A stretch of DNA of 64,000 bases from Comamonadaceae bacterium (GTDB lineage: Bacteria; Pseudomonadota; Gammaproteobacteria; Burkholderiales; Rhodocyclaceae), in the NCBI GenBank assembly GCA_029255645.1, contig JANLJE010000003.1, forward strand, positions 45,963 to 109,962, written 5' to 3'. Position numbers and translations under genes: made by a program. Shown one piece after another: positions 1-64,000 of the stretch. Position 1 is the stretch's first letter. Every line of letters starts with the position of its first letter. Below the pieces are notes generated by a model. It did no database searches. It saw only the letters and a list, made by a program, of their open reading frames with translations, and was not told the DNA's origin.

Positions 1-1
1 C

Positions 2-667
2 GACTGCCGGGTCGAGATCAGCGAAAGGAAGCGCGGCAGTCCGCTCGACAAGCTGGTGGCGGAACTGATGATCGTCGCCAATTCGACCTGGGGCGGCCTC
101 TTGGCGGAACGGGGCATCGCCTGCCTGTATCGGGCCCAGACCGGCGGCAAGGCGCGCCTGAGCACCCAGCCCCAGCCGCACGAGGGCCTGGGCGTGCCCC
201 AGTATGCCTGGATGACCTCCCCCTTGCGCCGCTATTGCGACCTGGTGAACCAGTGGCAACTGGCCGCCTGCCTCACCGGCCAGACGCCGCCCTTCGCGCA
301 GCGCTCGGCGGAGCTGTTTGCCGCCATGCGCGACTTCGAACTGACCTATGCTGCCTATGCCGAATTCCAGCGCAATATGGAACGCTACTGGTGCCTGCGC
401 TGGCTGGTGCAGGAAAAACTGCAGCAGAGCGGGGCCACGGTGCGCCGGGACGAACTGGTGAAATTCGACCATCTGCCGCTGATGACCCGGGTCCAGGGCC
501 TGCCGGAGCTGGCCCCCGGGCGCCGCCTGACCCTGCAGATCGACGACATCGACCCGCTGGGCCTGGAAGTGCGCTGCCATCTGCTCGAAGTGCTCCCGGA
601 ACGGGAAGCCGTGCCCGAACCGGCGGAGGCGGAGGAGGGGGAGGCAACGGCAGAGGCTCAGGACTGA
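2..667 (+). CDS. RNB-domain ribonuclease (RNase II/R family), C-terminal part, truncated by window start
   Basis: ORF open to left edge; RNB-like 'PQYAWMTSPLRRYCDLVNQWQL' motif. Confidence 0.85.
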   Translation, partial: DCRVEISERKRGSPLDKLVAELMIVANSTWGGLLAERGIACLYRAQTGGKARLSTQPQPHEGLGVPQYAWMTSPLRRYCDLVNQWQLAACLTGQTPPFAQRSAELFAAMRDFELTYAAYAEFQRNMERYWCLRWLVQEKLQQSGATVRRDELVKFDHLPLMTRVQGLPELAPGRRLTLQIDDIDPLGLEVRCHLLEVLPEREAVPEPAEAEEGEATAEAQD

Positions 668-670
668 CCC

Positions 671-1558
671 ATGTCGAAACGGCCCGCCTTCCTCGCCCAA
701 CTCTTCCCCCTGGGCTCCCCTCTGAGCTCCCCCTTGAGCCTTGCCCTGGCCGTCTCCTTCTTGCTGCACGGCCTGCTGCTTTCCCTGTACTTCACCTTCC
801 CCGGGGCCTCGCAGAAGCGGCAGGACAAGACCCTGGACGTGATCCTGGTCAACAGCCGCAGCGCCAGCAAGCCCAGCACCGCCCAGGCCCTGGCCCAGGC
901 GAATCTGGATGGGGGCGGCAATACCGATGCGGACCGGCGCGCCGCCACGCCCCTGCCGCCGACCCGGAAAACCCGCTCCGGCGAGCAGCTCGAACAGATG
1001 CAGCGCCGCGTCCAGGAACTGGAAAACCGGCAGCGGGAACTGCTGGCCAAGGCCAGCCAGGCCAGGACCCAGCCGCAGGAAAAAGCGGACGAGCCACTGC
1101 CCAAGCCGGCGCCCAGCACGGGTTTCGACCTGGCCGAAGCGGCCCGGGCCATGGCGCGCATGGAAGGCGAGATCAACAAGAACACCGAGGAATACAACAA
1201 GCGGCCGCGCAAGAAGTTCATCGGCGCCCGTACCAGCGAATACCGTTTCGCCCAGTACATTGAAGACTGGCGCCAGAAGGTCGAGCGGGTCGGCACCCTC
1301 AATTATCCGGAAGCGGCCCGGGGCAAGCTCTATGGCACCCTGATCCTGACGGTCACCCTCGACAAGAACGGGGAAGTGCTGTTCATCAGCATCGACAAGT
1401 CCTCCGGGCACAAACTTCTGGATGATGCCGCCCGGCGCATCGTCCAGATGGCCAGCCCCTACGCTCCCTTTCCCCCCGCCATCAGCCAGGATACCGATCA
1501 ACTCGCGATCAGCCGGGCCTGGACCTTCACCCGCAGCGACAGCCTCGAAACAAAGTAA
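671..1558 (+). CDS. Energy transducer TonB family protein
   Basis: N-terminal TM segment, charged linker, C-terminal TonB-like domain ([25 protein letters not shown]). Confidence 0.8.
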
Positions 1559-1619
1559 GCCGCCAGGGCCAGGTGGCGAGAGTAAAATCGCAGGTTCCGC
1601 TCACCCCGCACGACGCCCC

Positions 1620-2510
1620 ATGACTTCCCTCTACGCCGTTTTTGGCAACCCCATCGCGCACTCGCTGAGCCCCCGCATCCACCGCGCCTTTGCCGAGCAG
1701 ACCGGCGCGGATCTTCGCTACGAGGCAAGGCTTGCGCCGCTGGACGGCTTTGCCGCCGCCCTCGGCCAGTTCATCGCGGAAGGCGGGCAAGGCGCCAATG
1801 TCACCCTGCCCTTCAAGGAGACCGCCTTTCGCCTTTGCGACACCTTGAGCCCCCGGGCGCGGCGGGCGAAGGCGGTGAATACCCTGGGCCTGGACCGGGG
1901 CGGCATCGCCGGCGACAACACCGACGGGGCCGGGCTGGTGCGGGACATCGAAGCGAACCTCGCTTATCCCCTGGCCGGGCGCCGCATCCTGCTCTTGGGC
2001 GCCGGCGGCGCCGCCCGGGGCGTCCTCCTGCCCCTGCTCGAAGGCCGGCCCGCCTGCCTTCACCTTGCCAACCGCAGCCCGGCCAAGGCCGAGGCCCTGG
2101 CGGCCGAATTCGCCCCAGCAGCGCCGCTACCGCTCCTGGGCGGCGGCTTCGAGGCGCTCGCCGGCCAGAGCTTCGATCTCGTCATCAATGCCACTTCTGC
2201 CAGCCTGGGGGGGGAAGCCCTGCCTCTGCCCGCAGGGTTGTTTGCCCCCGGCGCCCTGGCCTACGACATGATGTATGGCAAGGGCGAGACGCCCTTTCTC
2301 GCCCAGGCCCGGCAAGCCGGCGCCGCCCGGTGCGCCGACGGCCTGGGGATGCTGGTCGAGCAGGCGGCGGAAGCCTTTTTGATCTGGCGCGGCATCCGCC
2401 CGGCAACCGCGCCCCTGCTTGCCGAATTGCGGGCTGAATTGCGGGCCGATTTGCGGGCCGATTTGCGGGCCGATTTGCGGGCCGGGCCATCGCCCGCCGC
2501 GCAGCCCTGA
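1620..2510 (+). CDS. aroE: Shikimate dehydrogenase
   Basis: [17 protein letters not shown] start, [23 protein letters not shown] motifs; ATG at 1620. Confidence 0.95.
2421..2480 (+). repeat. 12-bp tandem repeat (GCCGATTTGCGG), 5 copies, inside the 3' end of aroE
   Basis: Read directly; encodes (A-E/D-L-R)n. Confidence 0.95.
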
Positions 2511-2522
2511 GGCGGTTCAACC

Positions 2523-3254
2523 TTGCCGCGTCCCATGCCCCGCCCCATGCCCCGTCCCTTTACTCATCCCCTTGCGGCCCTCAAATGGGGGCTGCTGATC
2601 CTGATCGGGCTCTTCCTCCTGACGCAGCTCTGGTTTCTGGGCTGGGTGCTGTGGTGGAAGTGGGTGCCGCCGCAGGAAACCCGCTTCATGAGCCTGCGCC
2701 TTGCGGAACTGCGGCAGAAACAGCCGGATGCCCGGCTCAAATACCAGTGGGTGCCCTATGCGCGCATCTCTCCCCACTTGAAGCGGGCCATCATCGCCGC
2801 CGAGGACGCCCACTTCGTCGATCATGAAGGCTTCGACTGGGAAGGCATCCAGAAAGCCCTGGAAAAGAACCAGAAAAGGGGCCGCTTCGTGGCCGGCGGC
2901 TCGACCATCTCCCAGCAACTGGCCAAGAACCTGTTCCTCAGCCCGACCAGGTCCATGCTGCGTAAGGGCGAGGAAGCCCTGATCACCCTGATGATCGAGA
3001 CGCTGTGGGACAAGCAGCGGATCTTCGAGGTCTATCTCAACGTGATCGAGTGGGGCGACGGCGTGTTCGGCGCCGAGGCCGCGGCGCGCCACTACCATGG
3101 CATCAGCGCCGCCCAGTTGAATGCCTTTCAGGCCGCCAGGCTCGCGGCGATGGTGCCCAATCCCCGCTTTTACGACCGCAACCGCAACGCTCCGGGCCTG
3201 GCCAGAAAAACCGCCATCATCCTGGCCCGCATGGGCGGGGCGGAAATGCCCTGA
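2523..3254 (+). CDS. mtgA: Monofunctional biosynthetic peptidoglycan transglycosylase
   Basis: GT51 motifs AAEDAHFVDHEGFDW, GGSTISQQLAKNLFL; start ambiguous (2523/2535/2547). Confidence 0.93.
   Translation: MPRPMPRPMPRPFTHPLAALKWGLLILIGLFLLTQLWFLGWVLWWKWVPPQETRFMSLRLAELRQKQPDARLKYQWVPYARISPHLKRAIIAAEDAHFVDHEGFDWEGIQKALEKNQKRGRFVAGGSTISQQLAKNLFLSPTRSMLRKGEEALITLMIETLWDKQRIFEVYLNVIEWGDGVFGAEAAARHYHGISAAQLNAFQAARLAAMVPNPRFYDRNRNAPGLARKTAIILARMGGAEMP
2525..2559 (+). repeat. 12-bp tandem repeat (GCCCCGYCCCAT), about 2.8 copies, over the mtgA start region
   Basis: Read directly; gives MPRPMPRPMPRP and multiple ATGs. Confidence 0.85.
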
Positions 3255-3322
3255 AACGGCCCTGAAAAAAATCAGCTGATGCTAGAATCCGCTACCTTTT
3301 TGCACTGCACCATGAGCCCGCC

Positions 3323-4693
3323 ATGATCGACGACAATCTCTCGGAAGTAGATGAAGTGAAAGATTATCTGGCGCAAGTGCAGACCTTGCTGGCCAAGCAC
3401 CGGCTGGTCGGCGAAATGGTGCGGCGCCAGGAAATGCCCCGCCATGAGCTGATTGAAGGCATGGTGCAAAAGCAGCACATTTCCGAACTGAAACAGCTGT
3501 TCGCCCGCCTGCCCCTCGTGACCGTCGCGCTGATTCTCAGCGCCCTTTCCGAAGAAGAGCGGCTGGTAGCCTGGAAGGAAGTCGAGGAAGAACACCAGGA
3601 CGACATTCTGGAACTGCTCTCCGACGAAATCCGCGAGGCGCTGGTGGAGGACGGGCATCGGCCCAGCAAGCGGGTCATGGTCAATGCCTTCGACCTGCAC
3701 AACGGTCGCCTGCGCCAGGTCGTGGTGCAGCGCCCCTCCGATTTCGCCAATATCAAGCCGATCTGGGTGGACCTGGTGGCGCCGACCCCCCGGGTGCGGG
3801 AATGGGTGGGCAAGCAGTTCGGCATCGAACTCCCCGACCCGGCCAACCTGACCGACCTGGAAGCCAGTGCGCGCTTCTACATCGAAGACGACGATGAACT
3901 GCACCTGCACTCGGACTTTCTGCTCGACATGGCGGGCGAGTCGCGCAATGTGGCGGTGGCCTTCATCCTCAAAAACGACATCCTGTTTTCGGTGCGCTCC
4001 GAGGAACTCCCGGTCTTCCGTCTCCAGCGCCACCGGGCCCGCACCCACTCGGGCTATGTCGCCGATGCCAAGGACGTGCTGCTCGACCTGTACGCCGCCG
4101 ATGCCGAATATTCCGCCGATGCCCTGGAAGACATTTATGCCTCCCTGGAAGCGGTCACCAAGCATGTGCTCAGTACCCACCCGACCGACGAAGAGGCCGG
4201 GCTGATCCTGGCCGACATCGCCAAACAGGAAGACATCAACGGGCGCATCCGCCGCAATGTGCTCGATACCCGGCGCGCCGTTTCCTTCCTGATGCGCGGC
4301 AAGTTCCTTTCCCCGGCCCAGCAGGAAGATGCCCGCCAGATCATGCGCGACATCGAATCCCTGGACGGCCACACCTCGTTCTTGTTCGGCAAGATCAACT
4401 TCCTGATGGATGCGGTGGTCGGTTTCATCAACATCAACCAGAATCAGCGCGTGTCGAAACTGACCAAACTCAGTATCGTCTTCATGCCCATCAACATCGT
4501 CGCCGGCATCGGCGGCATGTCCGAATTCTCGATGATGACGTCCGGCGTGCCCTGGCCGATCGCCTACGGGGCCCTCACCATCGGCATGGGCATCGTCGGC
4601 TGGCTGACTTATCTGGCCCTGTGCCAGGGTGAACGGCGCGAAGCGCGCAGCAAACTCGCCGCCGCCAACGCCAGGGCCCAGAACCGGGCCTGA
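3323..4693 (+). CDS. CorA-family divalent cation transporter with MgtE_N-like N-terminal region; GMS in place of GMN
   Basis: C-terminal CorA-like TM pair with IVAGIGGMSEFSMM; helical N-terminus resembling the MgtE N domain. Confidence 0.8.
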   Translation: MIDDNLSEVDEVKDYLAQVQTLLAKHRLVGEMVRRQEMPRHELIEGMVQKQHISELKQLFARLPLVTVALILSALSEEERLVAWKEVEEEHQDDILELLSDEIREALVEDGHRPSKRVMVNAFDLHNGRLRQVVVQRPSDFANIKPIWVDLVAPTPRVREWVGKQFGIELPDPANLTDLEASARFYIEDDDELHLHSDFLLDMAGESRNVAVAFILKNDILFSVRSEELPVFRLQRHRARTHSGYVADAKDVLLDLYAADAEYSADALEDIYASLEAVTKHVLSTHPTDEEAGLILADIAKQEDINGRIRRNVLDTRRAVSFLMRGKFLSPAQQEDARQIMRDIESLDGHTSFLFGKINFLMDAVVGFININQNQRVSKLTKLSIVFMPINIVAGIGGMSEFSMMTSGVPWPIAYGALTIGMGIVGWLTYLALCQGERREARSKLAAANARAQNRA

Positions 4694-4783
4694 TCTCCCT
4701 GGCCTTGCCCCTGGCCTCCCCCGGCGCCGCCTGCCGGCCGCCGGGGGAGTACACTTTTCCCCCTGAATTTTCCCTTCGCCCCC

Positions 4784-5866
4784 ATGAAACCCAGCATTCG
4801 CCAGAAACTCGAACAACTCGCCTTCCGCCTCGACGAGGTGGATGCCCTGCTCTCCAGCGAGGATGCGGCCCGGGACATGGACCTGTTTCGCAAGATTTCC
4901 CGGGAGCGGGCCGAGATCGAGCCGGTCGTGCAGCTCTATGCCACCTACCGGCAGGCGGAAACCGATCGGGAGCAGGCCGGGGAGATGCTGGCCGACCCGG
5001 ATCTGCGCGAGCTGGCGGAAGAAGAAATGGCCGCCGCCCAGGCCCGCATCCCGGACCTGGAACTGGAACTGCAAAAACTGCTGCTGCCCAGGGACCCCAA
5101 TGACGAGCGCAACATCCTGCTGGAAATCCGCGCCGGCACCGGCGGCGACGAATCGGCCCTGTTCGCCGGCGAGCTGTTGCGCATGTACAGCCGCTATGCC
5201 GAGCGCCAGGGCTGGCAGGTGGAGGTGCTGTCGGCGAGCGAATCGGAACTGGGCGGCTACAAGGAAGTGATCTGCCGGGTGCTGGGCAACGGCGCCTATT
5301 CGCGGCTCAAGTTCGAATCCGGGGCGCACCGGGTGCAGCGCGTGCCGGAAACCGAGACCCAGGGCCGCATCCACACCTCGGCCTGCACGGTGGCGGTGCT
5401 GCCCGAGGCAGACGAGGTGGAGGATGTGCAGCTCAACCCCGCCGAGCTGCGCATCGACACCTTCCGGGCCTCCGGCGCCGGCGGCCAGCACATCAACAAG
5501 ACCGACTCGGCGGTGCGGGTCACGCATCTGCCCACCGGCATCGTCGCCGAATGCCAGGATGGCCGCTCCCAGCACGCCAACAAAGCCTCGGCCCTGAAGG
5601 TGCTGGCGGCGCGCATCAAGGACGTGCAGGTGCGCGAACAGCAGGCCAGGGAAGCCGCGACGCGCAAGAGCCTGGTGGGCAGCGGCGACCGCTCCGAGCG
5701 CATCCGCACCTACAACTTTCCCCAGGGCCGGGTCACCGACCACCGCATCAACCTGACCCTCTACAAGCTCGCCGCCATCCTGGACGGGGACCTGGACGAG
5801 CTCATCGCCGCCCTCACCGCCGAGTACCAGATGGAACAACTGGCCGCCCTCTCCGGCGACGCATGA
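4784..5866 (+). CDS. prfA: Peptide chain release factor 1
   Basis: [23 protein letters not shown], class I RF. Confidence 0.97.
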
Positions 5867-6687
5867 GGCTGGATCACTGGCTCCAGGCCGCGCGGCGGCG
5901 CATCGACACGCTCGATGCCCGCCTGCTGCTGCAGCAGGTCACCGGCCTGTCCCGCACCGACCTCATCACCCGCCCGGAAACCTTGCTGACGCCGGCCCAG
6001 GAGGAAGGCCTGGAAAGCCTGGTGGCGCGCCGCGCCGCCGGGGAGCCGCTCGCCTATCTGCTCGGGGAGGCAGGCTTTCGCGGCCGCCGCTTTCAGGTTT
6101 CCCCGGCCGTGCTGGTGCCCCGCCCCGAAACCGAGGCGCTGGTGGACCTGGCCCTGGCCAAGCTGGCGGAACTTGCGCAAGACAAACCCCGGGTGCTGGA
6201 TCTGGGGACCGGCAGCGGCGCCATTTCCATCTGCCTGGCCCTGGAGTGCCCGGCCGCCCAGGTCAGCGCCGTCGATGTCTCCCCCGCCGCCCTGGCCGTG
6301 GCCCGTGCCAATGGCGAGGCCAATGGGGCCCGGGTGTGCTGGCACGAAAGCGACTGGTTTGCCGCCCTGGGTGAGGCACGCTTTCATCTGATCGTCTCCA
6401 ACCCGCCCTACATCCACGCCGAAGACGCTCACCTGGCCGGTGACGGCCTGCGCTTCGAGCCGCGCCTGGCCCTCACCGACGAGGCCGACGGCCTGGCCTG
6501 CATCCGTCGCATCGTGGCGGACGCCCCGAGCCATCTGGAACCCGGCGGCTGGCTGCTGTTCGAGCATGGCTGGGACCAGGGCGAAGATTCCCGGAACTTG
6601 TTGACTGCGGCCGGGTTCAAAGCCGTGCAAACCTGGCAGGACCTGGCCGGACACGACCGGATCAGCGCCGGCCAGTGGCTCGCCTGA
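5863..6687 (+). CDS. prmC: Peptide chain release factor N5-glutamine methyltransferase
   Basis: [11 protein letters not shown] and NPPY motifs; 4-bp overlap with prfA. Confidence 0.95.
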
Positions 6688-6731
6688 TTCACAATTCCCC
6701 AATCACACACCCCAATCACCCGGAGAAATCA

Positions 6732-7055
6732 ATGTCCCGCGATGTACAAAAGGAAGTCCACGATCTGGTGACCCAGAACCCGGTGGTGCTCTACATGAAG
6801 GGCACCCCCCAGTTTCCCCAGTGCGGCTTTTCCGCCACTGCCGCCGACATCCTGAAGCGCTGCGGCGTCAAGGACTTTGTCGCCGTGAACATCCTGCAAG
6901 ATGACGAGATCCGTCTCGCCATCAAGGAATACGCCAACTGGCCCACCATTCCCCAGCTCTACATCAAGGGCGAATTCATCGGCGGCTGCGACATCATGCG
7001 GGAGATGTACCAGGAGGGCGAACTGCAGAAGCTGCTGGAAGGCATTGCCGCCTGA
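6732..7055 (+). CDS. grxD: Monothiol glutaredoxin, Grx4 family
   Basis: MKGTPQFPQCGFSATAADIL; CGFS active site. Confidence 0.95.
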   Translation: MSRDVQKEVHDLVTQNPVVLYMKGTPQFPQCGFSATAADILKRCGVKDFVAVNILQDDEIRLAIKEYANWPTIPQLYIKGEFIGGCDIMREMYQEGELQKLLEGIAA

Positions 7056-7068
7056 GTGGTGACAACGT

Positions 7069-7098
7069 CGGCAAAGCCGGGGCATCCCGGCTTTGCCG
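7069..7098. other. Perfect 13-bp inverted repeat hairpin (CGGCAAAGCCGGG-GCAT-CCCGGCTTTGCCG)
   Basis: Read directly between grxD stop and the next gene; no downstream T tract. Confidence 0.85.
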
Positions 7099-7142
7099 GA
7101 ATCCTTTATCATGGCGCCTCCCGTCTTTTCACTGGCCTGTCC

Positions 7143-7589
7143 ATGCTCCGCAAGACCGCTCCCTTGTTGTTGCTTGTCCCCTTGCTCCTTGCCGCCTGCG
7201 GTGAAGTGGAAGATACCCGCCCCGGCAAGCCCGTGGCCACCCGCCAGCAGGATTTCAAGGCCATCCTGCGTAGCTTCGAGCCCATGGGAGTTCAACTGCG
7301 GGAAAAGCGTTACACACCCGACACCTTCCTGAAGCTGGCCCGGGAACTGGACCGGATCAAGGCGGCCCCCTGGTCCCATTTCGGCCCCGACACCCACTAT
7401 CCTCCCACCAGGGCCACGGCAAAAGTCTGGCAGGAGCCGGAGCGCTTCGCTGCCGACCAGGAAACCTTCCTCGCGGCGGTGAGCCAGTTGCGGGCCGCCG
7501 CCGAAAGCCGCGAAGAAGCCAGGGTGGGGCCGGCCTATCAGGCCGTGCAGGACAGCTGCCGCAGCTGCCACAAGCGGTTCAAGAAGTAA
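7143..7589 (+). CDS. Cytochrome c'/c556-like lipoprotein
   Basis: Lipobox LLAAC near N-terminus; C-terminal CRSCH haem motif. Confidence 0.8.
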   Translation: MLRKTAPLLLLVPLLLAACGEVEDTRPGKPVATRQQDFKAILRSFEPMGVQLREKRYTPDTFLKLARELDRIKAAPWSHFGPDTHYPPTRATAKVWQEPERFAADQETFLAAVSQLRAAAESREEARVGPAYQAVQDSCRSCHKRFKK

Positions 7590-7620
7590 GCCCCAAGAAA
7601 AAACCCCAAGAAACAAGCCC

Positions 7621-8589
7621 TCACAGCCAGCCGGATTTCCGGAAGCGGTAGTGGAGCAGGCCGCAGGTGCTGGCGATCAGGCCCAGGGCGGCCGGATAGC
7701 CCCAGGGCCACTCCAGTTCCGGCATGTGCTTGAAGTTCATGCCCCAGATGCCGGCAAAAGCCGTGGCGGTGGCAAAGATGCTGGCCCAGGCCGCAAGGCG
7801 CTTGGTCACTTCGCCATCCTCGATGGTGACCAGCGAAAGACTCGCCTGGATGGCCATGCCGACGGTGTCGCGCAGATTATCCAGGGCGCTGTTGATGCGG
7901 ATCAGATGGTCGTGCACATCGCGGAAATAATCCTGGCAGGAAATGCAGAGGGGCGGTACCCGGCCGCCGTGCAGTTTGCCGGCCACCTCCATCAAGGGGG
8001 ACACCGCATGCTTCAGGATCATGATCCGGTGTTTGATGCTATACAACTGCTCGATATTGTCCCGGGGCTGGGCCCCCTTGGCGAAAATGCGTTCCTCGAC
8101 CGTTTCCAGCTCCGTTTCCAGGCTGTCGATCAGGGGAAAATAGCGGTCCACCACGGCATCCATCAAGGCATAGAAGACAAAACCCGACCCGAGTTGCAAC
8201 AACTGCGGCTCCCGTTCGCAGCGGGCCCGCACCCCGAGGAAAGCCTGCCGGCTGCGGTTGCGTACCGTGAGGATGTAGTTCTGCCCGACAAAGACATTGA
8301 CCTCGCCCAGTTCATAGTCCTCCTCGCCCGGCTCCAGCAGGTGCATGACGGCAAACAGGGTATCCCGGTACTCCTCCAGCTTGGGGCGCTGGTGGCCGTG
8401 GAGGGCGTCCTCCACCGCCAGGGGCGGCAGATCGAATTCTTCTTGCATTTGCAGCAATTCTTCCGGCGTGGCATCGCGCAGCGCCACCCAGACGAAACAG
8501 TCGGGGCGGGCTACATGATCGCTGATGGCCGCCACCGGAATGTCGAGCAGTTTGGTGCCGTGCTGGTAAACCGAGCAATTGATCAGCAT
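7621..8589 (-). CDS. corA: Magnesium/cobalt transporter CorA family
   Basis: Canonical GMNFKHMPEL motif and two C-terminal TMs. Confidence 0.9.
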   Translation of the reverse strand: MLINCSVYQHGTKLLDIPVAAISDHVARPDCFVWVALRDATPEELLQMQEEFDLPPLAVEDALHGHQRPKLEEYRDTLFAVMHLLEPGEEDYELGEVNVFVGQNYILTVRNRSRQAFLGVRARCEREPQLLQLGSGFVFYALMDAVVDRYFPLIDSLETELETVEERIFAKGAQPRDNIEQLYSIKHRIMILKHAVSPLMEVAGKLHGGRVPPLCISCQDYFRDVHDHLIRINSALDNLRDTVGMAIQASLSLVTIEDGEVTKRLAAWASIFATATAFAGIWGMNFKHMPELEWPWGYPAALGLIASTCGLLHYRFRKSGWL

Positions 8590-8730
8590 GTAAATATCCC
8601 GTAAACGTCAGTGGCAATTTTAACGCGGCAAAGAAGAATCCCCGGCCGGAAAAGCATTGTCACAAATATGAGGTTGAAGCCGGGGCGCCCAGCCCATAAG
8701 CTACCCGCCTCTCTTACGCGGCTACCCTTC

Positions 8731-9498
8731 ATGGAACTCCTGTTCACCCCGGAACTCATCGTTGCCTTTCTCACGCTCACCGCCCTGGAACTGGTGCTGG
8801 GGATCGACAACATCATCTTCATTTCCATCCTGGTCGACAAGCTGCCGCCGCAAAGGCGCAACTTCGCCCGCAAGCTGGGGCTGTTCCTGGCGATGTTCCT
8901 GCGCCTCGCCCTGCTCGCCGTCCTCTCCTGGCTGGCGGGCCTGACCACCCCCCTCTTTGAACTCTTTGGCCACGGCATCTCCTGGCGCGACCTGATCCTG
9001 ATCGCCGGCGGCCTGTTCCTGGTCTGGAAGAGCACCGGGGAAATCCACCAGTTGCTCGAAGGAGCGGAGGGTGAGGCTTCTGCGGCGGTGCCGGCCAATT
9101 TCATGGCGGTCATCGTGCAGATCCTCGTCATCGACCTGGTGTTCTCCCTGGACTCCATCATCACCGCGATCGGCATGGTCAATAACCTGCCGGTGATGAT
9201 GGCCGCGGTGGTGGCATCCGTGGCCCTGATGATGGCGGCCTCCGGCCCCATCGCCGCCTTCGTTTCCGAACACCCCACGGTGAAGATGCTGGCCCTGTCC
9301 TTCCTGATGGTGGTGGGCGTGGTGCTGATTGCCGACGGCTTCGGCCACCATGTGCCCAAGGGTTACATCTACTCGGCCATGGCCTTCTCTGTCATCGTGG
9401 AAATGCTCAACATCCGCCTGCGCAAGAAAGCCCTCAAACCGGTGGCGCTGCACGAGCCTTATGTCGCCGCAGAAACCCCCCGGGGCGAGGAGGCCTGA
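8731..9498 (+). CDS. TerC family integral membrane protein
   Basis: LTALELVLGIDNIIFISILVDKLP; DLVFSLDSIITAIGMV. Confidence 0.93.
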   Translation: MELLFTPELIVAFLTLTALELVLGIDNIIFISILVDKLPPQRRNFARKLGLFLAMFLRLALLAVLSWLAGLTTPLFELFGHGISWRDLILIAGGLFLVWKSTGEIHQLLEGAEGEASAAVPANFMAVIVQILVIDLVFSLDSIITAIGMVNNLPVMMAAVVASVALMMAASGPIAAFVSEHPTVKMLALSFLMVVGVVLIADGFGHHVPKGYIYSAMAFSVIVEMLNIRLRKKALKPVALHEPYVAAETPRGEEA

Positions 9499-9540
9499 GC
9501 CGCACACCCGGCCCGGCGCCGTTGCCGGCCCCGTCGGCGG

Positions 9541-9693
9541 GTAACGGGCCAGGTAACGGGCCAGGTAACGGGCCAGGTAACGGGCCGGGTAACGGGCCAG
9601 GTAACGGGCCAGGTAACGAACCGAGTAACGGGCCGGGTAACGAGCCGAGTAACGGGCCGGATAACGAGCCGAGTAACGGGCCAGGTCACGGCC
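9541..9693. repeat. 12-bp tandem repeat (GTAACGGGCCAG), 12 copies plus a partial
   Basis: Read directly between convergent terC and permease genes. Confidence 0.97.
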
Positions 9694-9814
9694 TTCTCCT
9701 GCTGCCCTTCGGCCTCACGCCTGGCCGGCCCGGCGCCTCGCCACGCCAGGCTCAGCCCGGCCGCCCATGACTGGGGCAAATCTCCACGAGAAATACCGGA
9801 ATATCGCCGCCCGC

Positions 9815-10600
9815 CTACTTCATCAGCCGCCGCCGGGTAAGGCCGAGGGCGATGCAATAGGACACTGCCGTCAGGCCCAGCAGGGCGCCGACATGGGTCG
9901 GGATCCCGTCTGGCACCTGGCCATCGAGCAGGGGACGCACCAGGGCCACGCCCTGGGCCAGGGGCAGCCAGCCGCCGATGGTGGCGAGCCAGCCGGGGAG
10001 CTGATCGGTGGGAAAGAACACCCCGGAAATCAGGGTCATCGGGGTGATGAACAAGGTGAAGTAGTACATGAAGAAATCATAGGAGGGCGCCAGGGCGTTG
10101 CAGATCAGGCCCAGGGCGGCAAAGGCGAGGCCGGTGAGGAGGATGGCGGGCAGGGCCAGCAGCACCAGACCGCCCTGAGTCAGGCCCATGGCGCTCACCA
10201 CCAGCAGGATCGCGGCACCCGAAAGCAGGGCTTTGCTCGCGGCCCAGGCCAGTTCCCCGAGCAGCAGGTCGTTCATGCCCAGGGGGGTGTTGAGGATGGC
10301 TTCCCAGGTTTTCTGGACATGCATGCGGGAAAAGGCCGAGTAGAGCGCCTCGAAGGTGGCGGCGTTCATGGTCGAAGAGCAGATGATGCCGCTGGCCAGA
10401 AAGGCCACATAGGGCTGTCCCCCGTCCAGGGAAGGCAGCAGCTTGCCCAGGCCATAGCCGAGGCCGAGCAGGTAGATCATGGGGTCGGCCAGGTTGCCGA
10501 GAATGGCGGGCAGGGCCAGCTTCTTCCAGACCAGGAAGTTGCGGCGCCAGACGGGCAGCCAGCCAGTGAGAAGCGAAAGGGGGGAGGCAGCAGCGGACAT
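9815..10600 (-). CDS. ABC-2 type transporter permease (NodJ-like)
   Basis: Six-TM ABC-2 permease pattern ([37 protein letters not shown]). Confidence 0.85.
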
Positions 10601-10750
10601 GGGAAGACCCGACCAGGAAAGAGCGTGGATTGTAGCCTTCCGGGGCCGGGGCGGCGCAAATCCCGTCGGGGCTGGCGCTTTTTCCGGGAACGCTGGAATC
10701 CCGGCTGGGGGCCCGGTACCATCGGCACTCTTCATTTTCAGGAGGCGGTG

Positions 10751-12028
10751 GTGAAACTGCGTTTTCCGGCTCTGTTTTTCGCCCTTGCCCTCGGTCTGAT
10801 CCAGGGGGGCTGCAAGCCTTTCAACCCCCATTACGATGCCGGCAAGGCCCACCACCGGCCCCAGGGCTTTGCCAATACCGACCCGGTGCTGCAAGGCGGC
10901 AGGATGCCCTGGTACGAGATGCTCTGGCGCTTTGTCCGCCGCGACTTCCGCCCCCGGCATCCGCCCGCGGGAGGCTACGCGGCCTTTGCCGCCCAATGGT
11001 CCGCGCCGGTCGATTTCGCCGCCATCGGCGAGCGCCACGCCGCCCCCGTCATCACCTGGCTCGGCCATGCCGGCGCCCTCTTACAGGTGGGCGGTCTCAA
11101 TATTCTCCTCGACCCTCACTTGAGCGACTTTGCCGGGCCCGTCTCCTTTCTCGCCTCGCCGCGCCGGGTGCCGCCGCCCCTGACGGTGGCGCAACTGCCG
11201 CCCATCGATCTGGTGTTGATCTCCCACAATCACTACGATCACCTGGACGAAACCACCGTGCGGCAACTGGCCGCCCGCCCCCATCCGCCCCGCTGGTTGG
11301 TGCCCCTCGGCCTCAAAGCCTGGTTCGAGGCGGCCGGCATCGGCGCGGTGGAAGAACTGGACTGGTGGGAGGCGCGGCGCATCGGGCCGCTGCAATTGAC
11401 TTTCACCCCGGCCCAGCACTGGAGCAAGCGCACGCTGTTTGATACCAATGCCAGCCTCTGGGGCGGTTTCATGGTGGCCTGGCAAGCCGCTGCGGCGGGC
11501 CGGCCCTGGCAGTTCCTCTACACCGGCGATACCGGCTATTCCCGCGATTTCCAGGAAATCCGCGCGCGCCTGGGGCCGGTGGATTTTCTCATGGTGCCGG
11601 TGGGCGCCTATCAGCCGCGGGACTTCATGCGGCCCCAGCACATCGACCCGGAAGAAGCGGTGCGCATCTTCCGGGAGGTCGAGGCCCGCCAGGCCCTGGG
11701 CGTGCACTGGGGCACCTTCGAGCTGACCCAGGAAGCCTTTGATGATCCTCCCCGCGACCTGGCCCGGGCCTTGCAGCAACAGGGCATCGCGGCAAAGGAC
11801 TTCTGGCTGCTCAAGCACGGGGAAAGCCGCCGGATTCCCCTGCCGAGCGACTCGCCCCGATGGGCCGGATTGCTGCAACGCACCAAGCCTGGCCCCGGTG
11901 GCCCGCCCCGCGCACCAGAAAAGTCAGACATCCCGGGAGGGGTATTGGCTATCCCATTGAAAGTGAATGGGAAGGCATTTGGCATGTTTTTTGCGGAAGA
12001 GAGTCCAGCGATTGCTTCTGGAGGATAG
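10751..12028 (+). CDS. MBL-fold metal-dependent hydrolase (NAPE-PLD-like)
   Basis: [30 protein letters not shown] motifs; AGGAGG RBS before GTG. Confidence 0.88.
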
Positions 12029-12032
12029 AAAC

Positions 12033-12341
12033 ATGGCTGACCCTTACGAACTGCCCCGCCTGTTGTCCCGCTTCAAATTGCAGGTGCGCCGCCTGCTCAA
12101 TCAGCAAGTCGACCTGGAAAAGCTGACCCGGGAACCGGAGTATGCCCGTCAGCGTCTGGCCGAGATCGAGGACCTCGCCGAGGATGAGGAATTGCTGGTA
12201 CTGGTGCTGCGCCTGCGCGACCTGCTTTTTCCTCCCGAAGTACAGACACCCCCCGCGCCCGAGCCCCTCGCGGCGCCGCTGGAGGGGAATTCTCCCAAGA
12301 CCGGGGGGCGGGATTACCGCTTCGGCGCCCGGGCCTGGTAA
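12033..12341 (+). CDS. Hypothetical small acidic protein
   Basis: Same-strand ORF 5 bp downstream of the MBL gene; GAGG RBS-like sequence. Confidence 0.55.
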   Translation: MADPYELPRLLSRFKLQVRRLLNQQVDLEKLTREPEYARQRLAEIEDLAEDEELLVLVLRLRDLLFPPEVQTPPAPEPLAAPLEGNSPKTGGRDYRFGARAW

Positions 12342-12430
12342 GGCGCGGCCAGGCAGGGGGGCCGGCCTTCCGGGCTCGCCCATGACGGGTGCTGTACTGC
12401 GATGGGCGCTGTACACGACAACGCGACCGC

Positions 12431-12495
12431 AACCTGGGGCATGAACCTGGGGCATGAACCTGGGGCATGAACCTGGGGCATGAACCTGGGGCATG
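12431..12495. repeat. 13-bp perfect tandem repeat (AACCTGGGGCATG), 5 copies
   Basis: Read directly. Confidence 0.97.
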
Positions 12496-12724
12496 AAATC
12501 CCCCCCCCCGCCAGGCAGGCATCATGCGACTGCCTGATCTTGTTGCAATCAAGAAAGAGGCTCCCCGCGGCGGCGGCTGGCAGTAAAATGCGCTCCGGTA
12601 TGAGCCCGCAGCGCGAACTCGCCAGCATCGGGCCATTTCCCTGGCGGCGTGGGAACGGCTCCGGCAGCCGACCCATCGGGATATTTCGATGCCGATGCCG
12701 ATGCCGATGCCCCTGAACCGGGGG

Positions 12725-12799
12725 CGCCCACCGGAAAATCCGGAGATTGAAATGACCGGGCCGTTATTGCAACGGCTTTCGCCCACCGGAAAATCCGGA
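12725..12799. repeat. 20-bp direct repeat (CGCCCACCGGAAAATCCGGA), two copies 55 bp apart, upstream of the DUF389 gene
   Basis: Copies at 12725-12744 and 12780-12799. Confidence 0.9.
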
Positions 12800-14181
12800 T
12801 GCCCATGAAAAAAGTCTGGTACCCCTTCTTCCGAATCTTCCATCTTGGCCACGACCAGGATGCCCCGGAAATGATCGACGAAACCATTCGCAAGGGTGTG
12901 TCGGTCGGCGGGGCCAACTTGTGGGAGCTGTTTTTTGCGATCCTGATCGCCTCGATCGGTCTCAACGTCAATTCGACGGCGGTGATCATCGGCGCCATGC
13001 TGATTTCACCGCTGATGGGGCCCATCGTCGGCATCGGCTACGGAGCCGGCGTCAAGGACATGGGGCTGATCCGCCTGTCGCTGCGCAACCTGGGCATTTT
13101 TGTCGCAATCAGCCTGTCGACCGCCACGCTCTACTTCCTGCTGACTCCGCTGACCCACGCCCAGCCGGAACTGCTGTCCCGCACCAACCCCACGCTGTGG
13201 GACGTGCTGATTGCCTTCTTTGGCGGTGCCGTCGGCATGATCGGCGCAACCCGGCGCTACAGTTCGAATGTCGTGCCGGGTGTTGCCATCGCAACAGCCC
13301 TGATGCCTCCGCTGTGTACCGCCGGCTTCGGTATTGCCTGCGGCAACTGGCGCTATTTTGGCGGCGCGTTCTACCTGTTTGCCATCAACAGCGTCTTCAT
13401 CGCCTTTGCCAGTCTGCTCGTCGTGAAACTGCTGCGACTGCCCGAGCATGGCGAAATCGACGCCGTGACCCGCCGGCGCACTCGCCTGATCATCGCCTTC
13501 ATCGTGACTGCCACCGCCGTTCCGAGTGCTTTTCTGGCCTACGATCTGGTCGGCCAGAAGGTGTTCGAGCAAACGGCCCTGAGCATCTTCCAGGGCATCG
13601 ACAAAGACAGCCGCTATGTTCTGCTCGGTCGGGAAATTTCATTCGCTCCACGGCGCGTCATGTTGACCGTCGGGGGCGATGGACAGATCGAGGAGATCCG
13701 CCAGACGGTCGAACGCCAGTTTGCCGCCAGAGGCTATGACGATGTGGTCGTCACCGTTCGCTATGTCGGGGCCGAGAAGTTCGATGTCACCCAGCTAAAG
13801 CAGGAACTGCAGCAGCAGGTGTTCAGCAATACCCTGAAGGAACTGCAGGACAGCATCGCCGCCCGGGGACGCCTGGAGGCTGAAATCAAGTCGCTCAAGG
13901 CCGGCCAGGAGGATCATCAGCATCTGATCAGGGAAATTGGCGCCCAGTACCCGGAAGCGCTGCGGATCACGGTCGGGAGCGGCAGCAAGGCTCTGCGCCA
14001 TGCCGAGGCTCCCGAGCCGTCGATCATTGTGGTGATGGTGGTCGATCAGCGCATTTCGACTCAGGATCGCACCCGTCTTCAGGCCTGGCTGGAGGCGCGC
14101 TATCCCGGACAAGCGGTGGAGCTGGTCATCAATGAGGAGATACCGCAGGTCAAGCCTCCCCCCAGGGCCAGGCGCCGCTGA
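12799..14181 (+). CDS. DUF389 / TIGR00341-type membrane protein with C-terminal extension
   Basis: FFAILIASIGLNVNSTAVIIGAMLISPLMGPIVGIGYG. Confidence 0.85.
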   Translation: MPMKKVWYPFFRIFHLGHDQDAPEMIDETIRKGVSVGGANLWELFFAILIASIGLNVNSTAVIIGAMLISPLMGPIVGIGYGAGVKDMGLIRLSLRNLGIFVAISLSTATLYFLLTPLTHAQPELLSRTNPTLWDVLIAFFGGAVGMIGATRRYSSNVVPGVAIATALMPPLCTAGFGIACGNWRYFGGAFYLFAINSVFIAFASLLVVKLLRLPEHGEIDAVTRRRTRLIIAFIVTATAVPSAFLAYDLVGQKVFEQTALSIFQGIDKDSRYVLLGREISFAPRRVMLTVGGDGQIEEIRQTVERQFAARGYDDVVVTVRYVGAEKFDVTQLKQELQQQVFSNTLKELQDSIAARGRLEAEIKSLKAGQEDHQHLIREIGAQYPEALRITVGSGSKALRHAEAPEPSIIVVMVVDQRISTQDRTRLQAWLEARYPGQAVELVINEEIPQVKPPPRARRR

Positions 14182-14361
14182 GGGCTCGCCGATGCCGGGC
14201 TCCTGCCCGCCCCGGCAAGGGGAAGCCTCAGCCAGATGGCAAGGCGGTTCCGGGCGACAGGCAATCCGGGGGTTTTGCCGGGGAGGGGGTTTTGCCAGGG
14301 GTTGCCGGGGGTTTGCCGCATGCTGCTGGCAGCGAGAGGCGCCGGGATGAATCGCCGGAAA

Positions 14362-15378
14362 TCAGCAGAGGCCCTGGGCCAGGGCCCGGGCGCGCAACTG
14401 GCCGCAGCCGCCTTCCACGTCCTGTCCGGCGGAGTTGCGGATGCGGGTGAGGATGCCCTGGCGGTTCAGGCGGCGGGTCAATTCGGCCACGGCTTCACCG
14501 GCGGGGCGGTGATAGCCCAGTCCTTCATTGGCGTTGTAGGGAATGAAGTTGAGCATGGCGTATTTGCCCTTCAGCAGTCTGACGATGCCTTCCAGCTCCG
14601 CTTCGGTGTCATTCACCCCGGCCAGCAGGGTCCATTGGTACTGGATCGGGTAGCCGGTCTGGCGGGCGTAGGTTTCACCTTGCTCCACCAGTTCCTCGGG
14701 GCTGAGGAGCGGGGCGCGCGGCAGGAGTTCCCGTCGCCGCCCGGGCTGAGTGCTGTGCAAGGAGAGGGCCAGGGCGGGTTTGACGGTTTCCCGCGGCAGG
14801 CGCTCGAAAATGCGGGGATCGCCGACGCTGGAAAATACCAGATTCTTGTGGCCGATGCCGCCGGCGGTGCCGAGCAGATGGATGGCTTCGAGCACGTTGT
14901 CCAGATTGTGGGCCGGTTCGCCCATGCCCATGAATACCACCCGTTTCACCGGGCGCCGGGTGCGGGCCAGCACCACCTGGGCGACGATTTCGGCGCTGCC
15001 CAGCTGGCGCAGCAGGCCGGCCTGCCCGGTCATGCAGAAGGTACAGCCCACGGCGCAGCCGAGCTGGGTGGAAATGCAGAGCCCGTCCCTGGGCAGCAGG
15101 ACGCTTTCCACGCTCTGGCCGTCCGCCAGTTTGAGCAGTAGCCGGGCCGAGCCATCCTGCCCCGGGTGTTCGGCCTGAATCCGGGCCAGCCCCTGCAGTT
15201 GCCGGCTGAGTTCGGGCAGGGTCCGGCGGACTTGCAGGGGCAGGAAGTTTTCCGCCGGCTGGTGGCGGGGGCCGGCTTCCAGGGGGCGGGCCTGCAGCCA
15301 GGCGCGCAGCACGCGTTCGGTGTGGCCGGTCTTGGCGCCCTGTTCGTGCAGGATCTGGCGGATGTGTTCGATGCGCAT
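14362..15378 (-). CDS. Radical SAM 23S rRNA (adenine-C2) methyltransferase, RlmN/Cfr family paralogue
   Basis: CAVGCTFC [4Fe-4S] motif, GMGEPAHNLDNV, RNSAGQDVEGGCGQL C-terminal Cys. Confidence 0.88.
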   Translation of the reverse strand: MRIEHIRQILHEQGAKTGHTERVLRAWLQARPLEAGPRHQPAENFLPLQVRRTLPELSRQLQGLARIQAEHPGQDGSARLLLKLADGQSVESVLLPRDGLCISTQLGCAVGCTFCMTGQAGLLRQLGSAEIVAQVVLARTRRPVKRVVFMGMGEPAHNLDNVLEAIHLLGTAGGIGHKNLVFSSVGDPRIFERLPRETVKPALALSLHSTQPGRRRELLPRAPLLSPEELVEQGETYARQTGYPIQYQWTLLAGVNDTEAELEGIVRLLKGKYAMLNFIPYNANEGLGYHRPAGEAVAELTRRLNRQGILTRIRNSAGQDVEGGCGQLRARALAQGLC

Positions 15379-15401
15379 GGGGGGCGAATGCTAGCACCGT
15401 C

Positions 15402-16529
15402 GTGGAAATAGATGAATCCTGCTATCTTGTCGGGTGCTTGTGGCAGCGAGTCCCTGTATTCATCGTGATTGAAAACCCCTATAAAGTTCTTGACCTGAGC
15501 CATGGTGCCTCTGTGGCGGAAGCCAAACGGGCTTACCGGCGTCTGGCCATGCGCTGGCATCCGGACCGCAATCCGTCCCACGAGGCCGAAGCCCGCTTCA
15601 AGCGCATCAAGGCGGCCTACGAATTGATCCTCGACCCGGAGCGCCTGGCCGCCTGGATGAAAGCCCACGGGCATCAGGCGCCTGCTTCTGAGCCTGAGCC
15701 TGAGCCTGAGCATGAAGCCGCTCCGTCGCCAGCGCCGGAGGCCGCACCAGATCGACCCCGTGGCGAGGACCTGGTCCAGACCGTGAGTCTGAGCCTGGAA
15801 GAAGCGGCGCTGGGGTGCACCACCCTGGTGACCCTGACGACGGCCAGGGATTGCGAGCACTGCGCCGGTACGGGCCGCGTCACTTACACCCATTCCCGCG
15901 CCTGCCGGAGCTGTCAGGGCATCGGCCGGATACGGACCCCGGAGGGGACGGAAGAATGTGGCGCCTGTGCCGGCAAGGGCTTCGTGCGCAAGGCGGAGTG
16001 CAGCGCATGCGAGGGGAGTGGCCGGGTGGAGGCCCAGCGCAATCTGGAGGTGCGGATTCCACCCGGCCTGTTGCCGGGTGAGCGGGTCCGTCTGGCCGGT
16101 CAGGGGCAGCGGGCCAGTGCGACGCACGCGGCGGGCGACCTGTATCTGGAGGTGGCCTTGCGCCCCCATGACCTGTTCACCCTGGTCGGGCGCGACCTGC
16201 ATTGCCGGGTGCCGGTGAGCATCCTGGTGCTGATGGCGGGCGGCAGCGTGACGATTCCCTTGCTGGCCGGCCAGCGGCCCCTGAAGCTGAAGCCTTATCC
16301 GGCACACGGGCTTGCCTATCGCCTCAAGGGCGAGGGCTTTCCTGGCAAAGGCGGCAAGGGGGGTGGCGATCTGTTGATCGAGCTGGTGCCGGAATTCCCT
16401 TTGCACCTGGGGGGGGATGAGCAAGCCCTGCTGCGGCAGCTACAGGCCCGGATCGAAGCCAATCTGGCCTTGCACGCGCCGAATCTGCGGGACTGGCAGG
16501 ACCGCCTCGCGGCCCGTGCGCCGGATTGA
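15402..16529 (+). CDS. DnaJ-like co-chaperone (J domain, zinc finger, C-terminal domain); true start may be internal (about 15466)
   Basis: HPDRN motif; CEHCAGTG, CRSCQGIG, CGACAGKG, CSACEGSG. Confidence 0.85.
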   Translation: MEIDESCYLVGCLWQRVPVFIVIENPYKVLDLSHGASVAEAKRAYRRLAMRWHPDRNPSHEAEARFKRIKAAYELILDPERLAAWMKAHGHQAPASEPEPEPEHEAAPSPAPEAAPDRPRGEDLVQTVSLSLEEAALGCTTLVTLTTARDCEHCAGTGRVTYTHSRACRSCQGIGRIRTPEGTEECGACAGKGFVRKAECSACEGSGRVEAQRNLEVRIPPGLLPGERVRLAGQGQRASATHAAGDLYLEVALRPHDLFTLVGRDLHCRVPVSILVLMAGGSVTIPLLAGQRPLKLKPYPAHGLAYRLKGEGFPGKGGKGGGDLLIELVPEFPLHLGGDEQALLRQLQARIEANLALHAPNLRDWQDRLAARAPD

Positions 16530-16542
16530 GGCCACGGAAAGG

Positions 16543-16587
16543 CCGGTTCAAGGAAGCCGCCCCAAGGAAACCGGTTCAAGGAAGCCG
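16543..16587. repeat. 17-bp direct repeat (CCGGTTCAAGGAAGCCG) with 28-bp period, 2 copies
   Basis: Read directly between convergent genes. Confidence 0.9.
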
Positions 16588-16627
16588 GATCGAGGCCGGC
16601 TTCCTGGGGCGCGCGGGCCGAGGGGGT

Positions 16628-17560
16628 TCAGCCGTCGGCGTTGATCTGGGCGATCAGTTCCTTCAGGGTGCTTTCGGCCTGATCGTTGGCGACCTGGCAG
16701 GTGCCGGCGGCCTGGTGCCCGCCGCCGCCATACTTCAGCATCAGTTCGCCCACATTGGTCTTGCTCGAGCGGTCGAGGATGGACTTGCCGGTGGCGAACA
16801 CGGTGTTCTGTTTTTGCAGGCCCCACATCACATGGATCGAGATGTTGGTCTCTGGAAACAGGGCGTAGATCATGAAGCGGTTGGTGGCGTAGATCGGGTC
16901 TTCGTTGCGCAGGTCGAGCACGGCCAGGTTCTGGTGCACGGTGGTGCAGCGCAGGAGCTGCGCCTTCGCCTTTTCGGCGTGGTCGAAATAGAGCTCCACC
17001 CGCTCCCTGACGTCCGGCAGGGCCAGGATTTCGTCGATCGTGTGGTTCTTGCAGTACTGGATCAGGTCCATCATCAGGGCGTAGTTGCTGATGCGGAATT
17101 CCCGGAAGCGGCCCAGGCCGGTGCGGGCGTCCATCAGGTAGTTGAGCAGCACCCAGCCCTTGGGGTCGAGCACCTCATCCCGGCTGTACTGGGCGCTGTC
17201 GGCCTTGTCCACGGCGGCCATCATGTCGTTGGAGATGTCCGGGAAGCGGGCCTTGCCGCCGTAGTAGTCATAGACCACCCGGGCGGCGGAAGGGGCATCG
17301 GGGTCGATGATGTGATTCTGGTGTTCGCCGGGGTTGCGCAGGGTTTCCGAGAGATGGTGATCAAACACCAGATGGGCGGCGGCCACATAGGGCAGGTTGG
17401 TGGTGATGTCGCGCGGGGTGATGTCGATCTTGCCGTCCTGCATGTCCTTGGGGTGCACGAACTTGATGTCGTCGATCAGGTCGAGCTCGTTCAGCAGCAC
17501 GGCGCAGACCAGGCCATCAAAGTCGCTGCGGGTCACCAGGCGGAATTTTTCTTGGCTCAT
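16628..17560 (-). CDS. DHH family phosphoesterase
   Basis: RSDFDGLVCAVLL, FDHHLSET, GGGGHQAAGT motifs. Confidence 0.9.
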   Translation of the reverse strand: MSQEKFRLVTRSDFDGLVCAVLLNELDLIDDIKFVHPKDMQDGKIDITPRDITTNLPYVAAAHLVFDHHLSETLRNPGEHQNHIIDPDAPSAARVVYDYYGGKARFPDISNDMMAAVDKADSAQYSRDEVLDPKGWVLLNYLMDARTGLGRFREFRISNYALMMDLIQYCKNHTIDEILALPDVRERVELYFDHAEKAKAQLLRCTTVHQNLAVLDLRNEDPIYATNRFMIYALFPETNISIHVMWGLQKQNTVFATGKSILDRSSKTNVGELMLKYGGGGHQAAGTCQVANDQAESTLKELIAQINADG

Positions 17561-17652
17561 GGAGCATCCTCCGAACATTAGTGGGGGCTATTAAAGCACA
17601 GGACCGCGCCTTGTTGGGCGCGGTCCTGGCGGGCTGGGCGGTCCTGGTGGTC

Positions 17653-19926
<2,274 letters not shown>

Positions 19927-20283
19927 GTTTTCCTCATTGTTCTGGATTCCCGGGCCAGGGGGCGGGGGAACGCTCGAAGATACTGCAATCCCGGCGGCAA
20001 GTGAAGCCGGGAAAGGTCCGATTTTCAGTCCGGAAAGATTTTTTCCGCGCCCCTCTTGCGCCGCTGCGCTTCAAGGGCGGCCCGCAGGGCTTACACCCCG
20101 CCGTCGGGCTGCTTGTCTTCCGGGGCTGCTGCAACTGGCGGGCGCCGGCAATGCCGGCCTGCCAGGGGGAAGCCAGGGGGAAGGGGAGCGGGGCCGTTCG
20201 TTCGCCATTGCCGCGCGGAACTTGCTAAGATGCCCATCTTTCCGGCGCCTTCCATTGGCGCGGATGATGTGGACGAGGTTCTC

Positions 20284-21087
20284 ATGACGGTTTGGTGGCT
20301 GCTGTACCTGGCGCTGGGCGCCTTTTCGGGGTTTTTTGCCGGTTTGCTGGGGATTGGCGGCGGTGCGGTGCTGGTGCCCTTGCTGGTGATGTTCTTTACC
20401 GCCCAGCAGTTTCCCTCCCAGGAGGTGATGCACCTGGCGCTTGGCACCTCCATGGCCGCCATCTTGTTTACCTCGATTTCCAGTGTCCGGGCCCATCATC
20501 AACTCGGGGCCGTCCAGTGGCCCATCGTCATCCGCATTACGCCGGGCATCCTGCTGGGGACCTTGCTGGGGACGGAAGTGGCGAGCCGGGTGCCTTCGAC
20601 CTGGCTCGCCATCCTTTTCACCGTTTTCATTTTTTATGTTGCCGTGCAGATGATCGTCGGTTTCAAGCCCAAGCCAAGCCGGGAACTGCCGGGTGTCCTC
20701 GGCACCGGGATGGTGGGCGTGGGGATCGGCGCTTTTTCCTGTCTGGTGGCGATTGGTGGCGGGGTGCTGTCGGTCCCCTTCATGGTCTGGTGCAATGTGC
20801 GCGTGCAGCATGCGATCGGCACCTCTGCGGCGATTGGTTTTCCCATCGCCCTGGGCGGGGCGGCGGGCTACATCTACAACGGCTGGCGGGTCGAGGGGCT
20901 GCCGGAATTCTCCTTGGGTTTCGTCTATTTGCCGGCCGTGGTGGGCCTGGTGGCGGCGAGTGTGCTGACGGCGCCTCTGGGCGCCCGGCTGGCGCATCAA
21001 TTGCCGGTGAATTCGCTCCGGCGGGTCTTTGCCGGGCTGCTGCTGCTGCTGGCCCTGAAAATGTCATGGGGCTTGCTGGCTTCCTGA
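20284..21087 (+). CDS. Sulfite exporter TauE/SafE family protein
   Basis: GFFAGLLGIGGGAVLVPLL and second half GVLSVPFM repeat topology. Confidence 0.92.
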   Translation: MTVWWLLYLALGAFSGFFAGLLGIGGGAVLVPLLVMFFTAQQFPSQEVMHLALGTSMAAILFTSISSVRAHHQLGAVQWPIVIRITPGILLGTLLGTEVASRVPSTWLAILFTVFIFYVAVQMIVGFKPKPSRELPGVLGTGMVGVGIGAFSCLVAIGGGVLSVPFMVWCNVRVQHAIGTSAAIGFPIALGGAAGYIYNGWRVEGLPEFSLGFVYLPAVVGLVAASVLTAPLGARLAHQLPVNSLRRVFAGLLLLLALKMSWGLLAS

Positions 21088-21225
21088 CTGCCCGAGGGGC
21101 CTGCTTGCAGGCATGCTGGCCGGGCTGACGAGACGTGGCCGGACTGCGGCGCGCCGGCCGGGCATTTTGCAGGAGGCTCATTTGACCAATAATTTCTGCA
21201 CTTCTGGCTGAGCTCTGGTAAATTG

Positions 21226-21241
21226 CTGTAAGAAATTACAG
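21226..21241. promoter_or_regulatory. LexA-binding SOS box (CTG-N10-CAG)
   Basis: TTGCTGTAAGAAATTACAGTAAT about 20 bp upstream of lexA ATG. Confidence 0.85.
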
Positions 21242-21260
21242 TAATCATGTGAGGGAAGTC

Positions 21261-21860
21261 ATGACCAAGCTCACCCCCCGTCAGCGGGAAATCATGGAGT
21301 TCATCCGCAACACCGTCGAGGTGCTGGGGGCACCCCCGACGCGGGCGGAGATTTGTCAGGCCTTCGGGTTTTCTTCTCCCAATGCGGCAGAAGATCATCT
21401 GAAGGCCTTGGCGAAAAAGGGAGTGATTGTGCTCGAACATGGTTCTGCTCGCGGCATCCGGCTTGTCGAGCAACTGGGGCTGCCGCTGGTGGGTTCGGTG
21501 GCCGCGGGCTCACCGCTTCTGGCGGTCGAGAACATTCAGGCGCGCTATGCGCTCGATGCCTCGCTTTTCTCGCCCAAGGCCGATTATCTGCTGCGGGTGA
21601 GAGGGTTGTCGATGATGGATGCCGGTATTCTCGATGGCGACCTGCTGGTCGTGCACAAGACGGGTGAAGCCAGAGATGGGCAGATTGTGGTGGCCAGACT
21701 GGCTGACGAGGTGACCGTCAAGCGTTTCCGTCGTCATGCCGGCACGATCGAACTCATGGCCGAGAATCCGGACTTTCCCTCCATTCAGGTCAAATCCAGC
21801 TCCGATGAGTTTGCCATTGAAGGCATTGCGGTTGGATTGATCCGGGGCGGCTTGCACTGA
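21261..21860 (+). CDS. lexA: SOS response repressor LexA
   Basis: [21 protein letters not shown] cleavage region; catalytic S/K. Confidence 0.96.
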
Positions 21861-21942
21861 CAGGTGCAAACGATTCCGCCCTTGAATGTTTCGGGCGGCG
21901 GACCGCCTTTTCAGACTCAGGATGGCGTGCAGGAGAACTACG

Positions 21943-22485
21943 ATGCGGATGTGTGCAAAACAGTCGGTATTGCTGCTGGTCGATCTCCAGGAGCGCTTGC
22001 TGCCGGCGATTCATGATGGACGGTCCGTCGTGGCCCATGTGTCGTGGCTCATGGGCGTCGCTCAGGCCCTGGGGGTGCCGGTACTGGCTTCGGAACAGTA
22101 TCCCCAAGGCCTGGGCGCCACGCTTTCCACCCTGCGTTCCCAGCTGAAAACCGGGGCGGTGGTGGAGAAGGAACATTTTTCTGCGGTGAGCGGAGGTTTG
22201 TTGTGGAAGGCGCCCGGAGGGGAGCGCCATCAGTGGATTGTCACCGGCACTGAAACCCATGTCTGCGTGCAGCAGACCGTGCTGGATTTGCTGGCGGCGG
22301 GGCGGCGGGTGTTCGTGGTGGAAGAAGGGGTCGGTTCCCGTCAGGAACGGGACAAACAATTGGCCCTCGAACGGATGCGGAGCCACGGGGCAGATATCGT
22401 GTCGCGGGAAATGGTGGCGTTCGAATGGCTGGAGAGGGCGAATACCGATGTTTTTCGTACGGTCCTGAAAACCTTCATCCGTTGA
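21943..22485 (+). CDS. Isochorismatase family hydrolase
   Basis: LLLVDLQERLLPAI; TGTETHVCVQQTVLDLL. Confidence 0.9.
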   Translation: MRMCAKQSVLLLVDLQERLLPAIHDGRSVVAHVSWLMGVAQALGVPVLASEQYPQGLGATLSTLRSQLKTGAVVEKEHFSAVSGGLLWKAPGGERHQWIVTGTETHVCVQQTVLDLLAAGRRVFVVEEGVGSRQERDKQLALERMRSHGADIVSREMVAFEWLERANTDVFRTVLKTFIR

Positions 22486-22499
22486 TTTCATCCGTTGAT
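22474..22499. repeat. 13-bp perfect tandem duplication (TTCATCCGTTGAT) spanning the stop codon
   Basis: Read directly; duplicates TGA. Confidence 0.95.
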
Positions 22500-22531
22500 T
22501 CGCGCGCGGGCGGTGCAATTTTTTGCCTTAA

Positions 22532-22921
22532 CTCGAACTCGATGCGGTCTTGATCGAACGCGTGCTTTTCAATCTGCTTGAAAACGCCGGGAAGTACACC
22601 CCGAAGGGCAGCCGCATCGAAATCGGCGCAAAAGTGAATGGACCCAACGTCGATATCTGGGTTGCCGACAATGGTCCCGGCCTGCCCAAGGGAAAAGAGG
22701 AAGACATTTTCAAGAAGTTCGAGCGTGGCCAGAAGGAGAGCGCAACGCCCGGAGTGGGCCTCGGGCTGGCGATCTGCCAGGCCATCGTCGAAGCCCATGG
22801 CGGCAGGATTCGCGCCGAGAATGGGCCCGAGGGCGGCGCGCGCTTCATCTTCTCCCTGCCGCGCGGCAATCCTCCCTCTCACGACCCTGCGGAACAAGCC
22901 GTGTCCGCCGCTGAAGGATGA
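22532..22921 (+). pseudogene. kdpD: KdpD sensor kinase C-terminal fragment (HATPase domain only)
   Basis: LELDAVLIERVLFNLLENAGKYTP, VADNGPGLP, GVGLGLAICQAIVEAHGGRI; in-frame TAA at 22529 just upstream; no start/N-terminal domains. Confidence 0.8.
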
Positions 22922-23151
22922 GGGCGGAGGGGCGGAGGGGCGGAGGGGCGGAGGGCGGTGCGCAGCGGGATGTCGAGCCGATACTGACGTCAGCACGGCG
23001 CGGTGAGCTTCCCGAGAGCGGCGCGGGAAGGGCAAAATGGGCGATTGAGAAAAAATCAATTGCCGTTTCTACTGCCAGCCCTGGGGCCTGTCCGTTAAAC
23101 TTCCGGCTTTGTCGCTCGGCGACCCATCCTCGAATCACAAAGGAGCCGCAC

Positions 23152-23502
23152 ATGGAGAAGCCGCACATGGCCGATACCAAGGAACTGATCATTGAAGACC
23201 TGCGCGTGGGCGAAGGTGCCGAGGCCACTGCCGGCCAGCATGTTTGGGTGCATTACACGGGCTGGCTCACCGATGGCAGCAAGTTCGACTCCAGCCTCGA
23301 CCGCGGCGAACCCTTTGCCTTTCCTCTCGGGGGGCGCCGGGTCATTCAGGGCTGGGACGTGGGCGTGCAGGGCATGAAGGTGGGCGGTCTGCGCAAGCTG
23401 ACCATTCCTCCCGAAATGGGCTACGGCCGCATGGGGGCCGGTGGCGTGATTCCTCCCAATGCCACCCTGGTGTTTGAAGTGGAACTGCTGGAAATTCAGT
23501 GA
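23152..23502 (+). CDS. FKBP-type peptidyl-prolyl cis-trans isomerase
   Basis: [39 protein letters not shown]; alternative start 23167. Confidence 0.95.
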
Positions 23503-24365
23503 GCGAAGCGCACAAACCCAAACGGGTCCGGGTAGAGGGGCCGGGCTGCGATGCCGGTTCCCGGTCCCGGCCGGCCTCCCCTGCGCCTCGGCCGCTGGCA
23601 GCGCCAAAACCCGTTGCCGCTGTCAGCGGCGAGGCGCCAACCGGGGTGCGCGTTTCCAAACTGCTGGCCGAGCAGGGCCTCTGTTCCCGCCGCGAAGCCG
23701 ACGCCTACATCGAACGCGGTCTGGTATTCGTCGATGGGGTGCGGGTCACCGAACTGGGAACCCGGGCGGCGCCTGATGCCGTGGTCACCCTGGGGGCCGA
23801 AGCCAGGAAGAGCCAGGCCCGCCTCGTCACCATTTTGCTCAACAAGCCGGTGGGCTTCGTTTCCGGTCAGCCGGAACCCGGCTATGAGCCGGCAGTGGTG
23901 CTGATCCGCAAGGAAAACCAGTGGCGCGAGGAGGGCGATCCGGAGTTCGACCCCCGGCAGCTGCGCGGCCTGGCCCCCGCCGGCCGGCTGGACATCGATT
24001 CCACCGGCCTGCTGGTCATGACTCAGGATGGCCGCATTGCCCGTCAGTTGATCGGCGAGGATTCCGGGGTGGAGAAGGAATACCTGGTGCGGGTGGAGGG
24101 GCAGTTGATCCCCGGGGGGCTGGAACTGCTGCGCCACGGGCTTTCCCTGGACGGCAAACCCTTGCGGCCCGCGAAGGTGGAGTGGCAGAACGAGGATCAG
24201 CTCCGCTTCGTGCTGCGCGAAGGCAAGAAGCGCCAGATCCGCCGCATGTGCGAACAGGTGGGGCTGCGCGTGGTGGGCCTGAAGCGGGTGCGCCTGGGCC
24301 GGGTGCGCCTGGGCGACCTGCCTGCGGGCCGCTGGCGTTACCTGCGCGAGGGTGAAAGCTTCTGA
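23499..24365 (+). CDS. 23S rRNA pseudouridine synthase, RsuA/RluB/RluF family
   Basis: S4 domain [51 protein letters not shown]. Confidence 0.9.
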
Positions 24366-24380
24366 GGCCGGAAAAGCGGC

Positions 24381-25238
24381 TCAGGCCGTCAGCAGGCCGC
24401 GCATCTTCTGCAGGGCCTTCACCTCGATCTGGCGGATGCGCTCGGCAGAAACCTGGAACTCGTCCGCCAGGTCATGCAGGGTGGCGCTCTCGTCCCCGGC
24501 CAGCCAACGGGCTTCGATGATGCGGCGGCTGCGGGGGTCCAGGCCATCGAGGGCGCTGCGCAGTCCTTCGTCCTGCAGGCGGGCATATTCCCGAGCTTCG
24601 ATCACCTGGGTGGGTTCGTAGTGGCTGTCCGTCAGGTAGTCGATCGGGGCGTAGGCATCCTCGTCATCATCGGCGCTGTTTTCCAGGGCCATGTCGCGCC
24701 CGGTCATGCGGGTTTCCATCTCCCCGACTTCCTCGACCTTGACGCCCAGTTTCGCGGCAATCTCGGCGGTCTGCCCGGGGGAAAGGCTGTGGCCACCTTC
24801 GTAACCGTTCTTGAGACTGCGCAGGTTGAAGAACAGCTTGCGCTGGGCCTTGGTGGTGGCCACCTTCACCATGCGCCAGTTCTTCAGGATGTATTCGTGG
24901 ATTTCGGCCTTGATCCAGTGAATGGCAAAGGACACCAGGCGCACGCCGCGGTCCGGGTCGAAACGCTTGACGGCCTTCATCAGGCCCACATTGCCTTCCT
25001 GGATCAGGTCCGCGTGCGGCAGCCCATAGCCGAGATAACCCCGGGCAATGGAAATCACCAGACGCAAATGGGAAAGTACCAGTTGCCGGGCCGCCTCCAG
25101 ATCTTGTTCCTCATGAAAGCGACGGGCAAGCTGGATTTCTTCTGCTTCTGACAGCATGGGCACCCGGTTCGCGGCCTGAATGTAGGTCTCGATGCTGCCG
25201 ACTGTCGAGGGAATGGAAAAAGCCAGGGCTTGGGTCAT
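24381..25238 (-). CDS. rpoH: RNA polymerase sigma-32 (heat shock) factor
   Basis: LVLSHLRLVISIARGYLGYGLPHADLIQEGNVGLMKAVKRFDP; RpoH box-like QRKLFFNLR. Confidence 0.97.
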   Translation of the reverse strand: MTQALAFSIPSTVGSIETYIQAANRVPMLSEAEEIQLARRFHEEQDLEAARQLVLSHLRLVISIARGYLGYGLPHADLIQEGNVGLMKAVKRFDPDRGVRLVSFAIHWIKAEIHEYILKNWRMVKVATTKAQRKLFFNLRSLKNGYEGGHSLSPGQTAEIAAKLGVKVEEVGEMETRMTGRDMALENSADDDEDAYAPIDYLTDSHYEPTQVIEAREYARLQDEGLRSALDGLDPRSRRIIEARWLAGDESATLHDLADEFQVSAERIRQIEVKALQKMRGLLTA

Positions 25239-25269
25239 GGTTCGGTTTCCTCCTTGATGACGGATTATT

Positions 25270-25296
25270 TTAGCACTCGTTTCATGAGAGTGCTAA
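25270..25296. promoter_or_regulatory. CIRCE element (HrcA operator), perfect TTAGCACTC-N9-GAGTGCTAA
   Basis: Exact consensus 32 bp upstream of rpoH start. Confidence 0.95.
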
Positions 25297-25403
25297 AAGG
25301 GAGAAAAGGTTCGTTGCGATCCGGAGGTTCGAAATCGATCAAAGCCGCTTCACCTCTGGCCGGATTCTATCTTTTTACAAGGAACTTGGCGCCCGAATGT
25401 GAA

Positions 25404-25432
25404 AGGCATCGGGAAAGCCATCGGGAAAGCAA
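25404..25432. repeat. 12-bp tandem duplication (GGCATCGGGAAA/GCCATCGGGAAA)
   Basis: Read directly. Confidence 0.8.
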
Positions 25433-25480
25433 GCAATCGGAGCGTTACGCGGCAACCGCAGGGCCTGAGCGATTATCCGG

Positions 25481-25512
25481 CAACTGGGTCGCAAAGCAAC
25501 TGGGTCGCAAAG
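25481..25512. repeat. 16-bp perfect tandem duplication (CAACTGGGTCGCAAAG)
   Basis: Read directly. Confidence 0.95.
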
Positions 25513-25577
25513 CAAGCCCTGAAGCAGGGCAAATCCGCCGCCGGCTTGCACGGCGTCGGCAGGCGCCGGGCTGGGGC

Positions 25578-26477
25578 TCACTCCATCTGGTGCAGGGCCA
25601 TGCTCACTGAAAGCTGGGCGCCCAGCCAGCCGAGGCCGGCGCCGATGCCGGCGAGCAGGGCGAAGAACTGGGGGGAGAGGCCCTGGAGCGCGAAGGCGCT
25701 GCCGTAAAGGCTGGCCAGTTCGGCGACGGGCGTGGCCAGAGCCCGGATGCCGAGGCTGATGATGAGACCGGCGGCAAGCCCCCCGAGGGCGCCCTGGAGG
25801 GCTCCGGAATAGTAGAAGGGGCGGCGGATGAAGGCGTCGGTGGCGCCGATCAGCCGGGCTACCTGGATTTCGTCGGCCTGGGCCAGCACTTGCAGGCGGA
25901 TGGTGTTGAAGGTGACGGCGGTGAGCCCTGCGGCGAAAATGGCGGCGAGCAGGCTGACGGCCAGTTTGCCGAGCCGGAGGAAGGCGTCGAAACGCTTGAT
26001 CCAGGCCGAATCCAGTTGCACGTGGGCGACGCCGGGCTGGCTGGCAAAGCTTTCCCGCAGGGCTTCCAGGGTTTCCGGGGAGGCGTCCCGAGGCTCGACG
26101 ATGAAGGCGTCGGGCAGGGGGTTCCGGGGCAGGCTGGCGACGATCTCGGCCATGCCTTCGGTGGATTTGAGGCGGTTCAGGGCGGTTTCCCGGGGCACGA
26201 AATGCCATTGGCCGGGCACCTTGTCTTCCAGGTGCTGTTCCACCCCCTTGACGACATCCGCGCTGGCGCCGGTCTGCATGAAGATGCTGATCTGCTGCAC
26301 CCCGGCGGCGCTCTTGCCCAGGGTTTTCAGGTTGTCCAGGAAGACGTAGCCGGCGGCGGGCAGCGTCATGGTGATGCCGATCACCAGCAGCGACAGCAGG
26401 GTGTTCAGGGGGGCGGCCCAGAGCCGGCGCAGGGCGCGGCGGAAGGCGGCCAGGTGTTGGCGGAGCCAGGTATTCAT
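25578..26477 (-). CDS. ftsX: Cell division protein FtsX
   Basis: N-terminal TM, ECD, three C-terminal TMs; overlaps ftsE. Confidence 0.94.
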   Translation of the reverse strand: MNTWLRQHLAAFRRALRRLWAAPLNTLLSLLVIGITMTLPAAGYVFLDNLKTLGKSAAGVQQISIFMQTGASADVVKGVEQHLEDKVPGQWHFVPRETALNRLKSTEGMAEIVASLPRNPLPDAFIVEPRDASPETLEALRESFASQPGVAHVQLDSAWIKRFDAFLRLGKLAVSLLAAIFAAGLTAVTFNTIRLQVLAQADEIQVARLIGATDAFIRRPFYYSGALQGALGGLAAGLIISLGIRALATPVAELASLYGSAFALQGLSPQFFALLAGIGAGLGWLGAQLSVSMALHQME

Positions 26478-27127
26478 GGGGCGATCCTGCCGTGATCCAG
26501 GGTGATCAGCCGGGGTTTGCGGCCGGATATGTCGTGGGGGGCGTGAGTGGCGATGATGACGGTGACCCGCACCTGGTTGAAGGCCGCAAACAGATCGAAC
26601 ACCTGACGGGCGGAATCCGGGTCCAGGTTGGTGGTGGGTTCATCCGCGAGCAAGATGGTGGGGCGGTTGACCACGGCCCGGGCGATGGCGAGGCGCTGTT
26701 GTTCGCCGCCGGAAAGGGCGATGGGGTTGGCCTTTTCCCGCTCCAGCAGGCCCACCTTGTCGAGGGCGGCGCGGGCCCGGCGCTGGGCTTCCCTGGGGGG
26801 CAGGCCGATGATTTCCAGGGGCAGCAGCACGTTGTCCAGGGCGCTGCGGTCAAACAGCAGCTTCTGGTCCTGAAAGATCAGGCCCAGGTTGCGGCGCAGG
26901 TAAGGCAGGGCGGCCTTGCGCAGGGCGGTCAGGTTCTGGCCGTTGACGATCAGGCTGCCGGAGGTGGGGCGTTCGATGGCGCCGAGCAACTTCAGCAAGG
27001 TGGTCTTGCCGGCTCCCGAGTGGCCGGTGATGAAGACCATGTCGCCGCCGGCGATCTCGAAGCCGAGATTCTTGATGGCTTCGTAGCCGCCGGGGTAGCG
27101 CTTGGTGAGGCCGCTGCAGACGATCAT
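26474..27127 (-). CDS. ftsE: Cell division ATP-binding protein FtsE
   Basis: [33 protein letters not shown]. Confidence 0.96.
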
Positions 27128-28116
27128 GCGAAGATCGCGTCCACGAAGTCCCGCGCCACGAAGGGGCGCAGGTCGTCGATGCCTTCGCCGACGCCGATGA
27201 AGCGGATCGGCTTCGGGCACTGGCGGGCGATGGCGGCAATCACGCCGCCCTTGGCGGTGCCGTCGAGCTTGGTCAGCACCAGGCCGGTGATGTGGATGGA
27301 CTTGTCGAAGGCCTTGACCTGGGCGAGGGCGTTCTGGCCGATGTTGGCATCGAGCACCAGCAGCACCTCGTGCGGGCCGCTCGGGTCGGCCTTCTGGATC
27401 ACCCGGCGCACCTTGGCGATTTCTTCCATCAGGTGCAGCTGGGTGGGCAGGCGGCCGGCGGTGTCGGCCAGGACGATGTCGATGCCGCGGGCCCGGGCGG
27501 CGCTGATGGCATCAAACACCACGGCCGCCGGGTCGCCGCCGTCCTGGGCGATCACGGTGACGTGGTTGCGTTCGCCCCAGATCACCAGTTGTTCCCGGGC
27601 AGCGGCGCGGAAGGTGTCGCCGGCGGCCAGCAGCACGCTCTTGCCCTGGTTCTGGAAGTACTTCGCCAGTTTGCCGATGGAGGTGGTCTTGCCGGCCCCG
27701 TTCACCCCGGCAATCATGATGATGTAGGGCTGTTGCCCCTCGATCTTCAGGGGCTGCTCCAGGGGCGTCAGCAATTCGGTCAGTGCATCGGAAAGGGCGG
27801 CCTGGATTGCTTCCGGCGTGTCCAGCGCGTCCTTCCTGGCGCGGGATTTGAGGGCATCGAGCAGGTGCTGGGTCGCCTCCACGCCCACGTCGCTGGTGAG
27901 CAGCAGGGTTTCCAGCTCCTCCAGCAGCTCCTCGTCCACCTTGCCGCGGGAGAAGATGGACTTGAGCTTGCCGCCCAGCTGGGCCCGGGTCTTGGCCAGG
28001 CCGCCAAACAGGCGCTCCCGCCAGGAGAGGGATTTTTCGAGGGGTTCGGTCGTGGCCGCATCCTGTGCAGATCCGGTCGTTGCATCGCCGCCTTTTTTCT
28101 TCAGGAAACCGAACAT
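27124..28116 (-). CDS. ftsY: Signal recognition particle receptor FtsY
   Basis: GVNGAGKTTSIGKLAK; DTAGRLPTQ; ATGA overlap with ftsE. Confidence 0.97.
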   Translation of the reverse strand: MFGFLKKKGGDATTGSAQDAATTEPLEKSLSWRERLFGGLAKTRAQLGGKLKSIFSRGKVDEELLEELETLLLTSDVGVEATQHLLDALKSRARKDALDTPEAIQAALSDALTELLTPLEQPLKIEGQQPYIIMIAGVNGAGKTTSIGKLAKYFQNQGKSVLLAAGDTFRAAAREQLVIWGERNHVTVIAQDGGDPAAVVFDAISAARARGIDIVLADTAGRLPTQLHLMEEIAKVRRVIQKADPSGPHEVLLVLDANIGQNALAQVKAFDKSIHITGLVLTKLDGTAKGGVIAAIARQCPKPIRFIGVGEGIDDLRPFVARDFVDAIFA

Positions 28117-28236
28117 GGAACGTTGTCTTTTCAGGTGGTGTCGTAGGAAAGTTGTCACGCTTGGGCTGACAGCCCGGCGACTTGCCATTAAGATGCCGCC
28201 GGAGTCGCAAATTCTAACAGAAAGCCCTGATTTCCC

Positions 28237-29601
28237 ATGCGAAAACACGGAGTCGCCCTGCTTTTGAGCGGCCTGGTCCTGGCGCTGCCGGTCCTTGCCA
28301 ATCCTTATGAAACCACATTGAAGAACGGCCTGAAGGTGGTGGTCAAGGAAGACCACCGCGCCCCGGTGGTGGCCCACATGGTCTGGTACCGGGTAGGCAG
28401 CATGGACGAGGTGGATGGTACCTCCGGCGTGGCCCACCTGCTCGAACACATGATGTTCAAGGGCACCCCCAGGGTGGGGCCGGGCGAGTTCAGCAAGCGG
28501 GTCGCCGCCGCCGGCGGGCAGGACAACGCCTTCACCAGCCGCGACTACACGGCCTACTTCCAGCAGATTCCCAAGGAAAAGCTGGGGGACATGATGGCCC
28601 TGGAGGCCGACCGGATGCGCCACCTGAACGTGGCTCCCAAGGAATTCGCCCAGGAAATCAAGGTGGTGATGGAGGAGCGGCGGCTGCGCACCGAGGACAA
28701 TCCCCAGGCCCTGCTGTTCGAGCAGGCCAATGCGGTAGCCCTCCAGGCCCACCCTTACCGGCGCCCCATCATCGGCTGGATGAATGATCTGGAAAACATG
28801 ACGGCCGCCGATGCCAGGGCCTGGTACGACCAGTGGTATGTGCCCAACAACGCCACCTTGGTGGTGAGCGGCGACGTGGATCACCAGCAGGTGTTCAAGC
28901 TGGCCCGCCAGCATTACGGCCCGCTCAAGCCCCGCGCCCTGCCGGTCCGCAAACCCCGGGCCGAGCCGGAGCAAACAGGCATCCGGCGCCTGATAACCAA
29001 GGGGCCGGCAGAACTGCCGCTGCTGTTGCTGGGCTGGAAAGCCCCCAGGGTGGAGCGGGTGGATGGCCCGGTAGAGCCCTTTGCCCTGGAGATGCTGGCG
29101 GCGATCCTCGATGGTCATGACGCGGCCCGGCTTTCCAGAAGCCTGGTGCGGGAGCAGCGTATCGCCACCAGCGTCGGCGTGGATTACGACGCCCTGGGGC
29201 GGGGGCCGGCCCTGTTCTACCTCTATGCCAGCCCGGCCGGGGGGCACAGCCCCGAGGCTCTGGAAAAGGCCCTGCGCGCCGAGGTGGAGCGCATCGCCCG
29301 GGAGGGCGTGGATGAGGCCGAGCTGAAGCGGGCCAAGGCCCAGCTCATCGCCGGCCAGATCTACAAGCTCGATTCCGTCTTTGGCCAGGCCATGGAGATC
29401 GGTTCCATGGAGGCGGTCGGGTTGGGGCATCAGGACATCGCCGCGCTCCAGGCCCGGCTCGAAGCCGTGACGGCGGAGCAGGTCCAGGCCGCCGCCCGCC
29501 GCTGGTTTGGCGATGACAGCCTCACTGTCGGCCTGCTCGAACCCCTGCCCGCCGCCGCCAAGCCCCCGGTCGCCACCCCTGGCGCGGGGCACCATCATTG
29601 A
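28237..29601 (+). CDS. M16 family zinc metallopeptidase (catalytic HLLEH)
   Basis: GVAHLLEHMMFKGT. Confidence 0.93.
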   Translation: MRKHGVALLLSGLVLALPVLANPYETTLKNGLKVVVKEDHRAPVVAHMVWYRVGSMDEVDGTSGVAHLLEHMMFKGTPRVGPGEFSKRVAAAGGQDNAFTSRDYTAYFQQIPKEKLGDMMALEADRMRHLNVAPKEFAQEIKVVMEERRLRTEDNPQALLFEQANAVALQAHPYRRPIIGWMNDLENMTAADARAWYDQWYVPNNATLVVSGDVDHQQVFKLARQHYGPLKPRALPVRKPRAEPEQTGIRRLITKGPAELPLLLLGWKAPRVERVDGPVEPFALEMLAAILDGHDAARLSRSLVREQRIATSVGVDYDALGRGPALFYLYASPAGGHSPEALEKALRAEVERIAREGVDEAELKRAKAQLIAGQIYKLDSVFGQAMEIGSMEAVGLGHQDIAALQARLEAVTAEQVQAAARRWFGDDSLTVGLLEPLPAAAKPPVATPGAGHHH

Positions 29602-29611
29602 GGATCGATCC

Positions 29612-30897
29612 ATGCTGAAGCGTATTTTCTTCCTGGCCCTGCTGGCCCTGGGCGGGACAGTCCAGGCCGGGGTCGCCATCGAACATTGGCAGAGCCCGGT
29701 GGGCACCCGGGTGTATTTCGTGCATAGCCCGGCCCTGCCGATTCTGGACGTGCAACTGGATTTTGCCGCGGGCAGCATGTTTGATCCTCCCGGCAAGGAA
29801 GGGCTGGCCGGCCTCACCCATGGCCTGCTCGACCTGGGGGCCGGCGAGCTGGACGAGACCGACATCAGCAACCGCATGGCCGATGTGGGCGCCAGCCTGG
29901 GCGGCAGCCTGGACAAGGACCGGGCCAGTCTCAGCCTGCGTACCCTGTCCCGGCCGGACAGGCGTGAAGCGGCCCTGGCCGTGCTGGAACAGGTGCTGCG
30001 CCAGCCCCGTTTCGAGGCGGCGATCCTGGCGCGCGAGCAGGGCCGCAGCATCGCTGCGCTCAAGGACGCCCTGACCCGGCCCGACACCCAGGCCAGCCGC
30101 GCCTTCTGGGCCGCCCTCTATCCGGCGCATCCCTATGGTCGCCTGAGCACGCCGGAGTCCCTGGCGGCTGTCCGTCAGCCCGATCTGCGCGAATTCTGGC
30201 GCAAACACTACAACGCCGCCAACGCCACCCTGACCCTGGTGGGTGATATTTCCCGGGCCGAGGCCGAGGCCCTGGCCCAGCGCCTCAGCGCCGCCCTGCC
30301 ATCGGGCGAGCCCGTCGCCCTGCCCGCGCCTCCCGTCGCAGCCAATGGGCAGCGGCTGGAGCTGGCCTACCCGGCCAGTCAGGCCCACATCCTCGTGGGC
30401 ATGCCCAGCGTGGTCCGGGGCGACCCGGATTTCTTCCCCTTGCTGGTGGGCAACTACACGCTCGGGGGCGGCGGCTTCGTTTCCCGCTTGATGCAGGAGG
30501 TGCGGGAAAAGCGGGGTTTTGCCTACAGCGTCTACAGCTACTTCGCCCCCATGCGCCAGGCAGGCCCCTTCCAGATCGGCCTGCAGACCAAGAAGGAGCA
30601 GGCGGAGGAGGCGCTCACCGTGGTCCGCCAGGTGCTGACCGGCTTCCTGGCCGAGGGCCCCACGCCTGCCGAACTCGAAGCGGCCAAGGCCAATCTGATC
30701 GGCAGCTTTCCCCTGCGCCTGGACAGCAACCGCAAGATCCTCGATCACGTCGCCATGATCGGCTTTTATGGCCTGCCCCTCGACTACCTCGATACCTATC
30801 AGGCCCGGGTTCGGGCCGTCAGCGCCGCAGACATCCGCCGCGCCTTCGCCCGCCATGTGCAGCCGGAGCAGCTCGTCACCGTGACGGTGGCGGCCGG

Positions 30898-30901
<4 letters not shown>
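29612..30901 (+). CDS. M16 family peptidase-like protein (no HxxEH, likely non-catalytic subunit)
   Basis: M16 fold sequence, GGGGFVSRLMQEVREKRGFAYSVYS; catalytic motif replaced. Confidence 0.9.
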
Positions 30902-31934
<1,033 letters not shown>

Positions 31935-31940
31935 TTTTGA

Positions 31941-32275
<335 letters not shown>

Positions 32276-32281
32276 CCTCTG

Positions 32282-32324
32282 TGCCACAAAAAACCCCGCG
32301 TCTCCGGCGGGGTTTTTTGTGGCA
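32282..32324. terminator. Bidirectional rho-independent terminator, perfect 18-bp stem, 7-nt loop
   Basis: TGCCACAAAAAACCCCGC-GTCTCCG-GCGGGGTTTTTTGTGGCA between convergent genes. Confidence 0.95.
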
Positions 32325-32414
32325 TCCGGCAAGCTTTCGCCGCGTGCCCAAGCCCGTGCGGGGCCACGGGTCCGGCTCAGGGCTTACCGGGCTCTCCGGG
32401 CTTTCAGGGAGCTT

Positions 32415-33302
32415 TCAGGGCTTACCAGGCTCTCCGGGCTTAGTGGGTGGGGCTTTCTTTTTGCTGCGAATCTTCTCGATGTTGGCAACCAGCAGCGTGT
32501 GCAGTTCGCTGCCTGGCTCGACCTGGGGCAGCACTTTTTCCCAGTAATCGGCGGCCCTGGTTTTGTCGCCGGCCTCCAGCGCGGCGGCGCCGGCCAGGAG
32601 CAGGGCCTGGCCGTATTCCGGATTCAGCTTCAAGGCCTGCTGGAGCAGCTCGCTGGGCTTGCCTTTGAAACCCTTGCCGGAGGACAGGGCCAGGGTTTCG
32701 GCGTAATCGGTCAGCAGGGCGGCATCCGTGGCCACCCGCTTGCCGGCCTTGGCATAGGCCTGGGCGGCGTCTTCCAGGCGGCCCATGACCTTGTAGGAGC
32801 GGGCCAGCATCACCCAGCCCTGTTCGTCGTCCGGATTTTCCGCCAGGCGAGCGGCCAGTCTGGCCACCATGGCTTCGATCTGCTCCGGGGTCATGGCGGG
32901 TGCCTGCGGCTGGGCCTGGCGCATGGCGGGGTCCAGGGCGGCGGGGGTGCCCAGCAGGGCATAACCGGCAACAGCCGCAACGGTCAGCCCCAGCAGCAAG
33001 GCGACGGCCAGCGCTGTGCTGGGCGTGTCGCGGGCCTGGGCCGGGCTGGCATCGGCCTGGGCGGTTTCTTCGAGAATGCGTTGCTTCAGTTCATCCCGGG
33101 CCTGGGTGAAATCGGCCCCGGAAAGATCGCCTTCCTGTCGTTCCTGTTCCAGTTCGGCGAGTTGGTCGCGCAGGATGGCCTGGTTGGTTTCCCGTTGCGC
33201 AACCTGGGTCGGCGCGCGGGATCCCGACCGCAGCAGGGGCGGCAGCAGGAACAGGGCGGTGGCGGTCAGGAGCGCCAGAGCGGCGAGGAGGAATATCGTC
33301 AT
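32415..33302 (-). CDS. ccmI: Cytochrome c-type biogenesis protein CcmI
   Basis: N-terminal TMs plus TPR region; last gene of ccm cluster. Confidence 0.9.
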   Translation of the reverse strand: MTIFLLAALALLTATALFLLPPLLRSGSRAPTQVAQRETNQAILRDQLAELEQERQEGDLSGADFTQARDELKQRILEETAQADASPAQARDTPSTALAVALLLGLTVAAVAGYALLGTPAALDPAMRQAQPQAPAMTPEQIEAMVARLAARLAENPDDEQGWVMLARSYKVMGRLEDAAQAYAKAGKRVATDAALLTDYAETLALSSGKGFKGKPSELLQQALKLNPEYGQALLLAGAAALEAGDKTRAADYWEKVLPQVEPGSELHTLLVANIEKIRSKKKAPPTKPGEPGKP

Positions 33303-33829
33303 GGCTGGAGATCTTTGCCTTGAAAGGGGCCTTGGAGGGGGCTGTCGGCGGGGTCGGGCTCCGTCAGCAGGGCGTCGGCCCGGCGGGCTTCCTCTCCGGA
33401 AAGCGGTCGGGCGGCCTGCAGCACCCGGTTGCGGCGGCGCAGGTAGAACTGCAGGGCGCCGATGCCCAGCACCAGAAATATCAGGGGACCGCCCCAGAGC
33501 AGCAGCGTCGTCGCCTTGAACGGCGGGCGGTAGAGCACGAAATCGCCGTAACGGGCGACCATGAAGTCGATGATCTGTTGGTCCGACTGGCCCGCCTGGA
33601 TCATGCCCCGGATTTCCCGGCGCAGGTCCTTGGCCAGATCGGCGTTGGAACTGGCAATGGTTTCGTTCTGGCAGACCAGGCAGCGCAGTTCGGCGGAGAT
33701 GGCCTGCAGGCGTTGTTCTGTCACCGGGTCGTCGGACAGGGGGCGGGCCTCTTCGGCCAGGCCCAGCTGGCAGGCCAGGGCCAGGCCGAGGGCGGCAAGG
33801 AAGCGGCTGAAATAAAGACGGGCGCTCAT
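33299..33829 (-). CDS. ccmH: Cytochrome c-type biogenesis protein CcmH
   Basis: LRCLVCQNETIASSNADLAKDLR. Confidence 0.95.
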   Translation of the reverse strand: MSARLYFSRFLAALGLALACQLGLAEEARPLSDDPVTEQRLQAISAELRCLVCQNETIASSNADLAKDLRREIRGMIQAGQSDQQIIDFMVARYGDFVLYRPPFKATTLLLWGGPLIFLVLGIGALQFYLRRRNRVLQAARPLSGEEARRADALLTEPDPADSPLQGPFQGKDLQP

Positions 33830-34416
33830 TGGTTCAGCTCCGCGATCAGGGGCAGGATCTTCTTTTCCAGCACCTCGGGGGTGAGGGGGCCGATCTGCTT
33901 GAAACGGATGATGCCGGCCTTGTCGATCACATAGGTTTCCGGCACCCCGTAAACCCCGTAATCGATCCCCACCCGGCCATCGAGATCAAGCACCGTCAGG
34001 GTGTAGGGGTCGCCATGGTCGTTCAGCCACTGAGTGGCCCGCTCCCGGGCCAGGGCATGTTCCTGCTCCAGGGGCATCTTGCTGCTGTCGAGACTGCCGT
34101 CGCCGCGCACTTCCTTGTAGTTGAGGCCGACAATGGGCGCAACTTGCTGCTTGCCCAGCTGCACCAGGAGCGGGTGTTCCTGGCGGCAGGAGACGCACCA
34201 GGAGGCCCAGACATTGAGCATCCAGACCTTGCCGCGCATCTCTTCTGGAGCGAAGGCCTGGCCTGCGGCGCCCAGCCTGGGCAGTTTGAAGGCCGGAGCG
34301 GGCTTGTCCACCAGCGGCGAGGGCACTTCCCGGGGGTCCAGGTTGAGGCCCACGGCCAGGAGGATCACCAGGGCGGCGAAGGCCACCAGAATCCAGGCAA
34401 ACTTGTTCTTCATCAT
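33826..34416 (-). CDS. ccmG: Thiol:disulfide interchange protein CcmG/DsbE
   Basis: NVWASWCVSCRQEHP; GVPETYVIDKAG. Confidence 0.95.
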   Translation of the reverse strand: MMKNKFAWILVAFAALVILLAVGLNLDPREVPSPLVDKPAPAFKLPRLGAAGQAFAPEEMRGKVWMLNVWASWCVSCRQEHPLLVQLGKQQVAPIVGLNYKEVRGDGSLDSSKMPLEQEHALARERATQWLNDHGDPYTLTVLDLDGRVGIDYGVYGVPETYVIDKAGIIRFKQIGPLTPEVLEKKILPLIAELNQ

Positions 34417-36404
34417 GGCGCTTCTCCTGCGGGGCGGTTGGCCGGGTTTCTGCGCCGGCGGCGCGTGCGGTAACGGCGGTCGAGCATGGCGACCAGCCCG
34501 CCCAGGGCCATGATGCCGCAGCCGGCCCAGATCCAGTCCACGAAGGGTTTGTAATAGACTCGCACCGCCCACTCGGCTTCGGGCTTGTCCCGGTCGATCG
34601 GCTCGCCCAGGGCAACATAGACATCGCGCAGCAGTCCGGCGTCAATGGCGGCCTCGGTCATGGGCATCATGGAAGAGCGGTAATGGCGCTTTTCCGGATG
34701 CAGCCGCTTGTCAAGCCTGCCATCCCGCAGCAATTCCACCTGACCCTGCCAGGCGGTGTAGTTGGGGCCTTCGACCTGCTTTACGCCGAGGAAGCGGAAG
34801 GTGTTGCCGGAGACGGTCACCGTGTCGCCGGGAGCCATCTTCACGTCCTTCTCTTCTTGATAGCCGCCGACCATGGTGATGCCGACCACGAACACGGCGA
34901 CTCCCAGATGGGCCAGGTGCATGCCCCAGAAGTGGCGCGGCTGACGCAGGGCGGCGCTCAGGAAGCTGTCGCTGCCACGGGTGGCCTGCACGCGCTGGAC
35001 AAAATTGATGGCCACGGTGAGTGCCACCCAGGTCGCCAGGAGCAGGCCCAGGCCGACCAGCGGGGTCCAGCTGCCGTACATGAAGGGCAGGGTCACGGCC
35101 ACCACGCCGGCGACGCCCAGGGCCCATTTCAGCAGGCGGGCGATTTCCGGCAGGGAGGCATGCTTCCAGCGGGCAAAGGGGCCGATCCCCATCAGGAACA
35201 CCAGCGGGGCCATGATGGGAACGAACACCGCATTGAAATAAGGCGGGCCGACGGAAATCTTGCCCAGGGCCAGGGCGTCGATCAGCAGCGGGTACAGGGT
35301 GCCCAGCAGCACCGTGCCGGCCGCCACCACCAGCAGCACATTGTTGGTGAGCAGCAGGGATTCCCGGGAAAAGAGGCCGAAGCGGCCGCCCAGGCCCACC
35401 TTGGGGGCGCGCCAGACGAACAGGGCGAGCGACAGGCCGATCACCGTGACCAGGAAGGCCAGGATGAAGATGCCGCGCGTCGGGTCGGTGGCGAAGGCAT
35501 GCACCGAGGTGAGCACCCCGGAGCGGACCAGGAAGGTGCCCAGCAGCGACAAGGAGAAGGCGGAAATGGCGAGCAGCACCGTCCAGTTCTTGAAGCTGCC
35601 GCGCTTTTCCGTCACCGCCAGGGAGTGCAAGAGGGCGGTGCCCACCAGCCAGGGCATGAGGGAGGCGTTTTCCACCGGGTCCCAGAACCACCAGCCACCC
35701 CAGCCCAGTTCGTAATAGGCCCACCAGGAGCCCATGGCGATGCCCAGGGTCAGGAGCACCCAGGCGGCCAGGGTCCAGGGCCGGGACCAGCGCGCCCAGG
35801 CGGCATCGAGCTGGCCGGAGAGCAGGGCGGCGATGGCGAAGGCGTAGGCCACCGAGAAGCCGACGTAGCCCATGTACAGCAGCGGCGGATGAATCACCAG
35901 GCCCGGGTCCTGCAACATCGGGTTCAGGTCCCGGCCTTCGGCCACGCCGGGCAGGACGCGTTCGAAGGGGTTGGAGGTGAGGAGGATGAACAGCAGGAAG
36001 CCGAAGGCCACCAGGCACAGGGTGCCCAGCACCCGGGCCAGCATGGGGGCGGGCAGATTGCGCGAGAATCCGCTCACCAGCAGGGCCCACCAGGTCAGCA
36101 TCAGCATCCACAGCAGCAGCGAACCTTCGTGCCCGCCCCAGACCCCGGCAATGCGGTATTGCAGCGGCAGCAGGGAGTTGGAGTGCTGGGCCACATAGAT
36201 GACCGAGAAATCGTTGGCCACGAAGGCCTGGGTCAGGCAGAGGTAGGCAATCGTCACCAGAAAAGCCATGGCCTGGGCGCCGGGACGGGCCAGGGCAATC
36301 CACGGGCCACGGTTCTGGTGCGCGCCCAGGAGCGTCAGCACGCCGACGGCGAGGGAGACGAGCAGGGCGAGAATGAGGGCGAAATGGCCGAGTTCGGGAA
36401 TCAT
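34413..36404 (-). CDS. ccmF: Haem lyase CcmF
   Basis: WGGHEGSLLLWM; GWGGWWFWDPVENASLMPWL (WWD). Confidence 0.97.
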   Translation of the reverse strand: MIPELGHFALILALLVSLAVGVLTLLGAHQNRGPWIALARPGAQAMAFLVTIAYLCLTQAFVANDFSVIYVAQHSNSLLPLQYRIAGVWGGHEGSLLLWMLMLTWWALLVSGFSRNLPAPMLARVLGTLCLVAFGFLLFILLTSNPFERVLPGVAEGRDLNPMLQDPGLVIHPPLLYMGYVGFSVAYAFAIAALLSGQLDAAWARWSRPWTLAAWVLLTLGIAMGSWWAYYELGWGGWWFWDPVENASLMPWLVGTALLHSLAVTEKRGSFKNWTVLLAISAFSLSLLGTFLVRSGVLTSVHAFATDPTRGIFILAFLVTVIGLSLALFVWRAPKVGLGGRFGLFSRESLLLTNNVLLVVAAGTVLLGTLYPLLIDALALGKISVGPPYFNAVFVPIMAPLVFLMGIGPFARWKHASLPEIARLLKWALGVAGVVAVTLPFMYGSWTPLVGLGLLLATWVALTVAINFVQRVQATRGSDSFLSAALRQPRHFWGMHLAHLGVAVFVVGITMVGGYQEEKDVKMAPGDTVTVSGNTFRFLGVKQVEGPNYTAWQGQVELLRDGRLDKRLHPEKRHYRSSMMPMTEAAIDAGLLRDVYVALGEPIDRDKPEAEWAVRVYYKPFVDWIWAGCGIMALGGLVAMLDRRYRTRRRRRNPANRPAGEAP

Positions 36405-36416
36405 GAGGGCTTCCGG

Positions 36417-36950
36417 TTACTTGCCGTAGGGGGCGGGGGCGGGGACGGTGGTCGGGGCCGGGGCCGGGCGGCCGGCCGCCGGGGCGGCGGGGATCACCGT
36501 CCGGGCGTCTGGCTGGCCGCTACCGGCGCGGTGGGCCTTTTCCAGGGCGGCGGCCGCTTCGGGCGGCATGTAGTTTTCATCGTGTTTGGCCAGCACTTCG
36601 CTGGCGGTGAAGATGCCATCCGCGCCCAGCTTGCCCTGGGCGACGACGCCCTTGCCCTCCTGGAACAGGTCGGGGAGGATGCCCTTGTAGCGGACCGGGA
36701 TGTCATGGACCGTGTCGGTGACCACGAAGGTCAGGGTCACTCCGTCCGGCTGGCGGACGAGGGAGCCCTTTTGCACCAGGCCGCCGATGCGGAACGTCCG
36801 GTTGTGGGGCGCCTTGCCTTCCATGACCTCGGTGGGCGAGTAGAAGAACGACAGGTTGTCGTCCAGGGCCTTGAGCACGAAGACGGCGATCAGCGCGAGG
36901 GCGGCGAGGGCGGCGAGGATCAGGGTGATACGCTTGTGGCGGGCTTTCAT
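36417..36950 (-). CDS. ccmE: Cytochrome c maturation protein CcmE
   Basis: [16 protein letters not shown] haem-chaperone motif. Confidence 0.96.
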
Positions 36951-37135
36951 GGGGCTTGCTCCAGCCTGGCTTCGGCGCGCAACTGCCGGGCCAGCCGTTC
37001 GCGGACGGCGCGGTGCCGGCGGATCACCAGCCAGGGTTCGAGGATCATGGCGAGGGCGGTGACGCCGAAGGCGCCCCAGACATAGAGGCCGTGGCCGCCC
37101 ATGGCGATGAAGTCGGAAAAGCTGTTCCAGTGCAT
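36947..37135 (-). CDS. ccmD: Haem exporter protein CcmD
   Basis: Short single-TM protein between ccmE and ccm[12 protein letters not shown]. Confidence 0.88.
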
Positions 37136-37228
37136 AGTGTTGTTGCCGTTCTCGGTTCGTATCCCTCCAGCCGGGGCTGGGCGATTATCCTGGCTGGCGG
37201 CCGGATACTGTGTAACAAAGCGTGATGG

Positions 37229-37972
37229 CTAGGAGCGGTCCAGCAGCAGTTCCCGCACCCAGTCCGTGTGCCGCTCCCGCTCCAGGATGATGGTGCGCAC
37301 TCGCATCAAGGCCACGGCGACGGCATACATCCACATGGCGAAGGCAGAGAACAACATGCCCCAGAGCATGATCGAAGCCATGGCCGGCGCCCGGGTGAGG
37401 GAGACGGAAGCGCCTTGGTGCAGGGTGTTCCACCACTTCACCGAGAAATAGATGATGGGGATGTTCACCACCCCCACCAGCGCCAGGATCGCCCCGGCCT
37501 TGTCGGAGCGGCGGCTATCGTCGATGGCCCGGGTCAGGGCGATGAAGCCGATGTAGAGGAACAGCAGGATCAGTTCCGAGGTGAGCCGGGCATCCCACAC
37601 CCACCAGGTGCCCCACATCGGCTTGCCCCACAGGGCCCCGGTCCACAGCGAAATGAAGGCAAACAGGGCGCCGGTGGGGGCGAGCGCCTGGGCCATCATG
37701 CCCGACAGGCGGGTATTGAAGGCCAGTCCCATCCCGGCCCAGAAGGCCATCACCAGGTAGATGAACATCGACATCCAGGAGGCGCCCACATGGATGAAGA
37801 TGATGCGGTAGCCCTCGCCCTGCTGAAAATCGGTGGGCGCGACAAAGAAGCTGATCCACAGGCCCGCCAGGGCAAACCCGGCGAACAGGGCCCAGAACCA
37901 GGGAATCAGCTTGCCCGCCAGGGGGTAGAAGGTGGAAGGGGCGGAAAATTTGAACCAGTGAATCATGCGCAT
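37229..37972 (-). CDS. ccmC: Haem exporter CcmC
   Basis: WGKPMWGTWWVWDARLTSELILLFLY. Confidence 0.96.
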   Translation of the reverse strand: MRMIHWFKFSAPSTFYPLAGKLIPWFWALFAGFALAGLWISFFVAPTDFQQGEGYRIIFIHVGASWMSMFIYLVMAFWAGMGLAFNTRLSGMMAQALAPTGALFAFISLWTGALWGKPMWGTWWVWDARLTSELILLFLYIGFIALTRAIDDSRRSDKAGAILALVGVVNIPIIYFSVKWWNTLHQGASVSLTRAPAMASIMLWGMLFSAFAMWMYAVAVALMRVRTIILERERHTDWVRELLLDRS

Positions 37973-37979
37973 CGGGATT

Positions 37980-38648
37980 TTATTCCAGGGCGATCTTCAG
38001 GGCGGCGGCAGCGGCCCAGGGAGCAAAGGCCAGGCCGCCCACGGTGAGGGCGGCCAGGAGCGAGAGATGGGCGCCGGGCCCCAGGCCGCTGACGCTGGCA
38101 TCGACGGCCCCGGCACCAAAAATCAGTACCGGAATATACAGGGGCAACACCAGCAGGGAAAGCAGCACCCCGCCGCCGCGCAAGCCCAGGGTCAGCCCGG
38201 CACCGATGGCGCCGATGCCCGAGAGCGCCGGAGTGCCGAGCAGGATGGAGCCGGCCAGCACCCACAGGGCGTCGGTAGGCAGATCGAATTGCAGGCCCAG
38301 CACCGGGGCGAGCAGGGCCAGGGGCAGGCCGGAGACCAGCCAGTGCGCGATCACCTTGCCCAGCACCATGAGCCCGAGCGGATTGGGTGACAGGGCCAGT
38401 TGTTCCAGGGTGCCATCGCGGTAGTCGTCGGCAAACAGGCGGGGTAGGGACAGCTGGGTTGCCAGCAGGGCCCCGACCCAGAGCACACCCGGCGCCAGTT
38501 GGCGCAGCAGGTCCACCTCCGGCCCGACGCCGAGCGGGAACAGACTGGCGACGATGATGAAGAAGAACAGCACCGAGGCCAGGTCAGCGGGCCGGCGCAG
38601 CGCCAGGCGCAGGTCGCGGGCAATGGTGTGGGAGACGATGCGGAACAT
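37980..38648 (-). CDS. ccmB: Haem exporter CcmB
   Basis: Position and FADDYRDGTLEQLALSP. Confidence 0.95.
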   Translation of the reverse strand: MFRIVSHTIARDLRLALRRPADLASVLFFFIIVASLFPLGVGPEVDLLRQLAPGVLWVGALLATQLSLPRLFADDYRDGTLEQLALSPNPLGLMVLGKVIAHWLVSGLPLALLAPVLGLQFDLPTDALWVLAGSILLGTPALSGIGAIGAGLTLGLRGGGVLLSLLVLPLYIPVLIFGAGAVDASVSGLGPGAHLSLLAALTVGGLAFAPWAAAAALKIALE

Positions 38649-38651
38649 GGC

Positions 38652-39269
38652 TCAGGCTCCCAAACGCAGAACGCGTACGGCGCCAGCAGGAATTTCCACC
38701 GGCTGGTGCGTGGTCATCACGGCCAGCCCCCCGCGCTGCAGGTGAGCGCCGATGATGCCCACCAGCCAGTCCACCGCATGCACGTCCAGGGCCACGAAAG
38801 GCTCATCGAGAATCCACAGGGGGCGGCGCTCCTGCACCAGCCGGGCCAGGGCGACCCGGCGTTTCTGGCCTTGCGAGAGGTAGCGGCAGATCAGATCTTC
38901 CCGGCCCGAGAGACCCACCTGCGCCAGGGCATCCAGGGCATCGTCCGCGGCCAGGTCTTCCCCGGCCAGCCGGGCCGAAGCCAGCAGGTTTTCCAGCGGG
39001 CTGAGCTCTTCCTTGATGGCATTGAGGTGGCCCAGGTAACAGAGATCGGCGCGAAAATCGTCGGCCAGCTTGCGGATGGATGCCCCTTTCCAGCGGACTT
39101 CACCGGATTCAGGCGGGGAAAGGCCGCACAACATGCGCAGCAGGCTGGTCTTGCCGGCCCCGTTTTTGCCCTGCAGGAACAGCAGTTCGCCTTCTGCCAG
39201 GCCAAAACTCACGCCGTGAAACAGGCGCCGCGCACCGCGGATACATTCCAGGTTGTCGGCTTCCAGCAT
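38652..39269 (-). CDS. ccmA: Haem exporter ATPase CcmA
   Basis: GKNGAGKTSLLRML; LSQGQKRRVALARL. Confidence 0.95.
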   Translation of the reverse strand: MLEADNLECIRGARRLFHGVSFGLAEGELLFLQGKNGAGKTSLLRMLCGLSPPESGEVRWKGASIRKLADDFRADLCYLGHLNAIKEELSPLENLLASARLAGEDLAADDALDALAQVGLSGREDLICRYLSQGQKRRVALARLVQERRPLWILDEPFVALDVHAVDWLVGIIGAHLQRGGLAVMTTHQPVEIPAGAVRVLRLGA

Positions 39270-39455
39270 GGGTTTGAGGGCTTTCTGAGCGCAAGGCGAA
39301 AGAGCGGAGGCAGAAGTGTAGCGGCTCTTTGATGGGAAGCAAAACCGGAGCAGAGGATGCGGAGCGGCTTTGATGCGGGGGATTGGCGCCCTGGCCGCTG
39401 CCCATGCTCAGGCGGCTATGCGCTGCGGCCGCTTGCCATCTGCCCAGCTGCCCAG

Positions 39456-40724
39456 CTAAGCGGTTTCCTTCATGAAGTAACGTTCGAGGGCGAGCAGCAG
39501 GATTGCCCGCAGCCGGGTTTCGTCGGCTTGGCCGTAAGTTTCATGCAAACGGGTGGCGAGTGGCAGGAAACGGTCGAGCAGGTGGGGGTCGAAATGGGTG
39601 CCCCGGTCGCGTCGCATGATGTCCGTGGCTTCTGCCGGGGTCATCGGGCCTTTGTAGGGGCGGCGGGAGGTGAGTGCATCGAATACATCCACCACGGCAA
39701 AAATGCGGGCGTTGAGCGGAATGGCTTCCCCGGCCAGCCCTTCCATGTAGCCGCTGCCATCGTATTTTTCGTGATGGTAGGCCACGACTTCGCGGGCCTG
39801 CAGGAGCCAGGCCGACTGGCGCAGGATGTCTCCGCCCAGGGTGACGTGGGTTTTCATGACGGCGAATTCTTCCGGAGTCAGCCGGCCGGGTTTGAGCAGG
39901 ATGTTGTCGGAGATGCCGATCTTGCCGACATCGTGCAGGAAAGCCCCGGCAATCAGGTTGCGCATCTGGCTGGCGGCAATGCCGACCGCCTCCCCCAGGG
40001 CCACGGCGTAGAGCGTCACCCGGTAGTTGTGGATATTGGTGTCGGAGTCGCGCTGGGCGATGGCGCTGCCCAGCACTTCGAGCATTTCCAGGTTGCCGCG
40101 CAGGATCGAGCGGCTGCGGGCCAGGAGTTCGCGATGCAGGGCCAGCACCACCGGGTAGACCGTCAGGGCGGTCAAGACAATGGCCAGCACTACCATCGCC
40201 ACGGTGCGCATTACGTCTTCCTGGATCTGGGTCATGGTTTCCTGGTCAGGCAGATACACCCCCTCCAGGTAGCCCACGGGCGCTCCCCCCGGTCGGGCGA
40301 TGGGGACGGCCACCACCAGCGCGAATTCACCCTGGATCAGGTGTTTCATGTAGCGCGGTTGTGTCGTCAGTTCCACGTGTCCGCCCCGTTTCAGTTCCTC
40401 TTCCAGATATTTCAGTTCGGGTGGCACATACTCGATCAGGCGGGTTTTGTTGTGGTCATAGAGTTCGACGATGCCGAAGTGGTCGGTGGCTATCTGTTCG
40501 ACCAGGTGCTCCAGGTCAGCCGCCGCGAGCTTGCCCTGGGCATGGGCTTCGAGCGTGGCCGGCGGGATGCGGTGCGCCGCCATCACCGCCATGGCCAGCA
40601 CCTTCTCGTCGATCCGTTCGGATTCGGTGTACCAGGTGATGAGGCCGACCAGTGCTGCGGTCACGCTGCTGACCAGCAGCAGGCGGCGGCGCAGGGTCTG
40701 GAGGGGGTTGTCGGACTGGGTCAT
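39456..40724 (-). CDS. HD-GYP-type phosphohydrolase with N-terminal membrane sensor region (GYM variant)
   Basis: FLHDVGKIGISDNILLKPGRL; AYHHEKYDGSGYMEGLAGEAIPLNARI. Confidence 0.9.
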   Translation of the reverse strand: MTQSDNPLQTLRRRLLLVSSVTAALVGLITWYTESERIDEKVLAMAVMAAHRIPPATLEAHAQGKLAAADLEHLVEQIATDHFGIVELYDHNKTRLIEYVPPELKYLEEELKRGGHVELTTQPRYMKHLIQGEFALVVAVPIARPGGAPVGYLEGVYLPDQETMTQIQEDVMRTVAMVVLAIVLTALTVYPVVLALHRELLARSRSILRGNLEMLEVLGSAIAQRDSDTNIHNYRVTLYAVALGEAVGIAASQMRNLIAGAFLHDVGKIGISDNILLKPGRLTPEEFAVMKTHVTLGGDILRQSAWLLQAREVVAYHHEKYDGSGYMEGLAGEAIPLNARIFAVVDVFDALTSRRPYKGPMTPAEATDIMRRDRGTHFDPHLLDRFLPLATRLHETYGQADETRLRAILLLALERYFMKETA

Positions 40725-41995
40725 GGCGGATCTTGGGCTAAATGACGGTCGTGGCTGAAACTCCAGAGTTTATGACTGTCGATCTGCAGCCGGTAGTTTT
40801 TTTCCAGTGCGTCGAGCTGGGCCAGCCGGGCATCCAGTTCGGCGGCGAAGGCGAGGCGGCGGGCGGCCAGCATTTCCGCCAGGCTGCCTTCGCCCAGTTC
40901 GTAGGCCCTGGCCTGCAACTGGGCGGCCTTGCTCATGCGGGCGGCGGCATCCTGGCTGGAGCGCCAGGCGGCGTAAGCGCCCCGGGCCTGTTGCCAGGCG
41001 GCCCGGGCGCTGGCCCGGGTTTCCCGCAGCGCCTGGGCTTCCTGTTCGCTGGCGATGCTGGCTTCGGCCCGGCGGCGGTCGGCTTCGGCCTGGCGGGCGC
41101 TCCCCCCGATGGGAATGGTGAGGGAAAGGCCGAGGAGCCGCTCTTCACCATCCTTTTCCCGGGTCAGCCGGACCCCGACGGTGGGGTCGGCCAGCCGCTC
41201 CCGGTCGGTGCGCTGGGCCTGCAGCTGGCTGCGTGAGGATTCCAGCCGCGCCAGGCGCAGGCCCGGCTCATGGGTCAGAAGCTCCTGTTCCCATTGTTCC
41301 AGGTTGCCCTCGATGGCCTGGGGCGGGCTCAGGGTCAGCTGGGTGGGCAGGGGCAGACCGGGAAAGCGTTGTTGCAGCTGCTCCCGGGTCGCGTGCAGTT
41401 CCGCCTCGCGGGTTTGCTGTTCGGCTTCCATCTGGGCGAGGGCGGCTTCGATCTGCAGTGTTTCCAGTTCGGAGGCATCGCCGAGTTCCCGGCGCCGCTG
41501 GATGGCGCGGGTTTCCTTGGCCAGCGTCGTCCGGGCGGCTTCGATCTGGGTCAGCCGTTGCTGGGCCCGCAGCCAGGCAAACCAGGTCTCCAGCAATAGC
41601 CGGGCGCCGTTGTGCAGGCGTTCTTCGGCGGCGGCTTCGGCGATGGCGCGCTGCTCCTGGCCCAGGCGCGTATCCAGGGCGGCCTTGCCGGGGAGGCGCC
41701 AGGCCCGCTCCACTCCGACGGCCCAATCCTGGGTGTGGCGGTCCGGCCCGCTCATGGCATCGCGGCTACGGCGCTGCTGGCCTTCGAGGGTCACGGCCCA
41801 TTCATGGGGGCCGGCTTCGAGCTGGCGTTGCCAGGCTTCGCCCCGGGCAATTTCACCCTGGCCAGCCCGGACCGAGGGCAATTCGAGCAGGGCCTGCCGC
41901 ACCGCGGCTTCGGGGGGCAGGGCCGAGTCGGCGTGGGCCGAAAGGGGGCTCAGGGCGGCGAGCAGCAGGGCGAAGCGGTGCAAGGAGGACTTCAT
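40721..41995 (-). CDS. TolC/CzcC-family outer membrane efflux protein
   Basis: Signal peptide, long coiled-coil TolC-like sequence; RND operon context. Confidence 0.88.
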   Translation of the reverse strand: MKSSLHRFALLLAALSPLSAHADSALPPEAAVRQALLELPSVRAGQGEIARGEAWQRQLEAGPHEWAVTLEGQQRRSRDAMSGPDRHTQDWAVGVERAWRLPGKAALDTRLGQEQRAIAEAAAEERLHNGARLLLETWFAWLRAQQRLTQIEAARTTLAKETRAIQRRRELGDASELETLQIEAALAQMEAEQQTREAELHATREQLQQRFPGLPLPTQLTLSPPQAIEGNLEQWEQELLTHEPGLRLARLESSRSQLQAQRTDRERLADPTVGVRLTREKDGEERLLGLSLTIPIGGSARQAEADRRRAEASIASEQEAQALRETRASARAAWQQARGAYAAWRSSQDAAARMSKAAQLQARAYELGEGSLAEMLAARRLAFAAELDARLAQLDALEKNYRLQIDSHKLWSFSHDRHLAQDPP

Positions 41996-42321
41996 GCCAG
42001 CTTTCCGTGAGCCAGGACCGGCGTCAGCCAGTAGTAGAGGTTGGCGCCGGCGAAGGCGTCGCGCAGCAGGGCCAGAATGGCATCGGCCTTGCTCTGGCTG
42101 CTGCAGACGGTATCGAGCCGTTTGCGTTGCACATGGCCGCAGACCAGTTCGGCGGCTTCCACCAGCTGGACCGAGCTGCCGTGGCCTTGCGCTTCGGTCA
42201 AGGAAAAGCCGGAGGTCAGGTCCGGGTGGGCCAGCAGGGCATCGGCAACCGCTTCTTCGAGCTCATGGGGCACGATCAGGGTGAGCAGCATGGCGGATTC
42301 CGGCAGGGGGGATTCAGGCAT
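41992..42321 (-). CDS. DUF3240 family protein
   Basis: Small PII-like sequence within a heavy-metal RND operon. Confidence 0.75.
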   Translation of the reverse strand: MPESPLPESAMLLTLIVPHELEEAVADALLAHPDLTSGFSLTEAQGHGSSVQLVEAAELVCGHVQRKRLDTVCSSQSKADAILALLRDAFAGANLYYWLTPVLAHGKLA

Positions 42322-45300
42322 GAGGGGCCTCGCGAAAAGGAGTGGGGGGCCGCTGGCCGAAACGGCGGTACAGGATCGGCAGGATCAGCAGCGTCAGCAG
42401 GGTGGAGGTCACGAGGCCGCCGATCACGACGATGGCGAGCGGCCTTTGCACTTCCGAACCGGGGCCACTGGCAAACAGCAGCGGCACGAGGCCCAGGGCG
42501 GCGATGCTGGCGGTCATCAGCACCGGCCGCAGGCGACGTTTGGCGCCTTCCACCACCACCTGGTCGATGGATAGGCCGGTGGCCAGCAGCTGGTTGAAAT
42601 AGCTCACCATCACCACGCCGTTCAGGACGGCGATACCGAGCAGGGCGATGAAGCCGACGGAAGCGGGGACGGACAGGTATTCGCCGGACAGCAGCAGCGA
42701 GAACACGCCACCCACCAGGGCAAAGGGAATGTTGGAGAGCACCAGCACCGCCTGGCGCACCGAGCGGAAGGTGGAAAAGAGCAGGAAGAAGATCAGCGCC
42801 AGGGCCATCGGCACCACGATCGCCAGCCGGGCGGCGGCGCGCTGCTGGTTTTCGAACTGGCCGCCCCAGGCGACCCGATAGCCGGGCGGGAGCTGGATGC
42901 CGGTTTCGACCGCCTTGCGGGCGTCCTCGACAAAGCCGACCAGGTCGCGGCCGCGCACATTGGACTGGACCACCACGAAGCGCTGGGCGTTTTCCCGGTC
43001 GACCTTGACCGGGCCGTCTACCCGCTCGATGCGGGCGATGCTGGTGAGGGGAATGCTCTGGCCGTCCGGCGCGGCGATGCGGAGCCCGGTGAAGGCCGAG
43101 GGACTGTCGCGCAGATCGACCGAGCCCTTGATGAGCAGGGACAGGCGCCGCCCGGATTCAATCACGGTGCCGACGATCTGGCCTTCCAGCAGGCCCTTCA
43201 GGGTGTCCTCCACTTCTTCGACATTGAGGCCGAAGCGCCCGGCCGCGAGCCGGTCCACGCGGATCTGCAGGTACTGGACGCCTTCGTTCTTGATGGTGAA
43301 AGTGTCTTCGGCGCCCTGGATGCCCTTGATGCTGGTCTCGATCTGCCCGGCGAGCCGGTTGAGGGTGTTCAGGTCCGGGCCGTAAATCTTGACCGCCAGA
43401 TCGCCGCGCACCCCGGTCAGCATTTCGGAAACGCGCATGTCGATCGGTTGGGTGAAGGAAAAGCCGATGCCGGGAAAGTCGGCCATCACCTGGCGCAGCT
43501 GATCGGTGAGCCAGTCCGGGTCCGGGGTGCGCCATTCGTTCCTGGGCTTGAGGACCAAGAAGGTGTCGGTCTGATTCAGGCCCATCGGGTCGAGGCCCAG
43601 TTCATCGGCGCCGGTGCGGGCGACGATCGCCTTTACCTCCGGCACCCCTTCCATGATGGCGCGTTGAATGCGGCCATCCAGGGCCAGGCTCTGCTCCAGG
43701 GTGATGGAGGGCAGCTTTTCCAGCTGCATGATCAGGTCCCCTTCATCCATGGTGGGCATGAAGCTCTTGCCGAGCAGGGTATAGGCCCCTGCGGCCGCGA
43801 CCAGGCTGACCAGGGCGCCCACGATCATGGTCCGGGTGTGGGCCAGGGCCCAGGACAGCAGCCGGTCGTAAATGCCATTCATCCGGCGTACCAGCCAGGG
43901 CTCCTGATGGGCCCCGCGCTGCATCAGCCACGAGGCCAGCACGGGCACGGTGGTCAGGGAGAGAAGGAGCGAGGCGGAGAGCGCGAACACGATGGTGAGC
44001 GCCACCGGGCCGAACATCTTGCCTTCCAGCCCCTGCAGCGAAAGCAGCGGCAAAAAGACGATGATGATGATGAAAATGCCGGAGGCCACCGGGGCGGCCA
44101 CCTCCCGGGCGGCCCGGTAGATCAGGTGCAGGGTGGGCAGGTTGTCCGGGGCGTGGGCCAGTTCGGTTTCCACGTTTTCGACCACCACCACCGCCGCATC
44201 CACCAGCATCCCGATGGCGATGGCCAGGCCGCCCAGGCTCATGAGATTGGCCGAGAGCCCGAAACGGTCCATCAGGATGAAGGTCGCCAGGGCCGAGAGG
44301 GGCAGCATCAGGGCGACCACCACGGCAGCGCGCAGGTTGCCGAGGAAGGCCAGCAGCAGGATCAGCACCAGCACGATCGCTTCGAGCAAGGCCTTGGAGA
44401 CGGTCTGCACGGCCCGGTCCACCAGGGAACTGCGGTCGTAGAAGGGCACGATGCTGATGCCCGGCGGCAGGGCGGGCGCGATTTCGTCCAGCCGCGCCTT
44501 GACGCCGGCCACCACGGCCCGCGCATTGGCGCCCCGGAGACCGAGCACCAGGCCCTGCACCGCCTCGCCCCCGCCACTCTTGGTCACGGCGCCATAGCGG
44601 CTCAGGTAGCCATACCGCACGGCAGCCACGTCCCCCACCCGGGCGACGCCGCCGGGGCCGCTCTGGACCACGATGGCGGCGACGTCCTCCAGGGTGCGGA
44701 TGGCGCCCTCGGTGCGTACCAGCAGGGATTCCTCCCCGTCGTTGAGGCGCCCGGCCCCGTCGTTGCGGTTGTTGCGGGCCAGGGCTTCGCGCAGCTGCGC
44801 CAGGGACAGGCCCCGGGCCGCCAGGGCCGTGGTGTCGGGCACGACTTCGAAGGTCTTTACATAGCCGCCCAGGCTATTGACATCGGCCACGCCGGGCACG
44901 GTGCGCAGCTGCGGGCGGATCACCCATTCCAGCAGGCTGCGCTTTTCATCGAGCGGCAGGTCTCCTTCGATGGTGAACATGAACATTTCCCCGAGCGGGG
45001 TGGTGATCGGGGCCAGGCCGCCGCTGATGCCGGGCGGCAGGCTGCCCATGACGCCGGACAGGCGTTCGCCCACCTGCTGGCGGGCCCAGTAGATGTCGGT
45101 GCCATCCTCGAAGTCGATGGTGATGTCGGTGATGGCGTATTTGGAGGTGGAGCGCAGCAGGCGCTGCCGCGGGATGCCCAGCATTTCCTGCTCGACCGGA
45201 GTGACGATGCGGGCTTCCACTTCTTCCGGGGTCATGCCGGGGGCCTTGAGGATGATCTTGACCTGAGAGGTGGAAACATCGGGAAAGGCGTCGATGGGAA

Positions 45301-45400
45301 GCTGCAGAAAAGCCTGTATCCCGAGTCCTGCGAGCATCAAGGTGAGCACCAGCACCAGGAGGCGCTGGGTCAGGGAAAAGCGGATCAGGCGCACCAGCAT
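42314..45400 (-). CDS. Heavy-metal efflux RND transporter permease (CzcA/CusA family)
   Basis: 1028 aa; QLPIDAFPDVSTSQVKI, AIGMLVDAAVVVVENVE, 12-TM RND pattern. Confidence 0.94.
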   Translation of the reverse strand: MLVRLIRFSLTQRLLVLVLTLMLAGLGIQAFLQLPIDAFPDVSTSQVKIILKAPGMTPEEVEARIVTPVEQEMLGIPRQRLLRSTSKYAITDITIDFEDGTDIYWARQQVGERLSGVMGSLPPGISGGLAPITTPLGEMFMFTIEGDLPLDEKRSLLEWVIRPQLRTVPGVADVNSLGGYVKTFEVVPDTTALAARGLSLAQLREALARNNRNDGAGRLNDGEESLLVRTEGAIRTLEDVAAIVVQSGPGGVARVGDVAAVRYGYLSRYGAVTKSGGGEAVQGLVLGLRGANARAVVAGVKARLDEIAPALPPGISIVPFYDRSSLVDRAVQTVSKALLEAIVLVLILLLAFLGNLRAAVVVALMLPLSALATFILMDRFGLSANLMSLGGLAIAIGMLVDAAVVVVENVETELAHAPDNLPTLHLIYRAAREVAAPVASGIFIIIIVFLPLLSLQGLEGKMFGPVALTIVFALSASLLLSLTTVPVLASWLMQRGAHQEPWLVRRMNGIYDRLLSWALAHTRTMIVGALVSLVAAAGAYTLLGKSFMPTMDEGDLIMQLEKLPSITLEQSLALDGRIQRAIMEGVPEVKAIVARTGADELGLDPMGLNQTDTFLVLKPRNEWRTPDPDWLTDQLRQVMADFPGIGFSFTQPIDMRVSEMLTGVRGDLAVKIYGPDLNTLNRLAGQIETSIKGIQGAEDTFTIKNEGVQYLQIRVDRLAAGRFGLNVEEVEDTLKGLLEGQIVGTVIESGRRLSLLIKGSVDLRDSPSAFTGLRIAAPDGQSIPLTSIARIERVDGPVKVDRENAQRFVVVQSNVRGRDLVGFVEDARKAVETGIQLPPGYRVAWGGQFENQQRAAARLAIVVPMALALIFFLLFSTFRSVRQAVLVLSNIPFALVGGVFSLLLSGEYLSVPASVGFIALLGIAVLNGVVMVSYFNQLLATGLSIDQVVVEGAKRRLRPVLMTASIAALGLVPLLFASGPGSEVQRPLAIVVIGGLVTSTLLTLLILPILYRRFGQRPPTPFREAPHA

Positions 45401-46494
45401 TACTTGCCCTCCGCCGCGCCAAGCAGCATGGCCTTGAGGCTGGCCACGCCCTGGACGGCCACCCGCTCACCGGGGGCGAGCCCTTCCACCATCACGGTAT
45501 CTCCGAGCTGGGAGAGCACCTTCACCGGGCGGGCCACGAAGCGGACCGAATCGCCCTTGCCCTGCTGGACAAAGGCCAGCAACTGTCCCCCATGGCGCAC
45601 CAGGGCGCGGCTGGGGAGGGCGAGCCCGGCCTGGCCGCTGACGTGAATTTCCACTTCCACGGCCTGGCCCGGGCTGAGCCGCGCACTGCCCTGATCCACC
45701 TGGGCGCGCAAGGTGGCATTCTGGCTCATCGGGTCCACGCTGCGGCTTATGGCCAGCAGCTTGCCCTCCAGCCCCAGGAGGGGCAGGCTCACCGGGTCGC
45801 CGACCTTGACCTGGGCGGCCACGGCGGGCGGCACCTGCAGGGTGATCCAGAGCGGGCTGAGCTTGCCGATGCGGGCAATCGGGGTGGCGGCGGGCAGGCG
45901 GTCTCCGGCCTGGGCCAGTTGGTCGAGCAGGATGCCGTCCATGCCCGCTCGCAGTTCCAGCAGCGGCGCGATCTGTCCCGGCTTGCCTCCGGCCAGGCTC
46001 AGGGCCTGGCGGCTTTGCGCCAGCTGGGCACTGGATTCAATGGCGCTCGCCCGGGTATTTTCCAGGCGGCCGGCGGGGATGATGCCTTCCTTGAACAGCT
46101 GTTCGTCGCGCTTTAACGCCGCTCCGGTCTGCGCCGCCCGGGCACTGGCTTCGCCGTGCTGGCGTTGCAGTTCCAGGGCGCCGGGGCTGACCAGGCGGGC
46201 CACCACCTGCCCCTTCTTGACCGCCGCTCCCGGCGCGACCAGCAGTTCCTGCAAGGTGCCCTCCAGGGGGGCGACCAGCACCTGCAACTGGCCGGCGGGG
46301 ACTTCGACCCGGCCCGGCAGATGCTGGAGCCGGGCGTCGGCCTGGGCATTCAGGACCTGGGTCTGGATGCCCAGGGAAAGGATCTGGCGTCCGCTCAGCG
46401 GGCCGGTTTCAGCAGCCTGGACGCAAACGGCGGTGAGCCAGAGCGGGAGCAGCAGGCAGAGTGCCTGACGTGGCATCGGGAGGTGAAGGGGCAT
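45400..46494 (-). CDS. RND efflux periplasmic adaptor subunit
   Basis: Biotinyl-lipoyl-like and beta-barrel regions; overlaps RND permease. Confidence 0.92.
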   Translation of the reverse strand: MPLHLPMPRQALCLLLPLWLTAVCVQAAETGPLSGRQILSLGIQTQVLNAQADARLQHLPGRVEVPAGQLQVLVAPLEGTLQELLVAPGAAVKKGQVVARLVSPGALELQRQHGEASARAAQTGAALKRDEQLFKEGIIPAGRLENTRASAIESSAQLAQSRQALSLAGGKPGQIAPLLELRAGMDGILLDQLAQAGDRLPAATPIARIGKLSPLWITLQVPPAVAAQVKVGDPVSLPLLGLEGKLLAISRSVDPMSQNATLRAQVDQGSARLSPGQAVEVEIHVSGQAGLALPSRALVRHGGQLLAFVQQGKGDSVRFVARPVKVLSQLGDTVMVEGLAPGERVAVQGVASLKAMLLGAAEGK

Positions 46495-46530
46495 GGGATG
46501 AGAATGTCCGTGAGCAAAATGGTGGCTACC

Positions 46531-47340
46531 TTAATTCACGCTGTCTGAACCGGGCCTGAACAGCGGTTGGCGGCAGGTGGGCCGCCCGGTTCCGGCCGGG
46601 GTGGGCGGCTGGAGTCGTTGCGGCGCCAGGCGGCCCAGACCCAACTCGGCCTTGAGCAGGATGGCCAGGCCAAGGCTGAGTGCCCAGGCGAACCACAGCG
46701 ACCAGAGGGTGTGGGAAAGAAAATGGGCGCCCTGGATCATGCGCGCCAGGCCCATCAGGCTGCCCAGGCCGAGCCCCGCCAGGAGGCCGAGGCGCGCCAG
46801 GCGAGCCCCGGCCGGGCGCAGGGCGATGCCCCAGACGATCCAGAGGTAGCCCGCCGAAGCGTGCCCGGCGGGAAAACATTCGCCCGCCTTGATGCCTTCC
46901 GGCGCCGCCGCAAAGAGCGGCAGATAGGGGGCGAAGCCGCCGAAGTCCGCCAGATCCCAGGGGCAGTAACGGTGGGTGAGGCCCTTCAGCAAGGTGGTGC
47001 CGAGGGGGATCAGCAGCATGCCCAGGGCGGCCAGCACGGCATTGCGGCGCGGCAGCCAGGCGAGTTCGCCCTTCCAGCCCAGGTAGCAGAAATAAAGGGC
47101 CCCGGCCACGGCCACGGAGGAAGCCTGTTTCATGCCGTGGTATAGCACGGTGTCGAGCAGCCATTGGTGGCGGAGCGGAAAGCGGCCCAGTTCCGGGTCG
47201 TAGAGGCGGCGGGCGATTTCCAGGTCGAGGCGGGTGTGCTCGGAGACCAGGAACAGCACGGCGGCGCCGATGAGCAGCAGCAGCGCCTGGGCGGCGGGCC
47301 AGCGCCAGGAAGCGGGCCGATGTGACGCTAGCTGCGGCAT
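46531..47340 (-). CDS. PAP2 superfamily phosphatase
   Basis: KGLTHRYCPWDL, CFPAGHASAGYLW, GAHFLSHTLWS. Confidence 0.9.
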   Translation of the reverse strand: MPQLASHRPASWRWPAAQALLLLIGAAVLFLVSEHTRLDLEIARRLYDPELGRFPLRHQWLLDTVLYHGMKQASSVAVAGALYFCYLGWKGELAWLPRRNAVLAALGMLLIPLGTTLLKGLTHRYCPWDLADFGGFAPYLPLFAAAPEGIKAGECFPAGHASAGYLWIVWGIALRPAGARLARLGLLAGLGLGSLMGLARMIQGAHFLSHTLWSLWFAWALSLGLAILLKAELGLGRLAPQRLQPPTPAGTGRPTCRQPLFRPGSDSVN

Positions 47341-48986
47341 GGGGCGGACAGGTCGAGCCGGGGATCCCGGGCCTGGGTGCTGACATCCAAAAGGCCAAGG
47401 AGGGTATGGAACAGGTTGTCGTGGCTGGCGGGCTTGGTGGCCTCGCGGCGCAGGCAGGCGGTATCGAGCCCGAAACTTTTTGCGTAGCCGCGGGAAAACC
47501 ACATCAGCATCGGCACCCGGGTCTGCTCCCGCGGCGCGATGGCATAGGGCATGCCGTGCAGGTAGAGCCCGTTTTCGCCGAGCGATTCGCCGTGGTCGGA
47601 GACATACAGCAGGGCCGTGTCGTAGCGCGCTTCCTGCGCCTTCAGGAGGTCGATGGTCCGGGCCAGGAAGTGGTCGGTGTAAAGCAGGGCGTTGTCGTAG
47701 CTGTTGCCGATCTGGGCCTGGCTGCACTGGCTCAGGTCGGCCGTGTCGCAGCCCGGGCCGAAGCGCCGGAAGGCTTCCGGATAGCGCTTGTAGTAGGCCG
47801 GCCCGTGATTGCCCAGCTGATGCAGGACGAGCACCAGATTGCCGTGCTGGTCGGCGGCCAGGCGGGGGATGCCGTCGAGCAGGATCTCGTCCAGGCAGCG
47901 CTCCCCGTCGCAGAGCGCCGGGCGCGGCTCGGGGCGCTGCAGTTCGAGGCCGGCGCAAACACCCTTGCAGCCGGACTGGTTGTCGCGCCAGATCACCCGG
48001 AAGCCGGCCCGGGCCAGCACCTGCAAGAGGGATTCGCTACCGCGGATGTCCGCCTCGTCATAGTGCCGCCGGCCCTGCAGGGAGAACATGCAAGGCAGCG
48101 AGACTTCGGTATTGGTGCCGCAACTCGAGACGTCCGTAAAACCGATCACGTCCTGGGCGGCGGTCTCCGGCGTCGTGTCGCGCAGCTTGCCGTCCGGCCC
48201 CGGATGCGGGCCCCAGTTGGCGGCGCGCGCGGTTTCCCCCACCACCAGCACGAACAGCACGGGTTTGTCGCGCCTGGCCCAGGCGGCTCCGGGCGCGGCA
48301 TCGGGGGCGATCGTCTTTTTTGCTACCGGGTTGGCGCGGGCATCCTGGCTCAAGGCCCGGGCCAGGGAATACAGCACGTTGCCGGGGGTGATCAGGTAGC
48401 GCACTTCCTTTTGATTGCGCATCAGGGCGGCGAGATCCTGGTAGGCCAGGGCGAGGCCGGCCACGCCGAGGACGAGGGCGGCCGCAAGGCTCAGGCCCCG
48501 CACCAGCAGGGCCTTGCCGAGGCGGCGGGGGCGGATGTCCACGCGGCTGAGAAACAACAGGGGCAGGGCGAGGTAGAGGGTGAGATGGGGCAGCAGGTCG
48601 AGGGTCAACAGTTCCCGGGCCTCGGCCGGGTCGGTGCGCAGCACGTTTCTGAGCATGTCCGGATCGACATAGATGCCGAACTTCTGCATGTAAAAGCCGG
48701 CGCTGGCGGCCAGGGCCAGGAGCAGGACCAGCAAGGGTTTGATGCTGCGGCGGAAGGCGGGGAGGGCGGCCAGGCCGAAGTGCAAGGCGGTGATCAGCAG
48801 GCCGGTGCCTGCCAGGAAGCGCCAGGTGGCAAGGCTGGCCGGGTCGCGCCCGTGCAGGGCGGCCTGCCAGAAGACGCCGTTGCCGGCCAGGGTAAACCAC
48901 AGGCTGGCGATGAGGAGCAGGGTTTCCTGGCTCCAGGCGAAGCGGGGCAGGCGGGCGGCGGTGACGGCAAGCTTGGATTCGTTCAT
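47328..48986 (-). CDS. eptA: Phosphoethanolamine-lipid A transferase (EptA/MCR family)
   Basis: VVGETARAANW, SCGTNTEVSLPCMFS, SDHGESLGENGLYLHGMPYAIAP. Confidence 0.93.
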   Translation of the reverse strand: MNESKLAVTAARLPRFAWSQETLLLIASLWFTLAGNGVFWQAALHGRDPASLATWRFLAGTGLLITALHFGLAALPAFRRSIKPLLVLLLALAASAGFYMQKFGIYVDPDMLRNVLRTDPAEARELLTLDLLPHLTLYLALPLLFLSRVDIRPRRLGKALLVRGLSLAAALVLGVAGLALAYQDLAALMRNQKEVRYLITPGNVLYSLARALSQDARANPVAKKTIAPDAAPGAAWARRDKPVLFVLVVGETARAANWGPHPGPDGKLRDTTPETAAQDVIGFTDVSSCGTNTEVSLPCMFSLQGRRHYDEADIRGSESLLQVLARAGFRVIWRDNQSGCKGVCAGLELQRPEPRPALCDGERCLDEILLDGIPRLAADQHGNLVLVLHQLGNHGPAYYKRYPEAFRRFGPGCDTADLSQCSQAQIGNSYDNALLYTDHFLARTIDLLKAQEARYDTALLYVSDHGESLGENGLYLHGMPYAIAPREQTRVPMLMWFSRGYAKSFGLDTACLRREATKPASHDNLFHTLLGLLDVSTQARDPRLDLSAPCRS

Positions 48987-49019
48987 GGTGCGGCAGTGTG
49001 GCGGGGCGGGTGTGAGGCT

Positions 49020-50297
49020 TTAGTGAGGAATTTGTGAAGAAATCGTGAGATCGGGGCCGAAATCCACCCAGAACAGGGCGCCTCCTTGCGGGTGGTCGGC
49101 GCCCCCGGCCTGCCAGCCGCTGGCCGTAGAGACGTGCCGCACCAGGGTGAGTCCGAGGCCGTGGCCGGCGCCGGGGCCCTGGCGCTGGAAGCGTTCGAAC
49201 AGGCGCTCCGGGTCGGTGCCGCCCAGGCCCGGGCCGCGATCGCGCACCTCCAGGCGGCTCTCCTCCAGCCGGCACTGCACGGCCGCGCCGCCGCCATGCC
49301 GGATGGCGTTTTCCAGCAAGTTACGGAGCACGAGCTGCAGCAGGGCCGGATCGGCCCAGAGACAGGCCTCCGGCGGCACCCGGTTGTCGAGGGCCGGGAC
49401 ACCGGCGGGGTCGAGGGACTGCCAGCAGGCGTCGATCTCCCGGGCCAGGGCAAGATGCTCCCGTTCCTTGGGTCCGGCGTCCCGGGCGAGGAGGAGCAGG
49501 CTCGTGGCGAGCCGGGTGATGCGGTCGCAGGCGGCGATGATGCGTCTGGCGCGCTGGCGGGCCTTGTCCGGCAGGTCCGGGTTGGCGGCCAGCAGTTCCG
49601 CGTCGCTGCGGATGCCGGCCAGGGGGGTGCGCAGTTCATGGGAGAGGTGGGCATTGAAGGCTTGTTCCCGGGCGAGTAGCTCGTGCTGGCGGGTTTCGGC
49701 CGCGTCCAGGGCCTGGGCCACGGCCAGCAGTTCGCGTTCCATGCCGGGCTGGGCATAGGGCTGGCCGCCGCGGCCCTGGGCCAGGCGCGCCGCGAGGCTC
49801 TCGAGGCCCCGGGTCAGGCGCCCGGCCAGGGCATAGACCAGCACCAGCACCAGGGCGCAGAGGATCAGGGCGCCGGAGAGGATCAGGGTGCTGACGGCCG
49901 TTACCCGGGCGCCGTGTTCCGATTCGTCGTAACGCAGGATGAAACGGGCCCCTCTGGCCTCGCGCACCGCGACGTGGAATTCCCGGGTCCCCAGGAAAAT
50001 CTCGTGGTTGCCGATCGGGAGCCGGGCCAGTTCAGGCGCCAGTCCGGGAGGCGGGGGTTCGCCGGGGCGCAGGCGGTAGAGCTGCATGTTGGGGGTGTTG
50101 GGCAGGGTCAGCCGTTCCGAATCGCCGCTGGCGCGAATGCTGTATTCCAGTTGCTCGGCAAGAATGTCGTCGATGAACTCCGCTTCCATCTCCTCATACA
50201 TCGACAGCAGGGCCAGGGCCTGGCCGGCGATCAGCAGCAGCACCAGCCCCGTCACCGACCAGGCGATCCTGATCCGCATGCTGGGGGGCGGCTTCAT
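49020..50297 (-). CDS. Sensor histidine kinase (PmrB/BasS-like by context)
   Basis: HLSHELRTPLAGIRSDAELL; LLENAIRHGG; two TMs. Confidence 0.9.
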   Translation of the reverse strand: MKPPPSMRIRIAWSVTGLVLLLIAGQALALLSMYEEMEAEFIDDILAEQLEYSIRASGDSERLTLPNTPNMQLYRLRPGEPPPPGLAPELARLPIGNHEIFLGTREFHVAVREARGARFILRYDESEHGARVTAVSTLILSGALILCALVLVLVYALAGRLTRGLESLAARLAQGRGGQPYAQPGMERELLAVAQALDAAETRQHELLAREQAFNAHLSHELRTPLAGIRSDAELLAANPDLPDKARQRARRIIAACDRITRLATSLLLLARDAGPKEREHLALAREIDACWQSLDPAGVPALDNRVPPEACLWADPALLQLVLRNLLENAIRHGGGAAVQCRLEESRLEVRDRGPGLGGTDPERLFERFQRQGPGAGHGLGLTLVRHVSTASGWQAGGADHPQGGALFWVDFGPDLTISSQIPH

Positions 50298-50965
50298 GGC
50301 GGGCAGACCAGCTTGTAGCCCAGGCCGTGAACATTCGCCACCTGCACGCCGCTGGCTTCGCCCAGGGCCCGGCGCAGGGTGTAGAGGACGCTGCGCAGGT
50401 TGTCGCTCGATTCCTGCTCGCGGCCCCAGATGGCGATTTCCAGCTCGCGGCGGGAGAACACCCGGTTCGGGTGGGAAATGAGTTCGGCAAGGAGCTTCAG
50501 GGCCTTGGGGGGCAGGCGCAGGGGCTGGCCGGCGAGCCGCACTTCCTGGGCGCTGCCATCGTACTCCAGGGGGCCCTGGCGGTAGATCCGGGCCTGGGAC
50601 TGGACCCCGGCGCGGCGGACCAGGGCCGCGAGGCGGACTTCCACCTCCTCCAGGGCAAAGGGTTTGACGAGGTAATCGTCGGCCCCGGCGGCAAAGGCCG
50701 TGAGCTTGTCTTCCAGGGTATCCCGGGCGGTGAGGATGAGCAGGGGCAGGGGATGGCCGGCGGCGCGCAGGCGCCGGGCCAGGCCGATGCCGTCCCCGTC
50801 GGGCAGGTTGCGGTCCAGGATCGCCGCATCAAAGCCGCTGTCTTCGAGCAGCAAGGCGGCGCCCGCCAGGGTGTGGGCGTAGTCGCACTGATGCCCGCGC
50901 GACTCCAGGTACTCATAGAGGTTCTCGGCGAGGGTCCGGTCGTCTTCGACGATGAGGATGCGCAT
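50294..50965 (-). CDS. OmpR/PhoB-family response regulator (PmrA/BasR-like by context)
   Basis: MRILIVEDDRTLAENL receiver; winged-helix C-terminus. Confidence 0.92.
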   Translation of the reverse strand: MRILIVEDDRTLAENLYEYLESRGHQCDYAHTLAGAALLLEDSGFDAAILDRNLPDGDGIGLARRLRAAGHPLPLLILTARDTLEDKLTAFAAGADDYLVKPFALEEVEVRLAALVRRAGVQSQARIYRQGPLEYDGSAQEVRLAGQPLRLPPKALKLLAELISHPNRVFSRRELEIAIWGREQESSDNLRSVLYTLRRALGEASGVQVANVHGLGYKLVCPP

Positions 50966-51040
50966 GGAAGGCGTAGAGAAGAAAGGCCCACATTATAGGC
51001 AGCGCCGGCCGGTCATGCCGGCGCAGTACAATGACGTCCC

Positions 51041-54000
51041 ATGCTCCATCTGTTTACCTCCAATCGCTACGAAACCCTCAAGGCCCGCCTGCTGAGGCGG
51101 CTGGCGGATGCGCCTCTGGATCCGTTCCAGTTTCAGGAAGTGATCGTCCCCAGCGCCGCCGTGAAGCGCGACCTGCAGCTCGCCATGGCCCGTGTCTACG
51201 GTGTGGCGGCGGGGGTGGAGTTTCCCTTTCTGGCCCAGTGGCTGTGGGAGCGGATCGCCCAGCTGGTGCCGGTGGAGGCGGTTTCCCCCTTTGCGCCCGA
51301 GCGGGCCTCCTGGCGCTTGTACCGGCTGTTTCAGGACGAGGCCCTGGTTCAGGCGCACCCGCGTCTGGCCGGTTATCTGCAGGAAGCCGATCCGGTGATG
51401 CGTCTGGACCTGGCCCGGCGGGTCGCCACCCTGTTTGAAAACTACATCACCTACCGGCCCGACTGGCTCGAAGCCTGGAGTGCCGGCAAAACCGCCCGCC
51501 TGCCCGGCGCCGGCCCCCGGGAGCGTCAGGATGAAGCCTGGCAGATGGCCCTCTGGCAGCGCTTCATCGCCGGCCTGGGCACGGCGCGCCGCCATCCCTC
51601 CGCCGCCTTCTTCGATGCCCTGGAACGACTGGGACCCGAGGGCGTGGCCAAGGCCGGGCTGCCCCGCGAGGCGCACATTTTCGGCCTCTCCACCCTGCCG
51701 CCCCTGTATTTGAAAGTCCTGACCCGGCTCTCGGCCTGGATCGACATTCACCTGTATCTGGTCAATCCCTGTCAGGACTACTGGTATGAGCTGGTGGCGC
51801 AAAAACGCCAGGCCCGGCTCGCCGCCTCGGGCCAGGGCGAGTATCTCGACGACCGCTATCCGCTCCTTGCCGACTGGGGCCGCCAGACCCAGGCCCTGTT
51901 TGGACTGATCCTTGAAACCGTGGCCGAAGCCAGCGCGGAGGACGAGAATTTCCAGCCTTCCGGCCAGGCCACCCTGCTCGGCCGCTTCCAGGACAGCATC
52001 CTCAAACTGGCGGCGCCGGCGGCGGGGGAATGGCCGCTGCAGCCGGAGGACCGCAGCGTCGAGATCCACGTGGCCCACTCCCTCACCCGGGAGCTGGAAA
52101 TCCTGCACGATCAGCTGCTCGACCGCTTCGAGGCCGACCCGGACCTGGGTCCCGGCGACGTGCTGGTGGCCCTGCCCGACCTGGATGCGGCCGCCCCCCT
52201 GATCGATGCCGTGTTCGGCACCGCCGGCAAACTGCCTTACACCATCACCGGCCAGAAGGCCGTGCAGAGCAATCCCGTGGCCCGCGTGCTGCTGCAACTC
52301 ATGGATCTTGCCGCGCCCCCGGCCCGCCTGCCCGCCAGCCAGGTGTTCGCCTTGCTGCAAGAGCCGCTGGTGGCCGAAGCCCTGGGCCTGGATGAAAGCG
52401 ATCTGGAGCAACTGCATCAGGGCCTGCTCGAAGCGGGCGTGCACTGGGGCCTGGACGGAGCCGGACGCCAGTCGGCCGGCCTGCCGCCGGACCCGCGCCA
52501 CACCTGGCGCGACGCCCTGGCCCGGCTGCTGCTGGGCTACGCCCTGCCCGAGGCGCAGGAGCGGCCCTTTGCCGGCATCGCCCCGGCCGGCGGCCTGAGC
52601 GGTTCCCGGGCCTGGGTGCTGGGCACCTTGTGGCGGGTGCTGGAAAATCTCGCAGCCCTGGGCGAGGTCCTGGCCCGGCCCCAGCCGGCCGCCCGGTGGC
52701 GTGAGCTGTGGCAGGCCCAGCTCGACCTCTGGCTGGGCGAACATCCGGCCGCGCCGGAAGACGCCGAAGCCCTGCGCGTCGTGCTCGCCACCCTGGGGCC
52801 CCTGGCCCAGGCCATGGCCGAAGGGGAGGCAAAGACCCCGATTCCCTGCGCCGCCGCCCGTGCCGCCCTGGAAGATGCGCTCGAAGCCCAGGCCCGGGGC
52901 GGCATGCCGTCCGGCAGCATCACTTTCACCGCCTTGCCCAGCCTGCGCCAGTTGCCCTACCCGCTCATCTGCCTGCTGGGCCTCGACGATGGGGTCTTTC
53001 CCCGTCCCGAGCGGCCTCTGGAATTCGACCTGACGCCCCTGGAAACCCGGCCCGGAGACCGGCAGCGCCGTCAGGACGAACGCAATCTGTTCCTCGACCT
53101 GATCCTTGCCGCCCGGAAGAGCCTCTACCTGAGCTACACCGGCCGCAGCCAGCGGGACGACTCGCCGTTGCCGCCGTCGATCCTGGTGGCGGAACTGCTC
53201 GAATGCCTCTGCCGCGCCACGGGGGCGCCCCCCGAACGCCTGCGCCTCGGCCATCCGCTCCAGGCCTTCTCGCCCCGGTATTTTTCCGGGTCGGAGGATA
53301 AAGATGAACGACGGGTGAGCTATCACGGCCGCTACGCCGCCGCCCTGAACCAGCAGCGCCAGGTGCCGCCGGAAATCCCCGCCTGGAAGGCGGCGGACGA
53401 GGATGAGGATGACGCGGGCGCCCGCCCCGCCCGCCAGCCCCGTTTTTTCAGCGCCCCCCTGGCGGCGGTTCCCCTCGCCAGCATCCGTCTGGCCCAGCTC
53501 CAGGCCTTCTTCCACCACCCGGCCAAGGCCCTGCTGCGCGAACGCCTGGGCCTGAGCCTGCCGGGCACAAAAGCGGAACTGGAAGACGAAGAACCCTTGC
53601 TGCTGGACGGCCTGGAGCGCTACCGGCTCGCCGACCGGCTGTTGCCCGTCGCCCTTGCCGGGGCGGGGCGCGAAGCCCTGCTGGCACTGGCCCGCTCCGG
53701 CCCCGAACTGCCCAGTGGCGCCATCGGCGAGGCCCTGCTCCTGGGCGAAGTGGAAGCCTTGCTGGCCTATGTCCGGGAACTCCAGCCCCGCCTGGCCGGG
53801 CTGGCCGATTCGCCGCTGTCCTGCGACCTGCAGGTGGCCGGCCTCCGGCTGTCCGGCGTCCTGACCCACTGGGGCCCCGCCGGCCTGCTGCGCTACCGCT
53901 GCGCCCGGGCCGGCGTGGCCGATTACCTCGGGGCCTGGCTCGACCATCTGTGTCTGAACGCCCTGGCTCCGACGGGTGTGACGCTGGAGAGCACCCATGT

Positions 54001-54343
54001 GGCGCGCGACAAGGTGTTCCGCTTTTGCCCCGTGGCCGAGCCGCTGCCGCTGCTGGCCGAACTGCTGCAAAGTTACAGGAGCGGCCTGAGCGCGCCCCTG
54101 CCCTTTTATCCCAAAACCGCCTGGGCTTTGCAGACCGGCGGTGCGGGCAAGGCCATGCAGCAATGGCAGGGCGTCCAGCAATGGGCGGGCGAGGGCGATG
54201 ACCCCTGGTGGTCCCTGGCCTTGCGCGGCGAGGCGGAACCCCTGGGCGAGGCGTTTGCTGAACTGGCGCGCCGGCTGCTGCTGCCCTTGCTCACGCATCT
54301 GGACGATCCAGAAATCTCCCGGCCTGAAGAGGCGCATCCATGA
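51041..54343 (+). CDS. recC: Exodeoxyribonuclease V gamma subunit
   Basis: 1100 aa; [18 protein letters not shown], RecC-type architecture. Confidence 0.95.
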
Positions 54344-55242
54344 CGACGCAAACCAACCTCAAACCCTACGCCTGGCTTTCCATTGCCGCCGCCCTGGCCA
54401 CCATCGGCCTGAAAACCTGGGCCTGGTGGCTGACGGCTTCCGTGGGCCTGCTGTCTGACGCCATGGAATCCCTGGTCAATCTGGCCGGGGCCGTGATGGC
54501 CCTGTCGATGCTGCATCTGGCCGCCCAGCCGGCCGATGCAAAACATGCCTACGGGCACAGCAAGGCCGAGTATTTTTCCAGTGCGTTCGAGGGCTTCCTG
54601 ATTCTGGTGGCGGCGCTCAGCATCGCCTGGGCCGGCATCGACCGGCTGCTGCATCCCCGGCCGCTGGAGGCTCTGGGGATCGGTCTGCTGGTGTCGGTCG
54701 TGGCCTCCATCATCAATCTGGTCACGGCGCGCATCCTGCTGAAGGCGGGGCGGCAGCATCATTCCATCACCCTGGAGGCCGATGCCCATCACCTGCTCAC
54801 CGATGTATGGACTTCGGGCGGCGTGATCCTGGGGGTCGGGGCCGTGGCGCTGACCGGCTGGCTCTGGCTGGACCCGGCGCTGGCCCTGCTGGTGGCCGCC
54901 AACATCGTCTGGACCGGGGTGCAACTGCTGCGCCGCTCCGCCGCCGGCCTGATGGATGCGGCCCTGCCGCCGGAGCAGCAGCAGGCCATCGAAGCGGTGC
55001 TGGCCGCCTATCAGCAGCAGGGCATCGGCTTTCATGCCCTGCTGACCCGCCAGGCGGGGTCACGGGTCTTCATCTCGGTGCATGTGCTGGTGCCGGGGCA
55101 CTGGAAGGTGCAGCAAGGCCATGATCAGGTGGAACGGATCGAGGCCGACATCCGCCGGATCATGCCCCGCGCCCATGTGCTGACCCACCTGGAACCCATT
55201 GAAGACCCGCTCTCCCAGGAAGATCTGACGCTGGACCGCTAG
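54340..55242 (+). CDS. Cation diffusion facilitator (FieF-like) transporter
   Basis: [36 protein letters not shown]. Confidence 0.94.
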
Positions 55243-55398
55243 CACCGGCGCCCCGGTCCTGCCTGCCGGGCAAGGGCGGCAAGAGCGGGCCAAGGCCGGG
55301 CACGGCGATCAGGCCGGCAAGGGAGGGGTGACCCGGATGGTCGGATCCCCCTATACTGCTTTGCCGTTTTCCTTTCTGCCTTGCCCGAGTATGGATTC

Positions 55399-58300
55399 AT
55401 GACAGTCAGCCAGCCCCTGGATGTTGACCGCTGCCCCCTGGAGGGCATTGCCCTGATCGAGGCTTCGGCCGGCACGGGCAAGACCTGGGCCATTTGCGGC
55501 CTGGTGCTGCGGTTCCTGGTGGAGCAGGAACGGTCCATCGACCAGGTGCTGGTGGTGACCTTCACCAATGCCGCCACCGCCGAGTTGCGCGAGCGGGTGC
55601 GGGACCGGCTGGTGGAGGTGCTGGCCTGGCTCGAAGATGAAAGTGCAGCACAAGACCCGTTCATTCCCCATTTCGTCGCCAGCCTGGAACACGACAAGGG
55701 CCTGGCGCGGCCCCTGATTCAAGCCCGGCTCAAGGCGGCCCTGACCGCTTTTGACGAAGCCTCGATTTTCACCATCCACGGCTTCTGCCAGCGGGCCCTG
55801 GGGGACAGCCCCTTTGCCGCCGGCCAGCCGTTCGCCCTGGAACTAGGGGATGGCAGCGACCTGATCCGGGAAGTGGTGGCCGACTTCTGGCGCCTCAATA
55901 TCGCCCACGGCGAGCTGCCGCCCGCCTTCATCGCCTGGCTGACTGGCCGGGGTTTCAATCCCGGCCAACTGGAAAGCCTGCTGCACCGCGCCCTGAAAAA
56001 GCCCCTGGCGACGGCCCTCTGGCCGGACGGCCTGGAGGGCCTGCCTCCCCCCGCTACTGCGGATCTGGAACAGGCCTACCAGGAAGCCGCCCATTGCTGG
56101 CAGGCTCAGCACGCAGAAGTGATCGCTCTGCTGCAAAGCCGGCTGGCCGATCTCAAGTATTTCACGGCCGCCGATCTGGACTGCGGCGCCCGGGAATGGG
56201 AGGCCTGCTTTGCCGCCGCCCAGCCCCTCGCCCCCCTGGGAGAACAGGCCGCCTGTTTCCGCCAGTCCGTGCTCACGGGCAAGAAGACCCGGGCCGGCAA
56301 GGCGCCCCCCAGCCATCGGTTCTTCGAACTGGCCGAGCGTTACTGCGCTGCCCGGGACGATCTGGATGCCTTGCTGGAAAACCATAGGCTGGCCCTCTAC
56401 CAGCGCTTCCTGGCCTGGGCCCCGGCCGCCGTGGCCGAGCGCAAGCGGGCCCGGCACCGGGTCGATTTCGACGACCTGCTGCTGAACCTGTACCGGAGCT
56501 TGAGCGGCCCGCGCGGCGAGACCCTGGCCGCCAGCTTGCGGCAGCGCTTCCCGGTGGCCTTGATCGACGAATTCCAGGACACGGACCCCCTGCAGTTTGC
56601 CATTTTCGAGGCCATCTACGGCAGCGGCGCACAGCCGTTATTCATGGTGGGCGACCCGAAGCAGGCCATCTACAGCTTTCGCCAGGCCGACCTGCACACC
56701 TATCTGGCGGCCCGGAAAAAAGCGGCTGCCCACTATCATCTGGACGCCAATCAGCGCTCCACGGCAGGCGTGATCGCCGGCATCAACGGGCTGTTCGGGG
56801 CCAATCCCCGCGCCTTCATGCTGGACGAGCTGGATTTTCTTCCCGCCCGGCGCGGCGAAAAGCCCCTCAAACCCTTCACCGACGCCAGCGGCCTGGCGCG
56901 CAGCCCCTTCCATTTCTGGCAACTGCCCGGCGACGATGAAACCCTGCTGAGCAAGGCCGAAGCCCTGCATAAGGCCGCCGCCGCCAGCGCCGAGGAAATC
57001 GCCCGGCTGCTGGGCGCCGCCCGTCAGGGCCTGGTGAGCCTGGGAGGCCAGCCCCTGAGTCCGGGCCGGGTGGCGGTGCTGGTGCGCACCCACAAGCAGG
57101 GCCGGCTGATGCAGGAGGCCCTGGCCCGGGTCGGGCTGCGCGCCGCCGAAATGGCCCAGGACAGTGTCTTTTCCAGCAATGAAGCCGAGGATCTGGAACG
57201 GCTGCTGCGGGCCCTCCTGGAACCGGCCCGTACCGGCCTGCTCAAGGCCGCTCTGGCGACGCCCCTGGTGGGGCTCGACGCCGCCGCCATCGCCGTGCTG
57301 GGCGAGGACGATGCCGCCCTGGGGGAATGGATCGCCCGTTTCAGCCGCTGGCAGCAGTGCTGGCAGGCCCGGGGCATCGCCGTGGCCCTGGGCGAACTGG
57401 GCGAAGGCCTGAATGTTGCGGCCCGGCTGCTGGGCATGGCCGACGGGGAGCGGCGCCTCACCAATCACTTGCACCTGACCGAACTGCTGCACCAGGCCGA
57501 AGCGGAGCTGGCTCAGCCCGGCCGGCTGCTGCACTGGTTTGCGGCCCAACGGCGCGAGCCGGGAGCGGACGAGGCGGCCCAGCTGCGTCTGGAATCGGAC
57601 CAGGATCTGGTCAACATCGTCACCATCCACAGGGCCAAGGGCCTGGAATACGATCTGGTGTTCTGCCCCTTCCTCTGGGAGGGCGGCATCAACCCCAAGG
57701 GCGACGGCCTGCCCGGCCAGGCTTACCACGATCAGGATCAGCGCCTGGTGCTCGATTACCGGGCCGAAGGCGAGGCCCTGGGCAAGGCCGCGGCCAAGCT
57801 GGAACAGGCGGCGGAACTGCTGCGCCTGTACTACGTGGCCCTGACCCGGCCCGTGCAGCGCTGCTATCTGGTCTGGGGCCCCTACGGCAAAGCCGGCAAA
57901 AATGGCATGAGCCGCACCGAAAGCAGCCGCAGCCTGCTCAACTGGCTGGTGGCGGGGCAGGATATGAGCCCCGAGGCATGGCTGACGGTGGAGGGCCGCA
58001 AACTTCCCGATGCGCTTGCCCTGAACGAGGCCTGGCAGGGCCTGATCCGCAGCCTCGAAGCGTGCTCCGAAGCCCTGCCCGAGCCGGGCCGGCATGTCCT
58101 GGCCGCAACCACCGCCAGCGGCCGTTACCAGGCCCGGGAAGCCCGGCGCCACCTGCGCCCCAACTGGCGCATCGACAGTTTCTCGAGCCTGCTGCGGGGC
58201 ACCCGCCTGCCCGATCATGACGGCAGCGACCACGATGCCCTGGTGCCTTGGGTGCCGCCTGGGGCCGACGGCGAACCGCCCGCCGGCGCGGCGAGCGTGG

Positions 58301-59052
58301 CGCCCACGGATTGCCTGCATTTTCCCCGTGGCGCCCGGGCCGGCGATTGCGTTCATCATCTGTTCGAGCATGTGGATTTCAGCCAGCCCGACACCTGGGC
58401 CCCCGCCATTGCCGCCGCCCTGGACCACCACCCCCCAGGCGATCCGGCCCTGCGGCCCGAACATCAGGCCATGCTCGGGCAACTGCTCAGCGCTGTGCTG
58501 CACACCCCCCTGGCTCTGCCGGGCAGCCGCACGCCCCTGCAACTGGCCAGCCTGGACTGGTCCCGGCGCAAGGTGGAAATGGAATTCCACCTGCCCATGG
58601 GCCGCCTCGACCCCCAGGGGCTGCAGACTTTGCTCGCAGCCCACGGGGAGGCGGTGCCGCGCCTGGGCTTCCCGGCCCTGCAAGGCTTTCTCAAGGGCTA
58701 CATCGACCTGGTGTTCGCCCACGAGGGGCGCTATTACGTGCTCGACTGGAAGAGCAATCACCTGGGCTGGAGCCCCGGCGATTACGGGCCTGCCGCCATG
58801 GACTCGGCCATGCTCGAACACGGCTACCGGCTCCAGGCCCGCCTGTACCTGCTGGCCCTGCACCGCTTCCTGGCCTTCCGCCTGCCCGGCTACGACCCGG
58901 CCCGGCACCTGGGTGGCGCCTGCTACCTGTTCGTGCGGGGGGTCCGCCCCGGCTGGCAAGTGGATGAGGCGCAGGGCAGGCAACAAGCCGGCGTCTGCCT
59001 GCTGCCCCCCCGACCGGAACTGATGCTGGCCCTGGAAGGCCTGCTGGGGTAA
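55399..59052 (+). CDS. recB: Exodeoxyribonuclease V beta subunit
   Basis: EASAGTGKTWAI Walker A; LIDEFQDTDPLQF; YYVLDWKSNHLG nuclease motif. Confidence 0.96.
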   Translation: MTVSQPLDVDRCPLEGIALIEASAGTGKTWAICGLVLRFLVEQERSIDQVLVVTFTNAATAELRERVRDRLVEVLAWLEDESAAQDPFIPHFVASLEHDKGLARPLIQARLKAALTAFDEASIFTIHGFCQRALGDSPFAAGQPFALELGDGSDLIREVVADFWRLNIAHGELPPAFIAWLTGRGFNPGQLESLLHRALKKPLATALWPDGLEGLPPPATADLEQAYQEAAHCWQAQHAEVIALLQSRLADLKYFTAADLDCGAREWEACFAAAQPLAPLGEQAACFRQSVLTGKKTRAGKAPPSHRFFELAERYCAARDDLDALLENHRLALYQRFLAWAPAAVAERKRARHRVDFDDLLLNLYRSLSGPRGETLAASLRQRFPVALIDEFQDTDPLQFAIFEAIYGSGAQPLFMVGDPKQAIYSFRQADLHTYLAARKKAAAHYHLDANQRSTAGVIAGINGLFGANPRAFMLDELDFLPARRGEKPLKPFTDASGLARSPFHFWQLPGDDETLLSKAEALHKAAAASAEEIARLLGAARQGLVSLGGQPLSPGRVAVLVRTHKQGRLMQEALARVGLRAAEMAQDSVFSSNEAEDLERLLRALLEPARTGLLKAALATPLVGLDAAAIAVLGEDDAALGEWIARFSRWQQCWQARGIAVALGELGEGLNVAARLLGMADGERRLTNHLHLTELLHQAEAELAQPGRLLHWFAAQRREPGADEAAQLRLESDQDLVNIVTIHRAKGLEYDLVFCPFLWEGGINPKGDGLPGQAYHDQDQRLVLDYRAEGEALGKAAAKLEQAAELLRLYYVALTRPVQRCYLVWGPYGKAGKNGMSRTESSRSLLNWLVAGQDMSPEAWLTVEGRKLPDALALNEAWQGLIRSLEACSEALPEPGRHVLAATTASGRYQAREARRHLRPNWRIDSFSSLLRGTRLPDHDGSDHDALVPWVPPGADGEPPAGAASVAPTDCLHFPRGARAGDCVHHLFEHVDFSQPDTWAPAIAAALDHHPPGDPALRPEHQAMLGQLLSAVLHTPLALPGSRTPLQLASLDWSRRKVEMEFHLPMGRLDPQGLQTLLAAHGEAVPRLGFPALQGFLKGYIDLVFAHEGRYYVLDWKSNHLGWSPGDYGPAAMDSAMLEHGYRLQARLYLLALHRFLAFRLPGYDPARHLGGACYLFVRGVRPGWQVDEAQGRQQAGVCLLPPRPELMLALEGLLG

Positions 59053-59203
59053 GGCGGCAAGGCCAGGCCCCCGGGGCCGGGGACGGGTTGCGGGAAGAGG
59101 CGCAGAAGCAATCAGCAGGGCCGGGTTTGGGCAAGGCCGTGCCAGACCTCGAAGTGACCGGCAAGGTTGCAGGGGCTTGAACGGAAGCCGGGGCCGGCCT
59201 GGG

Positions 59204-59923
59204 CTAGCTGCTGGCGCCGGATTCAGCGGAGGCCAGCGCCGCCGCAGGGAGTTGGCGGATGGACTGGAGGGTGAGCAGGATATGTTCGTTCAGGAGTCTG
59301 CACGCCCGTTCTTGATCCCGGGCCAGGGCGGCCTTGACGATGGCCGTGTGCTCGGAATGCAGGTCCCGGGGAATCGCACGGGTCGTGATGGAGAGGTGCC
59401 GGTAGCGCTCCGACTGCCGGTACAGCACGGCCAGGAAGTGCTTGACCCAGCGGGAGCCGCTGGCATCGATCAGGGCTTCGTGGAATTCCCGGTTGCGTTC
59501 ATCCCATTCCTCCACCTCTGCCGTTGCCTGGCCACCCAGCCGTTCTTCAGCTTTCGAGAGCCGATGAAAGGCGGCCACCAGCCGGCCTTCCCAGGCGTCG
59601 TCACCCCTGGCAATGGACTGAAGCAGCGCTTCGGTTTCCAGCAGGGCCCGGGTGCGGGTGATGTCTTCCATGTCGGCCAGGGAAATCGGTGCGACCCGGA
59701 AACCGCGCTGCCCCTGGGCCACCACCAGGGCATCCGCCACCAGCAGGGCCAGCGCTTCGCGCAGGGTGCCGGCGCCCACCTTGTATTCGTCCTTCAGGTG
59801 CTCGACCCGCAGCTTTTCCCCGGGGGCGCGCTTGCCGGAAATGATGTCCCGGCGCAGTTGCAGATAGGCCGCTTCAGCCAGGGTCTTGGGCTCGGGATGG
59901 AGGCTGTCGCTCTGTGTGTTCAT
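59204..59923 (-). CDS. GntR family (FCD-type) transcriptional regulator
   Basis: LRRDIISGKRAPGEKLRVEHLKDEYKVGAGTLREAL HTH; FCD effector domain. Confidence 0.92.
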   Translation of the reverse strand: MNTQSDSLHPEPKTLAEAAYLQLRRDIISGKRAPGEKLRVEHLKDEYKVGAGTLREALALLVADALVVAQGQRGFRVAPISLADMEDITRTRALLETEALLQSIARGDDAWEGRLVAAFHRLSKAEERLGGQATAEVEEWDERNREFHEALIDASGSRWVKHFLAVLYRQSERYRHLSITTRAIPRDLHSEHTAIVKAALARDQERACRLLNEHILLTLQSIRQLPAAALASAESGASS

Positions 59924-60002
59924 GGGGGGGTGGATTGAATTTCTGGCGGCCATTCTACGGCAAGGTTTTTTTCGCGCCAGGCAAAAAATCCCGAGAAAAT
60001 GT

Positions 60003-60031
60003 TTGACTCGATGCGAGACTGGTTTTACAGT
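60003..60031 (+). promoter_or_regulatory. Candidate sigma-70 promoter TTGACT-N17-TACAGT for the meta-cleavage operon
   Basis: Read directly in the GntR/ferredoxin divergent gap. Confidence 0.5.
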
Positions 60032-60034
60032 CAT

Positions 60035-60081
60035 AATATCGGTAAAACAAGAAAATCTCGATATTCGCTATCGCCGATATT
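60035..60081. promoter_or_regulatory. Candidate GntR operator: inverted AATATCG...CGATATT plus a third CGATATT
   Basis: 60035-60041, 60059-60065, 60075-60081. Confidence 0.4.
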
Positions 60082-60082
60082 C

Positions 60083-60152
60083 GCTGTCACCACAGGCCGC
60101 TGTCACCACAGGCCGCTATCACCACAGGCCGCTATCACCACAGGCCGCTATC
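60083..60152. repeat. 16-bp tandem repeat (GCTRTCACCACAGGCC), 4 copies plus partial
   Basis: Read directly in 5' leader of the ferredoxin gene. Confidence 0.95.
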
Positions 60153-60178
60153 GCGGTGAGCGGAAGGGAGGAGGAGAG

Positions 60179-60514
60179 ATGGAACAGAGGAAACATTACA
60201 CGGTCGTGATCCGGGAAACCGGCGAAAGCTACCGCTGTCAGGATCAGGAAAGCCTGCTCTCCGGCATGGCCAGGCTGGGCCGCAAAGGCATCCCGGTCGG
60301 CTGCTGCGGCGGTGGCTGCGGTATCTGCAAGGTGGAGATGCTGTCCGGGGATTACGCCAGTCGGCCCATGAGCCGTGAGCACATCAGTGCCGGGGAAGAA
60401 GCAGCAGGCGTGGTGCTGGCCTGCCGGGTGTATCCCCGCAGCGACGTGACCCTCCGGGTAGTGGGCAAGATGGAAAAAAGCGTGTTCCGGCCCCGCGTGC
60501 CGGACGCAGCTTGA
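60179..60514 (+). CDS. 2Fe-2S ferredoxin of XylT/DmpQ type
   Basis: GCCGGGCGICKVEMLSGDY; precedes catechol 2,3-dioxygenase. Confidence 0.9.
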   Translation: MEQRKHYTVVIRETGESYRCQDQESLLSGMARLGRKGIPVGCCGGGCGICKVEMLSGDYASRPMSREHISAGEEAAGVVLACRVYPRSDVTLRVVGKMEKSVFRPRVPDAA

Positions 60515-60645
60515 TGCCGTGCAGTCTGGGGCCGTGTTTTACTGCCTTGCCCGAAAGTAGTCCAAAGGCAAGGCAGAAGGCAGCAACCGTAACTGGCAAC
60601 TTCGAGTGGCAACTTCGTGCAACTACAAAAGAGGAGACATGAATC

Positions 60646-61575
60646 ATGGCAATGACAGGTGTATTACGTCCGGGGCATGTGGTGTTGCGTGTGCTGGATC
60701 TGGAAGAAGGGATCAATTTTTATAAAAACGTCCTGGGTCTGGTCGAAACCGGACGGGATCAGCAGGGCCGGGTCTACTTCAAGGCCTGGGATGAGCGAGA
60801 CCACAATAGCGTGCTGATCCGCCAGGCGGATACGGCCGGCCTCGATTTTTTCGGCTTCAAGGTCGATAGCCCGGCTACGCTCGATAAACTCGAAGCCGAC
60901 CTCAATGCTTATGGCGTCAGCACCGAACGCATTCCGGCCGGGGAAATGCTGGAGACCGGCGAACGAGTCCGCTTCCTGCTGCCCACCGGCCATGTCTTCG
61001 AGCTCTACGCCGAAAAGACCGACGTCGGTAACGGCCAGCCCTATGTCAATCCGGAGGCCTGGATTCCAGCCGCGGAGCATGGCATCGCGCCCGTCCGTTT
61101 CGATCATCTGCTCTGCTACGGGCCCGATATCGAAAAGGCCCAGGCCATCTTGCAGGATGTGCTTGGCTTTTATCTGGTCGAGCACATCGAACTGGAGGAT
61201 GGATCGGGAGATCTGGGCATCTGGCTATCGACCTCGATCAAGGCGCACGACATTGCCTTCGTCCGCCATCCGGAACCGGGCAAGCTGCACCATGTTTCCT
61301 TCCTGCTCGAAAGTTGGGAGAAGGTGCTGCGTGCCGCCGACCTGATGTCGATGAACCGGGTTGCCATCGATATCGGCCCAACCCGCCACGGGGTTACCCG
61401 GGGCACGACCATCTACGCCTTTGATCCTTCCGGCAACCGTTTCGAGACCTTCAGCGGGGGCTACCAATGCTATCCGGACGGCAAGCCGATCAAATGGAGC
61501 CAGAATGAAGTCGGGCGCGGCATTTTTTATCACGACCGTGTCCTCAACGACACCTTCCTGACCGTGCTGACCTGA
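60646..61575 (+). CDS. Catechol 2,3-dioxygenase (extradiol, type I)
   Basis: LRPGHVVLRVLDLEEGINFYKNVLGLVETGRD; KLHHVSFLLESWE; GNRFETFSGGY. Confidence 0.97.
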   Translation: MAMTGVLRPGHVVLRVLDLEEGINFYKNVLGLVETGRDQQGRVYFKAWDERDHNSVLIRQADTAGLDFFGFKVDSPATLDKLEADLNAYGVSTERIPAGEMLETGERVRFLLPTGHVFELYAEKTDVGNGQPYVNPEAWIPAAEHGIAPVRFDHLLCYGPDIEKAQAILQDVLGFYLVEHIELEDGSGDLGIWLSTSIKAHDIAFVRHPEPGKLHHVSFLLESWEKVLRAADLMSMNRVAIDIGPTRHGVTRGTTIYAFDPSGNRFETFSGGYQCYPDGKPIKWSQNEVGRGIFYHDRVLNDTFLTVLT

Positions 61576-61578
61576 GCC

Positions 61579-62004
61579 ATGCAGGTTCTCTCTCCCGTTC
61601 CCGGCATCACCTGGGAGGCGGCGCATGCCGCGGTGCAAGCCGCGGTGCGCCATGCCGAAACCCAGGGCTGGAAGATCAATGTGGCCGTGGTCGATCGCGG
61701 CGGCAACCTGATGGCTTTCCTGCGCATGCCCGGCGCCTTCATCCACTCCATCGACCTGGCCATCGACAAGGCCTATACCTCGGCCAGTTTCGGCTTTCCC
61801 ACCAAGGACTGGATGGGAGCCATCGGCCACGACGAAGGCATGAAACTGGGTTTTACCAGCCAACCCCGCCTGATCGTGTTTGGCGGCGGGCTGCCGATCC
61901 GGATGGGGGACGACTGGATCGGCGGCATCGGGGTCTCCGGTGCTTCCGAAGCCGAAGATGTGGAATGTGCCCGGGCCGGACTGGCGGCCATCGGGATCGC
62001 CTGA
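61579..62004 (+). CDS. GlcG/HbpS (DUF336) family protein
   Basis: INVAVVDRGGNLMAFLRMPGAFIHSIDLAIDKAYTSASF. Confidence 0.92.
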   Translation: MQVLSPVPGITWEAAHAAVQAAVRHAETQGWKINVAVVDRGGNLMAFLRMPGAFIHSIDLAIDKAYTSASFGFPTKDWMGAIGHDEGMKLGFTSQPRLIVFGGGLPIRMGDDWIGGIGVSGASEAEDVECARAGLAAIGIA

Positions 62005-62062
62005 AGAAGACACAGCAACAGCAGCACAGATCAACACGGATGACATAGATAAGGATGGAAAG

Positions 62063-63523
62063 ATGCTAGCCAACAAGATACTGAACTTCATCAACGGCGA
62101 ATTCGTCGCTACCGACAAGTGGTTCGAAAACCGCACCCCTACCACGAACGCCGTGATCGGCCAGGTCGCCGAAGCCGGCAAGGCCGAAGTGGATGCCGCC
62201 GTGGCCGCCGCCCGCGCCGCCCTGCAAGGCCCCTGGGGTTCCATGCCGCTGCCCGGGCGGGTCGAACTGCTGGAAGCCCTGGTGGCGGAAATCAACAACC
62301 GCTTCGAGGAATTCCTGGAGGCCGAGTGTGCCGACACGGGCAAGCCCCGCAGCCTGGCCGCCCATATCGACATTCCCCGTGGCGCCGCGAACTTCAAGGT
62401 GTTCGCCGACATGGTCAAGAATGTGCCGACCGAATTCTTTGAAACCCCCACCCCTGACGGCCGCACCGCCATCAACTACGGCTATCGTCGTCCGGTGGGC
62501 GTGATCGGTGTGATCTGCCCCTGGAACCTGCCCCTGCTGCTGATGACCTGGAAAGTCGGTCCGGCCCTGGCCTGCGGCAACACCGTGGTGGTCAAGCCCT
62601 CCGAGGAAACCCCACGCACCGCCGTCCTGCTGGGCGAAGTGATGAACAAGGTCGGGATTCCCAAGGGCGTATATAACGTGGTGCATGGCTTTGGCCCCGA
62701 TTCCGCCGGCGAATTCCTGACCACCCATCCCCATGTGGATGCCATCACCTTCACCGGCGAAACCCGCACCGGCGAAATCATCAGCAAGGCCGCCGCCATC
62801 GGCTCCCGCCCGGTTTCCCTGGAAATGGGCGGCAAGAACGCGGCGATCATATTTGCCGATGCCGATTTCGACGCGGCCATCGAAGGCACCCTGCGTTCTT
62901 GCTTCGTCAATTGCGGCCAGGTCTGCCTGGGCACCGAGCGGGTGTATGTGGAACGCCCCATCTTCGAGAAGTTCGTGGCCGCCTTGAAGGCCGGTGCCGA
63001 GCAGATGAAGATCGGCGTGCCCGAAGACAAGGAAACCGGCATGGGGCCGCTGATCAGCAAGGAGCACCAGGCCAAGGTGCTGTCCTACTATCAGCTCGCG
63101 GTGGAGGAGGGGGCCACGGTGGTCACCGGCGGCGGCGTGCCCGACATGCCCGGCGAGTTGAAGGACGGTTGCTGGATCCAGCCCACCATCTGGACCGGCC
63201 TGCCGGAAACTGCACGGGTCATCAAGGAAGAAATCTTTGGCCCCTGCTGCCACATCGCTCCCTTCGACACGGAAGAAGAAGTGCTGCAGAAGGCCAACGA
63301 CAACCAGTACGGCCTCGCCACCGCGATCTGGACCCGGGACGTTTCCCGCGCGCACCGGGTCGCCCAGCGGATGGAAGTGGGGCTGGCCTGGGTCAACAGC
63401 TGGTTCCTGCGCGACCTGCGTACGCCCTTCGGCGGCTCCAAGCAGTCCGGCATCGGGCGTGAAGGCGGCGTGCATTCCCTCGAGTTCTATACCGAACTCA
63501 AGAACGTCTGCATCAAGCTCTGA
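62063..63523 (+). CDS. 2-hydroxymuconic semialdehyde dehydrogenase
   Basis: ALDH motifs LEMGGKNAAIIFAD, NCGQVCLGTERVYVERP; operon context. Confidence 0.95.
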   Translation: MLANKILNFINGEFVATDKWFENRTPTTNAVIGQVAEAGKAEVDAAVAAARAALQGPWGSMPLPGRVELLEALVAEINNRFEEFLEAECADTGKPRSLAAHIDIPRGAANFKVFADMVKNVPTEFFETPTPDGRTAINYGYRRPVGVIGVICPWNLPLLLMTWKVGPALACGNTVVVKPSEETPRTAVLLGEVMNKVGIPKGVYNVVHGFGPDSAGEFLTTHPHVDAITFTGETRTGEIISKAAAIGSRPVSLEMGGKNAAIIFADADFDAAIEGTLRSCFVNCGQVCLGTERVYVERPIFEKFVAALKAGAEQMKIGVPEDKETGMGPLISKEHQAKVLSYYQLAVEEGATVVTGGGVPDMPGELKDGCWIQPTIWTGLPETARVIKEEIFGPCCHIAPFDTEEEVLQKANDNQYGLATAIWTRDVSRAHRVAQRMEVGLAWVNSWFLRDLRTPFGGSKQSGIGREGGVHSLEFYTELKNVCIKL

Positions 63524-63848
63524 GGCCCGTCATGGCCATCAGCACCCACCCCGGAACCGGCCGCACGGCGGTATGGTGAGCGCGGCATCGCCATCAAGCC
63601 GCATGGCCTGGGTAGCGGTGCTGCGGTGCCGCTGCTGCCCGGCGGTGACGGCCAGGTGATCCCCTGGCCCATCCTGCCGGCAGCCGGGATTGATCGAGCG
63701 GGCCCCCTGTTTTGCGCCTTCGGCCGGTGCGGCCACCGGGCCCAAATTGGATACATTGGATACACTGGACACAGATCGCGCTTCGTGCGGCGGTTCGGCG
63801 ATTGCCTCGCCGAACCGGTCGCCCGAGGCCAATGACAAGGAAATTGGC

Positions 63849-64000
63849 ATGGCACTGGACGAGAAAACCATCATCGCCTTGGGCGACGAACTATACACGG
63901 CACTGACCCAGCGCCAGACCCTCGACCCCCTCACCAGCCGGGGTCTCGACATCAGCATCGAGGATGCTTACCACATTCAGCAGCGCATGCTTGCCCGCCG
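63849..64000 (+). CDS. 2-oxopent-4-enoate hydratase, N-terminal part, truncated by window end
   Basis: MALDEKTIIALGDELYTALTQRQTLDPLTSRGLDISIEDAYHIQQRML. Confidence 0.85.
   Translation, partial: MALDEKTIIALGDELYTALTQRQTLDPLTSRGLDISIEDAYHIQQRMLAR

Follow-up and report, generated by a model that had tools for sequence, protein, structure and literature searches.

A CIRCE element that appears to overlie two rpoH promoters points to HrcA control of sigma-32

We describe an exact CIRCE element, the putative operator of the repressor HrcA, in front of rpoH, the gene for the heat-shock sigma factor sigma-32, in a window of 64,000 nt (the whole stretch of DNA that was analysed). The evidence presented below makes it very probable that HrcA controls rpoH. 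The element appears to be overlaid on two rpoH promoters, and HrcA could therefore gate both. In the reading in which we place considerable confidence, HrcA would repress rpoH through an operator lying over a sigma-E-type promoter and a housekeeping promoter with an extended -10, under a GroE feedback shared with groESL. HrcA binding, repression, sigma-factor use and GroE feedback are all what we infer from comparisons of DNA and protein sequences.

The element occupies positions 25270-25296 on the minus strand and reads TTAGCACTC-TCATGAAAC-GAGTGCTAA toward rpoH; the forward-strand letters of these 27 bp are TTAGCACTC-GTTTCATGA-GAGTGCTAA. It matches the CIRCE inverted repeat TTAGCACTC-N9-GAGTGCTAA with 0 mismatches in 18 fixed positions and is the sole match with at most 3 mismatches in the window, for which shuffled sequences give an expectation of 0.00. 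The exact HrcA operator claimed here by an earlier, sequence-only reading is thus confirmed, as is the identity of the downstream gene: rpoH (24381-25238, minus strand, 285 aa) scores 404.9 bits against TIGR02392, well above the cut-off of 323.1. The site was also correctly placed upstream of the start codon, although the gap to the ATG is 31 nt and not the 32 bp first given, which is within the promoter and leader region of a heat-shock gene. A Shine-Dalgarno sequence, AAGGAGG, can be read at 25249-25255 on the same strand. The upstream neighbour is ftsX (25578-26477, minus strand; TIGR00439, 271.4 bits, cut-off 255), separated from rpoH by 339 nt. This intergenic region also holds short direct repeats at 25405-25530 (ACTGGGTCGCAAAGCA twice and CATCGGGAAAGC twice) and, at 25516-25530 on the minus strand, a terminator-like hairpin that may set rpoH apart from ftsX.

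The source genome (2.93 Mb, 99.85% complete) has the repressor that such a site calls for. A search for hrcA, proposed as a check on the earlier claim, found one encoded HrcA, with the C-terminal domain PF01628 (6.3e-70) and the DNA-binding domain PF03444, also above its cut-off. Genome-wide, CIRCE occurs twice at up to 3 mismatches, before rpoH and before groES. No CIRCE lies within 400 nt of hrcA itself, where the best candidate has 9 mismatches, and autoregulation of hrcA through CIRCE was accordingly dropped. Because there are only these two elements and none at hrcA, the predicted HrcA regulon consists of groESL and rpoH alone.

Conservation in the family is strong. A set of 61 genomes, with each genus represented once, yielded 60 rpoH genes, and all 60 (60 genera) carry CIRCE upstream: 52 of these sites are exact, 7 have a single mismatch and 1 has two. 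Aligned on CIRCE, the flanks and spacers of the 60 loci are highly variable, and the conserved unit is therefore the site rather than the whole region.

Across the class, the site goes together with hrcA. A strict pattern (CIRCE, 18-48 nt, ATG and then the conserved RpoH motif GLMKA) matched 123 genomes out of 369 sampled evenly across the class. The matches are spread over many families, and named carriers include Pseudoalteromonas, Rheinheimera, Dyella, Methylocaldum, Thioalkalivibrio, Ramlibacter and Rhodocyclaceae. HrcA was detected in 268 of the 369 genomes, and the pattern was present in 116 of these 268 versus 7 of the 101 genomes without hrcA (Fisher p ~1e-12, a value to be read with the non-independence of related genomes in mind). 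The 18-48 nt leader limit made the strict pattern understate prevalence, and checking negatives individually raised the figure: when 30 hrcA-bearing genomes without a match were followed up, rpoH was located in 27, and 23 of the 27 have, about 30-140 nt before the start, a CIRCE with no more than 3 mismatches, compared with 2 of 28 rpoH upstream regions from genomes lacking hrcA. These proportions suggest that rpoH is a near-constant HrcA target in the hrcA-bearing members, and CIRCE before rpoH is an ordinary feature for the clade of the source organism. Taken with the presence of hrcA and the 60 of 60 family sites, this class-wide association gives strong comparative support to the earlier claim that HrcA represses rpoH.

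Against HrcA control of rpoH stand seven genomes that have CIRCE before rpoH and no HrcA match; most of them are incomplete, but two are 97-99% complete. Beyond the 2 of 28 regions with a CIRCE, some of the upstream regions from hrcA-lacking genomes resemble decayed sites. Near-intact or decayed elements were seen in three such regions, for example with a single base deleted from the right arm and TGCTAAAAT preserved. Such near-intact and decayed elements look like the result of recent hrcA loss or of assembly gaps. Separately, one genome has two rpoH-like genes, with CIRCE before only one.

Two sets of putative promoter elements overlap the palindrome, a feature that the earlier reading did not note. 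A consensus scan of the window gave TTAGCA-18-TAAAAT with a TG, that is, an extended -10, TGCTAAAAT, at 25267-25275 on the minus strand, formed by the right CIRCE arm plus AAT, and a weak -35, TTAGCA, at 25291-25296 on the same strand, 18 nt from the extended -10 hexamer. TGCTAAAAT has TG one base before the hexamer, A at position 2 and T at position 6, which makes this a predicted promoter. In the family loci the palindrome is followed by AAT, TAT or CAT, yielding TGCTAAAAT or similar, and the last T of the extended -10 is found in 54 of 60 family loci and in 79 of 80 named loci. Furthermore, this element often outlives the operator: in genomes lacking hrcA the left CIRCE arm is mostly lost and the extended -10 is often retained, so that 8 of the 28 hrcA-lacking regions have TGCTAnnAT no more than 150 nt from rpoH, versus 0.56 expected, with a maximum of 3 in 300 shuffles. 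A scan of the window for sigma-32-like promoters returned 17 against 15.7 expected, nothing above chance.

The second set is of a sigma-E type. In the consensus of the 60 family loci, GGAACTT begins 16-17 nt before CIRCE, and its best match averages 5.8 of 7 just before the element versus 3.3-3.6 in other upstream segments. A similar enrichment was found in 80 named loci that come from many families and include a few loci of the family set. The spacer begins T-C-A in the family alignment and, joined to the last letters of the left arm, gives TCTCA 16-17 nt past GGAACTT; TCTCA itself is present in 23 of 60 family loci and its final A in 44 of 60. In the window, the putative -35 is CGAACCT (25307-25313, minus strand), read from the window letters, which agrees with the relatives' consensus GGAACTT at 5 of 7 positions and is shifted by one base. 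The putative -10, assigned from the family column statistics, is TCTCA (25285-25289, minus strand), which combines the last letters of the left arm with the first three bases of the spacer, at a spacing of 17 nt versus about 16 for sigma-E (RpoE, ECF02). One locus without hrcA and without the palindrome retains GGAACTT-N16-TCCAA together with TGCTAAGAT.

RpoE is encoded in the source genome (TIGR02939, 320.5 bits, cut-off 236). Immediately after its gene, outside the window (locus L233, 1012-2193), come rseC and a gene for a trypsin-PDZ protease. No rseA intervenes, and a search of the genome with the RseA_N model gave no match; the anti-sigma factor must be highly divergent or absent. The sigma-E reading is supported in a betaproteobacterium by in vitro transcription of the rpoH gene (fam) of Bordetella bronchiseptica by SigE (PMC3490749).

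The CIRCE copies before groESL provide a control, since they share operator and repressor with the rpoH site in the same genome and family. In 21 family genomes, a sigma-32 promoter, CTTGAAA-N14-CCCCTATTA, stands directly upstream of the groES CIRCE. The spacers of these copies mostly begin with G, the site is followed by CA or TA, mostly as CAG or CAA, and the copies have neither TCA in the spacer nor AAT after the site. A longer HrcA recognition sequence that would include the AAT and the spacer TCA was thus ruled out. Because the groESL copies lack them, the letters specific to rpoH are best read as promoter letters. The two sites therefore differ in their setting: the groESL CIRCE is placed where a sigma-32 promoter would start transcription, whereas the rpoH CIRCE overlaps the sigma-E-type and extended -10 elements.

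Not every reading of these data involves both promoters, or an operator at all. HrcA might repress rpoH with only the extended -10 promoter of consequence here, the sigma-E-type elements being degenerate or unused. The imperfect -35 of the window, with 5 of 7 letters, and the greater invariance of the extended -10, whose T is kept in 79 of 80 loci, lean that way, but the GAAC core and TCTCA are both present at 17 nt, the genome encodes RpoE and the sigma-E pattern holds across the family, and we consider this narrower version rather unlikely.

Far less probable is that the palindrome acts mainly as an RNA 5' hairpin on the stability or translation of rpoH mRNA and not as a DNA operator. Bacillus offers a precedent for such a role, in that a CIRCE located in the 5' leader influences mRNA stability, and the full palindrome would fold as RNA if transcribed. 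Both inferred transcription starts, however, fall inside or after the palindrome, so that the hairpin would not be transcribed; the folding z-score is just -1.1, and the arms are conserved to the letter, show few compensatory changes and are tied to hrcA. Least credible of all is a functionless relic or chance palindrome, given that none is expected by chance and that the site is kept in all 60 family rpoH genes despite variable flanks.

Repression by HrcA over both promoters would work as follows. HrcA on its site would cover both -10 elements and so occlude both promoters. HrcA of Bacillus requires GroE for activity; if HrcA needs GroE here as well, a shortage of free GroE would release rpoH and groESL together. 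Heat or misfolded protein would occupy GroE, HrcA would fail, and both targets would be derepressed. Sigma-32 would then also drive groESL, forming a feed-forward loop, until fresh GroE reactivated HrcA and shut off rpoH and groESL, closing the loop. Sigma-E would bring an envelope stress input to the same rpoH site.

The association of CIRCE with rpoH has precedents. Rodionov et al. (2004) list a perfect TTAGCACTC-N9-GAGTGCTAA at -51 of rpoH in Geobacter sulfurreducens (PMC545781, table 8), in a genome that, like ours, has hrcA and a groESL CIRCE and for which HrcA control is predicted. Geobacter sulfurreducens differs in being a delta-proteobacterium and in that its hrcA-grpE-dnaKJ operon bears CIRCE, whereas hrcA of the source genome has none. 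For beta-, gamma- and epsilon-proteobacteria the same paper cites Permina and Gelfand, and the parts of it consulted do not discuss an overlap of CIRCE with sigma-E or extended -10 elements. The earlier suggestion that comparative work had considered such sites is thus borne out in part. With the 2004 prediction for Geobacter, the link between CIRCE and rpoH is of a known kind. The study of Permina and Gelfand, which judging by its title treats these regulons in the same bacteria, probably includes sites of this kind. Escherichia coli, to our knowledge, has no HrcA. The E. coli promoter rpoHP3 and the Bordetella bronchiseptica fam promoter share RpoE-type transcription of rpoH with the sigma-E-type promoter proposed here, and the fam paper leaves HrcA and CIRCE unmentioned (PMC3490749). 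Additionally, a Cupriavidus paper reports a mutation upstream of rpoH without a reporter effect, with no position given in the text consulted. A limited search of the open-access literature, which leaves absence unproven, found no description of CIRCE overlapping both sigma-E and extended -10 elements. The link itself has been proposed before and is here found to be widespread; what is added is the composite promoter reading, which is also the part worth testing.

More broadly, the comparisons make it reasonably likely, in our view, that rpoH carries an ancient composite switch in hrcA-bearing Gammaproteobacteria, betaproteobacteria included, in which the palindrome would serve at once as operator, sigma-E -10 and extended -10, and at which cytoplasmic chaperonin shortage and envelope stress would meet; upon loss of hrcA, the palindrome would decay and the promoter letters stay. 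In the textbook picture drawn from E. coli, rpoH is controlled by sigma-E, translation and stability. If our reading is true, most hrcA-bearing relatives would, unlike E. coli, place rpoH under a chaperonin-sensing repressor, HrcA would stand above sigma-32 in a feed-forward loop with groESL, and hrcA mutants of beta- and many gammaproteobacteria would overproduce the whole sigma-32 regulon.
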